A stretch of DNA of 64,000 bases from Halorubrum cibi (GTDB lineage Archaea > Halobacteriota > Halobacteria > Halobacteriales > Haloferacaceae). Shown piece after piece: positions 1 to 64,000 of the stretch. The notes below the pieces were generated by a model. That model was not told where the DNA came from. It saw only the letters and a program-made list of their open reading frames with translations, and ran no database searches. Within the stretch, counting starts at the first letter, position 1, and each line of letters starts with the position of its first letter. The stretch spans positions 1 to 64,000 of the forward strand of contig NZ_FXTD01000008.1 in the NCBI RefSeq assembly GCF_900182635.1, written 5' to 3'. The position numbers and the translations under genes were made by a program.

Positions 1-2
1 TC

Positions 3-86
3 CACCCTCGCGCGTGGTACCGCGAGTTCCGCGAGCTCGTGTTGACCGCCGTAGTCTACAACCTCGAACAGGCTCTCAAACAGTGA
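3..86 (+). CDS. Transposase C-terminus (partial)
   Basis: The reading frame enters from the left edge and ends in TGA at 84-86. It encodes 27 residues ending in VVYNLEQALKQ, preceded by HPRAWYREFRELV. This looks like the C-terminus of the IS5/IS4-type DDE transposases common in haloarchaea, though that family call is from memory. The catalytic part lies outside the window, so it cannot be told whether the element is intact. No terminal inverted repeat or target duplication can be paired, because the left end is missing. Confidence 0.6.
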   Translation, partial: HPRAWYREFRELVLTAVVYNLEQALKQ

Positions 87-156
87 TCCCCACGCCGTCA
101 TCGGATTCAACAAAGCAGACGAAACATTTATAATCCTACATCTGGCGCCTGATGGC

Positions 157-882
157 ATGGGAGAAGCTCTCAATAGATCATCAACTACGATCCCTCGGAC
201 GTCGCAACTCGCGCTCCGCATCTGGCATCCGGACTGTTGGACGCTACAGACGACCGCGGCCGTCGACGCCGGACTCATCGCACACGGGGTCTACGAGTAC
301 GACGACATCGTGAGTGCGCGACTGACGGCTCATGCAGACACCACCGATCGGATCGACGACCTCGTAGCAGAGATCAAGGCGTCACCGTTGACCGAACGAG
401 CCAAAGTGATCAACGAGTATTTCAATCCCGGATTACAGACGAATCCGGCCGGAAACGCCACACAGGAGCTCCTCGTCGAATACGAGCCGGAAAATAGCAT
501 CCACGACGCCTTCGTCTCGCGTGGCTTCGTTCCCGAAGAGGAGATCCGGATGAACGACGGCTTTGAGTACTGGACCGTCATCGTCCGTGCGTCCCGGAAC
601 ATGATCCAGGAGCGGTTGGACGAGATCCGCCAAGAGATGGACGCCGAGATCCGGATTGAAGGAATGAAATCGGCACAGACGACTACCGCTCAGCGCCAAC
701 AAAACGATCAGCTGTCGGAACGACAGCGGGAGATCTTCGAGCTCGCACAGCAGGAGGGGTACTACATGTGGCCCCGCGAGACGTCCGCCACCGATCTTGC
801 GGACGAGGTCGACATCTCGAAGACGACCTTCCTCGAACACCTCCGTAAGGCGGAGGCCAAAATTCTCGGCAAGATGGACTAG
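157..882 (+). CDS. HTH-10 (Bat-type) transcriptional regulator
   Basis: This is a 241-residue protein with a C-terminal helix-turn-helix at about residues 186-241. The sequence LSERQREIFELAQQEGYY, then SATDLADEVDISKTTFLEHL, is the usual HTH_10 signature of haloarchaeal bacterio-opsin-activator-like regulators. The N-terminal 180 residues resemble the small Bat-associated sensing domain but show no ligand motif I can name. A TATA element (tttataat, about 127-134) lies some 25 bases before the ATG, so the mRNA is probably leaderless. The gene is visibly poorer in GC than threonine synthase next to it and adjoins a transposase end, which suggests recent arrival. Its targets are unknown. Confidence 0.8.
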   Translation: MGEALNRSSTTIPRTSQLALRIWHPDCWTLQTTAAVDAGLIAHGVYEYDDIVSARLTAHADTTDRIDDLVAEIKASPLTERAKVINEYFNPGLQTNPAGNATQELLVEYEPENSIHDAFVSRGFVPEEEIRMNDGFEYWTVIVRASRNMIQERLDEIRQEMDAEIRIEGMKSAQTTTAQRQQNDQLSERQREIFELAQQEGYYMWPRETSATDLADEVDISKTTFLEHLRKAEAKILGKMD

Positions 883-951
883 ATATCGCTACCGATCGGT
901 GCCGTCCATGAGAGGCGGTGGATTCTCTTCGTTCCCGCCCGACCGCGGTGT

Positions 952-2181
952 ATGGACCACGTCGAAACGTTGGAGTGTACCCTCTGTGGTGCGGAGTACG
1001 ACCCCGACCAGGTGATCTACACGTGTCCGAACCATTCCGGCGTGAAGGGCATCCTCGAGGTCACGTACGATTACGACGCCGTCGTCGACCGGTTCGACGA
1101 ACCCCTCGACGGGGACATCCGCTCGCAGTGGAAGTACCGGGCGTTCCTCCCCGTCGCCGACGACGTCGAGCCCGTGACCCTCGGCGAGGGGGGGACTCCC
1201 CTCCTCGAGACGCCCCGACTCGGGACGGAGCTCGGCGTCGACCTCCGCGTGAAGGACGACGGCCGGAACCCGACGGGCGTGTTGAAGGACCGGGCCACCT
1301 CGGTCTCGGTGACGAAGGCGGGGGAGTTCGGACGGGAGGTCGTCACCTGCGCCTCGACCGGGAACGCGGCGGCGTCGCTCGCTGGCTTCGCCGCCCGGGG
1401 CGGACTCGACTGTCGACTCTTCGTCCCCGGCGACGCGCCGGAGGGGAAGCTGGCACAGCCGCTCGTCTACGGCGCGGACGTGCTCGGGGTCCGTGGGAGC
1501 TACGACGAGGCGTACGACCTCAGCATGGAGGTCACAGAGCGCTTCGGCTGGTACAACCGCAACGCCGCCGTCAACCCCTTCCAGGTTGAGGGGAAACGGA
1601 CCGTCGGCCACGAACTGGCCGAGCAGACGCGCGGTGACGTCCCCGACTGGCTCGTCTTCTCCATGGGCGACGGCTGTACGATCGCCGGCGGGTGGAAGGG
1701 ATTCCGCGAGTTTGCCGATCTCGACCTCGTCGAGGGGACGCCGCGGATGCTCGGCGTTCAGGCCGAGGGCGCGAGCGCGATCCACGACGCCTTCCACGGT
1801 CACGACGACATCGACGAGGTCGCCGAAACCGTCGCGGACAGCATCTCCGTCGGTCGTCCGCGGAACACGCTCAAGGCCTGTAGGGCGCTCGAGGAGAGCG
1901 GCGGCGAGTCGGTCCTCGTGAGCGACGAGGAGGTCCTCGCCGCCGAGTCGCTGCTGGGACGGACCGAGGGGATCTACGCCGAACCCGCAGGGGCCACCCC
2001 GGTCGCCGGCCTCCGCAAGGCCCGCGAGGCGGGGATCGTTGACGAGGGCGACTCGGTCGTCGTCGTCGTCACCGGAAACGGGCTGAAGGACACCGAGAGC
2101 GCGATGCGGGCCGGCGGCGAGGTCGACGCGATCGCCCCGGAGATCGACGACGTGGTCGACCGGTATCCCGACGAGGCGTGA
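952..2181 (+). CDS. thrC: Threonine synthase
   Basis: This 409-residue PLP enzyme converts O-phosphohomoserine to threonine, the last step of threonine synthesis. Its N-terminus has a small Cys cluster (C9, C12, C25) typical of archaeal threonine synthases. The PLP lysine is K112 in NPTGVLKDRATS; the common form is NPTGSFKDR, so V-L here is a mild variant. CASTGNAAASLAGFAAR and the C-terminal VVVTGNGLKD form the phosphate-binding loops. The length is normal for the family. It stands alone, convergent with the amidohydrolase gene 18 bases downstream. Paralogous cysteate synthase or other fold-II enzymes are possible, but the zinc-like N-terminus and full-length match favour ThrC. Confidence 0.9.
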   Translation: MDHVETLECTLCGAEYDPDQVIYTCPNHSGVKGILEVTYDYDAVVDRFDEPLDGDIRSQWKYRAFLPVADDVEPVTLGEGGTPLLETPRLGTELGVDLRVKDDGRNPTGVLKDRATSVSVTKAGEFGREVVTCASTGNAAASLAGFAARGGLDCRLFVPGDAPEGKLAQPLVYGADVLGVRGSYDEAYDLSMEVTERFGWYNRNAAVNPFQVEGKRTVGHELAEQTRGDVPDWLVFSMGDGCTIAGGWKGFREFADLDLVEGTPRMLGVQAEGASAIHDAFHGHDDIDEVAETVADSISVGRPRNTLKACRALEESGGESVLVSDEEVLAAESLLGRTEGIYAEPAGATPVAGLRKAREAGIVDEGDSVVVVVTGNGLKDTESAMRAGGEVDAIAPEIDDVVDRYPDEA

Positions 2182-2199
2182 CCCGAACGGGATCCCGAA

Positions 2200-3819
2200 T
2201 CACCGGTCCGAGAAGTCCGGACGACGCGGGTCGTCCCACTCCTTGACCGAGCGGAGCACCCGCCCCGGGCGGTTTCCGGTCGGATCGCCGTCCTCGACGA
2301 CGAACTCGCCGCCGACCACGACGTGTTCGACCCCGTCCGATAGCCGCATCGGGTCGTTGAACGTCGCATTCGCCCGGACTCGATCCGAGTCGAAAACGAC
2401 CAGGTCGGCGACGTATCCCTCGAACACGCGACCACGGTCCGGGAGGCCGAGCACGTCGGCCGGGTGACCGGCCGCCTTGTATACCGCGTCCTCGAGCGGG
2501 AGCACCTCGCGGTCACGGACGTACCGCTCCAGCAGCCGAGGGTACGTTCCGACGGCCCGTGGGTGAGGCTTTCCGCCGAAGATCCCGTCGGTGCAGATCG
2601 TCCCGCGGAGGTCGGAGAGGAACCGGTCGATGTCCTCGTCGTCCATCACGAAGTCCGCCATGGTGACGTCGAGGTCCTCCTCGACGAGGAGGTCGCAGAC
2701 CGCGTCGACCGGGTCCGCGTCGCGTTCGGCCGCGATCGACGCGACGGTCTCGCCCTCGGCTCGCCCGCTTCCGGTGTCGGTGATGAGGACGTTCTCCCAC
2801 GAGCCGGCGGCCTTCGCGAGGTTCTCCCAGTCGCCGTCACCGGATTCGATGTCACGTCGGATCCGGTCGCGGGCGTCGGGATCGGTCAGTCGCTCGCGGA
2901 TCTCGTCCGTCTCGCCCGTTCGCGCCCACGGCGGGAGGAGCGCCGTCAGCATCGTGCTCCCCGCCGTCCACGGGTACTGGTCGAACGTCACCCGGACGCC
3001 GCGCTCGTTCGCGGCGTCGAAGACCCCGAGGATCTCTTCCGAGGCTCCCCAGTTATCCTCGCCGGCGACCTTCAGGTGGGAGACATGCGGCTGACAGCCG
3101 GCGGACTCACAGAGCCGGACGAACCTGTCGATGGAATCGACCACCGCGTCGCTCTCGTTCCAGACGTGCGAGACCATGAACGAGTCGCGGGTCGCCAGGC
3201 GTTCGCCCAGCGTCTCGAGCTCCTCGTCGCTCCCGTACGAACTCGGCGGGTAGATCATTCCGGTCGAGAGCGCGAACGCGCCGTCGTCGATCGCGGTATC
3301 GAGCGCGTCCGAGACCCGCTCGAGCTCGACGAGCTCGAGCGGTCGGTCCTCGAATCCCGCGGCCAACGACCGCAGGTTCCCGTGCGGGGCGTAGTACGCG
3401 CAGTTCACCGCCGGCTCCACTTCCTCGAGCGCGTCGAGGAATCCGTCCGTCGTCTGCCATCCCCACGATTCGTGGATCCCGAGGAGCGTTTGGACGCGGC
3501 GAGCCCACTCCTCGCGTCTCCCCTCGGGGACGGGTGCGACGCTAACGCCGTCCTGTCCTAACACCTCCAATGTCACGCCCTGCGTCACCTTCTCGACCGC
3601 CTCGGGCCGATCCAACAGGCGAAGCTCGGAGTGTGCGTGCATGTCGACGAAGCCGGGAGCGAGTGCGGCCCCGTCGACGTCGATCACGCGCTCGGCTCCG
3701 ATCGGGTCGGCGGATACCTCGTCGATCCGTCCGTCGACGAGTCGAACGTTCGCCTCGATCGCCGGGGCGCCCGACCCGTCGTATACGGTCGCTCCGCTGA
3801 ACTCGACGTCCTCGGTCAT
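2200..3819 (-). CDS. N-acyl-D-amino-acid deacylase-type amidohydrolase (copy 1)
   Basis: This is a 539-residue amidohydrolase of the D-aminoacylase subfamily, expected to remove N-acyl groups from D-amino acids in the cytoplasm. The metal motif H61-A-H63 is in GFVDMHAHSE. HVSHLKVAG and the late TDGIFGGKPHPRAVGTYPR block are present and typical. Where characterised D-aminoacylases carry a metal-binding cysteine in GNCG, this protein has GQDG (LGQDGVSVAP). The paralogue at 5275-6870 shares the change. Activity is therefore uncertain: it may belong to a subgroup using Asp, or act on another cyclic or acylated amino acid. It is divergent from the M20 hydrolase at 3909, with 89 bases between start codons for the shared promoters. 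Confidence 0.8.
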   Translation of the reverse strand: MTEDVEFSGATVYDGSGAPAIEANVRLVDGRIDEVSADPIGAERVIDVDGAALAPGFVDMHAHSELRLLDRPEAVEKVTQGVTLEVLGQDGVSVAPVPEGRREEWARRVQTLLGIHESWGWQTTDGFLDALEEVEPAVNCAYYAPHGNLRSLAAGFEDRPLELVELERVSDALDTAIDDGAFALSTGMIYPPSSYGSDEELETLGERLATRDSFMVSHVWNESDAVVDSIDRFVRLCESAGCQPHVSHLKVAGEDNWGASEEILGVFDAANERGVRVTFDQYPWTAGSTMLTALLPPWARTGETDEIRERLTDPDARDRIRRDIESGDGDWENLAKAAGSWENVLITDTGSGRAEGETVASIAAERDADPVDAVCDLLVEEDLDVTMADFVMDDEDIDRFLSDLRGTICTDGIFGGKPHPRAVGTYPRLLERYVRDREVLPLEDAVYKAAGHPADVLGLPDRGRVFEGYVADLVVFDSDRVRANATFNDPMRLSDGVEHVVVGGEFVVEDGDPTGNRPGRVLRSVKEWDDPRRPDFSDR

Positions 3820-3908
3820 GGACGGGGAAACCCGCCCGTCACGCTAAACCGCACCCCCACACATGGGAGGCGGAGGAGTGAAAGCCGGGACGGCCGTTCC
3901 ATCGAACC

Positions 3909-5153
3909 ATGCCACGAACGATATCGGGCGAACGGTTCCGGGACCGGTTCGATCGCTTCAACGAGATCGGGGCGACGGAGCGGGGTGGCGTGAACAGGCC
4001 GACGCTCTCCGACGAGAACGCGCGGGCACGGGACACGCTGGTCGAGTGGTTCGAGGAGGCGGGCCTCGAGGTACGCGTCGACGAGATGGGGAACCTCTTC
4101 GGGCGGCGCGAGGGGAGAAATGACGACCTCCCGCCGGTGATGGTCGGATCGCACGTCGACAGCCAGTACAACGGCGGCCGGTACGACGGCGTCATCGGCG
4201 TGCTCGGTGGCCTCGAGATCGTCGAGACGCTGAACGACGCCGGCATCGAGACGGAACGGCCCATCGAGGTGGTCTCCTGGACCAACGAGGAGGGCGTCCG
4301 GTTCCAGCCGGACATGCTGGGAAGTGGGGTGTTCGCGGGGAAGTTCGACCTCGAGTTCGCGTACTCTCTCGAGGACAAGGAGGGGAACACCTTCGGCGAG
4401 GAGTTGGAGCGGATCGGCTACCGCGGCGAGGAACCGTGTGAACCTCGCGACCTCCACTGTTATCTCGAGCTCCACGTCGAACAGGGACCGAAGCTCGAGG
4501 ATCGCGACCTGGTCGTCGGCGTCGTCGAGGGCGTCTACGGGTTCGTCTGGTTCGACGCCGCGTTCACGGGCAGCGCGGACCACGCCGGACCGACGCCGAT
4601 GCACCTGCGGAACGACGCGCTGGTCGCGACTGGCGACGTGATCGAGTCGGTCCGGCGCATCGCCGGGACGGGCGGCGACGACCTCGTGGGGACGGTCGGA
4701 TCGCTCGACATCGACCCCAACTCGATCAACGTCATCCCGGAGCGTGTGGAGTTCACCGTCGACTTCCGGTCCTACGACGACGCGGTCGTCGATCGAGCGG
4801 CCGACCGGGTTCGCGAGGAGATCGACCACGCCGCCGCACGCGAGGGGATCGAGGCCGAACACGAAGTTATCATGCGGATCGAATCTCAGTCGTTCGACGA
4901 CGACGTGATCGAGGCGGTCGCCGACGCCGCCGCCGCGCTCGACGCCGACGCCACCCGACTCGTCAGCGGGGCGGGCCACGACGCGAGCTACCTCAACCGC
5001 GTCTGTCCGACCGGGATGGTGTTCGTCCCCAGCGTCGGCGGCGTCAGCCACACCGAGGACGAGTTCACCGAGTGGGAAGACGTCGTCACCGGCGTGAACG
5101 TCCTCCTGAACGCGGCCGTCGAGAAGGCGAACGAGCGACCCGACGGCGAGTGA
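3909..5153 (+). CDS. M20-family N-carbamoyl-L-amino-acid / allantoate-type amidohydrolase
   Basis: This 414-residue protein belongs to the Zn-dependent M20 group of N-carbamoyl-L-amino-acid hydrolases, allantoate amidohydrolases and beta-ureidopropionases. Metal ligands are visible as H82 in GSHVDSQYNGGRYDG with D93, the E127-E128 pair in SWTNEEGVRF, H in ELHVEQGP, and H381 in GGVSHTEDE. The length fits the family (about 410). It sits between two D-aminoacylase paralogues, 121 bases before the second, so a joint role in using N-blocked amino acids (carbamoyl, acyl or hydantoin-derived) is a reasonable inference. Which N-substituted substrate it cleaves cannot be read from sequence. No hydantoinase or racemase gene is in the window. 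Confidence 0.82.
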   Translation: MPRTISGERFRDRFDRFNEIGATERGGVNRPTLSDENARARDTLVEWFEEAGLEVRVDEMGNLFGRREGRNDDLPPVMVGSHVDSQYNGGRYDGVIGVLGGLEIVETLNDAGIETERPIEVVSWTNEEGVRFQPDMLGSGVFAGKFDLEFAYSLEDKEGNTFGEELERIGYRGEEPCEPRDLHCYLELHVEQGPKLEDRDLVVGVVEGVYGFVWFDAAFTGSADHAGPTPMHLRNDALVATGDVIESVRRIAGTGGDDLVGTVGSLDIDPNSINVIPERVEFTVDFRSYDDAVVDRAADRVREEIDHAAAREGIEAEHEVIMRIESQSFDDDVIEAVADAAAALDADATRLVSGAGHDASYLNRVCPTGMVFVPSVGGVSHTEDEFTEWEDVVTGVNVLLNAAVEKANERPDGE

Positions 5154-5274
5154 ACGCCGAAACGTCTCCCCGTCGCCGTCGGATCCTCGTCGCCGTCGGG
5201 TGAAGTGCCTCGCTTGCTCCGACCCGAGAATGGACGGGGGTGGGTTTTTCTAGGACGGAACGGGACCACCTCGC

Positions 5275-6870
5275 ATGACGGACCTGCTCATCGAGAACGC
5301 TCGGGTCGTCGACGGAACGGGCGCACCGTGGTTCCGCGGTGCCGTGACCGTCGAGGGCGGCCGGATCGAGTCGATACACCGCACGTCGTCCCCCGACGTC
5401 GATCCGGAGGCGACGCTCGATGCCGAGGGGAACGTGGTGTGTCCGGGATTCATCGATACGCACTCGCATTCGGATCTGGAGCTGTTCGAGGATCCCACGC
5501 TCGCGCCCAAGATCCGACAGGGGATCACCACCGAGATACTGGGGCAGGACGGCTTCTCCATGGCCCCGATGTACCGCGAGGGCGGTGCCGACCAGTGGGC
5601 GAAACAGCTCGGTGCGCTCGCCGGCGACGTCGATGTCGAGTGGACCTGGGGAAGCGTCGCCGACTACCTCGACGCCGTCGAGGAGAACGGCGCTGCGCCC
5701 AACGTGGCGCTCCTCGTGGGACACGGGGCCGTTCGGTTCGACGTGCTCGGCATGGCCGACCGCGCCCCCAGCGACGACGAGCTCGACGAGATGGGTGACC
5801 TGGTCACCGAGGCGTTGGAGGACGGGGCGGTCGGCTTCTCGACGGGGCTGATCTACACGCCGTGTACCTACGCGGACACACGCGAGATACGGGAGCTGGC
5901 CGCCCGTCTCGGGCCGTACGGGCGGCCGTTCGTCGCACATATCCGGAGTGAGGGACGATGGATCTGGGAAGCGCTCGACGAGTTCGTCGACATCGGTGCT
6001 GAGGAGGACGTCCCGCTCCATCTCTCACACTTCAAGGTCGCGGGCCCGATGCAACACGGTAAGGTCGACCGCGCGACAGCGCTCGTCGAGGCCGCCCGCG
6101 AGCGAGGCGTCGACCTCACGGCCGAACAGTACCCCTATACGGCCGGTAGCACGATGCTCTCGGCCGTTCTCCCACCGTGGGTTCACGCGGAGGGGCCGGA
6201 TGGGACGCTCGAATTCTTGACCGACGAGACGGCCAGGGAACGCATCCGTCGCGACATTGAGGAGTGGCGCATCGACGGGTGGGAGAACATCGGTAAGCTC
6301 ACTGGGTGGGAGAACGTCGTCATCGCGAACGTCGAGACGGCGGCGAACGAACGCGTTGAGGGGATGAACGTGGCCGCGATCGCCGCGGAGCGCGACGTCG
6401 AGCCCGTTGACGCGGTTTGCGACCTCCTCCTCGAGGAGGACCTCGCCGTCAGCATGACGATCCACATGCTCGAGGAGTCGGACGTACAAGACATTCTCTC
6501 GTACGAGCGGGTCTGTGTCGGGTCCGACGGACTGTTCGGCGGCAAACCGCACCCTCGCGTCTACGGAACGTACCCGCGAATTCTGGGACACTACGTCCGC
6601 GAGCGGAACCTCCTGACCGTCGAGGAGGCGGTACGAAAGATGACGTCGCTGCCGGCGCGTGCGATGGGGCTCGACCGGAAGGGGATTCTCCGGTCGGGGA
6701 TGGACGCTGACCTGGTTGTGTTCGACCCGGTCACGGTGGAGAGCCGGGCGACGTTCGAGAACCCGCGACGGCATCCGAAAGGGATCGACCACGTGCTCGT
6801 GAATGGCGAGTTCGTGGTTCGGGACGTCGAAACCACCGGAAACCTGCCCGGACGGGCCGTCCGAAAATAG
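5275..6870 (+). CDS. N-acyl-D-amino-acid deacylase-type amidohydrolase (copy 2)
   Basis: This 531-residue paralogue of the gene at 2200-3819 has the same block order. FIDTHSHSD carries the HxH metal motif, followed by ITTEILGQDGFSMAP, HIRSE, HLSHFKVAGP and SDGLFGGKPHPRVYGTYPR. It too has GQDG where classical D-aminoacylases have GNCG with a metal cysteine. A T-rich element (tttttctag, 5245-5253) lies 26 bases before the ATG, giving a probable leaderless transcript separate from the upstream M20 gene. Two copies of opposite orientation around one M20 gene suggest duplication and divergence for different acyl or amino-acid substrates (inference). Confidence 0.8.
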   Translation: MTDLLIENARVVDGTGAPWFRGAVTVEGGRIESIHRTSSPDVDPEATLDAEGNVVCPGFIDTHSHSDLELFEDPTLAPKIRQGITTEILGQDGFSMAPMYREGGADQWAKQLGALAGDVDVEWTWGSVADYLDAVEENGAAPNVALLVGHGAVRFDVLGMADRAPSDDELDEMGDLVTEALEDGAVGFSTGLIYTPCTYADTREIRELAARLGPYGRPFVAHIRSEGRWIWEALDEFVDIGAEEDVPLHLSHFKVAGPMQHGKVDRATALVEAARERGVDLTAEQYPYTAGSTMLSAVLPPWVHAEGPDGTLEFLTDETARERIRRDIEEWRIDGWENIGKLTGWENVVIANVETAANERVEGMNVAAIAAERDVEPVDAVCDLLLEEDLAVSMTIHMLEESDVQDILSYERVCVGSDGLFGGKPHPRVYGTYPRILGHYVRERNLLTVEEAVRKMTSLPARAMGLDRKGILRSGMDADLVVFDPVTVESRATFENPRRHPKGIDHVLVNGEFVVRDVETTGNLPGRAVRK

Positions 6871-6933
6871 TCGGCGGGGGCGACGCCCGCGACGAACAAA
6901 GCCTTTACCGCGTGGCCCGCCTACCTCCGGCAA

Positions 6934-8331
6934 ATGGTGCTCGACGACCTCGGAACGTCCCTGCGGAGCAGCCTCGACACGCTCCAGGGGAAGACGCGTC
7001 TCGACGAGGACGACGTCGAGGAGATCGTCAAGGAGATCCAGCGGTCGCTGCTCTCCGCCGACGTCGACGTCTCCCTCGTCATGGAGCTGTCGGACTCGAT
7101 CGAGACGCGCGCGCTGGAGGAGGAGCCGCCCGGCGGCACGACCGCCCGCGACCACGTCCTCAAGATCGTCTACGAGGAGATGGTCGAACTCGTCGGCGAC
7201 TCCACGGCGCTGCCGCTGGAGCCGCAGACGATCCTCCTCGCGGGGCTTCAGGGCTCCGGGAAGACCACCTCCGCCGCCAAGATGGCGTGGTGGTTCTCGA
7301 CGAAGGGGCTCCGCCCGGCGGTGATCCAGACGGACACCTTCCGGCCCGGCGCGTACGATCAGGCGGAGCAGATGGCCGAGCGGGCCGAGGTCGACTTCTA
7401 CGGCGATCCCGACGGCGACGACCCGGTCGAGATCGCCCGCGAGGGGATGGAGGCGACCGCCGACGCCGACGTGCGCATCGTCGACACGGCGGGCCGACAC
7501 GCCCTCGAGGACGACCTCATCGCCGAGATCGAGGAGATCGAACGCGAGGTCGACCCCGACCGCTCGCTGCTCGTCCTCGACGCCGCCATCGGCCAGGGGG
7601 CCAAGGATCAGGCCCGCCAGTTCGAGGAGTCGATCGGGATCGACGGCGTCGTGATCACCAAGCTTGACGGGACCGCGAAGGGCGGCGGGGCGCTCACCGC
7701 CGTCAACGAGACGGGCTCGTCGATCGCCTTCCTCGGCTCGGGCGAGACGGTCCAGGACATCGAGCGGTTCGAGCCTTCCGGGTTCATCTCGCGGCTGCTC
7801 GGGATGGGCGACTTAAAGCAGCTCTCCGAGCGGGTCGAGCGCGCGATGCAGGAGACCCAGGAAGAGGACGACGACTGGGACCCGGAGGACATGCTGGAGG
7901 GGAGCTTCACCCTGAAGGACATGAAAAAGCAGATGGACGCGATGAACCGGATGGGGCCGCTGGATCAGGTGATGGACATGATCCCCGGGCTCGGCGGGGG
8001 GATGATGGACCAACTGCCCGACGACGCGATGGACGTGACCCAGGACCGGATGCGCAAGTTCGAGCGGATCATGGACTCGATGACCGACGAGGAACTCGAG
8101 AATCCCCGCGTCGTCGGTCAGGAGCGAACCCGGCGGATCGCCCGCGGCTCCGGAACCGACGAGGAGACGGTCCGTCAGCTGCTCGAACAGCACTCGATGA
8201 TGGAGCGGACCATCGAGCAGTTCCAGGGGATGGGCGAGGGCGACATGCAACGGATGATGAAGAAGATGGGCGGCGGCGGCGGTGGCGGCCTCGGCGACAT
8301 GATGGGCGGCGGCAAGGGACCGTTCGGGTAG
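6934..8331 (+). CDS. srp54: Signal recognition particle GTPase SRP54
   Basis: This 465-residue GTPase binds 7S RNA and signal sequences of nascent membrane and secreted proteins, targeting ribosomes to FtsY and SecYEG. The N domain spans about residues 1-95. The G domain follows with P-loop GLQGSGKT (104-111), [16 protein letters not shown] and [10 protein letters not shown]. The methionine-rich M domain has [13 protein letters not shown] and [10 protein letters not shown]. The tail ends in a glycine-rich stretch with [20 protein letters not shown] element (cctttacc, 6902-6909) precedes the ATG by about 28 bases. Its partner SRP19 is encoded far away at 34405-34683, as usual in archaea. No 7S RNA gene was found here. 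Confidence 0.96.
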
Positions 8332-8422
8332 GCCCGAAGCGACTTCGGACCGGCGCGTTCCCCCGACCGCCAACTCTGCCGACTTCCGCTCTTTTAACCG
8401 TCCGACCGGACAAGGGCGGCCG

Positions 8423-9649
8423 ATGGACCTCCGGCGGCTCGCCGAGTACGACGTACTCCTGTTGACGGCGCTGCTGTGGTTTCTCGGCAAGTTCCTCCGG
8501 TACGCGTTCCCGCCGCTGTTCGAGCCCCTCCAGGCGAGCTACGGCGTGAGCAACGCCGCCGTCGGCACGGCGTACACCGGGTTCATGCTCGTGTACGCGC
8601 TGATGCAGTTCCCGAGCGGCGCGCTCGCCGACCGGGTCGGCGCGGTGCGGGTGATGGCCGTCGGTGCGGCCGTCGCGGGGGTCGGGGCGCTCGCGCTCGC
8701 CGTCGACGCCCCCTTCGTCGCGCTCGCGGCCGTGATGCTCGTCATCGGCGGCGGGACGGGCGCGCACAAGACGGTCGCGGTGCGGCTGCTCGCGCGCGTC
8801 TACCCGGCGCGGACGGGACGCGCGCTCGGCGCACACGACACGCTCGGCGCGCTCGGCGGGGTCGCAGCGCCCGCGGCGGTCGTCCTCTTCCTCTCGGCCC
8901 CGCCGGTTCTCGCGAGCGTGCTGGCGCGCCTGCCGGGTGCCGATTGGCGCGGGCTGTTCGTCGTCTCCGGGGTCGTCGTCCTCGCCGTGGCGGCCGCGTT
9001 CGCCCTCCGGGTCCCGGACCGACTCCCCGAGGACGCCGACCGGGGAGAGCCTCGCGAGGGGCCCGAACCGAGCGCGCGGGACTACCTCGTGTTGTTTCGC
9101 GACCGGCGGATGACGGCGTTCGTGCTCGTGACTATCGCCTCCTCGTTCGCGTACAACGGGGCCGTCGCCTTCTTCCCGCTGTACCTCTCTCAGGCCGCCG
9201 GCCTCTCCACGTCGACGGCGAGCCTCCTGTACTCGGTGCTGTTCGCGGTCACGTTCGTCCAGCTCGTCTCCGGCGACCTCTCCGACCGGCTCGGCCGCCT
9301 TCCGGTGATGACGATCGCGCTCGGGCTGGCGGCGGTCTCGCTCGTCGGCGTCGTCGTCCTCGTCGACGCCGGTCCGATCGTTCTCGGCGTGCTCGTCGCC
9401 GTCCTCGGGATCGGTTCGCACGGATATCGACCCGTCCGGGGGGCGTACCTGGTCGAGGAGCTCCCGGAGCGGCTCGCCGGCGGCGGGCTCGGGGTCGTCC
9501 GGACCCTGCTCATGGTCGCCGGGGCGCTCGCGCCGGGGATCGTCGGCGCGACCGCGGACGTCGCGGGATTTCGACCCGCGTTCGCGCTGCTCGCGGGAGC
9601 CGTCGCGTTGGCCGCGCTGGCGGCGGCGGGACTGTGGGCGACCGAGTGA
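8423..9649 (+). CDS. MFS transporter
   Basis: This 408-residue protein has about twelve hydrophobic helices in two halves, joined by a polar loop near residues 195-215 (EDADRGEPREGPEPSARD). The DRVGAVRVM and DRLGRLPVM loops after helices 2 and 8 are the MFS A-motif repeats (GxLaDRxGrrxxl form). It is a cytoplasmic-membrane secondary carrier, and the substrate cannot be inferred. A TATA element (cttttaac, 8391-8398) is 28 bases before the ATG, implying a monocistronic leaderless transcript. It follows srp54 by 91 bases, with no sign of functional linkage. Confidence 0.85.
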   Translation: MDLRRLAEYDVLLLTALLWFLGKFLRYAFPPLFEPLQASYGVSNAAVGTAYTGFMLVYALMQFPSGALADRVGAVRVMAVGAAVAGVGALALAVDAPFVALAAVMLVIGGGTGAHKTVAVRLLARVYPARTGRALGAHDTLGALGGVAAPAAVVLFLSAPPVLASVLARLPGADWRGLFVVSGVVVLAVAAAFALRVPDRLPEDADRGEPREGPEPSARDYLVLFRDRRMTAFVLVTIASSFAYNGAVAFFPLYLSQAAGLSTSTASLLYSVLFAVTFVQLVSGDLSDRLGRLPVMTIALGLAAVSLVGVVVLVDAGPIVLGVLVAVLGIGSHGYRPVRGAYLVEELPERLAGGGLGVVRTLLMVAGALAPGIVGATADVAGFRPAFALLAGAVALAALAAAGLWATE

Positions 9650-9903
9650 CCCCGCCGACGTCGTGATCCTCCGACGCCGTGATCCGCCGATGTGAGCGCC
9701 GTGGCCGGCGGTGAGTACCGATCGCGGGCGATTTCGCCGGTGAACGATCCGCCATAAAACCGGGGCTCCACGGTACGTGTCTCGCCGATCAAGCGATGAA
9801 AGTCGCCGATCCGGTTGCCGTTCACGGATTTACTGTTTAGATTAACACATTTATTCGAACATCGGTGGGTTTATGTAGATCTTGTCGCGACACTACATCG
9901 GAC
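9650..9903. other. Gene-free upstream region of the nhaC leader
   Basis: The first half is GC-rich and shows nothing coding. From about 9830 the DNA becomes AT-rich, with two TATA-like elements (around 9850-9856 and 9870-9877, tttatgta). The second would place a transcription start near 9899-9903, immediately before the small ORFs of the nhaC leader. No tRNA, repeat or IS end was seen. Confidence 0.5.
9870..9877 (+). promoter_or_regulatory. TATA element of the nhaC transcript
   Basis: The sequence tttatgta sits about 27 bases before the ATG at 9904 and about 160 before nhaC. If used, it gives a leader of about 130 nt, which is unusual in haloarchaea where most transcripts are leaderless. A second weaker element lies at about 9850-9856. 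The TATA assignment is by sequence only. Confidence 0.45.
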
Positions 9904-9933
9904 ATGGTAGGGAGTAGCACATGTTACACGTAA
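9904..9933 (+). CDS. Possible 9-residue leader peptide
   Basis: ATG at 9904 opens MVGSSTCYT then TAA. It would be the first start codon on a transcript from the TATA element at 9870, nearly leaderless. The longer small ORF at 9921 overlaps its 3' end in another frame. There is no homology evidence, and it is reported only because of its position. Confidence 0.2.
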   Translation: MVGSSTCYT

Positions 9934-10037
9934 ACAGCCTAACTACCCGACCGGAAGCGGAGTACGGGCCGAGAGAGGACCCGGTGGACGGGGGTCGTCG
10001 TCTCGAAACGCGCCGCGGCGTGGAGGGTGACGGATGA
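9921..10037 (+). CDS. Small ORF coupled to nhaC start (38 residues)
   Basis: ATG at 9921 opens a 38-codon frame beginning MLHVNSLTTRPEAEYG and rich in Arg, Gly and Asp. Its TGA (10035-10037) overlaps the nhaC ATG (10034) in an ATGA junction, the geometry of translational coupling. The peptide matches no family I know. It may be a regulatory upstream ORF whose translation opens the nhaC start, or chance. Confidence 0.35.
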   Translation: MLHVNSLTTRPEAEYGPREDPVDGGRRLETRRGVEGDG

Positions 10038-11647
10038 CGGGTGCGGAGACGTTCGGGGCGATCTCGGTCGTCCCGCCCCTCCTCGCGATCGTTCTGGCGA
10101 TCGTGACTCGTCGAGCGATCCTCTCGCTGTTCCTCGGGATCTGGTCCGGCGGGATCATCTTCACCGGAAGCCACGGGATCGTCCAGACGCTCAACTGGAC
10201 GGTCTCGTCGCTCGGAGAGAGCCTGTTCAACGCCAAGATCCTCACCATCGTCATGTTCCTCGGTGGGGGAGTCGCCATGATCTGGCGGCTCGGCGGGGCG
10301 AAAGCCATCGCGAACGCCGCCACCTCGCGGCTCGACTCACAGCGGAAAGTCGGGCTCGCGACGTGGATATTCGGCATGCTCTGGTTCTTCGGGGACTACT
10401 CCAACACCGCCATCGTCGGCACGACGATGCGCGACATGGCCGACGAGATGCGGATGTCGCGGGAGAAGCTCTCGTACATCATCGACTCCACCGCCGCGCC
10501 GGTGGCGACGTTCGGCATCTCCAGCTGGGTCGTCTACCAGCTGAGCATGATCGAACAGGGGTACGAGGCGGCCGGGATCTCCGGACAGGCGCCCGAGGCG
10601 TTCAGCCTGTTCCTCCAGAGCATCCCGTTCAACATGTACTGTCTGTTCGCCATCGTGATGGTGGGGATCATCATCATCACGCAGCGCGACTTCGGCGAGA
10701 TGCTCGACGCCGAACACCGCTCGTGGAAACACGGGAAGGTGCTCCGCGACAACGCGGTTCCGATGCAGAGCGCGGAGGACAGCCTGGGCGAGATGGCGAC
10801 CGACTCGCCGCAGCTCCGGTACTTCCTCCTTCCCGTCGGCTCGCTCATCACCGTCGTCTTCGTCGGCTCCGCTTACACGGGCGTTTCGGGCGCCGGTGAA
10901 GGCGCGGCGCTCGTCGACATCGTCGGCAGCGCCGCGTTCGTCGACGCGCTGTTGTGGGGGTCGTTCTCGATGGTCTCGATGGGGCTCATCACCGGTGTCG
11001 CCGGCGGTCTGATGGACCTCGAGGAGGCGATGGAGACGATCATCGACGGCTTCAGCATGATGCTTACGGCCGCGTCCATCCTGGTCATGGCGTGGACGAT
11101 CGGAACCGTCACGACCGAACTCGGGACGGGGATCTACGTGACCAACGTCGCGGAGACGATCATCTCCCCGATGCTCCTGCCCGTCGTCATCCTCTTCGCC
11201 TCGGCGGTGATCGCCTTCTCCACCGGGACGTCGTGGGGGACGATGGCCATCGTCACGCCGATCGCCATCCCGCTGGCGTGGAGCATCGGCGGCTCCGCCC
11301 CGACGCTCCTGCCGGTCGCGGTGGGGACGGTGTTCAGCGGCGCCATCTTCGGCGACCACTGTTCGCCCATCTCGGACACGACGATCCTGTCGTCGACGTT
11401 CACCGGGGCGGACCACATCGACCACGTGCGGACGCAGATGTACTACGCGGTGACCGTCATCCTCGTCGCCTCGATGATGCTGCTGGTCTGGGGCGCGACC
11501 CGGATCACGCCGTTCGTCCTGCTGCCGATCGGCGTCGGCCTGCTCTACGGGCTCGTCTACGGGCTCTCGGAGTGGGACGCCAGCCGGAAGGACCTGGTTC
11601 CGCAGGCGACGCGGACCCAACAGCAGTCCTCGCCGTCGGACGACTGA
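10034..11647 (+). CDS. nhaC: NhaC-family Na+/H+ antiporter
   Basis: This is a 537-residue polytopic membrane protein of the NhaC (IT/ArsB-superfamily) antiporters. It has a VPPLLAIVLAIVTRRAILS N-terminal helix, GIWSGG, a GDYSNTAIVG segment and the hallmark late block FSTGTSWGTMAIVTPIAIPL, then GAIFGDHCSPISDTTILSS. This DHCSPISDT motif is typical of NhaC and related amino-acid/H+ antiporters. It would exchange Na+ for H+ (or malate/lactate-type substrates in some homologues) across the cytoplasmic membrane. The start is shared with a small upstream ORF through ATGA. A T7 run just after the stop is a likely terminator. The exact ion specificity is inferred. Confidence 0.88.
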   Translation: MTGAETFGAISVVPPLLAIVLAIVTRRAILSLFLGIWSGGIIFTGSHGIVQTLNWTVSSLGESLFNAKILTIVMFLGGGVAMIWRLGGAKAIANAATSRLDSQRKVGLATWIFGMLWFFGDYSNTAIVGTTMRDMADEMRMSREKLSYIIDSTAAPVATFGISSWVVYQLSMIEQGYEAAGISGQAPEAFSLFLQSIPFNMYCLFAIVMVGIIIITQRDFGEMLDAEHRSWKHGKVLRDNAVPMQSAEDSLGEMATDSPQLRYFLLPVGSLITVVFVGSAYTGVSGAGEGAALVDIVGSAAFVDALLWGSFSMVSMGLITGVAGGLMDLEEAMETIIDGFSMMLTAASILVMAWTIGTVTTELGTGIYVTNVAETIISPMLLPVVILFASAVIAFSTGTSWGTMAIVTPIAIPLAWSIGGSAPTLLPVAVGTVFSGAIFGDHCSPISDTTILSSTFTGADHIDHVRTQMYYAVTVILVASMMLLVWGATRITPFVLLPIGVGLLYGLVYGLSEWDASRKDLVPQATRTQQQSSPSDD

Positions 11648-11662
11648 GGGCGTCGCGGTAGC

Positions 11663-11669
11663 CGGTTTT
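11663..11669 (+). terminator. T-run terminator after nhaC
   Basis: A run of seven T lies about 16 bases past the nhaC TGA, after GC-rich sequence. Archaeal transcription commonly stops at such U-tracts. It is the longest T-run at a gene end in the window. Confidence 0.5.
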
Positions 11670-11756
11670 TTTGACCGACTCGAGGACGTGAGGGGAGCGC
11701 CGGCGTTACGGATGTTTCGATGGAGATCGAGGTGAGTAGAACGGGATCGTTGCTGG

Positions 11757-12020
11757 CGCGGTGAACGTCTCCAAAGCCCCAGTCGGCGGCAGCGCCGCCG
11801 GGACTGCCCCTTTGAGTCCCACCCGACAGCACAGCACCACCGGAAGACGATCGCCTCGCTCCGCTCGGCGCTGCGACTTCCGTACTCCCGCTCGCTTCGC
11901 TCGCGGGACCGCACCTCACGCCTCCCCAGCCTCGCTGCTCGCGCTCTTCGAGCGCTCGCAGCGTCCCTCGCGGTCGGGTTCGCGCCCTTCGGGCGCTCAC
12001 CGGCCCGCCGACCGCAATCG
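11757..12020. repeat. Hairpin-rich non-coding element with UUCG-type loops
   Basis: This intergenic block has at least four self-complementary units. One is a CAGTC...GACTG stem enclosing GGCGGC-AGC-GCCGCC (11780-11806). Another is TCCCGC...GCGGGA around a TCGCTTCGCTC core (11886-11908). GCGCTC-TTC-GAGCGC lies at 11941-11955 and GCGCCC-TTC-GGGCGC at 11982-11996. Several loops contain TTCG, the stable tetraloop when transcribed. Near-identical strings beginning with the GTGAACGTCTCC segment recur, as far as I recall, in intergenic regions of Halorubrum-type genomes, where they yield spurious hypothetical proteins. It may be a dispersed repeat or a structured RNA. Codon usage and lack of homology argue against protein coding. 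Confidence 0.5.
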
Positions 12021-12114
12021 ATCGCCCATTCCTTCGTCTATACTGAGCGACTCCTTCCGCGATCGACCCGCACGGCCGACGATATAAGACCCATCCGGCC
12101 GAACGATCGGTCGA

Positions 12115-13869
12115 ATGAGCCGGAACGACGAGGTCGCGTCGCTCCTGGAGGAGTTCGCGGACCGCCTCGAGGCGACGGGCGTCGAGTACAAGCCGACGGC
12201 GTACCGTCGCGCGGCCGAGAACGTCCGCGAGCACCCGACGCCGATAGAGGACCTGGCGGCCGAGGGCGAGGAGGCGGTCGCCGAGATCGACCGCGTCGGC
12301 GACGCCATCGCCGCGAAGGTCGTCGAGTACGTCGAGACGGGCGAGATCGCGGAACTAGAGGAGCTACGGGAGGAGCTGCCGGTCGATATCGGGGCGCTGA
12401 CCGCGATCGAGGGGGTCGGCCCGAAGACCGTCGGGACGCTGTACGAGGCGCTCGAGATCACGACGCTCGACGAGATGGAGGCCGCCGCCGAGGCGGGCGA
12501 GATCCGCGAGGTGAAGGGGTTCGGCGCGAAGACCGAGGAATCGATCCTCGAGAACCTCCCCTTCGCGCGCGAGTCGCAGGAGCGGACCCGGCTCGGCGAC
12601 GCCCGCCCCGTCGCCGACGACGCCCTCGCGTACCTCGCGGCCGTGGACGGCGTCTCACGGGCCGAGGTGTGCGGGTCGATCCGCCGGTGGAAGGACACGA
12701 TCGGCGACGTCGACCTGCTCGTCGCGAGCGACGACGGTGAGCCGATCGTCGAGGCCTTCGTCGACTGGCCGGCGGCTGACGCGACGATCGAGGCGGGCAC
12801 TGGGAAAGCGAGCGTCCGCGCGGACGGCACCCGCGTCGACCTGCGGGTCGTCGACGATACGGAGTTCGGCGCGGCCCTCCAGTACTTCACGGGCTCGAGG
12901 GCGCACAACGTCGCGGTCCGCAACCGCGCGATCGACCGCGGGCTCAAGCTCAACGAGTACGGCCTCTTCGACGTGCGCGACGTCGAGGACCCGGACGCCG
13001 GCCGGCGGGTCGGCGAGCGGGTCGCCGGCGAGACGGAGACGGGGGTGTACGACGCGCTCGACATGGCGTACGTGCCGCCGGAGCTTCGCGAGGACACCGG
13101 GGAGGTCGCGGCCGCGGCCGCGCGGGAGCTTCCGGACCTCGTCGGTCTCGAGGAGCTTCGCGGCGACCTCCACACCCACACGGACTGGTCCGACGGCGGG
13201 TTCACGATCCGGGAGATGATCGAGGCCGCCGCGGAGCGCGGCCACGAGTACCACGCCGTCACCGACCACGCCGCCGGATCGGGCGTCTTCGGGAACGTCG
13301 GGCTCGAGGAGGACGAGATCGCGGAGCAGGCGGCAGCGGTCGCCGAGGCGGCCAACGCGGTCGACGCCGAGATCGAGGTGCTTCACGGGATCGAGGCCAA
13401 CATCGACGCCGACGGCGCGATCACCACCGACGACGCGACGCTCGCCGATCTCGACGTCGTGGTCGCCTCCCCGCACGCCGCGCTCGACGCGGAGCGCGAG
13501 GCCGCCACCGAGCGGCTCGTGCGCGCGGTCGAGCACCCCGAGGTCGACGTCCTCGGCCATCCCACCGGCCGACTCATCAACGAGCGTCAGGGGCTCGATC
13601 CGGACATGGAACGGGTCGCGGCCGCGGCCGCGAGAGAGGGCGTCGCGATCGAGGTGAACGCGAACCCCGCTCGCCTCGACGCCGACGGCAACGCGGTCCG
13701 CGCCGCGGTCGAGGCGGGGGCGACGGTCGCGGTGAACACCGACGCGCACGCGCCCCGGGAGCTGGACAACGCCCGGTACGGCGTCCACACCGCACGTCGC
13801 GGCTGGGCCGAGACCGCCGACGTACTCAACGCGTACCCGCTCGCCGACCTCCGGGAGTTCCTCGCGTAG
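12115..13869 (+). CDS. polX: Family-X DNA polymerase with PHP domain
   Basis: This 584-residue protein is a repair polymerase with a C-terminal PHP phosphoesterase. The N-terminal helix-hairpin-helix 8-kDa region is followed by IEGVGPKTVGTLY and VKGFGAKTEESIL (HhH motifs, about 99-145). In the palm nucleotidyltransferase, GS (187-188) and D198/D200 of GDVDLLV with D242 of RVDLRV form the catalytic triad. The PHP domain starts with DLHTHTDWSD (351-360) and ends with the NTDAHAPREL block. The family acts in base excision repair gap filling, with PHP giving 3'-5' exonuclease or phosphatase activity. A TATA element (gatataag, 12081-12088) lies 30 bases before the ATG. Confidence 0.93.
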   Translation: MSRNDEVASLLEEFADRLEATGVEYKPTAYRRAAENVREHPTPIEDLAAEGEEAVAEIDRVGDAIAAKVVEYVETGEIAELEELREELPVDIGALTAIEGVGPKTVGTLYEALEITTLDEMEAAAEAGEIREVKGFGAKTEESILENLPFARESQERTRLGDARPVADDALAYLAAVDGVSRAEVCGSIRRWKDTIGDVDLLVASDDGEPIVEAFVDWPAADATIEAGTGKASVRADGTRVDLRVVDDTEFGAALQYFTGSRAHNVAVRNRAIDRGLKLNEYGLFDVRDVEDPDAGRRVGERVAGETETGVYDALDMAYVPPELREDTGEVAAAAARELPDLVGLEELRGDLHTHTDWSDGGFTIREMIEAAAERGHEYHAVTDHAAGSGVFGNVGLEEDEIAEQAAAVAEAANAVDAEIEVLHGIEANIDADGAITTDDATLADLDVVVASPHAALDAEREAATERLVRAVEHPEVDVLGHPTGRLINERQGLDPDMERVAAAAAREGVAIEVNANPARLDADGNAVRAAVEAGATVAVNTDAHAPRELDNARYGVHTARRGWAETADVLNAYPLADLREFLA

Positions 13870-13954
13870 GCGACCGCGCCGACACAGCCCGCGCGACTCC
13901 ACACGCGGTCCCCGAGCGCAACCGGTATGCCCGACCCGCCCGTACGGCGGGCCG

Positions 13955-14638
13955 ATGGACCTGGAGCGGGCCGTCGACCGGCTGGAGGCGATCGTCGACC
14001 GCGTCGAGGACGAGGAGATGCCCGTCCCCGTCCGCGAGGTGTGGGCGTTCGGCGACGTGGCGCTCGGACTCGATCCGATAGACCGGCTCGACGTCTACCT
14101 CACGAAGGACGTGCTGATGGAGAGCGACGCGGACGCCGCCGCGGCGTTCGAGGACGAGTACGGGATCAAGGGCGTGGGGACGACGGTCCGCGCGTCGTGG
14201 GCGGAGTCGAATCCCGACCGCGTGCGCGCCAGCGACAACGGGTACGCCGCTCCCGAGAAGTGTCTCGCGGCCGAGCTACTCGCCGGGATCGACGCGGACG
14301 CCGACGGCAACGACGCGGACGCCGACGACGCGCCGCTCCACTTCGAGGTGTGTAACGCGAGCTTCGGGGACAACGTGACCCAGCGGCTGAAAGGCGCGCT
14401 CGCTCGGGAGGCCTACGGTGAGGTGTTGGACCCCCGCGGCGTCTGTCTGTGGGCGGACGGCCGCCGGGACGACGAGGCGCTCGAGCGCCTCCGAGCGGCG
14501 TCGTTCGCGATGCCGACGCTGCCCGCCGCGCTCTCGTCGCTCGGCGTCGACGACGACGTCGCCGACGCGGTCGCGAACGCGCTCGCGGCCGAGCGTGCCG
14601 ACCAAGACGGGTCGTCGGTGCGCGGCGACATGGTGTGA
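13955..14638 (+). CDS. Conserved haloarchaeal protein, function unknown
   Basis: This is a 227-residue soluble acidic protein. It starts MDLERAVDRLEAIVDRVED and contains VREVWAFGDVALGLDPIDRLDVYLTK. That passage resembles a nucleotidyltransferase-like beta-strand followed by a D-x-Y strand, but no clear GS...DxD motif is present. The segment DNGYAAPEKCLAAELL and a C-terminal helical repeat end it. I think it is one of the haloarchaea-specific DUF families but cannot name it with confidence. It lies 85 bases after polX and 77 before an aminotransferase, all on the same strand, so a short operon with polX is possible. Confidence 0.7.
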   Translation: MDLERAVDRLEAIVDRVEDEEMPVPVREVWAFGDVALGLDPIDRLDVYLTKDVLMESDADAAAAFEDEYGIKGVGTTVRASWAESNPDRVRASDNGYAAPEKCLAAELLAGIDADADGNDADADDAPLHFEVCNASFGDNVTQRLKGALAREAYGEVLDPRGVCLWADGRRDDEALERLRAASFAMPTLPAALSSLGVDDDVADAVANALAAERADQDGSSVRGDMV

Positions 14639-14715
14639 CACCGGCTCGGCGTGTTTCCGGGCCCGACGATTTCCGCGACCCGACTCCTTTTGGGACCGAT
14701 CCGCGTGGGTATCGT

Positions 14716-15870
14716 ATGCCCACCCCGACCGACCGCGTCCGGAACGCAGACCGATCGAGCATCCGCGTGATGTACGACCTCGCACAGCAGCAGGGCGGCG
14801 ACCTCGTAAGACTCGAGGTCGGCGAGCCCGACTTCGACACGCCCGAACACGTGATCGACGCGGCCGCCGACGCCGCCCGCGGCGGCGCGACCCACTACAC
14901 CTCCAACGCCGGGATGCTCGACTGTCGCCAGGCGATCAGCGACACGCTCGCGCGCGACTACGGCGTCGAACACGACCCCGACGAGATCGTCGTCACCGTC
15001 GGCGGGATGGAGGCGCTCCACCTCGCCACGCTCGCGACCGTCTCGCCGGGCGAGGAGCTGCTCGTTCCCGGTCCGACCTGGCCCAACTACGCGACGCAGG
15101 CGGCGCTCGCGGACGGGACCTTCCGCGAGGTGCCGATGCCCGCCGAGACCGGGTTCGACCTCGACGCGGACCGCGTGATCGACGCGATGAGCGACGATAC
15201 CGCGGCGGTCGTGCTCACGACCCCCTCGAACCCGACCGGCCGCGTCTTCGACCCCGAGGAGTGCCGGGCGGTCGTCGAGGCCGCCGCCGACCACGACGCC
15301 TACGTGATCGCCGACGAGGTGTACCTCGGACTCACCTACGACGGCCCCGCGGAGGGGATCGCGGCCTACACCGGCCACCCCGACCACGTGTTGACGGTCG
15401 GTTCCTGTTCGAAGCGGTACGCCATGACCGGCTGGCGGCTCGGCTGGCTCGCCGGCGACGACCACGTCATCGACGACGTGGTCCGCGTCCACGAGTCGAC
15501 GACCGCCTGCGCGTCGAGCGTCGCCCAGAACGCGGCGATCGCCGCGCTCACCGGCCCGCAGGAACCGTACGAGGAGATGTACGACGCCTTCCGTGAGCGA
15601 CGGGATCTCGTGGTCGACCGCGTCGAGGAGATCGACGGCCTCTCGTGTCCCCGCCCGGAGGGCGCGTTCTACGCCTACCTCGACCCCGGCCTCGACGCGC
15701 CCGCGATCGACGTCGCGAAGTTCCTGTTGCGGGAACACGGCGTCGTACTCGCGCCCGGCGACGGGTTCGGCGACTCGACGCCCGGCCGGCTCCGGCTCTC
15801 CTTCGCGAACTCCACCGAGCGGATCGAGGAGGGCTTCGACCGGATCGAGGCGGGACTGGCGGAGTACTGA
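14716..15870 (+). CDS. Class I/II PLP aminotransferase
   Basis: This 384-residue fold-I aminotransferase starts at MPTPTDRVRNADRSS. The chosen ATG has a TATA element (ccttttgg, 14686-14693) 26 bases upstream; longer in-frame starts would run into the previous gene. Motifs are LEVGEPDFDTPEH (substrate-binding arm), LTTPSNPTGRVF (PLP Asn), ADEVYLGLTYDG (Asp to pyridine N) and SCSKRYAMTGWRLGW with the Schiff-base lysine. It most resembles aspartate/aromatic aminotransferases. Donor and acceptor are uncertain. Confidence 0.85.
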   Translation: MPTPTDRVRNADRSSIRVMYDLAQQQGGDLVRLEVGEPDFDTPEHVIDAAADAARGGATHYTSNAGMLDCRQAISDTLARDYGVEHDPDEIVVTVGGMEALHLATLATVSPGEELLVPGPTWPNYATQAALADGTFREVPMPAETGFDLDADRVIDAMSDDTAAVVLTTPSNPTGRVFDPEECRAVVEAAADHDAYVIADEVYLGLTYDGPAEGIAAYTGHPDHVLTVGSCSKRYAMTGWRLGWLAGDDHVIDDVVRVHESTTACASSVAQNAAIAALTGPQEPYEEMYDAFRERRDLVVDRVEEIDGLSCPRPEGAFYAYLDPGLDAPAIDVAKFLLREHGVVLAPGDGFGDSTPGRLRLSFANSTERIEEGFDRIEAGLAEY

Positions 15871-15931
15871 GGGCGGGCCCCGTGGCGCCGTCGTACCACC
15901 ACTTATCCGCTTCCCAGCCCTACGGCGGGGC

Positions 15932-16579
15932 ATGGACGTGCTCTTACAGGCGGACCTGATCGGTCCGGACACCCTTCCCCTGCTGTTGTTGACGGCGGGG
16001 CTCCTGTTGGCGATGGCCGAGGCGCTCGCGCCGGGTGCGAACTTCATCGTCGTCGGCATCGCGCTCATCGGTGCGGGCCTCGGCGGACTGCTGCTCTCGG
16101 CGCTCGGCGTCGCCTTCGGCGGCCTGGTGTTCGCGATGGCCCTCCTCACCGTCGTCGTCGGCGCGGCCGCGTTCTACGGTTACCGCGAGTTCGACCTCTA
16201 CGGGGGCAAGGGACAGGCCCAGACCAGCGACAGCGACAGCCTGAAGGGAAAACTCGGGACCGTCTCGGAGACCGTGACTCCGCGTGGCGGGCAGGTAAAA
16301 CTCGAGGGCGGCGGCTTCAACCCGCACTACTCGGCGCGCTCCATCGAGGGGACCATCGAGGAGGGCGAGGAAGTGATGGTCGTCGACCCCGGCGGCGGCA
16401 ACGTCGTCACCGTCGAATCGATGACGTACGTCGAGGACGACATCGACCGCGAACTCGCCGCCGACCGAGCGCGAAAGGACGCCGAGGCGAAGGCGAACGG
16501 GACGGCCGGAGAGGACGGGACGGGGGACGTCGCCGACGACAAGCTCGAAACCGAAGCCGAACGCGGACGATCCGACTGA
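15932..16579 (+). CDS. NfeD-like membrane protein
   Basis: This 215-residue protein has two or three closely packed N-terminal hydrophobic helices between about residues 10 and 85, then a soluble beta-rich domain (LKGKLGTVSETVTPRGGQVKL... EEGEEVMVVDPGGGNVVTVE) of the NfeD OB-fold type. The tail (about 170-215) is highly charged and probably disordered. NfeD proteins typically partner with stomatin/SPFH or ClpP-like membrane proteases; no such gene is adjacent. A TATA element (acttatcc, 15901-15908) lies 28 bases before the ATG. Confidence 0.78.
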   Translation: MDVLLQADLIGPDTLPLLLLTAGLLLAMAEALAPGANFIVVGIALIGAGLGGLLLSALGVAFGGLVFAMALLTVVVGAAAFYGYREFDLYGGKGQAQTSDSDSLKGKLGTVSETVTPRGGQVKLEGGGFNPHYSARSIEGTIEEGEEVMVVDPGGGNVVTVESMTYVEDDIDRELAADRARKDAEAKANGTAGEDGTGDVADDKLETEAERGRSD

Positions 16580-16747
16580 CCCGGATCCCTCGGGACTCGG
16601 TACCGTCGTTGTCGGTCGGCGATCGGAGTGAACGGATCCGTCCGTTCGACGGTCTCAAACGCCGACGAAGTGCTGTGGCCGACGGCGGCATGCCGCTCGT
16701 CTGACTGGAGTTTATGTGAGATGACATGGTATGTGATATCCCGACAC

Positions 16748-17164
16748 ATGATCTCCGATCTCCCCGTCGCGAGCGTCCACGGTCGAGACGACTGGAACGG
16801 GAACCAGCGGGACGGGCTCCAGACTCCCTCCGGATCGCCCCCCGCCCTCCGAAGCGAGTCGTCCGATCGGGAGAACCGTCGGAATCGTCCGCCGACTCAG
16901 CGAGAAGGCCCGTCGGACCGACCGGCCGATCAGCCCGCCGGAGAGCCCTCCACCCCGGACGGGACGGAGGTTCGAGAGGTCGAACGCCTCGAGGCCGAAC
17001 TGGAACGGAAAGAGCAACGCCTCCAGCACGTCATCGGGCAGTACGAGCGGCTCCTCGCGGAGAAGAACCGCCGGCTCACCGAGGAGGACCGATCGGATCC
17101 GGCGGACGGATCCCGGTGGGCGGTCCTCTCGAAGGTGCGGAGCCTCCTCTCTCGCGGTCGATAG
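16748..17164 (+). CDS. Small coiled-coil protein, unknown
   Basis: This predicted 138-residue protein has a long polar, proline- and arginine-rich segment (about 20-70), a coiled coil at about 75-112 (REVERLEAELERKEQRLQHV, then IGQYERLLAEKNRRL) and a basic C-terminus SKVRSLLSRGR. The start is uncertain. ATG 16748 (MISDLPVAS) is chosen because a TATA-like tttatg lies at 16711; ATG 16721 is the alternative. No family is recognised. The charged coiled coil suggests an oligomeric or DNA- or membrane-associated partner protein, but this is inference. Confidence 0.5.
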   Translation: MISDLPVASVHGRDDWNGNQRDGLQTPSGSPPALRSESSDRENRRNRPPTQREGPSDRPADQPAGEPSTPDGTEVREVERLEAELERKEQRLQHVIGQYERLLAEKNRRLTEEDRSDPADGSRWAVLSKVRSLLSRGR

Positions 17165-17186
17165 GACGGACTCCGCGCGGATCCAC

Positions 17187-17252
17187 TCACTCGTCGCCGC
17201 TCCGATCGCGGTCGGCGATCCGCCGTGCCGCTTCACTCAGCTCCCCGGTCAC
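17187..17252 (-). pseudogene. Duplicate of the HerA-like protein's C-terminal tail (remnant)
   Basis: On the minus strand a frame ending at TCA 17187-17189 reads TGELSEAARRIADRDRSGDE before the stop. The C-terminus of the HerA-like ATPase at 20588 reads TGGLSEAARHIAERGSERRG. The shared TG-LSEAAR-IA-R string suggests a fragment of a related gene or a shared short C-terminal motif. No convincing longer gene lies upstream in this frame, only Arg-rich translation. Confidence 0.3.
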
Positions 17253-17434
17253 GGCGGCGGGCCAGGCTCTCCGTCGCCGTCGTTCCCGGCCGGATCGTCG
17301 TCTTCGGTAGGACCGGAGAGGCGACGGTCGCCGTCGGGTGGTCGAACCGCCGACGAACGTCCTCGGGGGAGAGGATCGCGCCTGTTTCCGTAATGCGTAA
17401 TTTCGACCCGGATAGATTTCGCGATCCGAAGGAA

Positions 17435-17466
17435 GTATACTCTCGGAATATAATTGTACAGTATAC
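17435..17466. promoter_or_regulatory. Paired GTATAC sites around the TATA element of the permease gene
   Basis: Two identical AGTATAC copies (palindromic core GTATAC at 17435-17440 and 17461-17466) flank a TATA element (aatata, 17447-17452) directly before the permease ATG at 17469. The cores are 26 bases apart centre to centre, about 2.5 helical turns. A dimeric or octameric regulator, such as the Lrp-type protein encoded next door, could bind here and block or bend the promoter (inference). Confidence 0.45.
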
Positions 17467-17468
17467 AC

Positions 17469-18851
17469 ATGACTGCGAACGACTTGGATCGGAGCCTCGG
17501 ACTGTTCCCGACGATGATGATCAGCATGGGAGCGATGATCGGTAGCGGCATCTTCGTGTTACCGGCACTGGGCTACGCGAAGGCCGGGCCGGCGGTGATA
17601 CTCGCGTACCTGCTCGCCGCGCTCGTCGTGTTGCCCGCGGCGCTGTCGAAGGCGGAGATGGCCACGGCGATGCCGGAATCGGGGGGAACGTACCTCTACA
17701 TCGATCGCGCGCTCGGGCCGCTCTTCGGGACGATAGCCGGGATCGGCGCGTGGTTCTCGCTCGTGTTCAAGAGCTCGTTCGCGCTCGTCGGCCTTGGCGC
17801 GTACCTCCTCCTCTTCGCGCCGGTCCCGCAGGCCGCGGTCGTGTACGTCGCCCTCGCGCTGGGCGCGCTCGTCGTCGCCTTGAACGTCTCCGGGACGAAG
17901 CTCAGTGGAACGATCCAGGCGGTCGTCGTCACGGCCGTCGTCGCCGGACTGTTGGCGTACACCGTCGACGCCGGTTTCGCGATCGACACCGCCTCCTACA
18001 CCCCCTTCGCGACCCACGGACGGATGGGAGTCGTCACCGCGGCCGCGTTCGTCTTCGTCTCCTACGCCGGCGTCACGAAGGTCGCGAGCGTGGCCGAGGA
18101 GGTGAAAGACCCCGGTCGGAACCTCCCTCGCGCGATGCTCGGTTCGATGGCGGTCATGACGGTTCTGTACGTCGCGGTGGTCGGAGCGATCGTCGGGTTG
18201 AGCGATCCCGAGGTACTGACGACGGGCGGCCCCGGCGGGTCGGCCTCACTCACGCCGATGGCCGACGGCGCGGGCACGCTCCTCGGCGGGTTCGGTGTCG
18301 TCTTCATCTCCGTGATAGCCGTCGTGGCGCTCACGAGCATGGCGAACGCCGGGGTGTTGTCCTCCTCGCGGTTCCCGCTCGCGATGAGCCGGGACGACTT
18401 GCTCCCGCCGGGATTGGGACGGATCGACGCCCGGTTCAAGACGCCGCGCAACTCGGTGCTTCTCACCGGTGCGGTACTGTTATCGCTCATCGCGTTCGTC
18501 CCGGTCATCGAACTCGCGAAACTGGCGAGCGCCTTCCAGATCCTCGTCTTCTCGTTCGAGAACCTGGCGCTCGTGGCGTTTCGCGTCGCCGACGTCCCGT
18601 CCTACGATCCCGATTTCACCGCCCCCGGATACCCCTACGTCCAGCTGTTCGGGTTCCTCGCCGGACTGGGCCTGCTCACGCAGATGGGGACGCTACCGAT
18701 CCTCGGAGCGGTCGGGATCATCGTCGGCAGCGCGTTGATGTACTTCCTCTACGGCCGATCCCGGACCGAACGGACCGGCGCGCTCGGGACGATCGTCCAC
18801 CGTCGTCGCGGCGAGGAGGACGACGGGATCGCCTCGACGGAGGCGGAATGA
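17469..18851 (+). CDS. APC-family amino acid permease
   Basis: This 460-residue transporter has about twelve membrane helices. The N-terminus is of APC type: GAMIGSGIFVLPALGYAKAG holds the substrate-binding GSGIF motif of helix 1, then LPAALSKAEMATAMPESGGT. It imports or exchanges amino acids in the cytoplasmic membrane. ATG 17469 is preferred because it follows the TATA element and the GTATAC pair. An Lrp/AsnC regulator with a TrkA-C domain lies 79 bases downstream on the same strand and probably controls it. The substrate is unknown. Confidence 0.88.
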   Translation: MTANDLDRSLGLFPTMMISMGAMIGSGIFVLPALGYAKAGPAVILAYLLAALVVLPAALSKAEMATAMPESGGTYLYIDRALGPLFGTIAGIGAWFSLVFKSSFALVGLGAYLLLFAPVPQAAVVYVALALGALVVALNVSGTKLSGTIQAVVVTAVVAGLLAYTVDAGFAIDTASYTPFATHGRMGVVTAAAFVFVSYAGVTKVASVAEEVKDPGRNLPRAMLGSMAVMTVLYVAVVGAIVGLSDPEVLTTGGPGGSASLTPMADGAGTLLGGFGVVFISVIAVVALTSMANAGVLSSSRFPLAMSRDDLLPPGLGRIDARFKTPRNSVLLTGAVLLSLIAFVPVIELAKLASAFQILVFSFENLALVAFRVADVPSYDPDFTAPGYPYVQLFGFLAGLGLLTQMGTLPILGAVGIIVGSALMYFLYGRSRTERTGALGTIVHRRRGEEDDGIASTEAE

Positions 18852-18930
18852 CCGACCCGACGGCCGTCGGCAACTCTCGGAGCGTTCCGGAGGCACAACC
18901 GATAAGCACCGCCCTCTCGGGGGTTCGGGT

Positions 18931-19686
18931 ATGACGTATCGAATGGACGAGATCGACCGACGTATCGTCCACGCGCTGATGGAGGACGCGCGCAACACCT
19001 CCGCCCCGATGATCGCCGAGGGACTGAACGTCTCCGCGGGCACCGTCCGGAATCGGATCGACCGGCTCGAGGAGGCCGGAATCATTCAGGGGTACACGGC
19101 GACCATCGACTTCGAGCAGGCGGGCGGGCGACTGACGTCGCTGTACATGTGTACGGTCCCCGCCGCCGAGCGCGAGCGACTCGCGCTGGCCGCCCGGTCG
19201 ATCCCGGGCGTGATCAACGTCCGGGTGCTGATGGCCGGTCGGCGCGACCTCCAGGTCGTCGCCGTCGGAAACGACACGCGGGACCTCCGGGAGATCGCCC
19301 GTTCCCTTTCCGAGCTCGACATCCGGATCGAGGACGAGGAACTCGTTCAAACGGAGATCCGGAGCCCGTACGCTGCCTTCGGCCCGGACGACGTCTCGGG
19401 TGCGGCGGAGGCGACAGACCTCGTGACCCTCGGCGACGGCACCGACGTGTTCGAAGTGGCCGTCGCCGAGGGAGCGCCGATCGCCGGAACGAGTCTCGAA
19501 GCGGCTCGCGAGGACGGAACGCTCGCGGATCAGGTCGTGTTGATCTCGATCGAACGGGACGGCCGGATCGTCCAACCCGAGGAGACGACCGTCATCGAGG
19601 CGGACGACGTCGTCACGCTGATCCCGCGGACCGTCGCGGCCGACGAGGCGCTCGACGCGTTCCAGGAACCGGATTCCACCGAGTGA
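18931..19686 (+). CDS. Lrp/AsnC-type regulator fused to TrkA-C (RCK_C) domain
   Basis: This is a 251-residue protein. The N-terminal winged HTH (about 4-50: DEIDRRIVHALMEDARN, LNVSAGTVRNRIDRLEEAGI) is of AsnC type. The middle region (about 60-135) resembles the Lrp ligand domain. Residues about 160-235 (TDVFEVAVAEGAPIAGTSL, DGRIVQPEETTVIEADDVVT) form a TrkA-C/RCK_C ligand domain. This domain mix occurs in haloarchaeal regulators next to transporters. A TATA-like gataag at about 18901 lies 30 bases before ATG 18931; ATG 18943 is an alternative. It probably senses a small ligand and regulates the adjacent permease, perhaps through the GTATAC pair. Confidence 0.85.
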   Translation: MTYRMDEIDRRIVHALMEDARNTSAPMIAEGLNVSAGTVRNRIDRLEEAGIIQGYTATIDFEQAGGRLTSLYMCTVPAAERERLALAARSIPGVINVRVLMAGRRDLQVVAVGNDTRDLREIARSLSELDIRIEDEELVQTEIRSPYAAFGPDDVSGAAEATDLVTLGDGTDVFEVAVAEGAPIAGTSLEAAREDGTLADQVVLISIERDGRIVQPEETTVIEADDVVTLIPRTVAADEALDAFQEPDSTE

Positions 19687-19736
19687 GTTGATCGTCGCGC
19701 GGGTCGAGCGCGGAGCCCCTACGTCGAGTCTGCTCC

Positions 19737-20483
19737 CTACGTCGACTCCGCCTCGCCGTCCGTCGATTCTTCGGGCTCGTAGTCCCGTCGGACGACGATC
19801 ACCGGATCGCCGGTTCGGTCGGCTATCCGGTCCGGTAGCGTCCCGAAGATCCGGTCACCCAACCGCGATTCCGCCTGGTACATCACGACGGCGTCGTACT
19901 CGTCCGCGAGCCGGAGGATCTCCTCGTCGTGTTCCTCCCCTTCGACGACGCGGGTGTCGACCAGGTCCGCGTCCAGCCCGGCCTCGATCATCCCCTCGCG
20001 CGTCTCCTCGACGATCGATTCCGCGCGCTTTCTGGACTCGCCGCCCTCCGCCACGTGAAACAGCGTGACCTCCCGGGTCGAGTCCTCACAGAGCACGTTG
20101 ACGAACGCCGGAAGCCGAGAGAACTCCGCGACCGCCGGGATCGGAACGAGGATCCGATCGATTCCCTCCGTCGGGGCCGGGTTGAGTTCCGCCGCGCAGT
20201 CCTCCTCGAGCATCACTCGGTCTATGGCGGTCGCCCGATCCTTTCCGAACACCAGACGAGTTCGCACCGAACGGCTCGCCTCGCGGAACGGCTCCGCGAT
20301 CGCATCGAGGGTCGCTTGCGCCTCCCCCTCGAACTGCTCGCGAGCCGCCTCCCTCGGCGTCTGTTCGGGGACCGCGAAGTGACCCAGAACCACGATGTCG
20401 AGCGAAGCGAGATCCCGCACGAGAACCGGTGCGATCGGCTCGGGGTCGGGCAGTTCGACGGGAACGAGGATCGTGTCGGTCAT
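19737..20483 (-). CDS. UspA-family protein with two Usp domains
   Basis: This 248-residue protein consists of two consecutive universal-stress-protein folds. The first starts TDTILVPVELPDPEPIAPV, and the second begins near residue 108 with IDRILVPIPAVAEFSRLP. It ends in a fold finishing with PVIVVRRDYEPEE. The ATP-binding G-2x-G-9x-G(S/T) motif is poorly kept in the first half; LGDRIFGTLPDRIADRTG in the second is close. Homologues sit beside APC or Na+-coupled amino-acid transporters in haloarchaea, fitting the permease 0.9 kb away. It is a cytosolic, probably nucleotide-responsive regulator of transport or stress (inference). Confidence 0.82.
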   Translation of the reverse strand: MTDTILVPVELPDPEPIAPVLVRDLASLDIVVLGHFAVPEQTPREAAREQFEGEAQATLDAIAEPFREASRSVRTRLVFGKDRATAIDRVMLEEDCAAELNPAPTEGIDRILVPIPAVAEFSRLPAFVNVLCEDSTREVTLFHVAEGGESRKRAESIVEETREGMIEAGLDADLVDTRVVEGEEHDEEILRLADEYDAVVMYQAESRLGDRIFGTLPDRIADRTGDPVIVVRRDYEPEESTDGEAEST

Positions 20484-20587
20484 ACCGTATCTCAGGGACC
20501 GACGAGAAAGTATCTACCGCCGATTCCCGCTCGCCCGGTATCGATCCGCGCCGCCGGATCTCCTTCGTTTCGCGGACGTTCCTTCGG

Positions 20588-22585
20588 TCAGTTCTCGGCG
20601 ACGTCGTCTCCGTCACCTCGCCTCTCGGAACCGCGTTCCGCGATATGGCGGGCCGCCTCGCTCAGTCCGCCGGTGGCCGGCGGCGTTTCGCCGTCGATCC
20701 CGCGGTCCGCTCCGTCCTCGACCGCGATTTCACCGTCGTCGTCGCTTCCGCTCCCCGCAGTTTCCTCAACCGATGCGATCCCGCCGTCGATCTCGTCGAT
20801 CTCCTCCGGCGTCGCGTCCGGCGGGTACGACCGTTCCCCGGAGGGGACGAACGCGGTCTCCACCTCCCGAACCGTCTCGCGGACGGCCGGCTCGTCCAAC
20901 CGGTCGGCGTACGCCTCGCGGATCAGGTCGGGCACGGCGTACGCGTAGTGGCCGCGCCCGGCGTGGCGGATGAGCCCGGCCTTCCGGATCGGTCGGTGGC
21001 GGCTGTAGGCGTGGCCGGCGTCGCCGTCGCCGCCGGCGTCGATGTGAGCGGCCACCGGGTCGGAGACACCCTCGCGCCGGTAGTGTCGCAACATCCCCCG
21101 CGACAGCTCGGGGAGCGACTCGATCCGCCCGCGGAGTTCGTCGATCACCGCCTCGCGGGTGCCGAGCTCGATCGCGTCGTCGAACCGGAGCGCGCCCTCT
21201 GCCACGTCCGCACGCGTCACCGGATCCACGTCGGCTGCCGCCGCGATCTCGTTCTCGGCGTGACCGTCCCGGCGCTCGTCGCCCGGGTCCCTCCCGTCGT
21301 CCCGGATCTCTCCGTCGTCTCGGATCCCTCCGTCGTCACCGCCGTCGTCACCGCCGCCGGCGGGATCGTCGGTTCCGTCGTCCGGGTCGAGAACGTCGCC
21401 CTCCGAGCCGCCGGAATCATCGTCAACCCCGACCGTCTCGTCCGTCGGTTCCTCGTCGTACTCGCCGAGTCCGGACTGGTCCAGCCGCTTCTCCGAGGCG
21501 ACGGATCGGCCGGAGCCGCCGCGGTAGGGGGCCTCCGCCTTGCCCAGAAGCGCCTGTGCGAACTGGTCCGCCATGTTACTCAGGTCGCGAGCCTCCTCCA
21601 GTTCGCCCTCGAGCTGGCGGATCCGCTGGTCCTTCTTCTCGAGCTCCTGTCGGAGGTCGGCGAGCTCGGACTCGCGACGCGCCTCCTCGTCGGAGATGGA
21701 CTGGAGCTCCCCGACGAGATCGCTGGAGACCGACTTGAGCTCCGGCCGCTCGAAGTCGTCGAGTCCGGGGGTCGCGCCCGCGTCGAACGTCTCCTTGCGG
21801 TGGAACTGGATCCGACGGATCGACTCGTCCCAGTCGGTCATCAGGAACGCCTCGCCGTCGCCTAAGTCCTCGACGGCGCTCGCGTACTTCGAGCCGAGGA
21901 TCCGGCCCACGACCTTCGTGTCGTTGTCCCAGGTGAGCCGGTGCCAACAGAGCCAGTCGCACTGGGTGATGAAGTCCTTTTTCACGTCGGCGGGCCGCTG
22001 GCTGATCCCGACGATCCCGAGGCCGTGTTTCCGGCCGCGTTTTCCCACCTTGATCAGCATCTTGCCCGTCTCGTCCATCCCGCCGCCTTCCGGGATGTAC
22101 TCGTGACACTCTTCCACGACGAGCAGGAAGGGCTTCTTCAGGCGCTTCTCCTTGGCGAACAGCTGTTTGACCACTTCTAAGAGGAGCTCGTTGGCGGTGT
22201 CCTCCTCGAGGTAGCCGGAGACGTCGAGGATGATCGGGACGTTCTGCTCCAACGTGAGGTTCGCGAGCTTCTCGGCGTGTTCCGGGGAGACGACGATGTC
22301 GCACTCCTCGTCGGCACCGGCGTGAAGAATTTCATACTCTTCCTTTAAACCGTAATATTCACCGTCTGTGTCAACGATCATGACGGGAAAACCGTTGGAT
22401 AACAGGTTCTCAATGACGACGCTCGCGGTGTTGCTCTTTCCGGAGCCGCTCTTGCCGGTGATGAACGAGCGGCCGGTGAGCACGTCGACCACCGGAAGCT
22501 CCACCGGCGACCCCGGTTCCGCCGTCGCGTCGCCGCCGATCCCCTCGCTGACGTCCGCGACGTGGATCGTCTCCTGCTCGGTCAT
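20588..22585 (-). CDS. HerA/FtsK-type ATPase (DUF87 domain)
   Basis: This 665-residue protein begins MTEQETIHVADVSEG. The ATPase has Walker A GKSGSGKS (44-51), Walker B LLVVEECHEY (about 155-163), TGKMLIKVGKRGRKHGLG and GISQRPADVKKDF. This order matches the HerA-like helicases of COG0433. A coiled coil (about 285-335) is followed by an acidic low-complexity linker rich in D, G and E, and a C-terminal helical domain. HerA proteins form hexameric DNA translocases with the NurA nuclease in repair, but no nurA neighbour is present. The CoCo-like coiled coil and acidic linker resemble the haloarchaea-specific DUF87 group rather than true repair HerA. It is divergent from purE. Confidence 0.82.
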   Translation of the reverse strand: MTEQETIHVADVSEGIGGDATAEPGSPVELPVVDVLTGRSFITGKSGSGKSNTASVVIENLLSNGFPVMIVDTDGEYYGLKEEYEILHAGADEECDIVVSPEHAEKLANLTLEQNVPIILDVSGYLEEDTANELLLEVVKQLFAKEKRLKKPFLLVVEECHEYIPEGGGMDETGKMLIKVGKRGRKHGLGIVGISQRPADVKKDFITQCDWLCWHRLTWDNDTKVVGRILGSKYASAVEDLGDGEAFLMTDWDESIRRIQFHRKETFDAGATPGLDDFERPELKSVSSDLVGELQSISDEEARRESELADLRQELEKKDQRIRQLEGELEEARDLSNMADQFAQALLGKAEAPYRGGSGRSVASEKRLDQSGLGEYDEEPTDETVGVDDDSGGSEGDVLDPDDGTDDPAGGGDDGGDDGGIRDDGEIRDDGRDPGDERRDGHAENEIAAAADVDPVTRADVAEGALRFDDAIELGTREAVIDELRGRIESLPELSRGMLRHYRREGVSDPVAAHIDAGGDGDAGHAYSRHRPIRKAGLIRHAGRGHYAYAVPDLIREAYADRLDEPAVRETVREVETAFVPSGERSYPPDATPEEIDEIDGGIASVEETAGSGSDDDGEIAVEDGADRGIDGETPPATGGLSEAARHIAERGSERRGDGDDVAEN

Positions 22586-22705
22586 ACCCGTGACAGGTAG
22601 CGCCCGCGTGATAAACCATCGCCTCAGCGCGTGGCAACGAAGGGACGCCGCCGCGGGGGACGCGAAGCCGCAACGACTTACATCCCGCCGGCCGATCCCG
22701 GATCC

Positions 22706-23323
22706 ATGACCACGGTCCAGGACCTCATCGACCGGCTCGAGACGGAGGCGACGGCGGACGCCGACCCGGAGACGACCCCCGACGTGGGGATCGTCATGGG
22801 ATCGGACTCCGATCTCCCGACGATGGAGGGATCCTACGACGCGCTCTCGGAGCTCGGGTTCGCGGAACAGACCGACTTCCACGACGCGCCCGACGCGCGG
22901 TTCACCTTCGAGAGCTACGTCGTCTCCGCACACCGCACCCCCGAGCTCATGTACGCCTACGGCGAGACCGCCGCGGACCGCGGACTCGACGTGATCGTCG
23001 CGGGCGCGGGCGGGAAGTCGGCGGACCTCCCGAACATGACCGCGTCGATCGCGTACCCGATCCCCGTGATCGGGGTTCCCGTCCAGGAGAAGTCCGTGGA
23101 CTCGGTGATCGGGATGCCGACCGGCGCGCCCATCGTCGCCGTCGACGCCGGCAAGTCGTTCAACGCGGGGCTGTCGGCCGCCCAGGTTCTCGCGCGCGAA
23201 CACGACGAGATCGAGGAGCGGCTTGTCGAGTACCACGAGGATCTCAAGGGCGACGTCGCCGACGTCTCCGCCGACCTCCACGACATGGGGAGAGACGGCT
23301 TCAGAGCGTCCCGCGAGGAGTAG
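22706..23323 (+). CDS. purE: N5-CAIR mutase / AIR carboxylase catalytic subunit
   Basis: This 205-residue PurE acts in purine synthesis, making CAIR. Signatures are GIVMGSDSDLPTM, YVVSAHRTPE, VIVAGAGGKSADLPNM and VIGVPVQEKSVDSV. The C-terminal tail (about 170-205) is a haloarchaeal extension of helical character. It is divergent from the DUF87 ATPase with 120 bases between starts. No purK neighbour is visible, so the class (mutase versus carboxylase) is not decided by context. Confidence 0.93.
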   Translation: MTTVQDLIDRLETEATADADPETTPDVGIVMGSDSDLPTMEGSYDALSELGFAEQTDFHDAPDARFTFESYVVSAHRTPELMYAYGETAADRGLDVIVAGAGGKSADLPNMTASIAYPIPVIGVPVQEKSVDSVIGMPTGAPIVAVDAGKSFNAGLSAAQVLAREHDEIEERLVEYHEDLKGDVADVSADLHDMGRDGFRASREE

Positions 23324-23455
23324 CGTTCGCAGGGCCCCGAGGTGCCGATCCCGTCGCTTTCGAGGGGCCGGTTTCGCGACACAGCGGCCTCGCGCGCACG
23401 AGTCTCAACGCTTATGAGGGGGCGGTTCAAACCCCAGCACGTTACGGAGACCTAT

Positions 23456-23875
23456 ATGAGTGATTGGATAGCGATCGGCGCCTTGGCGGCCGTCGGCCTC
23501 CTCATCCCGATAGGGATGATGACGGTTTCGGCGTTGCTCCGTCCGAGCGTGCCTGAGACCGGGAAAAGTACTACCTACGAGTCCGGCGAGACCCCGACGG
23601 GCGGGACGCGGATCCGGTTCAACATCCAGTATTACATGGTCGCGCTGTTGTTCGTCGTCTTCGACATCGAGACCGTGTTGCTGTTCCCGTGGGCCGTCAT
23701 CTACCGTCCGGCGATCGAGGCGGGCGTCCCCATGGTCGACCTGCTGTGGCCGATGTTGACCTTCGTCGGGATCCTCGCGATCGGGCTCGGCTGGGCGTGG
23801 CGGACCGGCGCGGTCGAGTGGGCCCGCAGCTCCCGTGCGGCCAGCAGGAAGACGGAGCGTGACATCAACACATGA
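23456..23875 (+). CDS. nuoA: NADH dehydrogenase-like complex, subunit A
   Basis: This 139-residue membrane subunit of complex I has three hydrophobic helices and the conserved RFNIQYYMVALLFVVFDIE segment, followed by FPWAV. It opens the twelve-gene nuo operon. A TATA-like cttatga at about 23411-23417 would give a short leader. The last four bases overlap nuoB (ATGA). Confidence 0.93.
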   Translation: MSDWIAIGALAAVGLLIPIGMMTVSALLRPSVPETGKSTTYESGETPTGGTRIRFNIQYYMVALLFVVFDIETVLLFPWAVIYRPAIEAGVPMVDLLWPMLTFVGILAIGLGWAWRTGAVEWARSSRAASRKTERDINT

Positions 23876-24570
23876 GCAGCGATCAACCGTTCATCACCGA
23901 CGAATCGCGCGTGGTAACAGAGACCCGCGACAGCCGCATGACGGGACAGGGGGACCGCTTCAACTCCCGGCTCCGGGAGGCGTTCGGCTCCTCGCCCTTC
24001 ATCCTCACCAAGTTCGACAAGTTCCTGAACTGGTGTCGCGGCTCCTCGATGTTCATGCTACAGTTCGGCATCGCCTGCTGTAGCATCGAGATGATGCACA
24101 CCTACGCGGTGAAACACGACCTCGACCGCTTCGGCAGCGGGGTCCCCCGCGCCTCGCCGCGACAGGCCGACGTGATGATCGTTCCCGGGACGATCGTCTC
24201 GAAGTTCGCTCCGCGGATGAAGCGCGTCTACGACCAGATGCCCGAGCCGAAGTTCGTCGTCGGGATGGGATCGTGTACCATCTCCGGCGGCCCGTTCCAG
24301 GAGGGATACAACGTGATCAAGGGCGCAGAAGAGGTCATTCCGATCGACATCCACGTCCCCGGATGCCCGCCGCGTCCGGAGGCGCTCGTCTACGGGGTCG
24401 TCAAGCTTCAGGAGCGCATCGCGAACGGGGAGGCCGCCCCCGTGACGGTGAAGCCGTACGAGCTCGAGGAGTTCTCCGACCTCGAGAAGGACGAGCTCGT
24501 CGAGACGCTCGCCGACCAGATCGACGAGGACGAACTCGTCATGCGGTACAACTTCGCCGATTCACCATGA
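23872..24570 (+). CDS. nuoB: NADH dehydrogenase-like complex, subunit B
   Basis: This 232-residue peripheral subunit holds the N2 [4Fe-4S] cluster that passes electrons to quinone. Ligands are C69-C70 in [11 protein letters not shown]135 in [10 protein letters not shown] and C165 in VPGCPPRPE. The N-terminus is about 40 residues longer than in bacterial NuoB. It overlaps nuoA by four bases and nuoCD by four (ATGA). Confidence 0.96.
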
Positions 24571-26234
24571 GCCTCGAAGCACCAGACACCACAGAGACGG
24601 ACGAGGTCCCGGAGCGGACCCCCGACGAGCTGGAGGCCCTGCTCGGCGACCTCGTCATCGACCGCGACGACCACCTGAACGCGCCCGGTTTCGTGATCCG
24701 GCCCGATGCCGTCCAGGAGACGCTCTCGAGACTCAAGTCGGAGGCGGGCTACGACCACCTATCGCTCGTCACGGCTCAGGAGTACGAGAACCGATACGAG
24801 TCGATCTACCACCTGAAGAAGTTCGACGACCCGACCCAGGAGGTCAGCGTCGTCGTCCCCGCGGACAAGGACGACCCCGTCTCGGAGTCGGGAGACGCCG
24901 TCTTCCGCACGGCGGACTGGCACGAGCGGGAGGCGTACGACCTGATCGGGATCGAGTACGACGACCACCCCGACCTGCGGCGGATCCTCCTTCCGGAGAC
25001 GTGGCAGGGTCACCCCCTGTCGATGGACTACGACAAGGACCGTCCGCAGATCGCCACGCTGCCGGAGCACGCCAACCCGCTCGAGGACCATCACCACGAC
25101 TCGGAGTCGGACACGATGTTCCTCAACATCGGGCCGCACCACCCGGCGACCCACGGCGTCCTCCACCTGAAGACGATCCTCGACGGCGAGCAGGTGATCG
25201 ACGTGGAGCCGGACATCGGCTACCTCCACCGCTGTGAGGAACAGATGGCCCAGTCGGGCACGTACCGCCACCAGATCATGCCGTACCCCGACCGCTGGGA
25301 CTACATCTCGGCGGGCCTGCTCAACGAGTGGGCGTACGCGCGTGCCGCAGAGGACCTCGCGGACATCGAGGTTCCCGAGTACGCGCAGGTCATCCGCACC
25401 ATGGGCGCGGAGATGTGTCGGATCGCCGCGCACATGCTCGCGCTCGCGACGTTCGCGCTCGACGTGAACGGCGACTTCACCGCGACGTTCATGTACGCGA
25501 TCAACGACCGCGAGCGCGTCCAGGACCTGCTCGAGGACCTGACGGGCCAGCGGCTGATGTTCAACTACTTCCGGCTCGGCGGCGTCGTCTGGGACTTACC
25601 CGAGCCCCGCGGGGAGTTCTTCTCGAAGACGCGGGACTTCCTCGACCAGCTGCCCGGCTCCGTCGAGGAGTACCACGACCTGGTCACCGCGAACGAGATA
25701 TTCCAGATGCGGACGATCGACACGGGGATCCTCCCGCCGGAGGTCGCGAAGAACTACGGCGCGACCGGTCCGGTCGCCCGCGGTTCGGGGGTCGACTACG
25801 ACCTGCGTCGCGACGACCCGTACGGCTACTACGACGAGTTGGAGTGGGACGTGGTGACCGAGGACGGCTGTGACAACTACTCCCGACTGCTCGTCCGGAT
25901 GCGCGAGGTCGAGGAGTCCGCGAAGATCATCGAGCAGTGTATCGACCTGCTCGAGGACTGGCCCGAGGAGGAGCGCAACATCCAGGCCAACGTCCCGCGG
26001 ACGCTGCGGCCCGACGACGACACCGAGATCTATCGCGCGGTCGAGGCCGCCAAGGGCGAGCTCGGCATCTACATGCGCGCGGACGGCACCGACAAACCCG
26101 CCCGCTTCAAGATCCGGTCGCCGTGCTTTTCGAACCTCCAGACGCTGCCGGAGATGGCGAACGGCGAGTACATCCCCGACGTGATCGCCGCGTTGGGTAG
26201 CCTCGACATCGTGCTCGGGGAGGTGGACCGCTGA
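24567..26234 (+). CDS. nuoCD: NADH dehydrogenase-like complex, fused subunits C and D
   Basis: This 555-residue fusion has a NuoC domain (about 1-180, ending HEREAYDLIGIEYDDHPDLR and LPETWQGHPL) and a NuoD domain (about 185-555, MFLNIGPHHPATHGVL, LGGVVWDLP). Together with NuoB it forms the quinone-reducing site of the peripheral arm. It overlaps nuoB by four bases. The stop TGA overlaps the nuoH start (TGATG). Confidence 0.96.
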   Translation: MSLEAPDTTETDEVPERTPDELEALLGDLVIDRDDHLNAPGFVIRPDAVQETLSRLKSEAGYDHLSLVTAQEYENRYESIYHLKKFDDPTQEVSVVVPADKDDPVSESGDAVFRTADWHEREAYDLIGIEYDDHPDLRRILLPETWQGHPLSMDYDKDRPQIATLPEHANPLEDHHHDSESDTMFLNIGPHHPATHGVLHLKTILDGEQVIDVEPDIGYLHRCEEQMAQSGTYRHQIMPYPDRWDYISAGLLNEWAYARAAEDLADIEVPEYAQVIRTMGAEMCRIAAHMLALATFALDVNGDFTATFMYAINDRERVQDLLEDLTGQRLMFNYFRLGGVVWDLPEPRGEFFSKTRDFLDQLPGSVEEYHDLVTANEIFQMRTIDTGILPPEVAKNYGATGPVARGSGVDYDLRRDDPYGYYDELEWDVVTEDGCDNYSRLLVRMREVEESAKIIEQCIDLLEDWPEEERNIQANVPRTLRPDDDTEIYRAVEAAKGELGIYMRADGTDKPARFKIRSPCFSNLQTLPEMANGEYIPDVIAALGSLDIVLGEVDR

Positions 26235-27301
26235 TGGGCACGGTACAGCTGTTCCCGGAGTTCATCTCGGAAACCCTGGGGCTCTCGGGCGTGCTCGGCG
26301 ACGTCGTCGGCTCGCTCGTCGCCGCCGCGGTCGTCGGGAACATCGTGCTCGCGTTCACCGGCGTCGCCGGCCCGTGGGCGAAACGGAAGATCACGGCGGC
26401 GTTCACCGACCGGATCGCCGTCAACCGGATCGGTCCGTTCGGGCTGCTCATCATCCCGGCGGCGGCGGTCCAGCTGCTCGCGAAGGAGCTCATCGTCCCC
26501 GAGGGCGTCGACCGCCCCACGTGGGACCTCGCGCCGATCGTGTTGCCTGCGTCGGCGCTGCTCGGCTTCTCCGTGATCCCGATGGGACGGCTCGGCCCGG
26601 TGAACCTCCAGATCGCCGACCCCGAGGTCGGATTGGCGCTGGTGTTCGCGTTCGCCTCCATCGCCTCGGTGTCGCTGGTGATGGCCGGCTACGCCTCGAA
26701 CAACAAGTACTCCATGCTGGGCGGGCTCCGCGCGGTCGCACAGAACCTCGCGTACGAGATACCGCTCATCGTGACCGCGATGTCCGTCGTGATCTTCGCG
26801 GGGACGCTCCAGATGAGCGGCATCGTCGCCGCACAGACCGACGTCCTGTTCAGCGTCGGCGGCTTCGACGTCCCGACGTGGTACGCCTTCGTCAACCCGT
26901 TCGCGTTCGTGTTGTTCCTCACGGCGAACATGGCGGAGATCGGGCGGAACCCGTTCGACATCCCGGAGGCGCCGACGGAGATCGTCGCGGGGTATCAGAC
27001 GGAGTACTCCTCGGCGTACTTCGTGTTGTTCTACCTGGGAGAGTTCGTCCACGTCTTCCTCGGCGGGGCGATCCTCGCCGTGACGTTCCTCGGCGGGGCG
27101 TCGGGTCCCGGACCGGAGAGCATCGGCTTCCTCTGGTTCGTGGTGAAGATCTGGGGATTCTTCCTGTTCACGCAGTGGGCGCGCTCGGCGCTGCCGCGCG
27201 TCCGTATCGACCAGCTGATCGAGATCGGCTGGAAGGGAATGCTGGTGCTGTCGTTCGCGAACTTGGTTCTCACGGCCGTGATCGTGGGGGTGATCGCCTG
27301 A
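26234..27301 (+). CDS. nuoH: NADH dehydrogenase-like complex, subunit H
   Basis: This 355-residue membrane subunit joins the peripheral arm to the membrane arm at the quinone site. Eight or more helices are present, with the conserved loop AEIGRNPFDIPEAPTEIVAG, then YQTEYSS, that lines the quinone chamber. Its ATG overlaps the nuoCD stop by one base. Confidence 0.95.
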   Translation: MGTVQLFPEFISETLGLSGVLGDVVGSLVAAAVVGNIVLAFTGVAGPWAKRKITAAFTDRIAVNRIGPFGLLIIPAAAVQLLAKELIVPEGVDRPTWDLAPIVLPASALLGFSVIPMGRLGPVNLQIADPEVGLALVFAFASIASVSLVMAGYASNNKYSMLGGLRAVAQNLAYEIPLIVTAMSVVIFAGTLQMSGIVAAQTDVLFSVGGFDVPTWYAFVNPFAFVLFLTANMAEIGRNPFDIPEAPTEIVAGYQTEYSSAYFVLFYLGEFVHVFLGGAILAVTFLGGASGPGPESIGFLWFVVKIWGFFLFTQWARSALPRVRIDQLIEIGWKGMLVLSFANLVLTAVIVGVIA

Positions 27302-27302
27302 T

Positions 27303-27764
27303 ATGATCGGACTCATGAAATCGATGGCGACGACGATGAAACACGCGCTGGACGGGTCGACGTTCACGGTGGAATACCCGGAGGACGCGCCCGACGTGAG
27401 CCCGCGGTTCCGCGGGGTCCACAAGTTCAGCCAGGAACGGTGTATCTGGTGTCGGCAGTGTGAGAACGTCTGCCCGAACGACACGATCCAGATCGTTCAA
27501 GACGACCAGCGCAACGGTGAGCAGTACAACCTCCACATCGGGCAGTGTATCTACTGCCGGCTGTGCGAGGAGGTCTGCCCCGTCGACGCGATCCTGTTGA
27601 CGCAGAACTTCGAGTTCACCGCGGACTCGAAGGACGAGTTCGTCTACAACAAAGAACAGCTCAAGAACGTCCCGTGGTACAAGGGAATCGACCCGCTTGA
27701 ATCCCGGAACCCCGATCGCGGCGCGTGGATCGGGGAGGGAGACGGCGAGGTCGACTACCAGTAA
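27303..27764 (+). CDS. nuoI: NADH dehydrogenase-like complex, subunit I
   Basis: This 153-residue ferredoxin-like subunit has two complete [4Fe-4S] motifs, C47-x2-C50-x2-C53-x3-C57 (CIWCRQCENVCP) and C82-x2-C85-x2-C88-x3-C92 (CIYCRLCEEVCP). It carries electrons to NuoB. The gene starts one base after the nuoH stop. Confidence 0.96.
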   Translation: MIGLMKSMATTMKHALDGSTFTVEYPEDAPDVSPRFRGVHKFSQERCIWCRQCENVCPNDTIQIVQDDQRNGEQYNLHIGQCIYCRLCEEVCPVDAILLTQNFEFTADSKDEFVYNKEQLKNVPWYKGIDPLESRNPDRGAWIGEGDGEVDYQ

Positions 27765-27813
27765 CGGGCGTATCTCGAAATCTTCAAAGGGACACTGATT
27801 GGAGGGTTACACA

Positions 27814-28086
27814 ATGGTTTACGACACCATCGCGTTCGCGCTGTTCGCCGCAGTCACGCTGGCGTTCAGCCTGGGGGTCGTCTTAGCGCGCGACGTGTTT
27901 CACGCCGCGTTGCTTCTGGGCGGTGCCCTGACGAGCGTCGCGGTGCACTACGTGATGTTACAGGCGGAGTTCATCGCCGCCATGCAGATCCTCGTCTACG
28001 TGGGCGGGGTTCTGATACTCGTCACGTTCGCCGTGATGCTCACGCGATCGGATAGAACGGACGATGTGGAGGTGAGTAGCGGATGA
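27814..28086 (+). CDS. nuoJ1: NADH dehydrogenase-like complex, subunit J, N-terminal part
   Basis: This 90-residue membrane protein corresponds to the first half of NuoJ (LARDVFHAALLLGGALTSVA, then QILVYVGGVLILVTFAVML, the pi-bulge helix of complex I). Haloarchaea commonly carry NuoJ as two genes. ATG 27814 is chosen because an upstream TTG would add only five residues. A 49-base gap separates it from nuoI, the largest gap in the operon. It overlaps nuoJ2 by four bases. Confidence 0.92.
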   Translation: MVYDTIAFALFAAVTLAFSLGVVLARDVFHAALLLGGALTSVAVHYVMLQAEFIAAMQILVYVGGVLILVTFAVMLTRSDRTDDVEVSSG

Positions 28087-28427
28087 CTGACGACTCCGGC
28101 GGAACCCGGATCCTGCCCGCGATCACGGTGATCGCGCTGTTCGCGGTGATGGCCGCGACGTTCCTGTCGGCGAGCTTCGCCGAGGCGACCGGCTTCCCGG
28201 AGGGCGAGTCGATCGTCCACAACGTGGGGTACGCCCTGTTCAACCTGGGCGAGGCGGCGTCGATCCCCTCCGAGGGATTCCTGGCCGCCTTCCTGATCGT
28301 CGCGGTCGCGCTTGACGTCGCCGTCGACGGGGCGATCTACCTCGCGCGCCGCGAGGACGGCGGCTCCGTGAGCGCGGCGATCGGCGAGGCGCTCACCGAC
28401 GGCGGTCGCGACGGGGGTGAGCGGTGA
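28083..28427 (+). CDS. nuoJ2: NADH dehydrogenase-like complex, subunit J, C-terminal part
   Basis: This 114-residue protein has two helices (ILPAITVIALFAVMAATFLS and GFLAAFLIVAVALDVAVDGA) and a polar loop between. It continues the NuoJ fold after nuoJ1. Overlaps with nuoJ1 (ATGA) and nuoK (TGATG) tie its translation to both neighbours. Confidence 0.88.
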   Translation: MTDDSGGTRILPAITVIALFAVMAATFLSASFAEATGFPEGESIVHNVGYALFNLGEAASIPSEGFLAAFLIVAVALDVAVDGAIYLARREDGGSVSAAIGEALTDGGRDGGER

Positions 28428-28729
28428 TGGTGCCGGCACAGTGGTACCTCATCCTGGCGGCCGGGATCTTCTGTATCGGGCTGTTCGGGGTCCTCACCCG
28501 GAGCGACGCGCTGTACTTCCTCATGAGCGTCGAGCTCATGATGAACGCGGCGAACGTCAACTTCGTCGCGTTCTCGCTGTACTACGGCGACCTCACCGGA
28601 CAGGTGTTCGCGCTGTTCGTGATCGCGTTGGCGGCCGCGGAGGTCGCGATCGGGATCGGGATCATCCTCGTGTTGTACCGCAACTTCGGAGACATCGACG
28701 TGACCGTTCCGACGGAGATGAGGTGGTAA
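28427..28729 (+). CDS. nuoK: NADH dehydrogenase-like complex, subunit K
   Basis: This 100-residue subunit has three helices with the membrane glutamates of the proton path visible in FLMSVELMMNAANVNFVA and LAAAEVAIGIGI. ATG 28427 is preferred to the GTG three bases earlier because it forms the TGATG junction with nuoJ2. Confidence 0.95.
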   Translation: MVPAQWYLILAAGIFCIGLFGVLTRSDALYFLMSVELMMNAANVNFVAFSLYYGDLTGQVFALFVIALAAAEVAIGIGIILVLYRNFGDIDVTVPTEMRW

Positions 28730-28730
28730 G

Positions 28731-30755
28731 ATGGTGGACGCATTCGCCTACGTACCGGCCGTCGTGTTGTTACCGTTCTTCTCGTTCCTGGTCGCGCTCG
28801 GGGCGGGGAAGTACCTCCCGAAGGGCGGCGCCTTCGGCGGGATCGCGGCGACGGCGGGGTCGTTCCTGCTGTCGCTGTGGATCGCGACGGCCGTCGCCGG
28901 CGGCCGCGCCTACAACGAGACGTTATACACCTGGGCGGCCGGCGACCAGTTCGAGCTCACGTTCGGCGCGCTGATCGACCCGCTGTCGGCGCTCATGCTC
29001 GTCATCGTGACGCTCGTCGCGCTGTTGGTTCACGTCTTCTCGCTCGGCTACATGAACGACGAGGGCGAGACGGGGCTCCCGCGCTACTACGCGGGACTTG
29101 GCCTGTTCACGGCCTCGATGCTCGGGTTCGTCGTCGCCGACAACCTGCTCATGGCGTTCATGTTCTTCGAGCTGGTCGGCCTCTGTTCGTACCTGCTCAT
29201 CGGGTTCCACTTCCGCGAGCCCGGCCCGCCCTCGGCGGCGAAGAAGGCCTTCCTCGTCACCCGCTTCGGCGACTACTTCTTCCTCGTCGGCGTCGTCGCC
29301 GTGTTCGCGACGTTCGGCACGGCCGCGTTCGCGGGCGAGGGGTCGTTCCCCGCGCTCGCGGAGGCGGCGCTCGCCGGCTCCGGCGACGTCTGGACGCCCG
29401 GCGGGCTCGAGCTTCAGACCTGGCTCACGGTCGTCGGCCTGCTCGTGCTCGGCGGCGTGGTCGGGAAGTCCGCACAGTTCCCGCTTCACACCTGGCTGCC
29501 CGACGCGATGGAGGGTCCGACCCCCGTCTCCGCGCTCATTCACGCGGCGACGATGGTCGCGGCCGGCGTCTACCTCGTCGCGCGGATGTACGGCTTCTAC
29601 GTGTTGACACCGACGACGCTCGCGGTCATCGCCTTCATCGGCGGCTTCACCGCGCTGTTCGCGGCGACGATGGGCGTGGTGAAGGACGAGCTGAAGCAGG
29701 TGCTCGCGTACTCGACGATCTCACAGTACGGATACATGATGCTCGCGCTCGGCGCGGGCGGGTACGTGGCCGCCGTCTTCCACCTGACGACGCACGCCTT
29801 CTTCAAGGCGCTGCTGTTCCTGGGCGCGGGCTCGGTCATCATCGCGATGCACCACAACGAGGACATGTGGGACATGGGCGGGCTGAAAGCGAAGATGCCC
29901 GTCACCTACTACACGTTCCTCGCCGGGTCGCTCGCGCTCGCGGGGATCTTCCCGTTCGCGGGCTTCTGGTCGAAAGACGAGATCCTCTACGAGGCGCTCG
30001 TCCACGGCCTGAACGAGCCGTTGCTTCTCGGCGGTTACCTCATGGGGCTGCTCGCCGTACCGGTCACCGCCTTCTACACCTTCCGGATGGTCTTTTTGAC
30101 CTTCCACGGCGAGCCGCGCTCGGCGACCGCACGCGATCCCGAGCCGGTCCGCTGGAACGTGAAGGGACCGCTCTCGGTGCTCGGGACGCTCGCGGTCGTG
30201 ACCGGCTTCATCAACATGGTTCCGGTCCAGAAGGTCCTCGGACTCGAGGGTATCGACTACCTCCACCGCTGGCTCGACAACGAGTGGGGCGGCATCGAAG
30301 GGCTCTCTTCGCACCACTACGCCGACCTGGGACCGTACAGCAGCGGATACATCGCGGGCGGGGAGGTCCCGACCGTGCTCGTCGGCGCGGCGGTCTCGCT
30401 CGGACTGGCGCTGGCGGGGCTGGGCCTCGCGTGGCGGCTCTATAACGTCGCGTCGCCGACGGAGCACACGGCGAAACTCGGCGGGATCAAGGACGTGTTG
30501 TACAACAACTACTACCTCGACGAACTCCAAGTCTGGATCGCGTATCGAACCGAAGACGTCGCGGGCGGCGCGGACACCTTCGATCAGGGGATCATCGACG
30601 GCGTCGTCAACGGCGTCTCCTCGGTGAGCCTCCTCGGCGGGAGCCGCGTTCGGCGGATACAGACCGGGCTGGTGACGCAGTACGCCGCGATGCTCACGCT
30701 GGGGCTGATCGCGCTGCTCGTCCTCCTCGGCGTCAACGGGGGGTGGTTCCTGTGA
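28731..30755 (+). CDS. nuoL: NADH dehydrogenase-like complex, subunit L
   Basis: This 674-residue antiporter-like subunit of the membrane arm has about sixteen helices. Typical blocks are FFELVGLCSYLLIGFHF, LPDAMEGPTPVSALIHAATM, LKQVLAYSTISQYGYMMLAL and the C-terminal lateral helix region. It starts one base after the nuoK stop. Its TGA overlaps the GTG start of nuoM. Confidence 0.96.
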   Translation: MVDAFAYVPAVVLLPFFSFLVALGAGKYLPKGGAFGGIAATAGSFLLSLWIATAVAGGRAYNETLYTWAAGDQFELTFGALIDPLSALMLVIVTLVALLVHVFSLGYMNDEGETGLPRYYAGLGLFTASMLGFVVADNLLMAFMFFELVGLCSYLLIGFHFREPGPPSAAKKAFLVTRFGDYFFLVGVVAVFATFGTAAFAGEGSFPALAEAALAGSGDVWTPGGLELQTWLTVVGLLVLGGVVGKSAQFPLHTWLPDAMEGPTPVSALIHAATMVAAGVYLVARMYGFYVLTPTTLAVIAFIGGFTALFAATMGVVKDELKQVLAYSTISQYGYMMLALGAGGYVAAVFHLTTHAFFKALLFLGAGSVIIAMHHNEDMWDMGGLKAKMPVTYYTFLAGSLALAGIFPFAGFWSKDEILYEALVHGLNEPLLLGGYLMGLLAVPVTAFYTFRMVFLTFHGEPRSATARDPEPVRWNVKGPLSVLGTLAVVTGFINMVPVQKVLGLEGIDYLHRWLDNEWGGIEGLSSHHYADLGPYSSGYIAGGEVPTVLVGAAVSLGLALAGLGLAWRLYNVASPTEHTAKLGGIKDVLYNNYYLDELQVWIAYRTEDVAGGADTFDQGIIDGVVNGVSSVSLLGGSRVRRIQTGLVTQYAAMLTLGLIALLVLLGVNGGWFL

Positions 30756-32284
30756 TACTCGAGGCGCTCATCGGGTTCACGTTCCTCGCCGCGCTCGTCG
30801 TCCTGCTCGCGCCGAACGCGTGGGCCGGCCGGCTCGCGTTCGCGCTCAGCGCGGTTCCCTTCGCCGGGAGCCTCTACCTCTGGTCGCAATTCGACGCGGT
30901 CGGGAACGCGCTCACGGGCGGGACGATCGCCTTCGAGTCGCGCTACGAGTGGGTCGAAGTCGGCGGCCGGACGGTGTCGTGGTTCGTCGGGCTCGACGGG
31001 ATCAGCCTACCGCTCGTCGTGCTCACGACGTTCCTCGTCCCGCTCGCGATCCTCAGCGCGTGGACGCCAGTCGACTCGCGACAGAGCCAGTTCTACGGGC
31101 TGATGCTGTTCATGGAGGCGAACTTACTCGGCGTGTTCACCGCGCTCGACTTCTTCCTCTGGTTCGTCTTCTGGGAGGCGGTCCTCGTCCCGATGTACTT
31201 CCTCATCGGGATCTGGGGCGGCCCCCGCCGGAAGTACGCCGCGATCAAGTTCTTCGTGTACACGAACGCGGCGTCGCTTCTGATGTTCATCGGGTTCATG
31301 TCGCTGACGTTCGCGCTCGGCGACTCGATCGGATCGCTTGCGCTCCCGGAGATCACGCAGGCGCTCGCCGACGGCGGCCTCGAGACCTGGTTCGGCATCT
31401 CGCCCGGCCGGATGGCGATGATCGCGTTCCTCGCGATGTTCGCCGGGTTCGCGGTGAAGGTCCCGATCGTTCCCGTCCACACGTGGCTGCCGGACGCCCA
31501 CGTCGAGGCCCCGACGCCGGTGTCGGTGCTCTTAGCGGGCGTCCTGCTGAAGATGGGGACGTACGCGCTGCTGCGGTTCAACTTCACGATGCTGCCCGAA
31601 CAGGCGTCGACCCTGGCGATCCCGATCGCCGCCATCGCCGTGATAAGCGTCATCTACGGCGCGATGCTGGCGCTGGCACAGAAGGACCTCAAGCGCATCG
31701 TCGCGTACTCCTCCGTCTCGTCGATGGGGTACGTCCTCCTCGGACTCGTCGTGTTCACCGAGTACGGCGTCGGCGGAGCGACGTTCCAGATGGTCGCACA
31801 CGGCCTCATCTCGGGGCTGATGTTCATGGCCGTCGGCGTCGTCTACAACGCGACGCACACCCGGATGGTCGGCGACATGGCCGGCATGGCCGACCGGATG
31901 CCGGTCACGGTCGGCATCCTCGTCGCCGGCGCGTTCGGCTACATGGGGCTTCCCCTGATGGCCGGCTTCGCCGGGGAGTTCTTCATCTTCGTCGGCGCGT
32001 TCGGCGCGCCGTCGCTCCCGTACGCGCCAGTCTTCACGGCGCTCGCGATGTTCGGGATCGTCATCGTCGCCGGCTACCTGCTGTCGGCGATGCAGAAGAC
32101 GCTGTTCGGGCCGTTCCGGCTCGAGACCGACTACGAGATCGGGCCCGCCCCGTTCCACGACGTCGCGCCGCTGGCGGTCCTGCTGGCGGCGATCATCGTG
32201 CTCGGGGTCGCGCCGGACATCTTCTTCGAGATGATACGTGACGCCGCGATGCCCGTGGTCGAGGGGGTGAGCGTCGATGTCTAG
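30752..32284 (+). CDS. nuoM: NADH dehydrogenase-like complex, subunit M
   Basis: This 510-residue antiporter-like subunit has the proton-channel residues in FWEAVLVPMYFLIGIWGG, VHTWLPDAHVEAPTPVSVLL and LKRIVAYSSVSSMGYVLLG. The GTG at 30752 is chosen as start: it overlaps the nuoL TGA (GTGA), whereas the GTG at 30743 would overlap more deeply. It overlaps nuoN by eight bases. Confidence 0.95.
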   Translation: MILEALIGFTFLAALVVLLAPNAWAGRLAFALSAVPFAGSLYLWSQFDAVGNALTGGTIAFESRYEWVEVGGRTVSWFVGLDGISLPLVVLTTFLVPLAILSAWTPVDSRQSQFYGLMLFMEANLLGVFTALDFFLWFVFWEAVLVPMYFLIGIWGGPRRKYAAIKFFVYTNAASLLMFIGFMSLTFALGDSIGSLALPEITQALADGGLETWFGISPGRMAMIAFLAMFAGFAVKVPIVPVHTWLPDAHVEAPTPVSVLLAGVLLKMGTYALLRFNFTMLPEQASTLAIPIAAIAVISVIYGAMLALAQKDLKRIVAYSSVSSMGYVLLGLVVFTEYGVGGATFQMVAHGLISGLMFMAVGVVYNATHTRMVGDMAGMADRMPVTVGILVAGAFGYMGLPLMAGFAGEFFIFVGAFGAPSLPYAPVFTALAMFGIVIVAGYLLSAMQKTLFGPFRLETDYEIGPAPFHDVAPLAVLLAAIIVLGVAPDIFFEMIRDAAMPVVEGVSVDV

Positions 32285-33788
32285 CGTGGCTCCCGCGTGG
32301 ACCGCGCTGTCGCCGGCGCTGCTGCTCGGACTCACCGGCCTCGCGCTGCTGCTGGTCGACACGATCCGCCCGAACGAGCGGTCGAACACGTCGATGGCCG
32401 TCGTGAGCGCGCTCGGCGCGCTCGCGTCGCTTTCCGTCACCGTCTGGTTCGTGATCGCGGGCACGGGGCACGCCGACGCCGGCGGGGCGATCACGCTGCT
32501 CGAGGGCGCGGTGAAGGTGGACACGCTGGCGCTGTTTTTCACCGCGATCTTCGCGTCGGTGACGGCGCTCGTCGTCGTGGCCGCACACGACTACTTCCAC
32601 GACCACCAGCGTCCAGCGGCGTTCTACTCGCTGACGCTGTTCGCCGCGACGGGGATGGCGCTTCTGGCGGTCGCGAACTCGCTCGCGGTCGTCTTCGTCG
32701 CCCTCGAGATGGTGTCGCTGCCGTCGTACGCGCTCGTGGCGTTCTTGAAGAAGGACCGCGGCAGCGTCGAGGCGGGGCTGAAGTACTTCCTCGTCGGGGC
32801 GCTCTCCTCGGCGGTGTTCCTGTTCGGGATCTCGCTGGTGTACGCGGCGACCGGGTCGCTGATCTTCGGCGAGGTCGCGAGCGCGGTCGAGTCGCTCGAC
32901 GCGCTCGCCGGCGTCGCCGGCGTCGGGATCGTGATGATCGTCGGCGGCGTCGCGTTCAAGACCGCCTCCGTGCCGTTCCACTTCTGGGCGCCGGAGGCGT
33001 ACGAGGGGGCGCCCGCGCCAGTGAGCGCGTTCCTCTCGTCGGCCTCGAAGGCCGCCGGGTTCGTCGTCGCCTTCCGCGTGTTCACGGAGGCGTTCCCGCT
33101 CGGGGCGTCGGTCGCGGCGGGCATCGACTGGGCGCTCGCGTTCGCCGTCGTCGCGGCGGTGACGATGACGCTCGGTAACTTCGCGGCGGCCGTTCAAGAG
33201 GAGGTCAAGCGGATGTTGGCGTACTCCTCGATCGGCCACGCCGGCTACGCGCTCATCGGGCTCGCGGCGCTCTCGACGGGCAGCGCCGGAAACGAGGCCG
33301 TGATGGGTGCCGCGATGGCGCACCTGCTCGTCTACGGCTTCATGAACACCGGCGCGTTCCTCTTCGTCGCGATGGCCGAGCGGTGGGGCATCGGCCGGAC
33401 GTTCGAGGACTACGCCGGCCTCGCTCGGCGCGCCCCCGTGGCGTGTACGGCGATGGCCGTCTTCATGTTCTCGCTGGCCGGGCTCCCGCCCTTCGCCGGG
33501 TTCTTCTCGAAGTACTTCCTGTTCATGGGAGCGATCGAGAACGGCTTCCTCTGGCTCGCGGGGCTCGGCGCGGTGAACAGCGTCGTGTCGCTGTACTACT
33601 ACAGCCGGGTCGTCCGGGCGATGTTCCTCGACGACCCCGCGACGCCGAGCGCGCTGGACGCGATCGACGTGCGGCCGACCGCCCTGTACGCGGCGGTCGT
33701 CTTCGCGGCGGTCGCGACCGTGCTGCTCCTGCCCGGCTTCGGGCCCGTCATCGAGGCGGCCGAGGCCGCGGCCGCGGCGCTGTTCTGA
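32277..33788 (+). CDS. nuoN: NADH dehydrogenase-like complex, subunit N
   Basis: This 503-residue antiporter-like subunit closes the operon. Its signatures are ALEMVSLPSYALVAFLKKD, FKTASVPFHFWAPEAYEGAP and VKRMLAYSSIGHAGYALIGL. The operon lacks nuoEFG, as in other haloarchaea, so the electron donor is not NADH through the usual NADH module; a ferredoxin or another dehydrogenase is assumed in such complexes. Confidence 0.96.
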   Translation: MSSVAPAWTALSPALLLGLTGLALLLVDTIRPNERSNTSMAVVSALGALASLSVTVWFVIAGTGHADAGGAITLLEGAVKVDTLALFFTAIFASVTALVVVAAHDYFHDHQRPAAFYSLTLFAATGMALLAVANSLAVVFVALEMVSLPSYALVAFLKKDRGSVEAGLKYFLVGALSSAVFLFGISLVYAATGSLIFGEVASAVESLDALAGVAGVGIVMIVGGVAFKTASVPFHFWAPEAYEGAPAPVSAFLSSASKAAGFVVAFRVFTEAFPLGASVAAGIDWALAFAVVAAVTMTLGNFAAAVQEEVKRMLAYSSIGHAGYALIGLAALSTGSAGNEAVMGAAMAHLLVYGFMNTGAFLFVAMAERWGIGRTFEDYAGLARRAPVACTAMAVFMFSLAGLPPFAGFFSKYFLFMGAIENGFLWLAGLGAVNSVVSLYYYSRVVRAMFLDDPATPSALDAIDVRPTALYAAVVFAAVATVLLLPGFGPVIEAAEAAAAALF

Positions 33789-33869
33789 TCGGGTCGTCAC
33801 CCACTTTTCGCTTCGCTTCTCGCCCGCCGGTATCCGCAGGTATTACCGAGCGCGGGCCCGAGTGGGGGC

Positions 33870-34139
33870 GTGACCAACAGGGAGTACCGCTGTCTGAACT
33901 GTCTCGAGCACACGATCGATCGGGCGTTCGACGTCTCCCACCTCTCCGTGACGTGTCCGAACTGCGGCTCCTTCCAGCGGTTCGTCAACGAGGAAGTGTA
34001 CCGGCAGTTCCGGACGTTCGAGGAGTCGGCACCCGCGGGGATCGACTGGGAGCGACTGGACCGGACCGAGAAGCTCGTGGTGTGTGAACGTCTCGTGCGG
34101 TCGACGAAGACGCTCGCGGACTTCACGATCGTGGAGTGA
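33870..34139 (+). CDS. Small zinc-ribbon protein
   Basis: This 89-residue protein starts at GTG. Two CxxC pairs (C8-C11 and C29-C32, CPNCGSF) make a zinc ribbon, followed by a helical tail with WERLDRTEKLVVCERL. It is a conserved haloarchaeal type with unknown role, and nucleic-acid or protein contacts are both possible. It stands 81 bases after nuoN with its own upstream region. Confidence 0.75.
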   Translation: MTNREYRCLNCLEHTIDRAFDVSHLSVTCPNCGSFQRFVNEEVYRQFRTFEESAPAGIDWERLDRTEKLVVCERLVRSTKTLADFTIVE

Positions 34140-34171
34140 GGGGCGGCGCCGCTCCGCGGTTCGAGTCGGTT

Positions 34172-34402
34172 CTACCGCGCGTACAAGGGTCCGCCGACGA
34201 GCGTGGCGAGCGACGTTCCGTCGTCGGGGCTGACGGCGACGTACGGGTGTCCGACCGGGCCGAACACGTCGACGACCCGGCCGACACGCGAGAGGGACTC
34301 GTCGACGACGCCGGCACCGATGTCCGGCGGTTCCTCCCCGGGATCGGCCCGGGCGATCGCGAGGCCCTGAGCGGTTCGGACCACGGTTCCGACGCGACGC
34401 AT
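34172..34402 (-). CDS. gar1: H/ACA RNP component Gar1
   Basis: This 76-residue beta-barrel protein starts MRRVGTVVRTAQGLAIAR and has SRVGRVVDVFGPVGHPYVAV, the Gar1 core that binds Cbf5 in box H/ACA pseudouridylation complexes. ATG 34402 starts two bases after the srp19 stop. A GTG at 34408 would overlap that stop (GTGA) and add two residues, so either start couples the two genes. Confidence 0.85.
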   Translation of the reverse strand: MRRVGTVVRTAQGLAIARADPGEEPPDIGAGVVDESLSRVGRVVDVFGPVGHPYVAVSPDDGTSLATLVGGPLYAR

Positions 34403-34404
34403 CG

Positions 34405-34683
34405 TCACTCGCGGAGGATCCCGAGGTAGGCGGCGATCGCCTGTACGAGGTCGTTCTTCGCGGTGTCGTCGGTGCCGCGCACCACCACCGCGCCGCGGGG
34501 TTCGTACTCTCTCGAGTACGTCTTCTCCCGTTCGATCACCGCGTCGTAGCCGACCTGCTGGACCGCCTTCGCGATCTCGTCGACGGTCGGCTCCTCGACG
34601 GCGAGATCCGTCGGGACGCGGCGACCCTCCGAGCGCGAGCGGTCGGCGTCGAAGTACGCGGGATACACGACGTTCTCGACCAT
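34405..34683 (-). CDS. srp19: Signal recognition particle protein SRP19
   Basis: This 92-residue protein has the SRP19 fold: [39 protein letters not shown] and [11 protein letters not shown]. It binds 7S RNA helices 6 and 8 and helps load SRP54 (encoded at 6934-8331). The gene is followed directly by gar1, an arrangement known from other haloarchaea. Confidence 0.93.
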
Positions 34684-34769
34684 ACCGGTGAGGCGGGCCG
34701 GCGGGGTAAGGTCGTTTCGGACCGCGGGCGTCGCCCAGCGGAGGCGCGAACCGAGCGCCGCGGTCCGCC

Positions 34770-36620
34770 CTACACGTGCTCCTCGAGGAACTCGACGATC
34801 GCGCGGTACGCCTCGATCCGGTTCTCCAGCTTCGAGAAGCCGTGCCCTTCGTCCTCGAAGATCAGCTTCCGCACCGGGACGTCCCGTTCACGCGCCTCCT
34901 CGACGATCCGTTCGGCCTCGCTCACGGGGACCCGCGGGTCGTTCGCGCCGTGGAGGACGAAGAGCGGCGACTCGATCCGGTCGACGTTGTTGATCGGCGA
35001 GATCGACTCCAGGAACTCCCGGTCCTCGGCGAGCGAGCCATACTCGGCCTCGCGGAGCTCGCGCCGCCAGTCGCCGGTGTTCTCGAGGAAGGTGACGAAG
35101 TTCGCGATGCCGACGACGTCGACGCCGGCGGCCCACAGCTCGGGATATTCCGTCAGCGCCGCGAGCACCATGAACCCGCCGTAGGATCCGCCCATCGCGA
35201 CGATCCGGTCGGGGTCGACCTCGGGGTGGTCGTGGAGCCACTCGACGCCGGCCCGCAGGTCAGCCACCGAGTCCATCCGCTTCTCGACGTCGTCGAGCGC
35301 GGCGTACGCCTTCCCGTACCCGGATGATCCGCGGACGTTCGGCTCGAGGACGGCGTATCCGCCGTTCAACAGGTACTGTTTGACCGCGCCGAAGGAGGGG
35401 CGGCGCTGTGACTCCGGCCCGCCGTGGACGTCCACGACGACGGGGTAGCCCGACTCGGGCGCCTCGCTCTCGGGGGTCGAGAAGAACGCGGGGATCTCCC
35501 GCCCGTCGAAGGTCGGGTAGTGGACGAGTTCGGGCTCGACGAACGTGTCACGCGGGATCCCCGCCGTGGAGGCGTTCGTCCACCGCTCGGTCTCGCCCGT
35601 GGTCGTCTCGACGACGTGAACGTTCGCGTTGTCGGTGCCGCCCGTGGCGGTGATCGCGAACCGGTCCCCGGCGGGGCCGAAGCTCACGCCGCCGGCGACG
35701 CCCCGCGGCAGGTCGGGGGCGGGGAACTCGTCGATCCGATCGGGCGCGACCAGCTCGCCGACCGTGACCTCGGTGTAGCCGTCGACGTTGCGCGAGTAGA
35801 CGACCCGGCGGGACTCCTCGTGGACCGCGACGCCGTCGACGTTCCAGCCGTCGCCGCCGGGCGGGGAACCACCCGGCACGTTCCCGTCCCCGGCGTTGCC
35901 GTCGACGACGACGGAGAACTCGCCGGTCTCCAGATCGAGCCGCTCGAGCCGGAGCGTGTCGCTCTCGCGGTCGGTGACGAGGTAGATCGCCTCCCCGTCG
36001 GGCCCCCATTCGGGGCTGCCGTACCGAACGTCGCCCTCGTGGGGCGTGTGGTGTGTCAACTCCTCCGATTCGACGTCGAGGGTGTACAGGTCGTGATCGA
36101 ACGAGGAGTGCGCCTCGTGGACGATCAGTCGGTCGTCGTCGGGCGACCAGCCGGCCACCGAGAGCCAGCCGTCGCCCTCGTGGACGAGCTCCGCGTCGTC
36201 GCCCGTTCCCTCGCGTCCCTGTACGTAGACGTCGAAGACGGACTCGTCGCGCCGGTTCGACGCGAACGCGAAGCGCTCGCCGTCGCCCGCCCAGCCGCCC
36301 CACCGGTGTTTGGCTCCCGGACGCTCGGTGAGGTCGGTGATCTCTCCAGATCCGAACTCGAGCCGGTACAGCTGTGCGCGCTCGTTGCCGCCCTCATCCA
36401 TGCCGAAGACGGCCTCCGAGCGCTCCGGCGAGGCGTCGACGAACGTGACGCGCTCCTCGAAAAACGTGTGCTGTTCGGGCCACCCGAGCGGGCGGTCGAC
36501 GGACCACACCTGCGAGGTGCCGGTGGCGTCGAGCAGGAAGGAGAGCCGACCGTCGGGACCCAGCGTCGCGCCGCCCGCGCCCCGCACGTTGAGGTAGCGT
36601 TCGACGTCGTATCTGTGCAT
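34770..36620 (-). CDS. S9 family prolyl oligopeptidase-like peptidase
   Basis: This 616-residue protein has an N-terminal beta-propeller of about 330 residues with repeated strand patterns, and a C-terminal alpha/beta hydrolase. The catalytic triad is visible as S479 in GGSYGGFM, D561 in HGANDPRVP and H593 in DEGHGFSK. It is a cytosolic acylaminoacyl-peptidase or dipeptidyl-peptidase type. ATG 36620 (MHRYDV) is chosen; ATG 36626 adds two residues. No signal peptide is seen. Confidence 0.88.
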
Positions 36621-36747
36621 ACGCATCGTTCCGCCGCCGGGGAGAAACCGTTTCGGGTGGATCGGCCGAGCCCTCTCGGCGGACGAGGCGTGCGCGTTCC
36701 GGGCGGATCGCGGGTCTTTTTGTTCGGCCCCGTCCTCCGGTCGGCGT

Positions 36748-37794
36748 ATGCGCGTCGCGTTCGTCTCGCTTTTCACCCCCGAACACGGCGACACGCCGGC
36801 GCGTTCCCGGACGCGCCGGACCGCCGCGGGACTCGCGGACCGCGGCCACGACGTGACGTGGCTGTGTGCCCGCTGGTGGGGCGGCGAGGCGTCGACGTTC
36901 GAGACGGACGGGATCACGTATCGCTCCGTCGTCGTCGACCCGTCGCCTTCGGCGTTCGCGGCGCGGGTTCCGGCGGCGGTCCGTCGGCTCGACCCGGACG
37001 TCGTCCACGCGGTCAACAGCCCGCCGACGCCGGCGCTCGCGACCACGCTCGCCGGCCGGCTCGGCGGGTCGCCGGTCCTCGTCGACTGGTGGCGCGACCA
37101 TCCGGCGGACTCGAGGCGGGTCTACCCGCTTCTCGCACGCGGCGCGGACGCGGTCTCGACGCCCTCGCGCACGACGAAGACGCGGATCCGCGAACACGGC
37201 GCGGACGGGTCGACGGTCCGCGTGATCCCCGAGAGCGTCGACTTCGACCTGGTCGAGGAGGCGGAGCCGGACGACCGCTTCGACGCGGTCTACTCCCGAC
37301 GACTCGACCGCCACGCGAACGTCGAGACGTTCCTGCTGGCGCTCGCCGAGCGTCGCGGTCGCGACTGGAGCGCCGCGGTGATCGGCGACGGTCCCGAGCG
37401 AAACCGGATCGAATCGACGGCCGAGGACCTCCGGCTCGACGACCGGGTCACCTTCCTCGGAGACCTGCCGCTCGACGAGCGAGTCTCGGTGTTCAAGGGG
37501 ACCCACGTCTTCGCGCAGACCGCGAGCTGGGAGACGTTCCCGACGGAGCTACTGTGGGCGTTAGCCTGCGGGTGCGTCGGGCTCGTCGAGTATCAGGCCG
37601 ATTCGAGCGCACACGAACTCGTCGAGGGGCGGGAGCGCGGACGGCTCGTCACCAGTCCGGCGGAGCTGGCCGACGCGATCGCGACCGTCGGCGACCTCGA
37701 TCGACGAACGATCGATACCGGATTCGAGACGTACGATCGCGGTGCGGTTCTCGACCGATACGTCGAGGCCTACCGCGAACTCGACGAGAGCTGA
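36748..37794 (+). CDS. Glycosyltransferase family 4 protein
   Basis: This 348-residue GT-B enzyme starts VAFVSLFTPEHGDTPARS (N-terminal Rossmann fold, sugar-acceptor side) and has IGDGPERNRIESTAEDL and the donor-site region WETFPTELLWALACGCVGL. It would transfer a sugar from a nucleotide donor to a lipid, exopolysaccharide or protein glycan. It stands alone with its own T-rich promoter (ctttttgt, 36716-36723, 28 bases before the ATG). A flippase lies 18 kb away, so the glycan pathway is unknown. Confidence 0.82.
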   Translation: MRVAFVSLFTPEHGDTPARSRTRRTAAGLADRGHDVTWLCARWWGGEASTFETDGITYRSVVVDPSPSAFAARVPAAVRRLDPDVVHAVNSPPTPALATTLAGRLGGSPVLVDWWRDHPADSRRVYPLLARGADAVSTPSRTTKTRIREHGADGSTVRVIPESVDFDLVEEAEPDDRFDAVYSRRLDRHANVETFLLALAERRGRDWSAAVIGDGPERNRIESTAEDLRLDDRVTFLGDLPLDERVSVFKGTHVFAQTASWETFPTELLWALACGCVGLVEYQADSSAHELVEGRERGRLVTSPAELADAIATVGDLDRRTIDTGFETYDRGAVLDRYVEAYRELDES

Positions 37795-37851
37795 CGGCTC
37801 GCGATCTTCCGAGCCAACGAACGGAGAGAACGGAGCGGACGGCGCCGCCGG

Positions 37852-38499
37852 TCAGGCCTCGTCGGGAGCGATCGTCCCGCCGTACTTCATGAAGACGAAC
37901 GCGAGCCCGAGCGTGCTCACCATGGCGATGAAGGTGGCGATAGTCAGCGCGCGCGCGCCGTCGGGGACGAACACCGCGCTGCTCTCCCCGCCGCCGGTGT
38001 CGACCGTCGGGATGTCCTCGCCGACGGCGAGCCCGCCGTGCATCCCGACCGCGGTGTGGGGCACGCAGTGGTAGTGGGTGATGCCGACGTCCTCCTCGCT
38101 CGTCTCGTACTCGTAGGTGTGACCCTCCTCGTCGATCGCGTCGCCGCTGTCGAGCGAGGCGGGGCCGCCCTCCTCGACGGTCTGGACGTTGTGCGCGCCG
38201 CCGCTTCCGGTCCACTCCCAGGTGACCGTCGTCCCCGGATCGACCCACACCAGTGAGGGATCGAACGCGAGCCCCTGATCGCCGGCACCGACCGATATCG
38301 TCACCGCGTCCTGTCCGCGGGCGTCCTGGTAGGTCCCGAGGTTCTGGTTCGCCCCGCTCGGCCAGTCCGGCTCCACGCTGCCGCCGCCACCCTCCTGTCC
38401 CGCGGCAGTTCCCGTCGCGGCCGTGGCTCCGCCGACGGCGGCAGCCGTGCCGCCGGCGGTCCGCATGAACGTGCGCCGAGAGACGTCGTCCGTGCTCAT
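37852..38499 (-). CDS. Halocyanin-type blue copper protein
   Basis: This 215-residue protein has a Tat signal (SRRTFMR at 7-13, then a hydrophobic Ala/Gly stretch with the likely cleavage or lipidation region near residue 32-36), then a cupredoxin domain. Copper ligands are the His in GGAHNVQ and the Cys, His and Met of YHCVPHTAVGMHG. A C-terminal membrane helix (about 185-205) anchors it outside the membrane. It is an extracytoplasmic electron carrier to a terminal oxidase or another acceptor, fitting the complex I operon only at the level of respiration. Confidence 0.9.
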   Translation of the reverse strand: MSTDDVSRRTFMRTAGGTAAAVGGATAATGTAAGQEGGGGSVEPDWPSGANQNLGTYQDARGQDAVTISVGAGDQGLAFDPSLVWVDPGTTVTWEWTGSGGAHNVQTVEEGGPASLDSGDAIDEEGHTYEYETSEEDVGITHYHCVPHTAVGMHGGLAVGEDIPTVDTGGGESSAVFVPDGARALTIATFIAMVSTLGLAFVFMKYGGTIAPDEA

Positions 38500-38621
38500 A
38501 GATCCGAGTTCGTCACCGCCGATAGTGAATATGTTGGTTCCGCTCGCTCGGAAACGACGAGGGACGGGTTCCGATCGCCCACGTCCGTCGTTCCGCGTCC
38601 GTCGTTCGCCCCCGATCGGCC

Positions 38622-40970
38622 TCAGCGAACCGAGTCGAGGAGCAGCCGCTGTTCGACCCGCTTCACCTCGTGTTGAACGTCGCGGACGGCGTCGATGTTC
38701 GCGGAGATGGAGGAGACGCCCTCCTCGACGAGGAAGTCGACCATCTCCGATTTCGAGCCCGCCTGCCCGCAGATGCTGGTGTCGACGTCCAGCTCGCGAC
38801 ACCGCTCGATGGTGTCGCCGATGAGTCGCAAGACGGCGGGGTGAAGCTCGTCGAAGCGGTCGGCGACGTGCTCGTTGTTGCGGTCGACCGCGAGGGTGTA
38901 CTGGGTGAGGTCGTTGGTGCCGAAGGAGGCGAAGTCGATCCCCGCCTCGGCGAGCTCGTCGATCTGGAGCGCGCTCGCCGGCGTTTCGATCATCACGCCC
39001 CACCGATGCGTCTCGGGATCGATCCCCGCCTCGCGCATGTGGCGTTTCACGCCCTCGAGGTCGGCCGCGTCGTTGACGAGCGGGAACATCACTTCGAGGT
39101 TGTCATAGCCCATGTCGATGAGCCGCGCGAACGCGGCGAGCTCCTGGCGGAACGGCTCGGGTTTGTCGAGGCTCCGGCGGATCCCGCGCCAGCCCAGCAT
39201 CGGGTTGTGCTCGTTCGGCTCGCCGTCGCCGCCCTCCAGCTCGCTGAACTCGTCCGTCGGCGCATCGATGGTCCGGACCCGGACCGGTCGCGGGTAGAAC
39301 TCGTCGGCGACCCGTCGAACGCCGTCGATGAGCTCGTCCTGGTACGCCCGCTTGCCGTGGTCCGCGATGTACTTCTCCGGCGTCTTCCCGAGCGAGAGTA
39401 CCATGTGCTCGATCCGGAGCAGTCCGACGCCGTCCGCGCCGGTCGCGGCCGCACGCTCGGCGGCCTCCGGGATCGAGACGTTCACCTTCACCTCCGTCGC
39501 CGTCATCGGCTTGACGGGGGTCTCCGGCCGCGCGGCCTCCACCGGTTCGAACTCCTCCGCGGGCTCGGCCGTCTCGTCGGCCCCGGCCCGGACGCTCCCC
39601 TTGTCGCCGTCGATCGTGACGCCGCCGCCCTCCTCCAGCACGCGGGTCCCGTTGCCCGTGCCGACGACGGCCGGGACGCCGAGCTCGCGGGAGATTATCG
39701 CGGCGTGACTCGTCATCCCGCCCTCGTCGGTCACGATCCCCGCGGCGCGTTTCATGGCGGGAACCATGTCCGGCATCGTCATCTCGGTCACGAGCACGTC
39801 GCCCTCCTGGACCTGGTCGAGGTGGTCGAGCTTCGTGACGATCCGGACGGTGCCGGAGACCACGCCGGGACTCGCGCCGAGACCGTCCACGAGCACGTCC
39901 GCCGCGTCTCCGTCTCCGTCGCCGCCGTCGCCGGCTTCCCCGCCGCCGTTGCCGGCCACCGCCGCGCTGAGGTCGTCGCCGCCGGACTCGTCGTCGACCG
40001 ACCCGTTTGCGTCGTCGTCCTCGCGGATCGTGGTGATCGGCCGCGACTGGAGCATGTACACCTCGTCGTCGTAGATCGCCCACTCGACGTCCTGTGGCGT
40101 GCCGTAGTGGTCCTCGACGAGTTCGCCGAGTCCGACCAGCTCGTCGATCTCGTCGTCGGAGAGCACCCGCGCCGTGCGCCGGTCCTCCTCGACGTCGAGC
40201 TGGACCGTCTCGCCCGACTCGGGGTCTTTCACCATCTCGACTTTCTTGTCCGCGACCGTCACGTCCTCGACGCGGTCGCGGCCGCGGTCGTACACGTAGT
40301 TGTCCGGGGAGACGGTGCCGGAGACGACCGCCTCGCCGAGCCCCCAAGCGGCCTCGATCGTCATCTGTGGGTCGCCCGTCGAGGGGTGGCTCGTGAACAG
40401 CACGCCCGACTTCTCGGCGTCGACCATCCGTTGGACGACCACCGCGATGTCGACGTCCTCGTGGGGGAACCCGCGCTGTTGGCGGTAGTAGATCGCCCGC
40501 TGGGTGAAAAGCGACGCCCAGCACTCCTTCACGCGCCGGAGGAGGTCGGCCTCGCGGACGTTGAGGAACGTCTCCTGCTGGCCGGCGAACGACGAGTCGG
40601 GAAGGTCCTCGGCGGTCGCCGACGAGCGCACGGCGACGAACGCCTCCTCGCCGTCTTCGCCCATCTCGCGGTAGCTCTCCACGATGCCTTCGCGGACCTC
40701 GTCGGGGAACGGGGTCTCGGTGATCAGCTCCCGAGCGGTCGCCTCCGCCTCCCGGAGCGCGGCGGAATCCTCGGGGTCCACGTCGACGGCGGCGAACAGC
40801 TCCTCGTCTATCTCCGCCTCCTCGATGAACTCGCGGTAGGTCCCCGCCGTGACGACGAATCCCGGCGGGACCGGCAGCCCCGCGCCGATGAGTTCGCCGA
40901 GCGAAGCCCCCTTGCCACCGACGGTCCCGATGTCGTCGGCGTCGACGTCGTCCAGCCAGAGTACTGCCAT
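38622..40970 (-). CDS. ppsA: Phosphoenolpyruvate synthase
   Basis: This 782-residue enzyme converts pyruvate and ATP to PEP, AMP and phosphate for gluconeogenesis. The domain order is classical. An ATP-grasp N-terminal domain (VGGKGASLGELIGAGLPVP, SSATAEDLPDSSFAGQQET) is followed by the swivelling domain with phosphohistidine GGMTSHAAIISRELGVPAV, around residue 420. The C-terminal TIM barrel carries FGTNDLTQYTL and the CGQAG catalytic cysteine. An Asp/Gly-rich insertion of about 25 residues before the swivel domain is typical of haloarchaea. The TATA-like element at 41030-41037 (minus strand) gives a leader of about 40 nt. Confidence 0.95.
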   Translation of the reverse strand: MAVLWLDDVDADDIGTVGGKGASLGELIGAGLPVPPGFVVTAGTYREFIEEAEIDEELFAAVDVDPEDSAALREAEATARELITETPFPDEVREGIVESYREMGEDGEEAFVAVRSSATAEDLPDSSFAGQQETFLNVREADLLRRVKECWASLFTQRAIYYRQQRGFPHEDVDIAVVVQRMVDAEKSGVLFTSHPSTGDPQMTIEAAWGLGEAVVSGTVSPDNYVYDRGRDRVEDVTVADKKVEMVKDPESGETVQLDVEEDRRTARVLSDDEIDELVGLGELVEDHYGTPQDVEWAIYDDEVYMLQSRPITTIREDDDANGSVDDESGGDDLSAAVAGNGGGEAGDGGDGDGDAADVLVDGLGASPGVVSGTVRIVTKLDHLDQVQEGDVLVTEMTMPDMVPAMKRAAGIVTDEGGMTSHAAIISRELGVPAVVGTGNGTRVLEEGGGVTIDGDKGSVRAGADETAEPAEEFEPVEAARPETPVKPMTATEVKVNVSIPEAAERAAATGADGVGLLRIEHMVLSLGKTPEKYIADHGKRAYQDELIDGVRRVADEFYPRPVRVRTIDAPTDEFSELEGGDGEPNEHNPMLGWRGIRRSLDKPEPFRQELAAFARLIDMGYDNLEVMFPLVNDAADLEGVKRHMREAGIDPETHRWGVMIETPASALQIDELAEAGIDFASFGTNDLTQYTLAVDRNNEHVADRFDELHPAVLRLIGDTIERCRELDVDTSICGQAGSKSEMVDFLVEEGVSSISANIDAVRDVQHEVKRVEQRLLLDSVR

Positions 40971-41305
40971 TCGTATGTCCGGTGGATCCACGACCCGCCG
41001 TATGAATCTTCCGAACCGAACGGCGCCGAATAAATGTTACTCGCGAGCGAGTTGTCAGCGGCCGTCCGTCGTCTCGACTCGAGATCGTCGTGTTTCGATG
41101 GAAGGAGGTAAACGGCGGTTCGAAAGCGAAAGAGGGCCGAGTTCGTCGCGGGTGTGACGAACCGAGAGACGGTCCGTACCTTCCCACACGCCTTCGGGTG
41201 ACCTATACTTACTTGCTGATCGAATGATCGGTCCGAACACGTGTTACAGGTGCTGTAACATCACTGTCGACACGGACGGCGAGCGCGACCGGCGCGGCAG
41301 ACGGA
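40971..41305. other. Gene-poor intergenic region between ppsA and the DUF gene
   Basis: It holds the ppsA promoter (minus strand, TATA near 41030-41037), an outward-looking TATA-like ctatactt on the plus strand at 41203-41210, and the perfect palindrome at 41242-41260. No open frame with credible codon use lies after the plus-strand TATA, so what that promoter serves is unclear. Confidence 0.45.
41242..41260. promoter_or_regulatory. Perfect inverted repeat TGTTACAG-GTG-CTGTAACA
   Basis: Eight-base arms with a three-base spacer form a compact operator-like palindrome. It lies about 30-40 bases after a plus-strand TATA element (41203-41210) and about 45 bases beyond the 3' end of the minus-strand gene at 41306. 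It could be an operator, an RNA hairpin at the 3' end of the operon, or both. Confidence 0.5.
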
Positions 41306-41935
41306 TCACTCGCCCGCCAGCCGCCGCCGCTCCGTCCGAAGGAGACGCTCCCAGAGTCCGAACAGGCGGCTGTCGAGGCCGTAGGCTTCGTCCACCCGAG
41401 CGACCCAAGCGTCGTCGGCGAAGAGCAGTCGCTGGAACCGCCGGACCTCCGGGGAGAGGCGGTCGCGGTCGCCGGCGTAGTACGACAGCGACTCCTCGCG
41501 CGTCCGCTCGACGAGGTCGCTCGGGACCGCGATCCCGTCTGCGGCCGCGACGTGGACGAACCACTCGAGGTGTAACAGCGCGGCCGCCGCCAAAAATCGC
41601 TCGCGGAAGCCGGAGAGCCCCGCGAGCGCGGGGCGGCCGTCGACGACGACGTCCCGCGGGCGCGAGAAGTGCGGGGCGCTCACGGTGACGCCTCCGGCGG
41701 CGGCGACCTCGCGCGCCACCCGGCGGAGCCGCCACTCGCCGTATCGGACCGGCGCGATGAGGCCGAGTTCGTACCACAGCGGCATCCACTCGCAGTAGGG
41801 TTCCGAGAAGACGCCGTCCGCGAGCAGCGTCGTCGCCACCGAGCGCGCCGACGCCGGCGAGAGGTCGGTCGGGTCCGCGGCGAGCCGCGCCGCGATCCGG
41901 TCCCCGTCGAGGTCGGCGGCACCCGGAAATCCCAT
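41306..41935 (-). CDS. Uncharacterised haloarchaeal protein downstream of MinD-like gene (start uncertain)
   Basis: This soluble, mostly helical protein contains PYCEWMPLWYELGLIAPVRY and ends RLRRVAREVAAAGG...ERLLRTERRRLAGE. Protein-like sequence (ITVLRLLRSTEPQDFADWYA) continues upstream of ATG 41935 to about 42031, but no ATG or GTG is in frame there. The true start may be a rare codon (ATC at 42029-42031 or ACG/CTC near 42035-42040), or the 5' end may be damaged. With ATG 41935 the product has 209 residues and lacks about 32 apparently conserved ones. It follows the 42054 gene closely and probably shares its transcript. No function is recognised. Confidence 0.6.
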   Translation of the reverse strand: MGFPGAADLDGDRIAARLAADPTDLSPASARSVATTLLADGVFSEPYCEWMPLWYELGLIAPVRYGEWRLRRVAREVAAAGGVTVSAPHFSRPRDVVVDGRPALAGLSGFRERFLAAAALLHLEWFVHVAAADGIAVPSDLVERTREESLSYYAGDRDRLSPEVRRFQRLLFADDAWVARVDEAYGLDSRLFGLWERLLRTERRRLAGE

Positions 41936-42053
41936 CCCCTCGGCGACGTGGCGGGTGTACGCGCGGCTCGCGGCGTACCAGTCGGCGAAGTCCTGCGGTT
42001 CGGTCGATCGGAGGAGGCGGAGGACGGTGATGGGGAGCGTAGGGGCGGCCGGG

Positions 42054-42815
42054 TCAAAACCGCTCCGCCCGGTCCGCGTCGTCGTCGTTCGGCTCGTCGT
42101 CGCCGCTCGGCTCGTCGTCCCCGCCGTCCGCGAGCGCGTCGTCGTCGTTCGGCTCGTCGTCGCCGCTCGGCTCGTCGTCCCCGCCGTCCGCGAGCGCGTC
42201 GTCCAGTCCCCACTCGCTCGCGCGCGCTTCGGCTTCGGCGCGCGCCTGCTCGCGGATCGCCGCAATCCGGTCGTCGTCCGCGAGGAACGCCGCGACCGCA
42301 TCGGCCTCCTCGCCGTCGTCGTCCGCCAGTCGCTCGGCCGGTGCGGCCTCGCGGGTCCGGTCCGCGAGGTCGGGATCGTCGGCGAGCTCCGTCGCCGCCG
42401 CGGCCGGCGGGATCCTGAGCGACTCCTCGGCGTGGGCCGCCCGGAGGGCGTCGGGCGCGACCGCGTACAGCTCGACGCGGTACGGGCCGGGCACGGCCAG
42501 CTCGGCGAGCGCGTCGGGGCCGCCGCTGTCCGTCACGGTGTTGTACGCCAACACGGGGACGCCCGCCTCGAAGGTGAGCACGCCGCGGGCGTCGCCGGCG
42601 AGCAGCAGCGTCTCCTGGGGGACGACGGTGGCGTAGCCGGTCAGATCGCGGTCGAGCGCGGCGGCGAGGGTGGTCCCGATGTCGGAGACGACTCGCGACC
42701 GGAGGAGGTCGCCACGGGGGATCTCGAGGACCGGCTGGTCGGTCGAGCCCCCTACTCCGTCCGTCGATCCCGTCGCGTCGGTCGACCGTCCCGACCCGCC
42801 CGACGGCCCGCTCAT
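42054..42815 (-). CDS. Uncharacterised protein coupled to the MinD-like gene
   Basis: This 253-residue protein starts with a Ser/Gly/Thr-rich linker (about 1-28). A globular domain of about 28-130 follows (VLEIPRGDLLRSRVVSDIGT, GYATVVPQETLLLAGDARGV, FEAGVPVLAYNTV), then an acidic helical region. The C-terminus is a 20-residue acidic repeat encoded by a perfect 60-base DNA duplication (42075-42203). The ATG overlaps the MinD-like TGA (ATGA). I recall a similar arrangement in Haloferax volcanii, where a partner of MinD2 is encoded directly downstream (HVO_0596); whether this is that protein needs alignment. Confidence 0.65.
   Translation of the reverse strand: MSGPSGGSGRSTDATGSTDGVGGSTDQPVLEIPRGDLLRSRVVSDIGTTLAAALDRDLTGYATVVPQETLLLAGDARGVLTFEAGVPVLAYNTVTDSGGPDALAELAVPGPYRVELYAVAPDALRAAHAEESLRIPPAAAATELADDPDLADRTREAAPAERLADDDGEEADAVAAFLADDDRIAAIREQARAEAEARASEWGLDDALADGGDDEPSGDDEPNDDDALADGGDDEPSGDDEPNDDDADRAERF
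42075..42203. repeat. Perfect 60-bp tandem repeat inside the 42054 gene
   Basis: The unit recurs exactly at a 60-base step for just over two copies (129 bases). Each copy encodes ALADGGDDEPSGDDEPNDDD. Since 60 is a multiple of three the frame is kept, and the two copies show no synonymous difference, so the duplication is recent or is kept homogeneous. Confidence 0.9.
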
Positions 42816-43579
42816 GGCGTGTCCGGGACGACCGCGCTCTTGAACCGCGCCGCCACCGCGTCCTCGTCGCCGTCGCGCACCTCGAGGCGGGCGGCCGCCT
42901 CGCGGTACCGCGCCGCGGGCTCGCTGTCGGGCGCGTGCGCGAGAAGGGGCTTCCCGGCCCGCCGTGCCGCGCGGACCACGTCGCTGTCGGGCACCTCCGC
43001 GAGCACCGGACCGCCGAAGTGGCGGCCGGCCTGCTCCGCGACCGCGGCCGCCGGATCCCGCACCTTGTTGAGCAGGACGCCCGCGGTCTCGGTGCCGTAC
43101 GACCGGGCGTACTCCTGGACCTTCAGCCCGTCCGAGAGCGCGGGGATCGTCGGCTCGACCACGATCACGACGCGGTCGGCGAGGACGACAGGCAACACCG
43201 CGGACTTCGATCCGAGCGCGGCCGGCGAATCGAGGAGGAGCACGTCGGTGTCGCGGGCGAGTTCGGCGACGACCTCGCGGAGCCGCGCGGGATCGGCCGC
43301 CGAAAAGCCCGCGAGCGAGGTGCCACAGGGGACGACGGAGAGCCCGAACCGCTCGTAGGTCGCCTCCGAGACGTCGGTCGCGGTCCCCTCGACGAGGAGG
43401 TCGTGGAGGGTGACCGCCGCGTCGTCGAGTCCGGTGTGAAACAGCAGGTTCGCCATCCCGGTGTCGGCGTCGACGACGGTCACGTCGTGCTCCTCGGAGA
43501 GCGCCATGCCGAGCGCGAGCGTGCTCGTCGTCTTGCCGGTGCCGCCCTTTCCGCTGGCGACCGCGAACGCCTCGACCAT
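42812..43579 (-). CDS. MinD/ParA-family ATPase
   Basis: This 255-residue protein has the deviant Walker A KGGTGKT at 11-17 (first lysine K11, ATP lysine K16), VVDADTGMANLLFHTG and LLLDSPAAL (Walker B). The C-terminus lacks the long amphipathic membrane-targeting helix of bacterial MinD; it ends VAARFKSAVVPDTP. Haloarchaeal MinD paralogues position motility and chemotaxis machinery rather than FtsZ. This one heads a three-gene operon with two unknown proteins, which are likely partners (inference). Its start codon lies 161 bases from the divergent rhodanese-MBL gene. Confidence 0.85.
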   Translation of the reverse strand: MVEAFAVASGKGGTGKTTSTLALGMALSEEHDVTVVDADTGMANLLFHTGLDDAAVTLHDLLVEGTATDVSEATYERFGLSVVPCGTSLAGFSAADPARLREVVAELARDTDVLLLDSPAALGSKSAVLPVVLADRVVIVVEPTIPALSDGLKVQEYARSYGTETAGVLLNKVRDPAAAVAEQAGRHFGGPVLAEVPDSDVVRAARRAGKPLLAHAPDSEPAARYREAAARLEVRDGDEDAVAARFKSAVVPDTP

Positions 43580-43739
43580 GCCCTCTCGTCCGCGTCGGCG
43601 CGTTAAAAGGTGTCCGTTGCCGGTCCGATCGGCACGCCAACGGCACGTGGCCGGACTTCCCCGAGATCCCGTCCATGAGGGAAGCGTCCTCGGCGTCTCC
43701 GAGAACAGCGCTTTTGTTCACTCGGATCAATACTCCGCC

Positions 43740-45035
43740 ATGGTCGAGACGATATCCGCGAACGAGTTCCGCGACATGGTCGACGCGGCGCGACGTGGCG
43801 AACGCGAGTTCGTCGTCGTCGACACCAGACCGGAGGAGAGCTACGCGGGCTGGCGGATCGCCGGGTCGATCAACTACGTCTACAAGCCCTTCCACGACTT
43901 CGACCGCGACGGGTTCGAGGCGGAGACCGGGATCGGCCCCGAGGAGACCGTCGTGACCGTCTGCGCGAAGGGGAAGTCGTCGCACGCGCTCGCCGACGAC
44001 CTCGCCGCCGCCGGCTACGAGGACGTGTACGCCATCGACGACGGGATGCGCGGCTGGTCGGCAGTGTACGACCACGCCGAGATTCCCCTCCCCGACGCCG
44101 GCGACGACACTCTCGAGATCGTCCAGATCCAGCGCCGCGCGAAGGGATGTCTGGGGTACCTGATCGTCGGCGGCCGCGCGGCCGACGGCGAGGACGGCGA
44201 GGACGGCGAGGACGACGATCGCGTCGCAGTCGCTGATTCCGACGGCTCCCGTATCGCCGTCGCTATCGACGTCTCCCGCCACGGCGAGGAGTGGCGGACC
44301 GCGGCCGCCGCCCGCGACGCGTCGATCGCGGCCGTGCTCGACACCCACGTCCACGCCGACCACCTCTCCGGCGGCCGGGCGCTCGCGGACGACCTCGGCG
44401 TCCCCTACGTCCTCCCGGCCGCGGCAGCCGACCGCGACGTGGCGTACGACTTCGACGCGCTCGAGCGCAACGAGGTCCTCGACGTCGGCGGGGTCGACGT
44501 GAAGGCGCTCGCGACCCCCGGCCACACCGACGACGGCGCGAGCTACCTCGTCGGGCGCTCCGCGGTTCTCACCGGCGACGCCCTCTTCACCGACAGCGTC
44601 GGCCGGACGGAACTCCAGTTCGCGGCGGGCGACGAGGGGAGAGAACGCGAATCCGCCGGCTCGCGAACCGGCGCGGAGCGACTCCACGACTCGCTCCACG
44701 GCACGCTCCTCGCGGAGCCCGACGACGTCGTCGTGTTGCCCGGTCACTTCTCGGTCGCGAACGACGGGACCACCGGCGACGCGGTCCCGGGAGAGCCCGT
44801 GGCGACGACGGTGGGCGAGGCCCGAACGGGAATCGGGATCCTCGACCGGGACCGGGAGGCGTTCGTCGAGGAGATCACGGCGACGTTGCCGGAGAAACCG
44901 CCGAACTACGAGTCGGTGATAGCGGCCAACCGCGGGGTCGAATCGCCGGCCGACGAGGTCGCGGCGATCGAACTCGAGATGGGACCGAACCGCTGTGCGG
45001 CCGAGCCCGCGCCGGAGCCCGAAGCCGACGACTGA
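43740..45035 (+). CDS. Rhodanese domain fused to metallo-beta-lactamase-fold hydrolase
   Basis: This 431-residue protein has an N-terminal rhodanese (about 1-115) with active-site C75 in VTVCAKGKS. An MBL domain (about 125-430) follows with THVHADH (H203, H205, D207, H208), a GHTDDG zinc ligand, TGDALF and PGHF. This resembles persulfide dioxygenase (ETHE1-like) enzymes fused to rhodanese, which oxidise glutathione-type persulfides or handle sulfane sulfur. Haloarchaea use other thiols such as gamma-glutamylcysteine, so the true substrate is unknown. An acidic insertion (DGEDGEDGEDDD, about 149-160), encoded by three copies of a nine-base unit, separates early MBL strands. Confidence 0.85.
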   Translation: MVETISANEFRDMVDAARRGEREFVVVDTRPEESYAGWRIAGSINYVYKPFHDFDRDGFEAETGIGPEETVVTVCAKGKSSHALADDLAAAGYEDVYAIDDGMRGWSAVYDHAEIPLPDAGDDTLEIVQIQRRAKGCLGYLIVGGRAADGEDGEDGEDDDRVAVADSDGSRIAVAIDVSRHGEEWRTAAAARDASIAAVLDTHVHADHLSGGRALADDLGVPYVLPAAAADRDVAYDFDALERNEVLDVGGVDVKALATPGHTDDGASYLVGRSAVLTGDALFTDSVGRTELQFAAGDEGRERESAGSRTGAERLHDSLHGTLLAEPDDVVVLPGHFSVANDGTTGDAVPGEPVATTVGEARTGIGILDRDREAFVEEITATLPEKPPNYESVIAANRGVESPADEVAAIELEMGPNRCAAEPAPEPEADD

Positions 45036-45081
45036 CGCGGCCGGGAGCCGTCGACTGACGCGGTCGGGAGCCGTCGACTGA
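45031..45081. repeat. 23-bp tandem duplication covering the stop codon of the MBL gene
   Basis: The unit CTGACGCGGYCGGGAGCCGTCGA, given here in words as a 23-base block with one C/T difference, occurs twice from about 45032, and a third CTGA follows. TGA codons fall at 45033-45035, 45056-45058 and 45079-45081, each 23 bases apart and therefore in three different frames. Confidence 0.75.
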
Positions 45082-45093
45082 ACGCGACCGAAC

Positions 45094-45831
45094 CTACTCG
45101 TCCTGGAGGTCGGCCTCCCGCAGCGCCTCGTTTAAGTCCTCGCGGACGCGCTCGCCCGTCTCGCGGTCCATCGCGGTCGTGACGATCCGGTTCTCCTGGA
45201 CGCTGGAGCCGTCCCGGAGGAGGAGCCGGACGTTCCCGTTCGTGCCCGCGCGCGTCGCCTTCGCGCGCAGCCCCGTCCGCGAGCCGGTGCCGCCGGCGTC
45301 GATCGGCCCGGGAACGACCTTCTTGACGTGGGGGTGTTCGGCCACCGTCTGTACCGCCCGCCGACCCTTGCGGTCGCCGATGAGCGTCGAGTGCGACCCG
45401 CCGATCTTCTCGCGCGGCGGCGTCTCGACCACCTCCAGCGCGCGGTCGCCGCGGCGGTCGAGCACCCACGCGACCACGTCGCCGTCGGCGTCCCCGTCGG
45501 GCACGCGGTAGAACTCGTGGTGGATCTGCGCGCGCGTCTCCCGGAGGGGCTCGCGCGCGCCGGCCGCGTACACCGTCTCGGGGCGCTTCCGGCGGATCTC
45601 GTCGGCGACGCGGCCGGCGAAGTTGCGCAGTTGGACGTGCGTCAGCTCCTCGTCGGCCTCGGGTCGGGTCGTGACCGCCGTCTCCCCGACGACGTCGTCC
45701 TCGTCGAGCACCGTCAACTCCGCGCGCTCCTCGGAGAACTCGACGACGACCGCGTCGCTGTTGGCGGTGTTACAGGTCAGACAGTAGTCCCCGGGCTTCT
45801 CCAGGGGGATCCCACACCGCCGGCAGTTCAT
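45094..45831 (-). CDS. DUF2103-type predicted metal-binding protein
   Basis: This 245-residue protein has an N-terminal zinc ribbon (C3, C6, C17, C20 in MNCRRCG...YCLTCN) and a C-terminal domain with KIGGSHSTLIGDRKGRRAV and HPHVKKVVPGPID. That Gly-Gly-Ser-His block is the signature I associate with DUF2103 (COG4031). The zinc ribbon and basic patch suggest RNA or ribosome contact, but function is unknown. ATG 45831 is chosen over an upstream GTG at 45846. It is convergent with the MBL gene. Confidence 0.72.
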   Translation of the reverse strand: MNCRRCGIPLEKPGDYCLTCNTANSDAVVVEFSEERAELTVLDEDDVVGETAVTTRPEADEELTHVQLRNFAGRVADEIRRKRPETVYAAGAREPLRETRAQIHHEFYRVPDGDADGDVVAWVLDRRGDRALEVVETPPREKIGGSHSTLIGDRKGRRAVQTVAEHPHVKKVVPGPIDAGGTGSRTGLRAKATRAGTNGNVRLLLRDGSSVQENRIVTTAMDRETGERVREDLNEALREADLQDE

Positions 45832-45938
45832 ACCGACCGGAGGCACGTGTCCGATAAAAGGCCGTTCGTTCCGGTCGGCTCGAGCGCCCGAAGCGACCGG
45901 AGCAACCGATATTAGTGTCCGCCCCTCGGATCGACGGT

Positions 45939-46709
45939 ATGGACGCCGACCGCGCCGGACCGGACGGGAGCGACGACGGGTCGGACGGGACCGACTCCGA
46001 GTCGGACGGATCGGACCGGCCGGGCGACTCCGAGTCGGACGGATCGGACCGACTGGGCGACACTGAAGAGCGAGAGAGCGCCTCCCCGGAGGAGGAACTC
46101 GCCGAGCACGCGGTCGACGGCGGCTGGGCGATCGATCTGTTCCGCAGCGGCCGGAGGAACGCGCTGATCGCGTGGGCGATGGTCGCGGTGCTCGTCGGCG
46201 TCTTCCTCGAGAGCCTGCTCGGGTTCGACCTCCTCTCGATGGCGCTCGTCGCGGCCATGGTCGCGGTCGTGGTCGCGCCCGCGATCGCCGCCGGCGACCC
46301 CCGAGCGATGCTCCCGTGGGAGCTGCTCGGACTCGCGCTGTTGCCCGTGTTAGTGCGCGCGCTCTTCGGCGGGGATCTCGGCGTCTTCGCGGTGTACCTC
46401 GCGATCGCCGCGCTCGCGCTCGTCATCACCGTCGATTTACACATGTTCACGTCGCTGCGGGTGACCCACTGGTTCGCGGTCGTCCTCGTCGTGATGACCA
46501 CGATGGCCACCGCGGCGGCGTGGACGATCCTCCGCTGGAACGCGGACCGGACCCTCGGAACCGAGTTCCTGACGACGAACGAGGCGCTCATGATCGAGTG
46601 GCTCTACGTGACGCTGGCCGGACTCGCCGCCGGCGTCCTCTTCGACGCGTACTTCCGGCGTCGCGGGCTTCGGCTCCGCCGGGCGATCCGACGGGTGGTC
46701 CGAAAATGA
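45939..46709 (+). CDS. Membrane protein with acidic repeat N-terminus
   Basis: This 256-residue protein has about 55 N-terminal acidic, Ser-rich residues, partly a duplicated DSESDGSDRPG/DSESDGSDRLG unit encoded by a 33-base tandem repeat (45992-46057). Six hydrophobic helices follow (AWAMVAVLVGVFLESLLGF, MALVAAMVAVVVAPAIAA and others), and the end is a basic tail RRRGLRLRRAIRRVVRK. It overlaps the next gene by four bases, so both are probably made together. No family name can be given. Confidence 0.75.
   Translation: MDADRAGPDGSDDGSDGTDSESDGSDRPGDSESDGSDRLGDTEERESASPEEELAEHAVDGGWAIDLFRSGRRNALIAWAMVAVLVGVFLESLLGFDLLSMALVAAMVAVVVAPAIAAGDPRAMLPWELLGLALLPVLVRALFGGDLGVFAVYLAIAALALVITVDLHMFTSLRVTHWFAVVLVVMTTMATAAAWTILRWNADRTLGTEFLTTNEALMIEWLYVTLAGLAAGVLFDAYFRRRGLRLRRAIRRVVRK
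45992..46057. repeat. 33-bp in-frame tandem repeat
   Basis: Two copies at a 33-base step, differing only in the last bases, encode the acidic DSESDGSDRPG/DSESDGSDRLG units of the membrane protein's N-terminus. Confidence 0.8.
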
Positions 46710-47350
46710 CGCTCCTGCCCCGCCCGTCGATCCGGGACCAGAAACGGCTCACTCGGACGATGCAGGCGGTCCTCGCTGGGATCCTCGTCTACGGCGTCGT
46801 CGCGGGCGCGCCGAAGGCGATCTCCAACGGCGGGATCGCGCTGCTCATCACGTTCGTTCCGGCGGCGCTCGAGCGGAACTACGAGGTCCCGATCGACCCC
46901 TGGCTCGGCGTGTGGATCACGAGCGCCGTCTTCTTTCACACCTTGGGATCGGCCGCCCTCTACACGCGGATCGAGTGGTGGGACCACCTCACGCACTCGC
47001 TTTCGGCCTCGCTCGTCGCCGGGGTCGGCTACACGGCATTGCGCGCCGTCGACCTCCACAGCGACCGGATCCGGATCCCGAGTCGGTTCGCGTTCGTCTT
47101 CATCCTCCTCGTCGTCCTCGCGTTCGGCGTCGTCTGGGAGCTGTTCGAGTTCGCGCTCGACATCGTCGCCGCCACGACCGGCGTCACCATGCCACTGGCA
47201 CAACACGGGCTCGACGACACCGTCCTCGACCTGATGTACAACTCGGTCGGGGCGCTCCTCGTCGCGACTTTCGGACAGGCGCACCTCACCGGCGTCGCGG
47301 AACGGTTCCGCGAGGGGCTCCTCGCGCGGTCGGACGGCTCCGGGAAGTGA
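46706..47350 (+). CDS. DUF2238-like (YjdF-type) membrane protein
   Basis: This 214-residue polytopic protein has IEWWDHLTHSLSASLVAG, FGVVWELFEFALD and DTVLDLMYNSVGALL. The WWDHLTH...WELFEF...DT...D pattern matches the DUF2238/YjdF type of membrane protein with conserved Asp, His and Glu facing the membrane interior. Its function is unknown. Overlap (ATGA) with the 45939 gene suggests the two membrane proteins work together. Confidence 0.75.
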   Translation: MTLLPRPSIRDQKRLTRTMQAVLAGILVYGVVAGAPKAISNGGIALLITFVPAALERNYEVPIDPWLGVWITSAVFFHTLGSAALYTRIEWWDHLTHSLSASLVAGVGYTALRAVDLHSDRIRIPSRFAFVFILLVVLAFGVVWELFEFALDIVAATTGVTMPLAQHGLDDTVLDLMYNSVGALLVATFGQAHLTGVAERFREGLLARSDGSGK

Positions 47351-47379
47351 GTCGGACCGCTGACGCGAGAGTCCCTCCG

Positions 47380-48498
47380 TCAGTCGAGACAGGCCGCGAC
47401 GACGCGTAGGGCGGCCTCACCGCGAACCTCCTTCGCCAGAAGCGGAACCCGTTTGACGTCGCGGCCGCGGAAGAGGTCGGTCGCGTCCCGGAGCGCCGCC
47501 TGCTGGACGTCCCACCGTCGCGCGCAGAACTCGCAGTGTTCGGGATCCGGCTCGACGATCCACTCCGGATCGACGTCGGCAACCTCGCTCACCCGCTCCA
47601 TCACGCGGTTGACGACGAGGGTGTTCACCGGTATTCCGAACTCGTCGAGGCGGGCGACGAGTCGCTCGGACTCGACGACGCTCATCTCCTCGGGGATCAT
47701 CACGACGCGGAAGTCGGTCCGTTCGGGGTCGCGTAACACGTTCCTGAGGCGCTCGATCCGCGTCCGTAACTCCTCGAGGTCGGCGCTCGGATCGGGGCCG
47801 TCGTCGTCCCCGCCGAACATCCCCTTGATCCCGTCCATCATCCCCGAGAAGCGCTGACGGAGCGACATCACGCGCCCGATCATCGAGTCCATGATCTCGG
47901 GGAGTTGGAGGAGACGGAGGGTGTGGCCGGTGGGTGCGGTGTCGACGACGACCCGGTCGAACCGCGGGTCGTCGAGGTACTCGAGCAGCTGGCGCATCGC
48001 CGCGGCCTCGTCCGCGCCGGGCATCGTCCCGCCGAGCAGCGAACCGGGCTCGCCGTCGACCCCGTCGCCTCCGCCGGTGCCGTCGGCGGCGTCCGCCATC
48101 CCGCCCATCCCCGGCATGCCGCCCATCGCCTCGCCCATCTCGCCCAGCCCGCCGAGCGGGTCACCGTCCGCGCCGAACATCCCCTCCTCCATCGCGGCGT
48201 CGGGGTCGATCTCGGCGGCGTAAAGCGGCACGTCCTCGTGGACCACTGCCGGCTCGGCGGGCACGTCGATTCCGAAGGTGTCCGAAAGCGAGTGGGCCGG
48301 GTCCGTCGAGACGACGAGCGTCGGGACGCCTCCCGCCGCAGAGGAGAGTCCGGTCGCGGCCGCCATCGTCGTCTTCCCCACGCCGCCCTTCCCGCCGTAC
48401 AGCACGTACTCCGGGGCGTCGACGCCCCGAGGAAGGTCCTCGCTTCCCGTGTCCTCGTCGTCGACGCGTTCGACGGGCTCGACGTCGATGTCGTCCAT
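47380..48498 (-). CDS. Get3/ArsA-family ATPase
   Basis: This 372-residue protein has the deviant Walker A GKGGVGKT (36-43), DPAHSLSDTFGI (A-loop), DTAPTGHTLRLLQLPE and, near the C-terminus, CEFCARR with the zinc-binding CxxC of Get3. A methionine- and glycine-rich segment (GGLGEMGEAMGGMPGMGGMA, about 114-133) fills the client-binding region, as expected for a TRC40/Get3 homologue that carries tail-anchored membrane proteins. There is one ArsA half rather than two, so arsenite transport is unlikely. Confidence 0.88.
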   Translation of the reverse strand: MDDIDVEPVERVDDEDTGSEDLPRGVDAPEYVLYGGKGGVGKTTMAAATGLSSAAGGVPTLVVSTDPAHSLSDTFGIDVPAEPAVVHEDVPLYAAEIDPDAAMEEGMFGADGDPLGGLGEMGEAMGGMPGMGGMADAADGTGGGDGVDGEPGSLLGGTMPGADEAAAMRQLLEYLDDPRFDRVVVDTAPTGHTLRLLQLPEIMDSMIGRVMSLRQRFSGMMDGIKGMFGGDDDGPDPSADLEELRTRIERLRNVLRDPERTDFRVVMIPEEMSVVESERLVARLDEFGIPVNTLVVNRVMERVSEVADVDPEWIVEPDPEHCEFCARRWDVQQAALRDATDLFRGRDVKRVPLLAKEVRGEAALRVVAACLD

Positions 48499-48586
48499 GC
48501 TCCCTACTGGCGGCGGCGCACTTGTGTACCCGTCGGTCCGGGATCACGGGTGGGACGGGTGGGACGGGGGCCGAAAGGCGAGCGGG

Positions 48587-48883
48587 CTACGGCGACCCGT
48601 CGAGCCGTTCGACGACAGTCTGGAGGTCCGCTTCGGTCTCGATCTCTCGTTTCACTTTCTCTCGGCGGCGGACCGCCGCGGAGTCGGCGTCGTACGCGCG
48701 GACGTACTCCGCGCGGGTGTGTTCGTCGAACGCGTGTCGGATCGCGAAGTAGCCGTCCGGAACGATCGTGCCGCACACCTTACACTCGTGGCGCTGGTGT
48801 TCTCGCGTCTGGTGGAGCACGGCCGACTCCACGTCCTCGAAGACGGCGTCGCACCCGTCGATACCGCACGCCCAGGGAACCAT
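48587..48883 (-). CDS. Double C2H2 zinc-finger protein
   Basis: This 98-residue protein has two C2H2-like fingers, C6/C11/H24/H29 and C34/C37/H50/H55, followed by a charged helical tail. It is a haloarchaeal small zinc protein (DUF7565-like as I recall). Possible roles are DNA, RNA or protein binding. It is divergent from the PHP protein gene 124 bases away. Confidence 0.78.
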   Translation of the reverse strand: MVPWACGIDGCDAVFEDVESAVLHQTREHQRHECKVCGTIVPDGYFAIRHAFDEHTRAEYVRAYDADSAAVRRREKVKREIETEADLQTVVERLDGSP

Positions 48884-49007
48884 GTTCCACGGTTCCCGCC
48901 GAGCGGATTAACGGTTTCCCCCGAGGACCCCGGATCGGCGACGAACGGTGAGACCCGAAGTCGTCGACGAACGATACGCCTTTGGGCGACTGTGTGTACC
49001 TCCGATC

Positions 49008-49772
49008 GTGAGCCGATCTCGAACGCGCGTCGACGCCCACGTCAAGGTCCTCGACGACCGCGTCGTCGCCCGCGCGAAGGAGCGCGGGATCGACGCGCTC
49101 GTGTACGCGCCGCATTTCACCCGGCTGCCGACGATCCGCGAGCGCGCGACCCGGTTCTCCGACGACGATCTGACGGTGGTTCCCGGCCGCGAGGTGTTCA
49201 CCGGCGACTGGGGAAACCGCCGACACCTCCTCGCGATCGGGCTCGCGGAACCCGTCCCCGATTACATCACCTTCGAGGGGGCGATGGCGGAGTTCGAACG
49301 CCAGGACGCGGCAGTCCTCGTCCCACACCCGTCGTTCGCGACCATCTCGCTCACCCGGCCCGAACTCGCGGCTCACGACCCTCGGATCGATGCCATCGAG
49401 ACGTACAACACGAAGCTGCTCTCTCACCAGAACGACCGCGCACGCGACATCGCGGACGACCTCGACCTCCACGGGTTCGGGTCCTCGTACGCGCACCTCG
49501 GGTCGACCGTCGGCGAGGCCTGGACCGCTTTCGAGGGAGTCCTCCCCGACGCCGAGGCGGTAGTCGAGGCGTTTCGCGAGGGACGTTCCCGAACGGTCGT
49601 TCGGCGCAGCGGTCCCGGGCACCGACTCCGTGGTCTGATCGAGTTCGGGCATCTGGCCTACGAGAACACCTGGATGAAGGCCGACCGGCTGTTCCTCTCC
49701 GGCGAGGAGCCCACTCTTCCCTCGAACGTCGCTTACCGGGGCCGGTTCGACGACGTGGCCGTCTACGAGTAG
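49008..49772 (+). CDS. PHP-domain-associated phosphoesterase-like protein
   Basis: This 254-residue protein starts at GTG 49008 (SRSRTRVDAHVKVLDDRVVA). The GTG is preferred because the sequence before it is AT-richer promoter-like DNA and the longer frame adds an atypical N-terminus. RVDAHVKVLDD, APHFTRLPTIRERA, VVPGREVFTGDWGNRRHLLA and VLVPHPSF form the PHP-type metal site, but the first HxH is replaced by DAH, so metal binding may differ. The rest fits PHP-associated proteins of haloarchaea. The substrate is unknown. Confidence 0.75.
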   Translation: MSRSRTRVDAHVKVLDDRVVARAKERGIDALVYAPHFTRLPTIRERATRFSDDDLTVVPGREVFTGDWGNRRHLLAIGLAEPVPDYITFEGAMAEFERQDAAVLVPHPSFATISLTRPELAAHDPRIDAIETYNTKLLSHQNDRARDIADDLDLHGFGSSYAHLGSTVGEAWTAFEGVLPDAEAVVEAFREGRSRTVVRRSGPGHRLRGLIEFGHLAYENTWMKADRLFLSGEEPTLPSNVAYRGRFDDVAVYE

Positions 49773-49829
49773 CGAGGCGGCGATCGTTCGACCCGTTTTC
49801 GTTCGAACCGATCGCTAGATCGAGTGCGC

Positions 49830-50006
49830 TCACTCGGTAGTTCTCGAGTGACTGAACACATCTCTGAGGAGCATCCCACCACTACTGATAGCGAGGAATC
49901 CACCGATAGCTTGGAGGACGGCTGGAAGGGTACCATCTGAGGATCCCGAAAAAACGAGGATGATAGATAATCCGATTAGCATCAAGTACAACGCGGTCTC
50001 ATACAT
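49830..50006 (-). CDS. Small two-helix membrane protein
   Basis: This is a 58-residue protein starting MYETALYLMLIGLSIILVF, with a second hydrophobic segment LPAVLQAIGGFLAISSGG and a polar end RDVFSHSRTTE. A TATA-like agatatta lies about 25-32 bases before the ATG on the minus strand, supporting a leaderless gene. It is lower in GC than the flanking core genes. No family is recognised. Confidence 0.5.
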   Translation of the reverse strand: MYETALYLMLIGLSIILVFSGSSDGTLPAVLQAIGGFLAISSGGMLLRDVFSHSRTTE

Positions 50007-50221
50007 ATCTGGACGTCGTCTCTCCACTGGGTAATATCTGTGAATTGACCCCGTCCGAGCCGAGAGATAGCACTCTCTGGGCAGATAAACGGATCCGACA
50101 CAACGTCGAGAACCGAGCAAACGTCGCGCTCGGGCACGCTGATCTGGCAGCGGACGAGCTGGAGAGACTTGATTTTCCAGATTCCGATCGAAATGCCCGA
50201 TCTGCGTACAGGACGTGGTGA
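50000..50221 (+). pseudogene. C-terminal gene fragment without a start
   Basis: In one plus-strand frame the DNA encodes protein-like sequence ending ADKRIRHNVENRANVALGHA, then DLAADELERLDFPDSDRNAR and SAYRTW-stop (TGA 50219-50221). The composition and codon use look like a haloarchaeal C-terminus, but there is no in-frame ATG or GTG. The upstream part overlaps the oppositely oriented small gene at 49830-50006. It is best read as the decayed end of a gene cut off by rearrangement. The family is not identified. Confidence 0.35.
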
Positions 50222-50304
50222 CATTTTCCTCGTCGTGAATCGGGCCGTGAACTCCATGGAGTAGGACGGCCGGTCTCAGGTGCGGTTCTCTTCTCTCCCA
50301 GAAG

Positions 50305-50601
50305 TCACGCTACGACCATCGCATACAATACGACACAAAGGCCGAGAACTGTCACGAGACCTCGTACCAGAAGGACGATGCCTCCCTCCACCCCGGTCAG
50401 ATCTGTGAGTATGACTGCCACGTATACGCCCGCGGTTAGTAACGCGATACCGACGGCAAGCGCTCGCATCTTGGTGGAGCCGTTACGTCGGTATCCACGA
50501 TAGGCCAGCGTCGCGACGAACAGTCCCACAACGGCAGTTACGCTACGGGCTACTAACTCCACACTGAGCGGTTCTATCGTCAGCAAACTCGCTGGTATCA
50601 T
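50305..50601 (-). CDS. Small membrane protein, DUF7521-like (copy 1)
   Basis: This 98-residue protein has three hydrophobic helices (VARSVTAVVGLFVATLAYRG, ALAVGIALLTAGVYVAVIL, VRGLVTVLGLCVVLYAMV). The helix 1 end AYRGYRRNGS matches the LIRGYRRGPA of its neighbour, marking the two as paralogues. I recall such pairs as DUF7521 proteins beside winged-helix regulators in haloarchaea. The role is unknown; a membrane sensor for the regulator is one possibility. It overlaps the neighbour by four bases. Confidence 0.7.
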   Translation of the reverse strand: MIPASLLTIEPLSVELVARSVTAVVGLFVATLAYRGYRRNGSTKMRALAVGIALLTAGVYVAVILTDLTGVEGGIVLLVRGLVTVLGLCVVLYAMVVA

Positions 50602-50921
50602 CGCATCTCACCGCCGTACACCGTCCACAGGATCGTCCCCAATCCGACTAATTCACAGCCACTAACGAGTATCGAACGCCCGGTACTCCCGATGTCCGTC
50701 GCCGTCGGCAACGCGACACGAAGCAGTTCGGGCACCGTGATCAGGAAGATGAGCCCCACCGCGAGCCAGAGCATCTCGCGGTGAGCCGGTCCTCGACGAT
50801 AGCCACGGATCAGCACCGCGGCGATGGTCACCGACAACACCACCGAAACCACCGAGAGAGCAAGCACGGCAAGTGCGATGAGTGGGTCGCTCCCCGTGGT
50901 CTCCACCTGTCCTACGAGCAT
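50598..50921 (-). CDS. Small membrane protein, DUF7521-like (copy 2)
   Basis: This 107-residue paralogue of the preceding gene product has three or four helices (LIALAVLALSVVSVVLSVTI, LWLAVGLIFLITVPELLRVA and a C-terminal LVGLGTILWTVY). ATG 50921 follows the stop of the winged-helix gene by one base and its own stop overlaps copy 1, so all three are one operon read from the divergent promoter near 51300. Confidence 0.7.
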   Translation of the reverse strand: MLVGQVETTGSDPLIALAVLALSVVSVVLSVTIAAVLIRGYRRGPAHREMLWLAVGLIFLITVPELLRVALPTATDIGSTGRSILVSGCELVGLGTILWTVYGGEMR

Positions 50922-50922
50922 C

Positions 50923-51267
50923 TTAAGATAACCCCTCGAACAGTTCTGTGAACCGGTCGGCAGGGTCCGTCGAGCGTGACACGGCTACCTCGTAGCTCCC
51001 GTCGGTGAACGTGACGGTAACGTTCTCCACGGTGGCCACGTACCGCTTGTAGTGATGGCCGTCGGGATCGAACTCCTGCCGTTCGGTCACGAGGCCTGCG
51101 TCATGTAACCGATCGAGACGGCGGTACGCCGTCGAATCGGACATTTCACAGGCCGTACAGAGTTCATCGACTGACATCGGTTCGATCGTGAGGTGTGCGA
51201 GGATCGCTCGGGCGTACTCGTCGTCGAGTAACGCTAGGACGGCGTCCTCGTCCTCGCCCATGTCCAT
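50923..51267 (-). CDS. ArsR-like winged-helix regulator
   Basis: This 114-residue protein starts MDMGEDEDAVLALLDDEYA. The winged helix is IEPMSVDELCTACEMSDSTA, then YRRLDRLHDAGLVTERQEF. The C-terminal beta hairpin region (VENVTVTFTDGSYEVAVSRS) is typical of haloarchaeal HTH proteins. ATG 51267 is chosen because a T-rich TATA element lies about 25-30 bases upstream on the minus strand; a longer frame from 51300 is possible. It leads the DUF7521-like pair and is divergent from the protease gene; autoregulation through the inter-gene palindromes is likely (inference). Confidence 0.78.
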   Translation of the reverse strand: MDMGEDEDAVLALLDDEYARAILAHLTIEPMSVDELCTACEMSDSTAYRRLDRLHDAGLVTERQEFDPDGHHYKRYVATVENVTVTFTDGSYEVAVSRSTDPADRFTELFEGLS

Positions 51268-51302
51268 GCCAGATCCGGGTAACAGTAAAAAACCCGTCAC
51301 AG

Positions 51303-51317
51303 CTTCCGGGTCGGAAG
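51303..51317. promoter_or_regulatory. Inverted repeat CTTCCG-GGT-CGGAAG in divergent promoter
   Basis: Perfect six-base arms lie midway between the two divergent start codons (51267 minus, 51361 plus). It is a candidate operator for one of the winged-helix proteins encoded on either side. Confidence 0.4.
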
Positions 51318-51335
51318 TCGTGCCTGGGGTGCTAG

Positions 51336-51349
51336 GTATATCCGGATAC
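51336..51349. promoter_or_regulatory. TATA element and palindrome TATCCGGATA of the protease gene
   Basis: The TATA-like gtatatcc at 51336-51343 sits about 22-25 bases before the ATG at 51361, and a perfect ten-base palindrome TATCCGGATA (51339-51348) overlaps it. A repressor bound here would cover the promoter. Confidence 0.45.
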
Positions 51350-51360
51350 TTGCGCCAGGT

Positions 51361-52320
51361 ATGTCGTTACAATCGACGGTTGGCCGGGTCCTATCGACTA
51401 CCCTCCCGGAGAGGATCCGTCAACTCTGCTGGCCGGTCTGGAACGCCGAACAACGCCGCTTGCGCGCGCCGCTCCGTGCGCTCCTACCGACGGTACTTAC
51501 CTTTCTTCTCCTCGCAATCCTCCAGACCACGATCCGAGCCAGGTTCGTCCATCCGGTACGAGAGCTCCTCGAATTGACTGGAATCGCCATCATTCTCATT
51601 GGCGCGGTGCTTCTTAGTACACGAATCATCGACCGGCGTCCCATGAGCGGATTCGGCCTCTCGTTCGACCGAGATTGGTGGCGCTCGTTTGTCGTCGGTG
51701 GATTCGTCGCCACTGCGATCAACGGTGGCGCACTCGTCGTGGCACTCGGCGCCGACTGGGCTACGTTCGCTGGCGTAATGCGTGGGTCCGGCGACCTACC
51801 GTTCTTGCCTGCGATGGGGATCGTGTTCGGGTATATCGCTTTTGCGGCCGCATGGGAAGAGTTCGTTCTGCGTGGTGCGATGGTGAAGAATCTCGCTGAG
51901 GGATCGAACGGATACGTTCCCAAGTGGGTTGCTGTCGGCCTTGCTGTGGCTCTGAGCACCCTCGTGTTCGCGTTTCTACACGGTGGGAAGGTAACGCATC
52001 TCAGTCAATACGGGTACTACCTGATCGCTGGACTGGTACTGAGTGGAGCGTACGTCCTGACCGGCGAACTCGCCCTCAGTATCGGCTTTCATGTGTTCTA
52101 CAATTTCACTCAAACCGCGATTTTCGGTCTCGGTCACTCACAGCAAACTCCAGAGCTCTTCGCTGTCGACATCGTCGGGCCATCGCGTTGGGTTGGTGAG
52201 GAGGGACTCGTTTTTGTCGGCTTCGCCATCCTTGGTGGCTTGCTACTGGTTGCGTATATACGCCGACGCGACGGGAAGATCGAACTCGACGATCGTGTGA
52301 CTGCGTACACCGGACGGTAA
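51361..52320 (+). CDS. CPBP-family intramembrane protease (CAAX/Abi type)
   Basis: This 319-residue polytopic protein has the CPBP motifs: motif 1 AWEEFVLRGAM (EE pair and Arg), motif 2 FAFLHGGK and motif 3 GFHVFYN. All the catalytic Glu and His residues of CPBP/CAAX glutamic proteases are present. Members cleave prenylated or other membrane proteins, or act as bacteriocin-immunity-like or regulated proteolysis factors. A winged-helix gene follows 18 bases downstream, so both are probably one transcript. The substrate is unknown. Confidence 0.85.
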   Translation: MSLQSTVGRVLSTTLPERIRQLCWPVWNAEQRRLRAPLRALLPTVLTFLLLAILQTTIRARFVHPVRELLELTGIAIILIGAVLLSTRIIDRRPMSGFGLSFDRDWWRSFVVGGFVATAINGGALVVALGADWATFAGVMRGSGDLPFLPAMGIVFGYIAFAAAWEEFVLRGAMVKNLAEGSNGYVPKWVAVGLAVALSTLVFAFLHGGKVTHLSQYGYYLIAGLVLSGAYVLTGELALSIGFHVFYNFTQTAIFGLGHSQQTPELFAVDIVGPSRWVGEEGLVFVGFAILGGLLLVAYIRRRDGKIELDDRVTAYTGR

Positions 52321-52338
52321 CACATCTCGGACGAACTC

Positions 52339-52692
52339 ATGCCAACCGCATTCCCCCACCAGACTCCTGTCGAACACACACCGCGTGAACGGTCGAGAAT
52401 CGTCATCGACGACCAGCCGACCGACACGCTTCAGGTCGTTTCCTCGGATACCGCACAGCAGATACTGGCAACGCTCGATGACGAACCAGCGACGGCCTCC
52501 GACATCGCTGATGCTATCGGTACATCCGTACAGAACGCCAAATACCATTTGGGACACCTCCGTGAGGCCGACCTGATCGAGGCGGTAGACACATGGTACT
52601 CTAGAAAGGGGATCGAGATGACGGTCTACGCCCTCTCGGTGGAGGAGCTCGTCATTCAGTTTGGGAACACCACCGCAGAGACACGGCAGTGA
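52339..52692 (+). CDS. Winged-helix regulator downstream of the CPBP protease
   Basis: This 117-residue protein has a central winged helix at about 33-95: SSDTAQQILATLDDEPATAS, DIADAIGTSVQNAKYHLGHL and YSRKGIEMTVYALSVEELV. The N-terminal 30 residues are polar. The gene begins 18 bases after the protease stop. A pairing of a membrane protease with a soluble regulator suggests a signal relay, but direct evidence is lacking. It ends only 4 bases from a minus-strand gene remnant. Confidence 0.78.
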   Translation: MPTAFPHQTPVEHTPRERSRIVIDDQPTDTLQVVSSDTAQQILATLDDEPATASDIADAIGTSVQNAKYHLGHLREADLIEAVDTWYSRKGIEMTVYALSVEELVIQFGNTTAETRQ

Positions 52693-52693
52693 G

Positions 52694-52891
52694 TCACGAT
52701 CCGTCCCGTGGAGGAAGGTCGCCAAGGGTGCCCGGGCCGTCGGTGTGCGTGGCGGTAGAGAATACAGCTCCGTCGACCAGTACTGGTGGAGATATCACTT
52801 GATGATGAAGGTCCGGATCGAACGCGTAGTGCCAGCGCATCTCCCCCGATTTCCGATCGAACACGCTGATCGTCTTCTTCCCAGAAGTTGC
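52694..52891 (-). pseudogene. PQQ-type beta-propeller gene remnant
   Basis: The minus strand encodes SGKKTISVFDRKSGEMRWHY, then AFDPDLHHQVISPPVLVDGA and VFSTATHTDGPGTLGDLPPR, then DGS-stop (TGA at 52694-52696). The V-D-x-x-S-G-x-x-x-W strand pattern and PPVLVDGAVF are the repeats of BamB/PQQ-like propellers. Only about 65 codons remain. Upstream the DNA passes directly into the end of the DUF457 gene, so the rest of the gene has been lost. It marks the right boundary of the island. Confidence 0.65.
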
Positions 52892-52899
52892 GTCCGCCC

Positions 52900-53391
52900 T
52901 CAGATCCCGAATCCGGCGGTCGCCGACGAGAGGTCCACGTCGAGCGAGACGACGTAGGTGGTGACCGCCCAGAAGGCGGCTATCTCGAGGGCGGTGATGA
53001 TCACGGTCACGAGGTCCGCGTACTTGCTGCTCGTGGTGACGCCGAACGGGATCGAGAACTCCTCGTCCGAGAGGGGGTGAAAGAGCGCGATCCCCCGGCG
53101 ACTACCGAACAGGTCGAGCAGGTAGTGAGTCACCACGCCGACCCAGACGAAGTGGAGGTTGTCGAAGACGATCGGGTACGCGGAGACGACCGCGAGCACC
53201 GGGAGGCTGTGGAGCGTCTTCCGGTGTTTGCCGAAGGCGGTGTCGACGTCGGGGAAGAGCGCGCCCAACACGATCGGCACCGTGATCTGGGCGACCTTCC
53301 GGGCGGTGTCGACGTCGACTCCGGGCTCCAGCACGAACCCGAGTCCGACGGCGAGAAGCAGCGCGTTCAACACGTGACCGCGTTTGTTCAT
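52900..53391 (-). CDS. DUF457/YdjM-type membrane-bound metal-dependent hydrolase
   Basis: This 163-residue protein starts MNKRGHVLNALLLAVGLGF. It has four or five helices and the metal-type motifs RGHVLNA, LFPDVDTAFGKHRKTLHSLP and THYLLDLFGSRRGIALFHPL, the hallmark of the YdjM/DUF457 family of predicted membrane-bound hydrolases. Function in haloarchaea is unknown. ATG 53391 follows the family start pattern. The 200 bases before it carry a tandem repeat (53471-53551). Confidence 0.82.
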   Translation of the reverse strand: MNKRGHVLNALLLAVGLGFVLEPGVDVDTARKVAQITVPIVLGALFPDVDTAFGKHRKTLHSLPVLAVVSAYPIVFDNLHFVWVGVVTHYLLDLFGSRRGIALFHPLSDEEFSIPFGVTTSSKYADLVTVIITALEIAAFWAVTTYVVSLDVDLSSATAGFGI

Positions 53392-53470
53392 GCCCCCGTC
53401 TCTCGCGGCGTCGACCGAAAAGGCACGGATCGCGGCCGACGGGGACGACCGGGAGCCGACGGGGACGACT

Positions 53471-53551
53471 CGAAACCGGGTCAGGGGAACGCCACGAAAC
53501 CGGGTCGGGGGAACGCCGCGGAACCGGGTCGAGGGAACGCCGCGGATCCGG
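53471..53551. repeat. 24-bp imperfect tandem repeat
   Basis: Three copies at 53471-53494, 53495-53518 and 53519-53542, plus a partial fourth, differ at one to three positions each. They lie between two divergent genes and about 40 bases before the aminotransferase start at 53591. Protein-binding sites or simple slippage are both possible. Confidence 0.8.
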
Positions 53552-53590
53552 CGTCGAAAGAGCCACGGGGGCCACACCCCATGAACGGGC

Positions 53591-54697
53591 ATGGAGTACG
53601 AGGAGCCCAAGTTCTTTCAGGTGATGAAGTACGGCGCGGACGCCGACCGCGACGTCATCGACATGGTGAGCGGCAACCCCGACTGGGAGCCGCCCGCCGC
53701 GCTCCGCGAGGCCGTCGCGGCGTACGCTGAGCTGCCGTCCGCCGAGTTCCAGTACCCGCCGAGCGAGGGGATCCGGGAGCTTCGCGAGGCGATCGCGGTC
53801 AGGCGAGGCGTCGACGTCGACCGGATCGTCCTCACGAACGGGACGGGCGAGGCCAACTACCTCGGGATGGCGCGGGCGCTGGAGCGCGACGCCGGCGACG
53901 AGGCGCTGTTGATGGACCCCGTCTACCCGTACTACCCCGGCAAGACCGAGTTGCTCGACGGCGACCCGACGCTCGTCCCGACCGAGCGCGACGGCGGGCT
54001 CGACGTCGACGCGGTCCGGGAGGCGGCGAGCGCCGAGACCGCGCTGATCGTCCTCAACACCCCGAACAACCCCACGGGGGCCGTCTACGACCTCGAGAAG
54101 GTGCGGGAGGTCGTCGAGATCGCGGAGTCGGTTGACGCGCTCGTCGTCGTCGACGAGGTGTACGACCGCTTCGATCACACCGGCTCCTTCGAGTCGGCGC
54201 TCTCGCTCGACTCGGACCGCGTGATCGTCACCAGCGGCTTCTCGAAGTCGATGGCGATCACGGGCTTCCGCGTCGGCTACGCGATCCTCCCGGACGCCCA
54301 CGTCGACGCCGCGAAGACCCGCCACATGCTCGTGAACATCGCGGGCTCGCGGCCCGCCCAGTACGCGGTCTCACACGCCCTGGAGGCGACCGAGGAGGAG
54401 TACTACGCGGAGGCGCGCGAGCGGCTCGCCGACCGGATCGACGCGTTCACGGAGGCGCTCGACGCAGCGGGCGCGGAGTACACCCGGCCCGACGGCGGCT
54501 TCTACGTGCTGGCGCGGTTCGAGGGCTTTCCCGGCACCATGGAGAACGTGAAGCGGCTGATCGACGAGGCGGGCGTCGCGGGCATGCCCGGCGACACCTT
54601 CGGAACCGCCCGCGACGACTGGCTCCGGTTCGCCCTCGTCACCCCGCGGTCGCTCGAGGCCGCCGAGCGGCTGGTCGACTACTTCTCGGAACGGTAA
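53591..54697 (+). CDS. Class I/II PLP aminotransferase
   Basis: This 368-residue fold-I aminotransferase has MVSGNPDWEPPAALREAV (substrate arm), NTPNNPTGAVYDLEKVR (PLP Asn), VVVDEVYDRFDHTG (Asp) and SGFSKSMAITGFRVGY (Schiff-base Lys). The N-terminus EEPKFFQVMKYGADAD is unlike AspC and resembles the aromatic or valine-pyruvate-type branch. It is a second enzyme beside 14716-15870 with different substrate contacts. The substrates are unknown. Confidence 0.85.
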   Translation: MEYEEPKFFQVMKYGADADRDVIDMVSGNPDWEPPAALREAVAAYAELPSAEFQYPPSEGIRELREAIAVRRGVDVDRIVLTNGTGEANYLGMARALERDAGDEALLMDPVYPYYPGKTELLDGDPTLVPTERDGGLDVDAVREAASAETALIVLNTPNNPTGAVYDLEKVREVVEIAESVDALVVVDEVYDRFDHTGSFESALSLDSDRVIVTSGFSKSMAITGFRVGYAILPDAHVDAAKTRHMLVNIAGSRPAQYAVSHALEATEEEYYAEARERLADRIDAFTEALDAAGAEYTRPDGGFYVLARFEGFPGTMENVKRLIDEAGVAGMPGDTFGTARDDWLRFALVTPRSLEAAERLVDYFSER

Positions 54698-54725
54698 CCG
54701 CGGCTCCGTCCGCCCCCGCGACCGC

Positions 54726-55823
54726 CTACCCGACGACGTCGACGCCGGTGACCTCGAAGCGCGCCCCGCCCTCGCGGCTCTCCTCGACCCGTATCTCCCA
54801 GCCGTGTGCCTCGGCGATCTCCTTCGCGATGTTGAGTCCGAACCCGGTACCGTCCTCGGCGGTGGTGTAGCCCGTCTCGAACACTCGCTCGCGGTCGGTC
54901 TTCGGGATCCCGGGGCCGTCGTCGGCGACGTAGAACCCGGCCCCGCCGTGGCTCTCAGCCCGCGTCGAGGTGTACATCGGCTCGACGGTCCCGACCCTGA
55001 CCGTCACGTCGTCGCCGCCGTGGTGGACGCCGTTGCCGAGCAGGTTCTCGAGAAGCTGTCTCACGCGTCCGGGGTGTCCGCGGATCTCGCCGTCGGTCTC
55101 GACAACGAGCGTCGCGTCGGCCGTCTCGACGCTCGTCCACGACGCCTCGACCGCGTCCGCGAGCGCGATCGGTTCGATCTCGGCGATCGTCTCGCCCTCG
55201 CGGGCGAGCGTCAGGAGGTCGCCGATCAGCGCGAGGCTCCGATCGACCGCGTCGGCGGCCGGCTCGAGGTGCTCGTCGTCGCGCTCGGCACGGGCGAGTT
55301 CCAACCGCCCCTGCGCGACCGAAAGCGGGTTGCGGAGGTCGTGTGAGACCACCTCGACGAACCGCTCGAGACGATCTCGCCGGCGCTCTGCTTCGCGTAT
55401 CGTGCGAGCCGACTCCACCGCGGTCGCGACGCGGTGAGCTAAGACGGCGTCGCCGTCGGTCGCCGGGTCCCGTCGGACGTAGTCCGTGACGCCCGCCGAG
55501 AGGGCCTCGCGAGCCGAGACGGCGTCGTCGCTTCCGAGGCCGTCCCCGCCGACCTCGTCGTCGACGTAGACGACGAACGGGAGGTCCGGGTCGTGAGCGC
55601 GGACGCGGTCGTGAAGCGACGTCGCGCCGCCGCTCGCCCGAGCGACGGCGACGACGCAGTCGTAGCTCCCGGCGACGAGCCGATCGAGCGTCTCGTCGGG
55701 GTCCGCCGCGAGGTCGACGGTGAGCCGATCGTCCTCGCGTTCGAGCGCGGCCGCGGCCCGTTCCGCCGCGTCGGGCTCCGGTCCGACGAGGAGAACGGGT
55801 ATCGGAGGGTCGGTCGTCGCCAT
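54726..55823 (-). CDS. Histidine kinase with degenerate receiver domain
   Basis: This 365-residue soluble kinase has a receiver-like N-domain (about 8-130, PIPVLLVGPEPDAAERAAAA) and HisKA with phosphorylatable H161 in VVSHDLRNPLSVAQGRL. The HATPase has N-box LLENLLGNGVHHGG, DDGPGIPKTDRERVFE and GFGLNIAKEIAEAHGW. In the receiver part the expected acidic pocket and phospho-acceptor Asp are missing (CVVAVARASGG), so it is probably a pseudo-receiver used for sensing or dimer contacts. ATG 55823 is chosen; an upstream frame extends to 55901. No cognate regulator gene is adjacent. Confidence 0.85.
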   Translation of the reverse strand: MATTDPPIPVLLVGPEPDAAERAAAALEREDDRLTVDLAADPDETLDRLVAGSYDCVVAVARASGGATSLHDRVRAHDPDLPFVVYVDDEVGGDGLGSDDAVSAREALSAGVTDYVRRDPATDGDAVLAHRVATAVESARTIREAERRRDRLERFVEVVSHDLRNPLSVAQGRLELARAERDDEHLEPAADAVDRSLALIGDLLTLAREGETIAEIEPIALADAVEASWTSVETADATLVVETDGEIRGHPGRVRQLLENLLGNGVHHGGDDVTVRVGTVEPMYTSTRAESHGGAGFYVADDGPGIPKTDRERVFETGYTTAEDGTGFGLNIAKEIAEAHGWEIRVEESREGGARFEVTGVDVVG

Positions 55824-55973
55824 GAGTTCCAGTCTCGATCGGATCTCTCGGGCGTCCGGTGTTATATGTATCCCCCGGATCGCGACGCTTGACGGCGTCA
55901 CCGACGCGGTTTCGGAGACGTCCGGCGTCGGCCGTCTCCCGACGGCCGCCGCCTCCCGGCCGCCTCCCGGCCG

Positions 55974-57548
55974 CTACCGGTCGTTGATCGCCGCGCGGAC
56001 CGACGCACGGTAGCGTCCGGCGAGCTCGGAGACGACGAGCCGGTCACGGGGGTCGACGCCGATCGCACGGAGGGTGAGCAGGTAGGCGGCGACCCCGACG
56101 ACCGTCCCGACCGCGGCTCCGGGCGTTCCGCCGACCGCGGCCCGGACGGTCGACATGACGCCGACCATGACCGCTCCCGCCGAGAGCGGCACGAGGAACG
56201 TCCGGTCGAACGGCCACAGCCCCTCGAACCGGCGGAGCAGCAGGACCTGTGCCCCGTTCTGGACGGCGATGGCGGCGGAGGTGCCGAGCGCGGCTCCCAC
56301 GAGCCCGTACCGCAACACGAACGCGTACGTCAACCCGACGTTGAGCGCCGCGAGCAGCCAGTCGAGCGCCATCCGCGCGTACTGGTGGTCCGTCATCATG
56401 AGGAGCCAGCCCGTCGCGCCGACCGCGCTGCCGACGAACACCCCGCCGAGGTAGACGACGAGCGGGAGGTACCCGCGGACGTACGTCTCCCCGAAGAGCG
56501 CGAGGAGGGGCTCGCCGTACACGCCGAGCGTCGCGATGACCGGAATGACCGTGGTGACGATGAGCCGGGTCACCGAGGCGTACACCGCGTTGAGCGTCCC
56601 CATCCGGTCGGCGGCGTACAGATCCGAGGCCACCGGCGGGAGCAGTTGGTTGAACGAGAGCAGCGGGATCCACGCGATCGAGATCAACACGAGGACGACG
56701 TTGTACACCCCGGCTGCGACCGCGGTGAGGAGCGCCCCGACGAGCAGCACGTCGATCCGGTTTTGAAACACCTTACCGAAGCTGCTCATTGCGACCGGCG
56801 CGGCGTGGTCGTAGAAGCGGCGCGCCTCGCGGCGCGCGCCACGAAGGGTCGGGACGATCCCGGTCACGCGGACCGAGGCGGGAACGCCGACGGCGACGAG
56901 GAGCGCGGTGGCCGCCACGATCGCGCCGGCGACGCCGACGACGGAGTGGCCGAGCGCCAGCGCGCCGGCCGCGCCGACGAGCCGGACCGCCGGGCGGAGC
57001 AGTTTGTTGAACAGGACCTCGCCGCGCGCCGAGCCGATCGCCCGGAAGACCGCCCCGGTGACGGTGACGAGGCCGATCAGGCCCACGAGGACTCCGAAAA
57101 GGCGCATCGTCGGCGGGAACGCCGGGTCCGTCACCGTGAGGTCGTTCACCCGCGGGGCGGCGACGTGGACGCCGAGCGCGAACGCGACGCCCGCGACCGC
57201 GGTCGTCGCGTACGCCAGCCCGACCACCCGCGACCGGCGGTCCGGGTCGGCGGCGGGCACGAACCGCTGGAGCGCCGGCACGCTCCCGAAGGGAACGAGC
57301 CGAGTGAGCACCTGGGCGATCCGCCACGCGAGCGCGTACACGCCGTAGGTCACCGGCCCCAAGCCACGGGCGAGAACGAACTCCGTCGCGGTCATGAGCC
57401 CGCGCTGCGCGGAGAAGGCCCCGCTCGTGACGACGGCCCCGCCGGCGATCGTCACCAGCGCGTCGCGCTCGTCGTCGGGGATCTCGTCGTCCGGGGTCGC
57501 GTCCCCGGCGTTTCCGTCGGTCGTCTCCGGCGTCGATTCGGTTCCCAC
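55974..57548 (-). CDS. Oligosaccharide flippase family protein (Wzx/MATE-like)
   Basis: This 524-residue membrane protein has about fourteen helices after a short acidic N-terminal tail. GAVVTSGAFSAQRGLMTATE, LARGLGPVTYGVYALAWRI and LLSFNQLLPPVASDLYAADR resemble the polysaccharide/lipid-linked oligosaccharide exporters of the MOP superfamily. It would flip lipid-linked glycans across the membrane for S-layer glycosylation or exopolysaccharide. No glycosyltransferase cluster surrounds it. Confidence 0.82.
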   Translation of the reverse strand: MGTESTPETTDGNAGDATPDDEIPDDERDALVTIAGGAVVTSGAFSAQRGLMTATEFVLARGLGPVTYGVYALAWRIAQVLTRLVPFGSVPALQRFVPAADPDRRSRVVGLAYATTAVAGVAFALGVHVAAPRVNDLTVTDPAFPPTMRLFGVLVGLIGLVTVTGAVFRAIGSARGEVLFNKLLRPAVRLVGAAGALALGHSVVGVAGAIVAATALLVAVGVPASVRVTGIVPTLRGARREARRFYDHAAPVAMSSFGKVFQNRIDVLLVGALLTAVAAGVYNVVLVLISIAWIPLLSFNQLLPPVASDLYAADRMGTLNAVYASVTRLIVTTVIPVIATLGVYGEPLLALFGETYVRGYLPLVVYLGGVFVGSAVGATGWLLMMTDHQYARMALDWLLAALNVGLTYAFVLRYGLVGAALGTSAAIAVQNGAQVLLLRRFEGLWPFDRTFLVPLSAGAVMVGVMSTVRAAVGGTPGAAVGTVVGVAAYLLTLRAIGVDPRDRLVVSELAGRYRASVRAAINDR

Positions 57549-57632
57549 GGTGATTCGTCCGACCGAAGCGTCGTTCGCGGATTAAGCGATTCGCTCCCGG
57601 ACTCCGGCGAGCCGTGCCGGTTCGTACGGGTA

Positions 57633-58277
57633 CTACCCGAAATTCTCGACCTTCGCGCCGTCGGCGTCGCCGCCGGCGGCCTCGATCGCGTCCCGGGCGT
57701 CGTCGACGAAACCGGCGAAGCCGTAGACGAAGACGGCCTCGTCGGCCGCGCCCGTCACCGCCTCGGCGACGGCCGCCGACAGGTCGTCGTCGCCGTCGAG
57801 CACCGCGATCGACGCGCCCCGGCCCCGGAGGTCGTCGAGGCGGGCCTCGTGGGCGGGGTCGTCGTCGCGGTAGACGACCGCGGCCGCACCGCCGTCGTCG
57901 ATCGCCCGCCGGGCGATGGCGACGGCCGGGCCGATGCCGGGGCCGCCGGCGAGAACCACGACGCGCCCCTCGCCGTCGTAGTGCTGGTCGCCGAAGGGCC
58001 CCGAGAGGGACATCTCGACGCCCGGTTCGATGTCGGCGAGGAACCGGGAGAACTCGCCGCCCTCCTCGACGTCGATCCCGACGGTGACCTCGAAGGTCCC
58101 CTCGGTCGTCGGCGAGGAGAGCGTGTAGAACCGCGCGACGGCCTCGCCGTCGATCTCCGTCCCCAGCTTCACGAACTGGCCGGGCTCGGCGGCGAACCCG
58201 TCGGGCGTGTCGAACCGGATCGCGTACGTGTCCGAGCCGACCTCCTCGACCGCCGTCACCGCGACTGTCGCGTCCAT
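57633..58277 (-). CDS. FAD/NAD(P)-binding oxidoreductase (ferredoxin-reductase type)
   Basis: This 214-residue flavoprotein has an N-terminal FAD barrel with RFYTLSS (49-55, the RxYS/T flavin motif) and GGEFSRFLADIEPGVEMSL. The C-terminal NAD(P) domain has LAGGPGIGPAVAIAR and VYGFAGFVDDA. There are no iron-sulfur cysteines and no chlorophyll-type C-terminal Tyr. It could reduce ferredoxin or a flavodoxin-like carrier from NAD(P)H. The KorAB ferredoxin system begins 286 bases away, divergently, which fits a role in ferredoxin turnover (inference). Confidence 0.8.
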   Translation of the reverse strand: MDATVAVTAVEEVGSDTYAIRFDTPDGFAAEPGQFVKLGTEIDGEAVARFYTLSSPTTEGTFEVTVGIDVEEGGEFSRFLADIEPGVEMSLSGPFGDQHYDGEGRVVVLAGGPGIGPAVAIARRAIDDGGAAAVVYRDDDPAHEARLDDLRGRGASIAVLDGDDDLSAAVAEAVTGAADEAVFVYGFAGFVDDARDAIEAAGGDADGAKVENFG

Positions 58278-58528
58278 ACGCCCCGTCGGTCCCTCGGACA
58301 CAAACGTGTTCTCGTCTCGCGTTCGCCCTCCGGACGGATCGACCGGTTCGCCCAATCGGTTCGACGTGCGTCGAAATCGACTGCGACGGACGCTGTCGAT
58401 CGGATCGGATCCGGTTGACGATCGGCCAATATCTACGGGATCGATCGGCGTCGGAGGCCGATAAATCGACAATATTCGCGAAAAACAGGACATGCGTTGA
58501 ATAACCGGCGGATGCCGCCATCCAGAAG

Positions 58529-58537
58529 CCTTTTGAT
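58529..58537 (+). promoter_or_regulatory. TATA element of korAB
   Basis: The T-rich stretch ccttttgat lies about 31 bases before the korA ATG at 58564 and fits a leaderless korAB transcript. Confidence 0.5.
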
Positions 58538-58563
58538 GAGTCCGAGTGAACGCTCGACATAGA

Positions 58564-60327
58564 ATGGCTGCGGACTTCAACTGGGCCGTCGGCGGAGAGG
58601 CCGGCGACGGCATCGACTCGACGGGCAAGATATTCGCGCAGGCGCTGTCCCGATCGGGTCGACACGTGTTCACGTCGAAGGACTTCGCTTCGCGGATCCG
58701 CGGCGGATACACCGCGTACAAGGTGCGAACCTCCGTCGACAAGGTACAGAGCGTCGTGGACAGACTCGACGTGCTCATCGCGTTGACCCCGCGGACCATC
58801 GAGGAGAACCTCGATGAGCTCCACGAGGGGTCCGTGATCATCTACGACGGCGAGCGCACGACGATGCAGAACGTCGAGATCCCCGAGGGGATGATCGGCA
58901 TCGACGTCCCGCTCAAGCGACTCGCCGAGGAGGCCGGCGGCGCGATCATGCGGAACGTCGTCGCGCTCGGCGCGGCGTGTGAGGTCGCGGAGTTCCCCAT
59001 CGAGAACCTCGATTCGGCCCTCGAGAAGCGCTTCGGCGACAAGGGCCAGAAGCTCGTCGACAACAACAAGGAGGCGGCCCGTGCGGGGCAGTCGTACGTC
59101 GCCGAGGAGTACGACGCCGAGTTCGAGTACGACCTCGAGACGACCGACGAGGACTACGTGCTGCTCAACGGCGACGAGGCGATCGGCATGGGTGCCATCG
59201 CAGCCGGCTGCCGGTTCTACTCCGGCTACCCGATCACGCCCGCGACGGACGTGATGACGTACCTCACCGGCCGGCTCGAGCGGTACGGCGGCCACGTCGT
59301 CCAGGCGGAAGACGAGCTGTCGGCGATCAACATGGCGCTCGGAGCCGCCCGCGGGGGCGCACGGGCGATGACGGCGACGTCGGGGCCGGGGATCGACCTG
59401 ATGACGGAGACGTTCGGGCTCGTCGCCACCTCGGAGACGCCGCTCGTCATCTGTAACGTGATGCGGTCGGGTCCCTCCACCGGGATGCCGACGAAACAGG
59501 AGCAGGGCGACCTGAACCACATGCTGTACGGCGGCCACGGCGAGGTCCCCCGATTCGTGCTCACGCCCACCACGGTCGACGAGTGCTTCTGGAAGACGGT
59601 CGAGGCGTTCAATCTCGCCGAGAAGTACCAGCTTCCGGTCTACCTCACGGCGGACCTCTCGATGGCGGTCACCGAACAGACGTTCTCGCCGGACGCCTTC
59701 GACATGGACGCGGTCGAGGTCGACCGCGGCTTCGTCGTCGACGACGCGTCCGTCGAGGAGCACCTCTCGGAGAGCGGCGGGTTCCAGCCGCACGAGCTGA
59801 CCGAGGACGGGATCTCCCCGCGCGCGTTCCCCGGCACCGTCGACGGCGCGCACATGTCGACCGGGCTCGAACACGACGAGCAGGGCCGGCGGACCGAGGA
59901 CACGGAGATGCGCGTCGAGCAGGTCGACAAGCGCAACCGGAAGGTCGAGACGGCGAAGGAACGGGAAGACTGGAGTCCCCGCGAGTTCGGCGACGAGGAC
60001 GCCGAGAACCTCGTGATCACGTGGGGATCGAACGAGGGCGCGCTCGCGGAGGCGCTCGACCTGCTCGATGAGGACGGCATCGACATCCGCGTGCTCTCGG
60101 TCCCGTACGTCTTCCCGCGTCCCGACCTCACTGAGGACATCGAGGCGGCCGACGAGACCATCGTGGTCGAGTGTAACGAGACCGGGCAGTTCGCGAACCT
60201 GATCGAGCGCGACGCGCTGGTTCGCGTCGACCGGATCAACAAGTACGACGGCGTGCGGTTCAAGGCGGACGAGCTCGCACGAGAGATCAAAGCGACCCTG
60301 GAGACGGGGACGGAGGCGACCCAATGA
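58564..60327 (+). CDS. korA: 2-oxoacid:ferredoxin oxidoreductase, alpha subunit (fused gamma-alpha)
   Basis: This 587-residue subunit has an N-terminal gamma domain (about 1-190, WAVGGEAGDGIDSTGKIFAQ) and then the alpha core with FYSGYPITPATDVM, ALGAARGGARAMTATSGPG and RSGPSTGMPTKQEQGDL. It binds CoA and 2-oxoacid with the beta subunit and oxidises 2-oxoglutarate or pyruvate with ferredoxin as acceptor. This two-subunit layout without a ferredoxin domain is the classical halobacterial enzyme. Pyruvate versus 2-oxoglutarate specificity is not decided by sequence here. It overlaps korB by four bases (ATGA). Confidence 0.9.
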   Translation: MAADFNWAVGGEAGDGIDSTGKIFAQALSRSGRHVFTSKDFASRIRGGYTAYKVRTSVDKVQSVVDRLDVLIALTPRTIEENLDELHEGSVIIYDGERTTMQNVEIPEGMIGIDVPLKRLAEEAGGAIMRNVVALGAACEVAEFPIENLDSALEKRFGDKGQKLVDNNKEAARAGQSYVAEEYDAEFEYDLETTDEDYVLLNGDEAIGMGAIAAGCRFYSGYPITPATDVMTYLTGRLERYGGHVVQAEDELSAINMALGAARGGARAMTATSGPGIDLMTETFGLVATSETPLVICNVMRSGPSTGMPTKQEQGDLNHMLYGGHGEVPRFVLTPTTVDECFWKTVEAFNLAEKYQLPVYLTADLSMAVTEQTFSPDAFDMDAVEVDRGFVVDDASVEEHLSESGGFQPHELTEDGISPRAFPGTVDGAHMSTGLEHDEQGRRTEDTEMRVEQVDKRNRKVETAKEREDWSPREFGDEDAENLVITWGSNEGALAEALDLLDEDGIDIRVLSVPYVFPRPDLTEDIEAADETIVVECNETGQFANLIERDALVRVDRINKYDGVRFKADELAREIKATLETGTEATQ

Positions 60328-61187
60328 GTTCAGACGTTCGATTCACCGACTTCAAATCCGACAAGCAGCCGACGTGGTGTCCGGGATGCGGCGACTTCGG
60401 CACGATGAACGGCATGATGAAGGCGCTCGCGGAGACGGGCAACGACCCCGACAACACCTTCGTCGTCGCCGGCATCGGCTGCTCGGGCAAGATCGGCACG
60501 TACATGCACAGCTACGCGCTTCACGGCGTTCACGGCCGGGCGCTCCCGGTCGGTACCGGCGTCAAGATGGCGCGACCCGACATCGAAGTGATGGTCGCCG
60601 GCGGCGACGGTGACGGGTACTCCATCGGTGCGGGCCACTTCGTCCACGCGGTGCGGCGCAACGTGGACATGACCTACGTCGTGATGGACAACCGCATCTA
60701 CGGGCTGACGAAGGGTCAGGCGTCGCCGACCTCGCGCGAGGACTTCGAGACGGCGACGACGCCCGAGGGTCCCAAACAGCCCCCGGTCAACCCGCACGCG
60801 CTCGCGCTCGCGTCGGGCGCGACGTTCATCGCGCAGTCGTTCTCCTCGGACGCCCTGCGTCACCAGGAGATCATCCAGGAAGCCGTCGAACACGACGGCT
60901 TCGGCTTCGTGAACGTCTACTCGCCGTGCGTGACGTTCAACGACGTCGACACCTACGACTACTTCCGCGACTCGCTCGTCGACCTCGCGGAGGCGGACCA
61001 TGACCCGACCGACTACGACGCGGCCAAGGACGTCATCCTCGACTCCGATAAGGAGTACCAGGGCGTCATCTACCAGGACGAGAACTCGGTGCCGTACCAC
61101 GAGCAGCACGGCGTCGACGAGGACATGTCCGACATCCCCGACGGCGCGCCGGAGAACGCGACCGACCTGGTTCGCGAGTTCTACTGA
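60324..61187 (+). CDS. korB: 2-oxoacid:ferredoxin oxidoreductase, beta subunit
   Basis: This 287-residue subunit holds thiamine diphosphate and one [4Fe-4S] cluster. Cluster cysteines are C19 and C22 in TWCPGCGDFG, C53 in GIGCSGKIG and a fourth in SPCVTFND. TPP binding is in GGDGDGYSIGAGHF and NRIYGLTKGQASPTS. It pairs with KorA. Together with citrate synthase 1.5 kb downstream (minus strand), the set covers part of the oxidative TCA cycle. Confidence 0.93.
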   Translation: MSSDVRFTDFKSDKQPTWCPGCGDFGTMNGMMKALAETGNDPDNTFVVAGIGCSGKIGTYMHSYALHGVHGRALPVGTGVKMARPDIEVMVAGGDGDGYSIGAGHFVHAVRRNVDMTYVVMDNRIYGLTKGQASPTSREDFETATTPEGPKQPPVNPHALALASGATFIAQSFSSDALRHQEIIQEAVEHDGFGFVNVYSPCVTFNDVDTYDYFRDSLVDLAEADHDPTDYDAAKDVILDSDKEYQGVIYQDENSVPYHEQHGVDEDMSDIPDGAPENATDLVREFY

Positions 61188-61354
61188 ACGCCGCGGCAGC
61201 CGCTCCCGTTTTCGCGCTCTTCGGACGTCTCTCGTTTCTCGCCGTTCGTATCCCGACCTCCGGATCCGGTCAAAAACGGCCGATGGCGGCGGGTTTCTCG
61301 GGATTCTCGTCCCGTTTCGGCAAACCTAATTACACGGGTCGGCATGTACGCGGT

Positions 61355-62593
61355 ATGTCCGACCGTTACGACGTCGCGATCGCGGGGGCCGGGCCGGCGG
61401 GCGCACAGTGTGCCCGCGATCTGGCCGCTCGGGGCTACGACGTCGTCGTCCTCGAGACGGAGGCCGAATCCGAGTTCCCGCGGCAGAGCAACAAATCGAC
61501 CGCGGGGACGTTCCCGTCCATGATGTCCGCGTTCGGGATCCCGGACGACGTCGTGATGTCCTACACCGACGACGTGGTGTTGGAGTCGCCGAACGACTAC
61601 TACGAGTCCTACCAGCCGGGTGCGGTGTTGGAGTTCGCCGACTTCAAGCGCTACCTCGTCGCCGACGGTCGCGAGAAGGGCGCGGAGTACCGCTTCGACG
61701 CGCGGGTCTCCCGACCGATCCTCGACGACGACGGCGTCATCGAGGGGGTCAGGTACAGCGGGGACGAGGAGGTGTACGCCGACATCGTCGTCGACGCGAC
61801 CGGGCCGGCCGCGCCGATCGCGAGCGCGCTCGACGTCGTCGATCTCGAGCGCGAGAACCAGGCGATCGGCATCGAGTACGAGTTCGAGGGGATCGATCTG
61901 GACCACCCCGAGTACGCCGACCTCCGGCGGGCGATGATGCTCCGGCTCGACCACGACATCGCTCCCGGCGGCTACTCGTGGATCTTCGCCACCGGCGAGG
62001 ACACCGCGAAGGTCGGGCTGTGTTACATCCAGAACGACCGCCACCGCGAGGCCGGCGAGGAGGGAAAAACCATCGACGGCTACCTCGAAGGGTGGCTCGA
62101 GTCCGATCCCCGGTTCGCGGACGCCGAGCGCCTCGAGGGGAAGGTCCACCGCGGGTCGGCACACATCCAGCGACCCGGGCGGATGCACACGGACGGCTTC
62201 CTCGCCATCGGCGACACCGTCCCCACGATCGACCCGCTGTGGGGAGAGGGGATCCACAAGGGGATGAAGTCCGCGCGCGCCGCGGCGATGTCGATAGACC
62301 GCTGTTTCACCGACGCCGATCGGCCGAGAGACGCGGAGAGCCTCGCGATCTACGAGACGCTTTGGCACCGTGACGTCGCCCCGCGGATGAACTCGCGGCT
62401 GGTGCTCACGGAGCTCCTGTATCTCGCGCCCAACGAGCGGTACGACCGGCTCATGCGTGACCTCCGACGGACGGACGAGGACACGCTGGCGGCGGTCAAC
62501 CGGGGAGACAAACGCGCGATGCGAAAGCTGATCCACCTCGACGACCTCCCGCTTCTGGGGCGGTACCTCCGCGGGCGGTTCGGTTCGTCGTGA
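61355..62593 (+). CDS. Geranylgeranyl-reductase-family FAD-dependent oxidoreductase
   Basis: This 412-residue flavoprotein begins SDRYDVAIAGAGPAGAQCAR (GxGxxG at 11-16), with IGDTVPTIDPLWGEGIHKGM as the second FAD block. This is the geranylgeranyl reductase layout, which in haloarchaea saturates isoprenoid chains of lipids or quinones. A TATA element (ctaattac, 61326-61333) precedes the ATG by about 25 bases. The 3' end is duplicated: the stop TGA is followed in frame by SENERFGSS and TAA within a repeated 25-base block, so the C-terminus may have been shortened by a nonsense change. Confidence 0.85.
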   Translation: MSDRYDVAIAGAGPAGAQCARDLAARGYDVVVLETEAESEFPRQSNKSTAGTFPSMMSAFGIPDDVVMSYTDDVVLESPNDYYESYQPGAVLEFADFKRYLVADGREKGAEYRFDARVSRPILDDDGVIEGVRYSGDEEVYADIVVDATGPAAPIASALDVVDLERENQAIGIEYEFEGIDLDHPEYADLRRAMMLRLDHDIAPGGYSWIFATGEDTAKVGLCYIQNDRHREAGEEGKTIDGYLEGWLESDPRFADAERLEGKVHRGSAHIQRPGRMHTDGFLAIGDTVPTIDPLWGEGIHKGMKSARAAAMSIDRCFTDADRPRDAESLAIYETLWHRDVAPRMNSRLVLTELLYLAPNERYDRLMRDLRRTDEDTLAAVNRGDKRAMRKLIHLDDLPLLGRYLRGRFGSS

Positions 62594-62629
62594 TCGGAGA
62601 ACGAGCGGTTCGGTTCGTCGTAATCGGAG
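62575..62629. repeat. In-frame duplication of the 3' end with two stop codons
   Basis: Two 25-base copies (62575-62599 and 62605-62629) at a 30-base step differ at one position. The first contains TGA, the second TAA, each after TTCGGTTCGTCG, and because the step is 30 they are in the same frame. Confidence 0.85.
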
Positions 62630-62657
62630 GAGATGAGGCGGATCGAAGACTCCCGGC

Positions 62658-63788
62658 TCAGCGTTCCTCGAGCGGGACGAACTCGGACGTCTCGGGACCG
62701 GTGTAACGCGCTCGCGGGCGAATGAGCCGATTGTCATCCTGATACTCGTGGACGTGAGCGACCCAGCCGCCGGCACGGCTCATCGCGAAGATGGGCGTGT
62801 ACAGGTCCATCGGGATCCCCATGGCGTCGTAGACGGAGCCCGAGTAGAAGTCGACGTTCGGGGCGATACCCTTCTCCACGAGTCCCTCCTCCTCGAGGTA
62901 CGACTCGATGGCGGTCGTGTACTCGAGCCACTTCCCGTCGCCGGAGGATTCGGCGAGATCGCGCAGCTTCTCCTCTAATATCTTCGCACGCGGGTCCTTC
63001 ACCTTGTACACGCGGTGGCCGAAGCCGGGGATCCGCCGACCGTTCTCCCTCGCGTCGGCGATCCACTCGACCGGGTCCTTTCCGGAGTCGTCCACCTCGT
63101 GTAGCATCTCCATGACGTCCTGGTTCGCGCCGCCGTGAAGCGATCCGGAGAGCGCGCCGATCCCGCCGGTGACGCTGGAGTAGACGTCGGCCATCGTCGA
63201 CCCGATGACGATGGCCGTGAACGTCGAGGCGTTGAGTCCGTGGTCGGCGTGGAGGGTCAACGCCATGTCGAAGGTCTCCTCGCTCACGTCGTCGGGCTCG
63301 GACCCGGTGAGCATGTACAGGAAGTTCCCGGCGTGAGACAGCTCCGGGTCGGGGTCGACGGCCTCCTCGCCCTGACGGGCCCGCTCGAAGGCCGCCAGGA
63401 TCGTGGGGATCTTTGCCGTGATCTTCGATCCCTCCGCGAGGACGTCGCCGTCGTCGTCCCCGTCGTACGCCGAGAGCATCGACACCGCGGTTCGGAGCGC
63501 GGCCATCGGTCGCTCGCCGGCGTCCGCGAGGGTGCGAACGGTAGCGATCACGTCGTCGTCGACGGATCGCTCGGCGGCGAGCCTCTCCCGGAACTCCTCG
63601 AGCTCCGCGGGCGTCGGAAGCGAGCCGTGCCAGAGCAGGTGGAGCACCTCCTCGTAGCTCGCACCGCGTGCCAACTCCTCGATGTCGTATCCGCGGTAGA
63701 CGAGCTTCCCGACCTCCCCATCGACGTGACTGAGCTCCGACTCCGCGACGAGGACGCCTTCCAACCCGCGTTTCAGCTCGTTCGACAT
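62658..63788 (-). CDS. citZ: Citrate synthase
   Basis: This 376-residue enzyme condenses acetyl-CoA with oxaloacetate. Catalytic residues appear as His in GSLHGGANQD, His in GFGHRVYKVKDPRA and Asp in NVDFYSGSVYDAMG. The length fits the type I dimeric archaeal form. 2-methylcitrate synthase is an alternative on sequence alone, but no prp genes are nearby. A T-rich element about 25 bases before ATG 63788 on the minus strand supports the start. Confidence 0.93.
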   Translation of the reverse strand: MSNELKRGLEGVLVAESELSHVDGEVGKLVYRGYDIEELARGASYEEVLHLLWHGSLPTPAELEEFRERLAAERSVDDDVIATVRTLADAGERPMAALRTAVSMLSAYDGDDDGDVLAEGSKITAKIPTILAAFERARQGEEAVDPDPELSHAGNFLYMLTGSEPDDVSEETFDMALTLHADHGLNASTFTAIVIGSTMADVYSSVTGGIGALSGSLHGGANQDVMEMLHEVDDSGKDPVEWIADARENGRRIPGFGHRVYKVKDPRAKILEEKLRDLAESSGDGKWLEYTTAIESYLEEEGLVEKGIAPNVDFYSGSVYDAMGIPMDLYTPIFAMSRAGGWVAHVHEYQDDNRLIRPRARYTGPETSEFVPLEER

Positions 63789-63886
63789 GCCATGACCTTC
63801 CGACCACCGCCAAAAAAGCGTTATCTTTCAGGAGGAAACGAGTACGACGATCGTGGTACGCCGCTGCGGCGACCGACGACGCCGCA

Positions 63887-64000
63887 TCAGCGCGCGGGGA
63901 CGACCGTGATCGTCCGTTTCCGGTCGATCGCGTCCTCCAACTCCTCGGCGATCGCGGAGCCGCGTGACACCTGGACCTCGCCGCCCCGACCGACCGTCGC
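63887..64000 (-). CDS. Unidentified gene, C-terminus only (partial)
   Basis: The frame entering from the right edge ends ATVGRGGEVQVSRGSAIAEE, then LEDAIDRKRTITVVPAR-stop (TGA at 63887-63889). It has the look of a real haloarchaeal C-terminus but is too short to name. Confidence 0.5.
   Translation of the reverse strand, partial: ATVGRGGEVQVSRGSAIAEELEDAIDRKRTITVVPAR

Follow-up and report, generated by a model that had tools for sequence, protein, structure and literature searches.

The locus considered here, in the archaeon Halorubrum cibi, raises the question of whether two divergent groups of small genes lying in a dip of base composition form a working unit and, if so, which of their products signals to which. 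Over the 64,000-nucleotide stretch that was analyzed (the window), GC content lies at 0.54-0.62 from about 49,750 to about 53,000, as opposed to 0.66-0.74 outside, in line with the drop between the PHP and DUF457 genes that an initial annotation had described. The mean of the insert itself is about 0.59, against 0.69-0.71 in its surroundings. Positions 49828-52884 match a locus of Halorubrum halodurans as a single block of 89.5% identity, nearly the limits first drawn for the island (49830-52891), and the neighboring genes, PHP ending at 49772 and DUF457 ending at 52900, almost abut in the close Halorubrum relatives L084, L085 and L089. To judge from these comparisons, 49,828-52,884 is a low-GC insertion of imported DNA at a variable site. 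The 3' end of a PQQ-propeller gene appears to have come in with it, the intact counterpart being a 413-codon frame in H. halodurans (L034). The features of the insert, with the five gene positions of the initial annotation standing as given, are as follows.

49828-52884, no strand: low-GC insert, comprising the module and scraps of donor flank (halodurans block, flank comparison, GC drop)
50305-50601, minus strand: M2, a DUF7521 membrane protein with three predicted TM helices (Pfam, AF2 model, dN/dS)
50598-50921, minus strand: M1, a further DUF7521-like membrane protein, with translational coupling to M2 (Pfam, own profile, dN/dS)
50923-51267, minus strand: wH1, a winged-helix regulator, ArsR/HTH_20-like (HTH_20 8e-11; dN/dS)
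51284-51292, minus strand: TATA-like box of the wH1-M1-M2 operon, a T run 6-8 bp from the operator
51301-51319, no strand: conserved palindrome AGCTTCCGGGTCGGAAGTC, the candidate operator, flanked by the divergent promoters
51333-51342, plus strand: TATA-like box (ctaggtatat) serving CPBP-wH2, with the start codon ~25 bp downstream; weakly conserved
51361-52320, plus strand: CPBP (Rce1-like), a predicted glutamic intramembrane protease with intact catalytic motifs (PF02517, motifs, fold)
52339-52692, plus strand: wH2, a further winged helix, starting 18 bp beyond CPBP (HTH_20 8e-13)
52690-52895, minus strand: remnant of a PQQ-propeller lipoprotein gene, its final 63 codons (85% identity to the C-terminus of the intact frame)

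A small ORF at 49830-50018 (minus strand) was rejected as a module gene, its dN/dS of 0.92 giving no sign of protein-level constraint.

The truncated PQQ gene and this unconstrained ORF are what one would expect of accidental neighbors in a decaying, horizontally acquired island, a reading that we regard as scarcely credible, refuted as it is by recurrence and opposed also by the operator and by purifying selection on wH1, M1, M2, CPBP and wH2 (dN/dS 0.10-0.36 across the five; 0.11-0.23 for M1 and 0.14-0.36 for M2). Halorubrum, Halobellus, Halopenitus, Halohasta and Haloarcula all have the layout of wH1-M1-M2 divergent from CPBP; besides the present locus, some 27 in the close group, from two haloarchaeal families, share it. 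Distant CPBPs of about 30% identity likewise sit beside a wHTH-DUF7521 pair. The divergence of CPBP co-varies with that of wH1 over 40 modules (r=0.97; best of 2000 permutations, 0.31) and also inside the close group (r=0.83; best of 2000 permutations, 0.39). It had been proposed that the module be dismissed as accidental if its operons never co-occurred elsewhere; co-occurrence is what one finds, and the module is real and recurrent.

One half of the module belongs to a much wider set. DUF7521 is present in 165 of 167 genomes and a similar wHTH stands beside it in 30 of the 31 loci inspected, so that wHTH-DUF7521 pairs are near-universal in this haloarchaeal family, which backs the earlier pairing of a small membrane protein with a soluble regulator. 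No fused wHTH-DUF7521 protein was found among the surveyed loci. M2 matches DUF7521 (PF24365) in Pfam at 60 bits (cut-off 27), and its AF2 model (pLDDT 75) places helices at 11-40, 43-69 and 73-97. M1, at 26.1 bits, falls just below the same cut-off; it is picked up by a profile built from M2 and scores 114 bits with the profile made in this analysis. A basic loop, RGYRR, between TM1 and TM2 of the module's small membrane proteins is conserved. Fold searches with DUF7521 gave no match below E 1 and no confident structural relative, sequence searches of the PDB gave only marginal matches to unrelated GPCR and photosystem proteins, and no literature was found under the name DUF7521.

What sets the CPBP-linked modules apart is the palindrome, a feature absent from the description in the initial annotation. 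Its form is GGCTTC-N7-GAAGCC, with the core TTC-N7-GAA, and it lies upstream of wH1 in all 48 distinct CPBP-linked modules (1.5 expected), as opposed to upstream of the wHTH in just 1 of 31 CPBP-free wHTH-DUF7521 pairs. The core is kept in all three module arrangements despite the ~30% identity between their CPBPs, and extra wH2 paralogues in two loci bear a palindrome of the same type. Within the window there is one match against 0.01 expected, and genome-wide this is the sole site with two or fewer mismatches; no regulon rises above control level. Because the operator is essentially unique in the genome, control would be local. Orthologues favor the inner ATG at 51261 as the probable wH1 start, which puts the TATA-like box about 27 bp upstream of it, and the T run of this box is conserved at the same distance from the operator. 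The operator adjoins the BRE/TATA of wH1, whereas its distance to the corresponding CPBP element is about 13 bp greater, and regulation may thus differ in sign between the two promoters.

On the other side of the operator, CPBP appears to be a member of the CPBP/Rce1-like putative intramembrane proteases by motifs, Pfam and modeled fold. It scores 52.4 bits against PF02517 (cut-off 22.4); the EExxxR, FxxxH and HxxxN/D motifs of these proteases are all present, with E166, E167, R171, F203, H207, H244 and N248 invariant in an alignment of 29 sequences; and Foldseek returns SpdC (probability 1.00, E 0.009) and MmRce1 (probability 0.99, E 0.095), a sequence search of the PDB yielding no matches. 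Catalytic motifs and fold are shared with MmRce1, SpdC, MroQ, MrtJ and H. volcanii HVO_0784, but the module CPBP belongs to a distinct subfamily tied to the regulator cassette: MroQ and MrtJ models score far under their cut-offs, and its clade is separate from a large CPBP group that has no cassette. To our knowledge, hardly any substrate or role has been established for a CPBP protease of archaea.

Does the protease, then, relay the signal or receive it? The initial annotation favored a signal relayed by cleavage to two regulators. In its sharper form, regulated intramembrane proteolysis, a signal would lead CPBP to cut M1, M2 or both and so free wH1; the invariance of the catalytic residues of CPBP, its co-divergence with wH1 and the fact that every module encodes the membrane partners along with the protease are all consistent with such a route. 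We nevertheless consider it unlikely, since most wHTH-DUF7521 pairs have no neighboring CPBP, and signaling by them thus needs none. Two CPBP copies without an adjacent wH1 (the L048 copy at 6001, and L046) retain the palindrome, as expected of an output, while a third (L055) has lost it; its retention at such copies indicates that the palindrome serves the CPBP promoter too. The claim of two regulators fares no better, wH2 being found in only about half of the close-group modules. It is for these reasons, the commonness of CPBP-free pairs, the frequent absence of wH2 and the operators of separated CPBPs, that CPBP is more likely a regulated output than a signal-relaying protease. wH2 itself is, from its distribution, apparently an accessory component, which may bind the operator in some loci.

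We therefore favor, at about even confidence, a cassette in which wH1 acts from the operator on both its own operon and the protease, under gating by M1/M2. The module would be a mobile, self-contained regulatory cassette. wH1, which its linkage to the palindrome suggests is the operator-binding protein, would sit between the divergent promoters and govern wH1-M1-M2, the CPBP gene and, where present, wH2 behind it, with repression the probable net effect in the resting state. M1/M2 would act as a sensor or gate that retains wH1 at the membrane or frees it, presumably by binding it through the RGYRR loop and the C-terminal end, and a membrane event would thereby alter wH1 occupancy and hence the amount of protease.

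There is precedent in Bacillus subtilis, where SdpI sequesters the small autorepressor SdpR at the membrane (PMC1626106) and a winged-helix regulator and small polytopic membrane protein likewise share one operon. The resemblance is by analogy, apparently without homology: the module regulators score 22.8 and 28.3 bits with the SdpR model NF033789 (cut-off 100) and fall outside that subfamily; M1 and M2 have no SdpI match in Pfam, only DUF7521 and weak DUF5985; and the module has no toxin gene (SdpC in the Sdp system), a pair of 3-TM DUF7521 proteins in the place of SdpI, and a coupled CPBP. The nearest relatives, the haloarchaeal pairs in which a homologous wHTH immediately precedes a DUF7521 gene, usually have a single DUF7521 and lack both a CPBP and the TTC-N7-GAA operator. 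The archaellum regulator CsmR (HVO_1209) is another small winged-helix protein of haloarchaea whose palindrome lies close to the promoter, but its motif, TATCA-N4-TGATA, and its linkage to archaellin genes differ (PMC13286277). ArnR and ToxR, transmembrane transcription regulators, share membrane-linked control by a one-component regulator, whereas the module divides its DNA-binding and membrane parts between different proteins.

Counting against the gating model are the absence of fused wHTH-DUF7521 proteins from the surveyed loci and of a confident fold relative for DUF7521, the chance that wH2 is the binder in some loci, the unequal distances of the operator from the two promoters, and the conserved CxxC of wH1, which fits direct metal or thiol sensing too. 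wH1 could be an ArsR-type sensor acting through C37-x-x-C40, with M1/M2 as outputs (e.g., transport or repair) in place of gates: both cysteines are invariant in all close-group rows of the alignment, the wH1 profile is similar to ArsR/SmtB, and structural matches include the archaeal ArsR-like PH1932 and Phr. We think this still less probable than cleavage by CPBP. C37 is missing from the wH1 of distant module types with the same operator and C40 from several, CPBP-free pairs are coupled without C37 in the wHTH, and the metalloregulator model HTH_metalloreg scores 37 and 28.5 bits, under its cut-off of 55.

Compatible with wH1 gating, and supplying it with a purpose, is the possibility that CPBP serves as an effector of immunity or abortive infection, with the regulator cassette as its induction switch and the module spreading as a defense gene. 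CPBP proteins are known from bacteriocin loci, and the module is patchily distributed, mobile, and borne on plasmids, with transposases and toxin-antitoxin genes nearby. Against this, PADLOC models match neither CPBP nor DUF7521 (wHTH matches span the HTH only), neither CPBP relatives in viral contigs nor wH1 in phage records were found, and no conserved extra gene (toxin, peptide or substrate) adjoins the modules, a lack that counts against an immunity role; gene clusters beside them are mostly frames overlapping module genes, plus an epimerase, chiefly in Haloarcula. We regard this role as possible yet doubtful. That the output shields the cell from membrane-active antagonists such as halocins, or from other membrane stress, is a guess.

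At its most ambitious, and only tentatively, the locus may represent a new archaeal signaling class, in which a soluble winged helix, gated by a 3-TM DUF7521 heterodimer, directly switches an intramembrane glutamic protease via a dedicated palindrome, and which mobile DNA disseminates as an inducible cassette for immunity or envelope defense. The module joins two little-understood groups, the wHTH-DUF7521 pairs and the archaeal CPBP proteases, and its precise operator makes the questions posed by both testable in a genetically tractable haloarchaeon.

The window's contig belongs to a 3.18-Mb genome whose nearest relatives are Halorubrum species. Between a PHP-type gene (ending at 49772) and a DUF457/YdjM gene (ending at 52900), GC content is 0.54–0.62, as against 0.66–0.74 outside, and this interval holds the following features:

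49830-50018, minus strand: small ORF with hydrophobic stretches
50305-50601, minus strand: M2, small membrane protein (Pfam DUF7521, 60 bits)
50598-50921, minus strand: M1, small membrane protein (DUF7521, marginal at 26.1 bits; cut-off 27)
50923-51267, minus strand: wH1, winged helix (HTH_20)
51301-51319: palindrome GGCTTC-N7-GAAGCC
51361-52320, plus strand: CPBP, predicted Rce1-like glutamic intramembrane protease (PF02517)
52339-52692, plus strand: wH2, winged helix (HTH_20)
52690-52895, minus strand: truncated PQQ-propeller lipoprotein gene (3' end, final 63 codons), at the right end of the insert

The wH1, M1 and M2 genes overlap or almost do so, CPBP diverges from them across 93 bp, and wH2 follows CPBP by 18 bp. 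All five genes have dN/dS values of 0.10–0.25 (maximum 0.36) against four relatives in other species. The small ORF is common only to the window and H. halodurans, and protein-level selection was not detected for it.

In Halorubrum, the space between the PHP and DUF457 genes (49773-52900) serves as a variable insertion site: close relatives have a gap of only 10–32 bp (L084, L085, L089) or, at L082 (645-1500), an HD-domain-like gene, so that the 3.06 kb present there in the window are inserted DNA. Positions 49828-52884 form one block with 89.5% identity to H. halodurans, where the PQQ-propeller lipoprotein frame beside the module is intact (413 codons); the remnant of this gene in the window thus indicates that the segment was cut from a similar context. 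The genomes nearest to the window's by DUF457 identity (G126, G109, G115, G137, G105) lack a close CPBP orthologue. Related modules lie on plasmid pHrrPV6, close to toxin-antitoxin genes, and on the Haloarcula pelagica plasmid unnamed2, close to transposases. In other loci the module does not adjoin PHP, DUF457 or the downstream aminotransferase gene, two loci giving a weak aminotransferase-like match.

Some CPBP relative occurs in 125 of 170 family genomes, and a distinct close group (55–92% identity) in about 24, the named hosts being Halorubrum, Halopenitus, Halobellus, Halohasta and, from another family, Haloarcula. Nearly all close-group CPBPs face a divergent wH1-M1-M2 operon at a spacing of ~90–130 bp; a wH2 gene after CPBP is confined to the Halorubrum/Halopenitus/Halobellus part (the window, L034-L046). 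Distant CPBPs (~30% identity) also adjoin a wHTH-DUF7521 pair, which is either divergent, with a single DUF7521 gene (L042 second copy, L059, L062, L065, L161, L191, L192, L210, L215), or co-directional (L067, L069, L070, L071). Both partners lie within 2.7 kb of CPBP in 41 of 112 tree rows (close group 27/30, others 14/82), and well-supported branches of the CPBP tree force at least seven changes between partners present and absent. The correlation between CPBP and wH1 distances is 0.97 across 40 modules and 0.83 in the close group (best of 2000 permutations, 0.31 and 0.39, respectively); since the genes of a module are inherited jointly, this reflects shared descent and does not independently prove an interaction.

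Alignment of the intergenic regions revealed the palindrome, which adjoins the wH1 TATA-like box between both divergent promoters. Its core, TTC-N7-GAA, lies upstream of wH1 in all 48 distinct CPBP-linked modules (1.5 expected from shuffles), and the stricter CTTC-N7-GAAG in 40 (0.08 expected); among wHTH-DUF7521 pairs without a nearby CPBP, the core occurs in 1 of 31 (0.56 expected), and this sole case, L211, has a CPBP ~4 kb away. The palindrome is kept in the close group and in both distant types, and also at plasmid locus L226, retrieved after the count, with M1 and M2 intact. From this linkage we infer that wH1 is the probable binding protein, since wH2 is missing from many operator-keeping modules. 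CPBP copies without an adjoining wH1 retain the site at L048 (full module ~10 kb off) and L046; it is lost at L055, likewise without wH1. Because the lone CPBPs keep a palindrome for which the window's genome holds no further site at up to two mismatches, the circuit appears local, covering wH1 and CPBP. At L035 and L036 the same palindrome type lies upstream of a second wH2-type gene. Another palindrome, roughly TGTTCGG-spacer-CCGAACA, precedes free-standing wH2-type genes near distant CPBP modules (L042 572-934, L062, L065, L161) and is a possible wH2 operator.

On its palindrome, wH1 probably sets how strongly its own operon and CPBP are transcribed, with M1/M2 retaining or freeing wH1 depending on membrane state. 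Alternatively, CPBP might cleave M1/M2 and thereby free wH1; because wHTH-DUF7521 pairs are widespread without CPBP, and separated CPBP genes keep the operator, CPBP is best read from these gene arrangements as the regulated output. A role of this output in immunity or in defending the envelope is a guess prompted by the module's mobility and by the presence of CPBP proteins in bacteriocin loci.

CPBP residues E166, E167, R171, F203, H207, H244 and N248 are invariant in 29 sequences, and its structure model (pLDDT 88) matches SpdC (probability 1.00, yet an E-value of 0.009) and MmRce1 (0.99, yet an E-value of 0.095). The M2 model (pLDDT 75) has three transmembrane helices, with G51 invariant and Y37, R39 and G87 nearly so; helices 1 and 2 are joined by a basic loop, RGYRR, which is a candidate cytoplasmic contact site. 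The C37-x-x-C40 motif of wH1 is invariant in the close group, which would be compatible with metal or thiol sensing.

The proposed gating of wH1 resembles the sequestration of SdpR by SdpI (PMC1626106), although the systems are not homologous by the Pfam and subfamily-model tests made. CsmR (PMC13286277) differs in motif and context, and membrane-bound one-component regulators (PMC10269533) carry both parts in one chain. At L003 (913-1740 of G000:C4:23905-27144), a CsmR-like winged helix lies upstream of archaellin genes; its divergent neighbour matches DUF7521 weakly (26 bits) and is a possible DUF7521-type partner of CsmR. The module's parts are known families; their combination, recurrence and operator appear undescribed within the searchable literature, which does not mention DUF7521.

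Of 167 family genomes, 165 have a DUF7521 gene, and a wH1-like protein adjoins it in 30 of 31 inspected loci, mostly directly upstream, so widely that the pair is a basic haloarchaeal regulator unit functioning without CPBP. Genes of the wH2 family also follow other membrane-protein genes, which suggests that a membrane protein combined with a small winged helix is a general haloarchaeal design:

L038, 4930-5328
L053, 2221-2619
L159, 8363-8746
L035, 6667-7053
L052, 10270-10638

We rate the module as belonging to a known kind, one-component regulators whose membrane partner is a protein of its own, with an unusual output.
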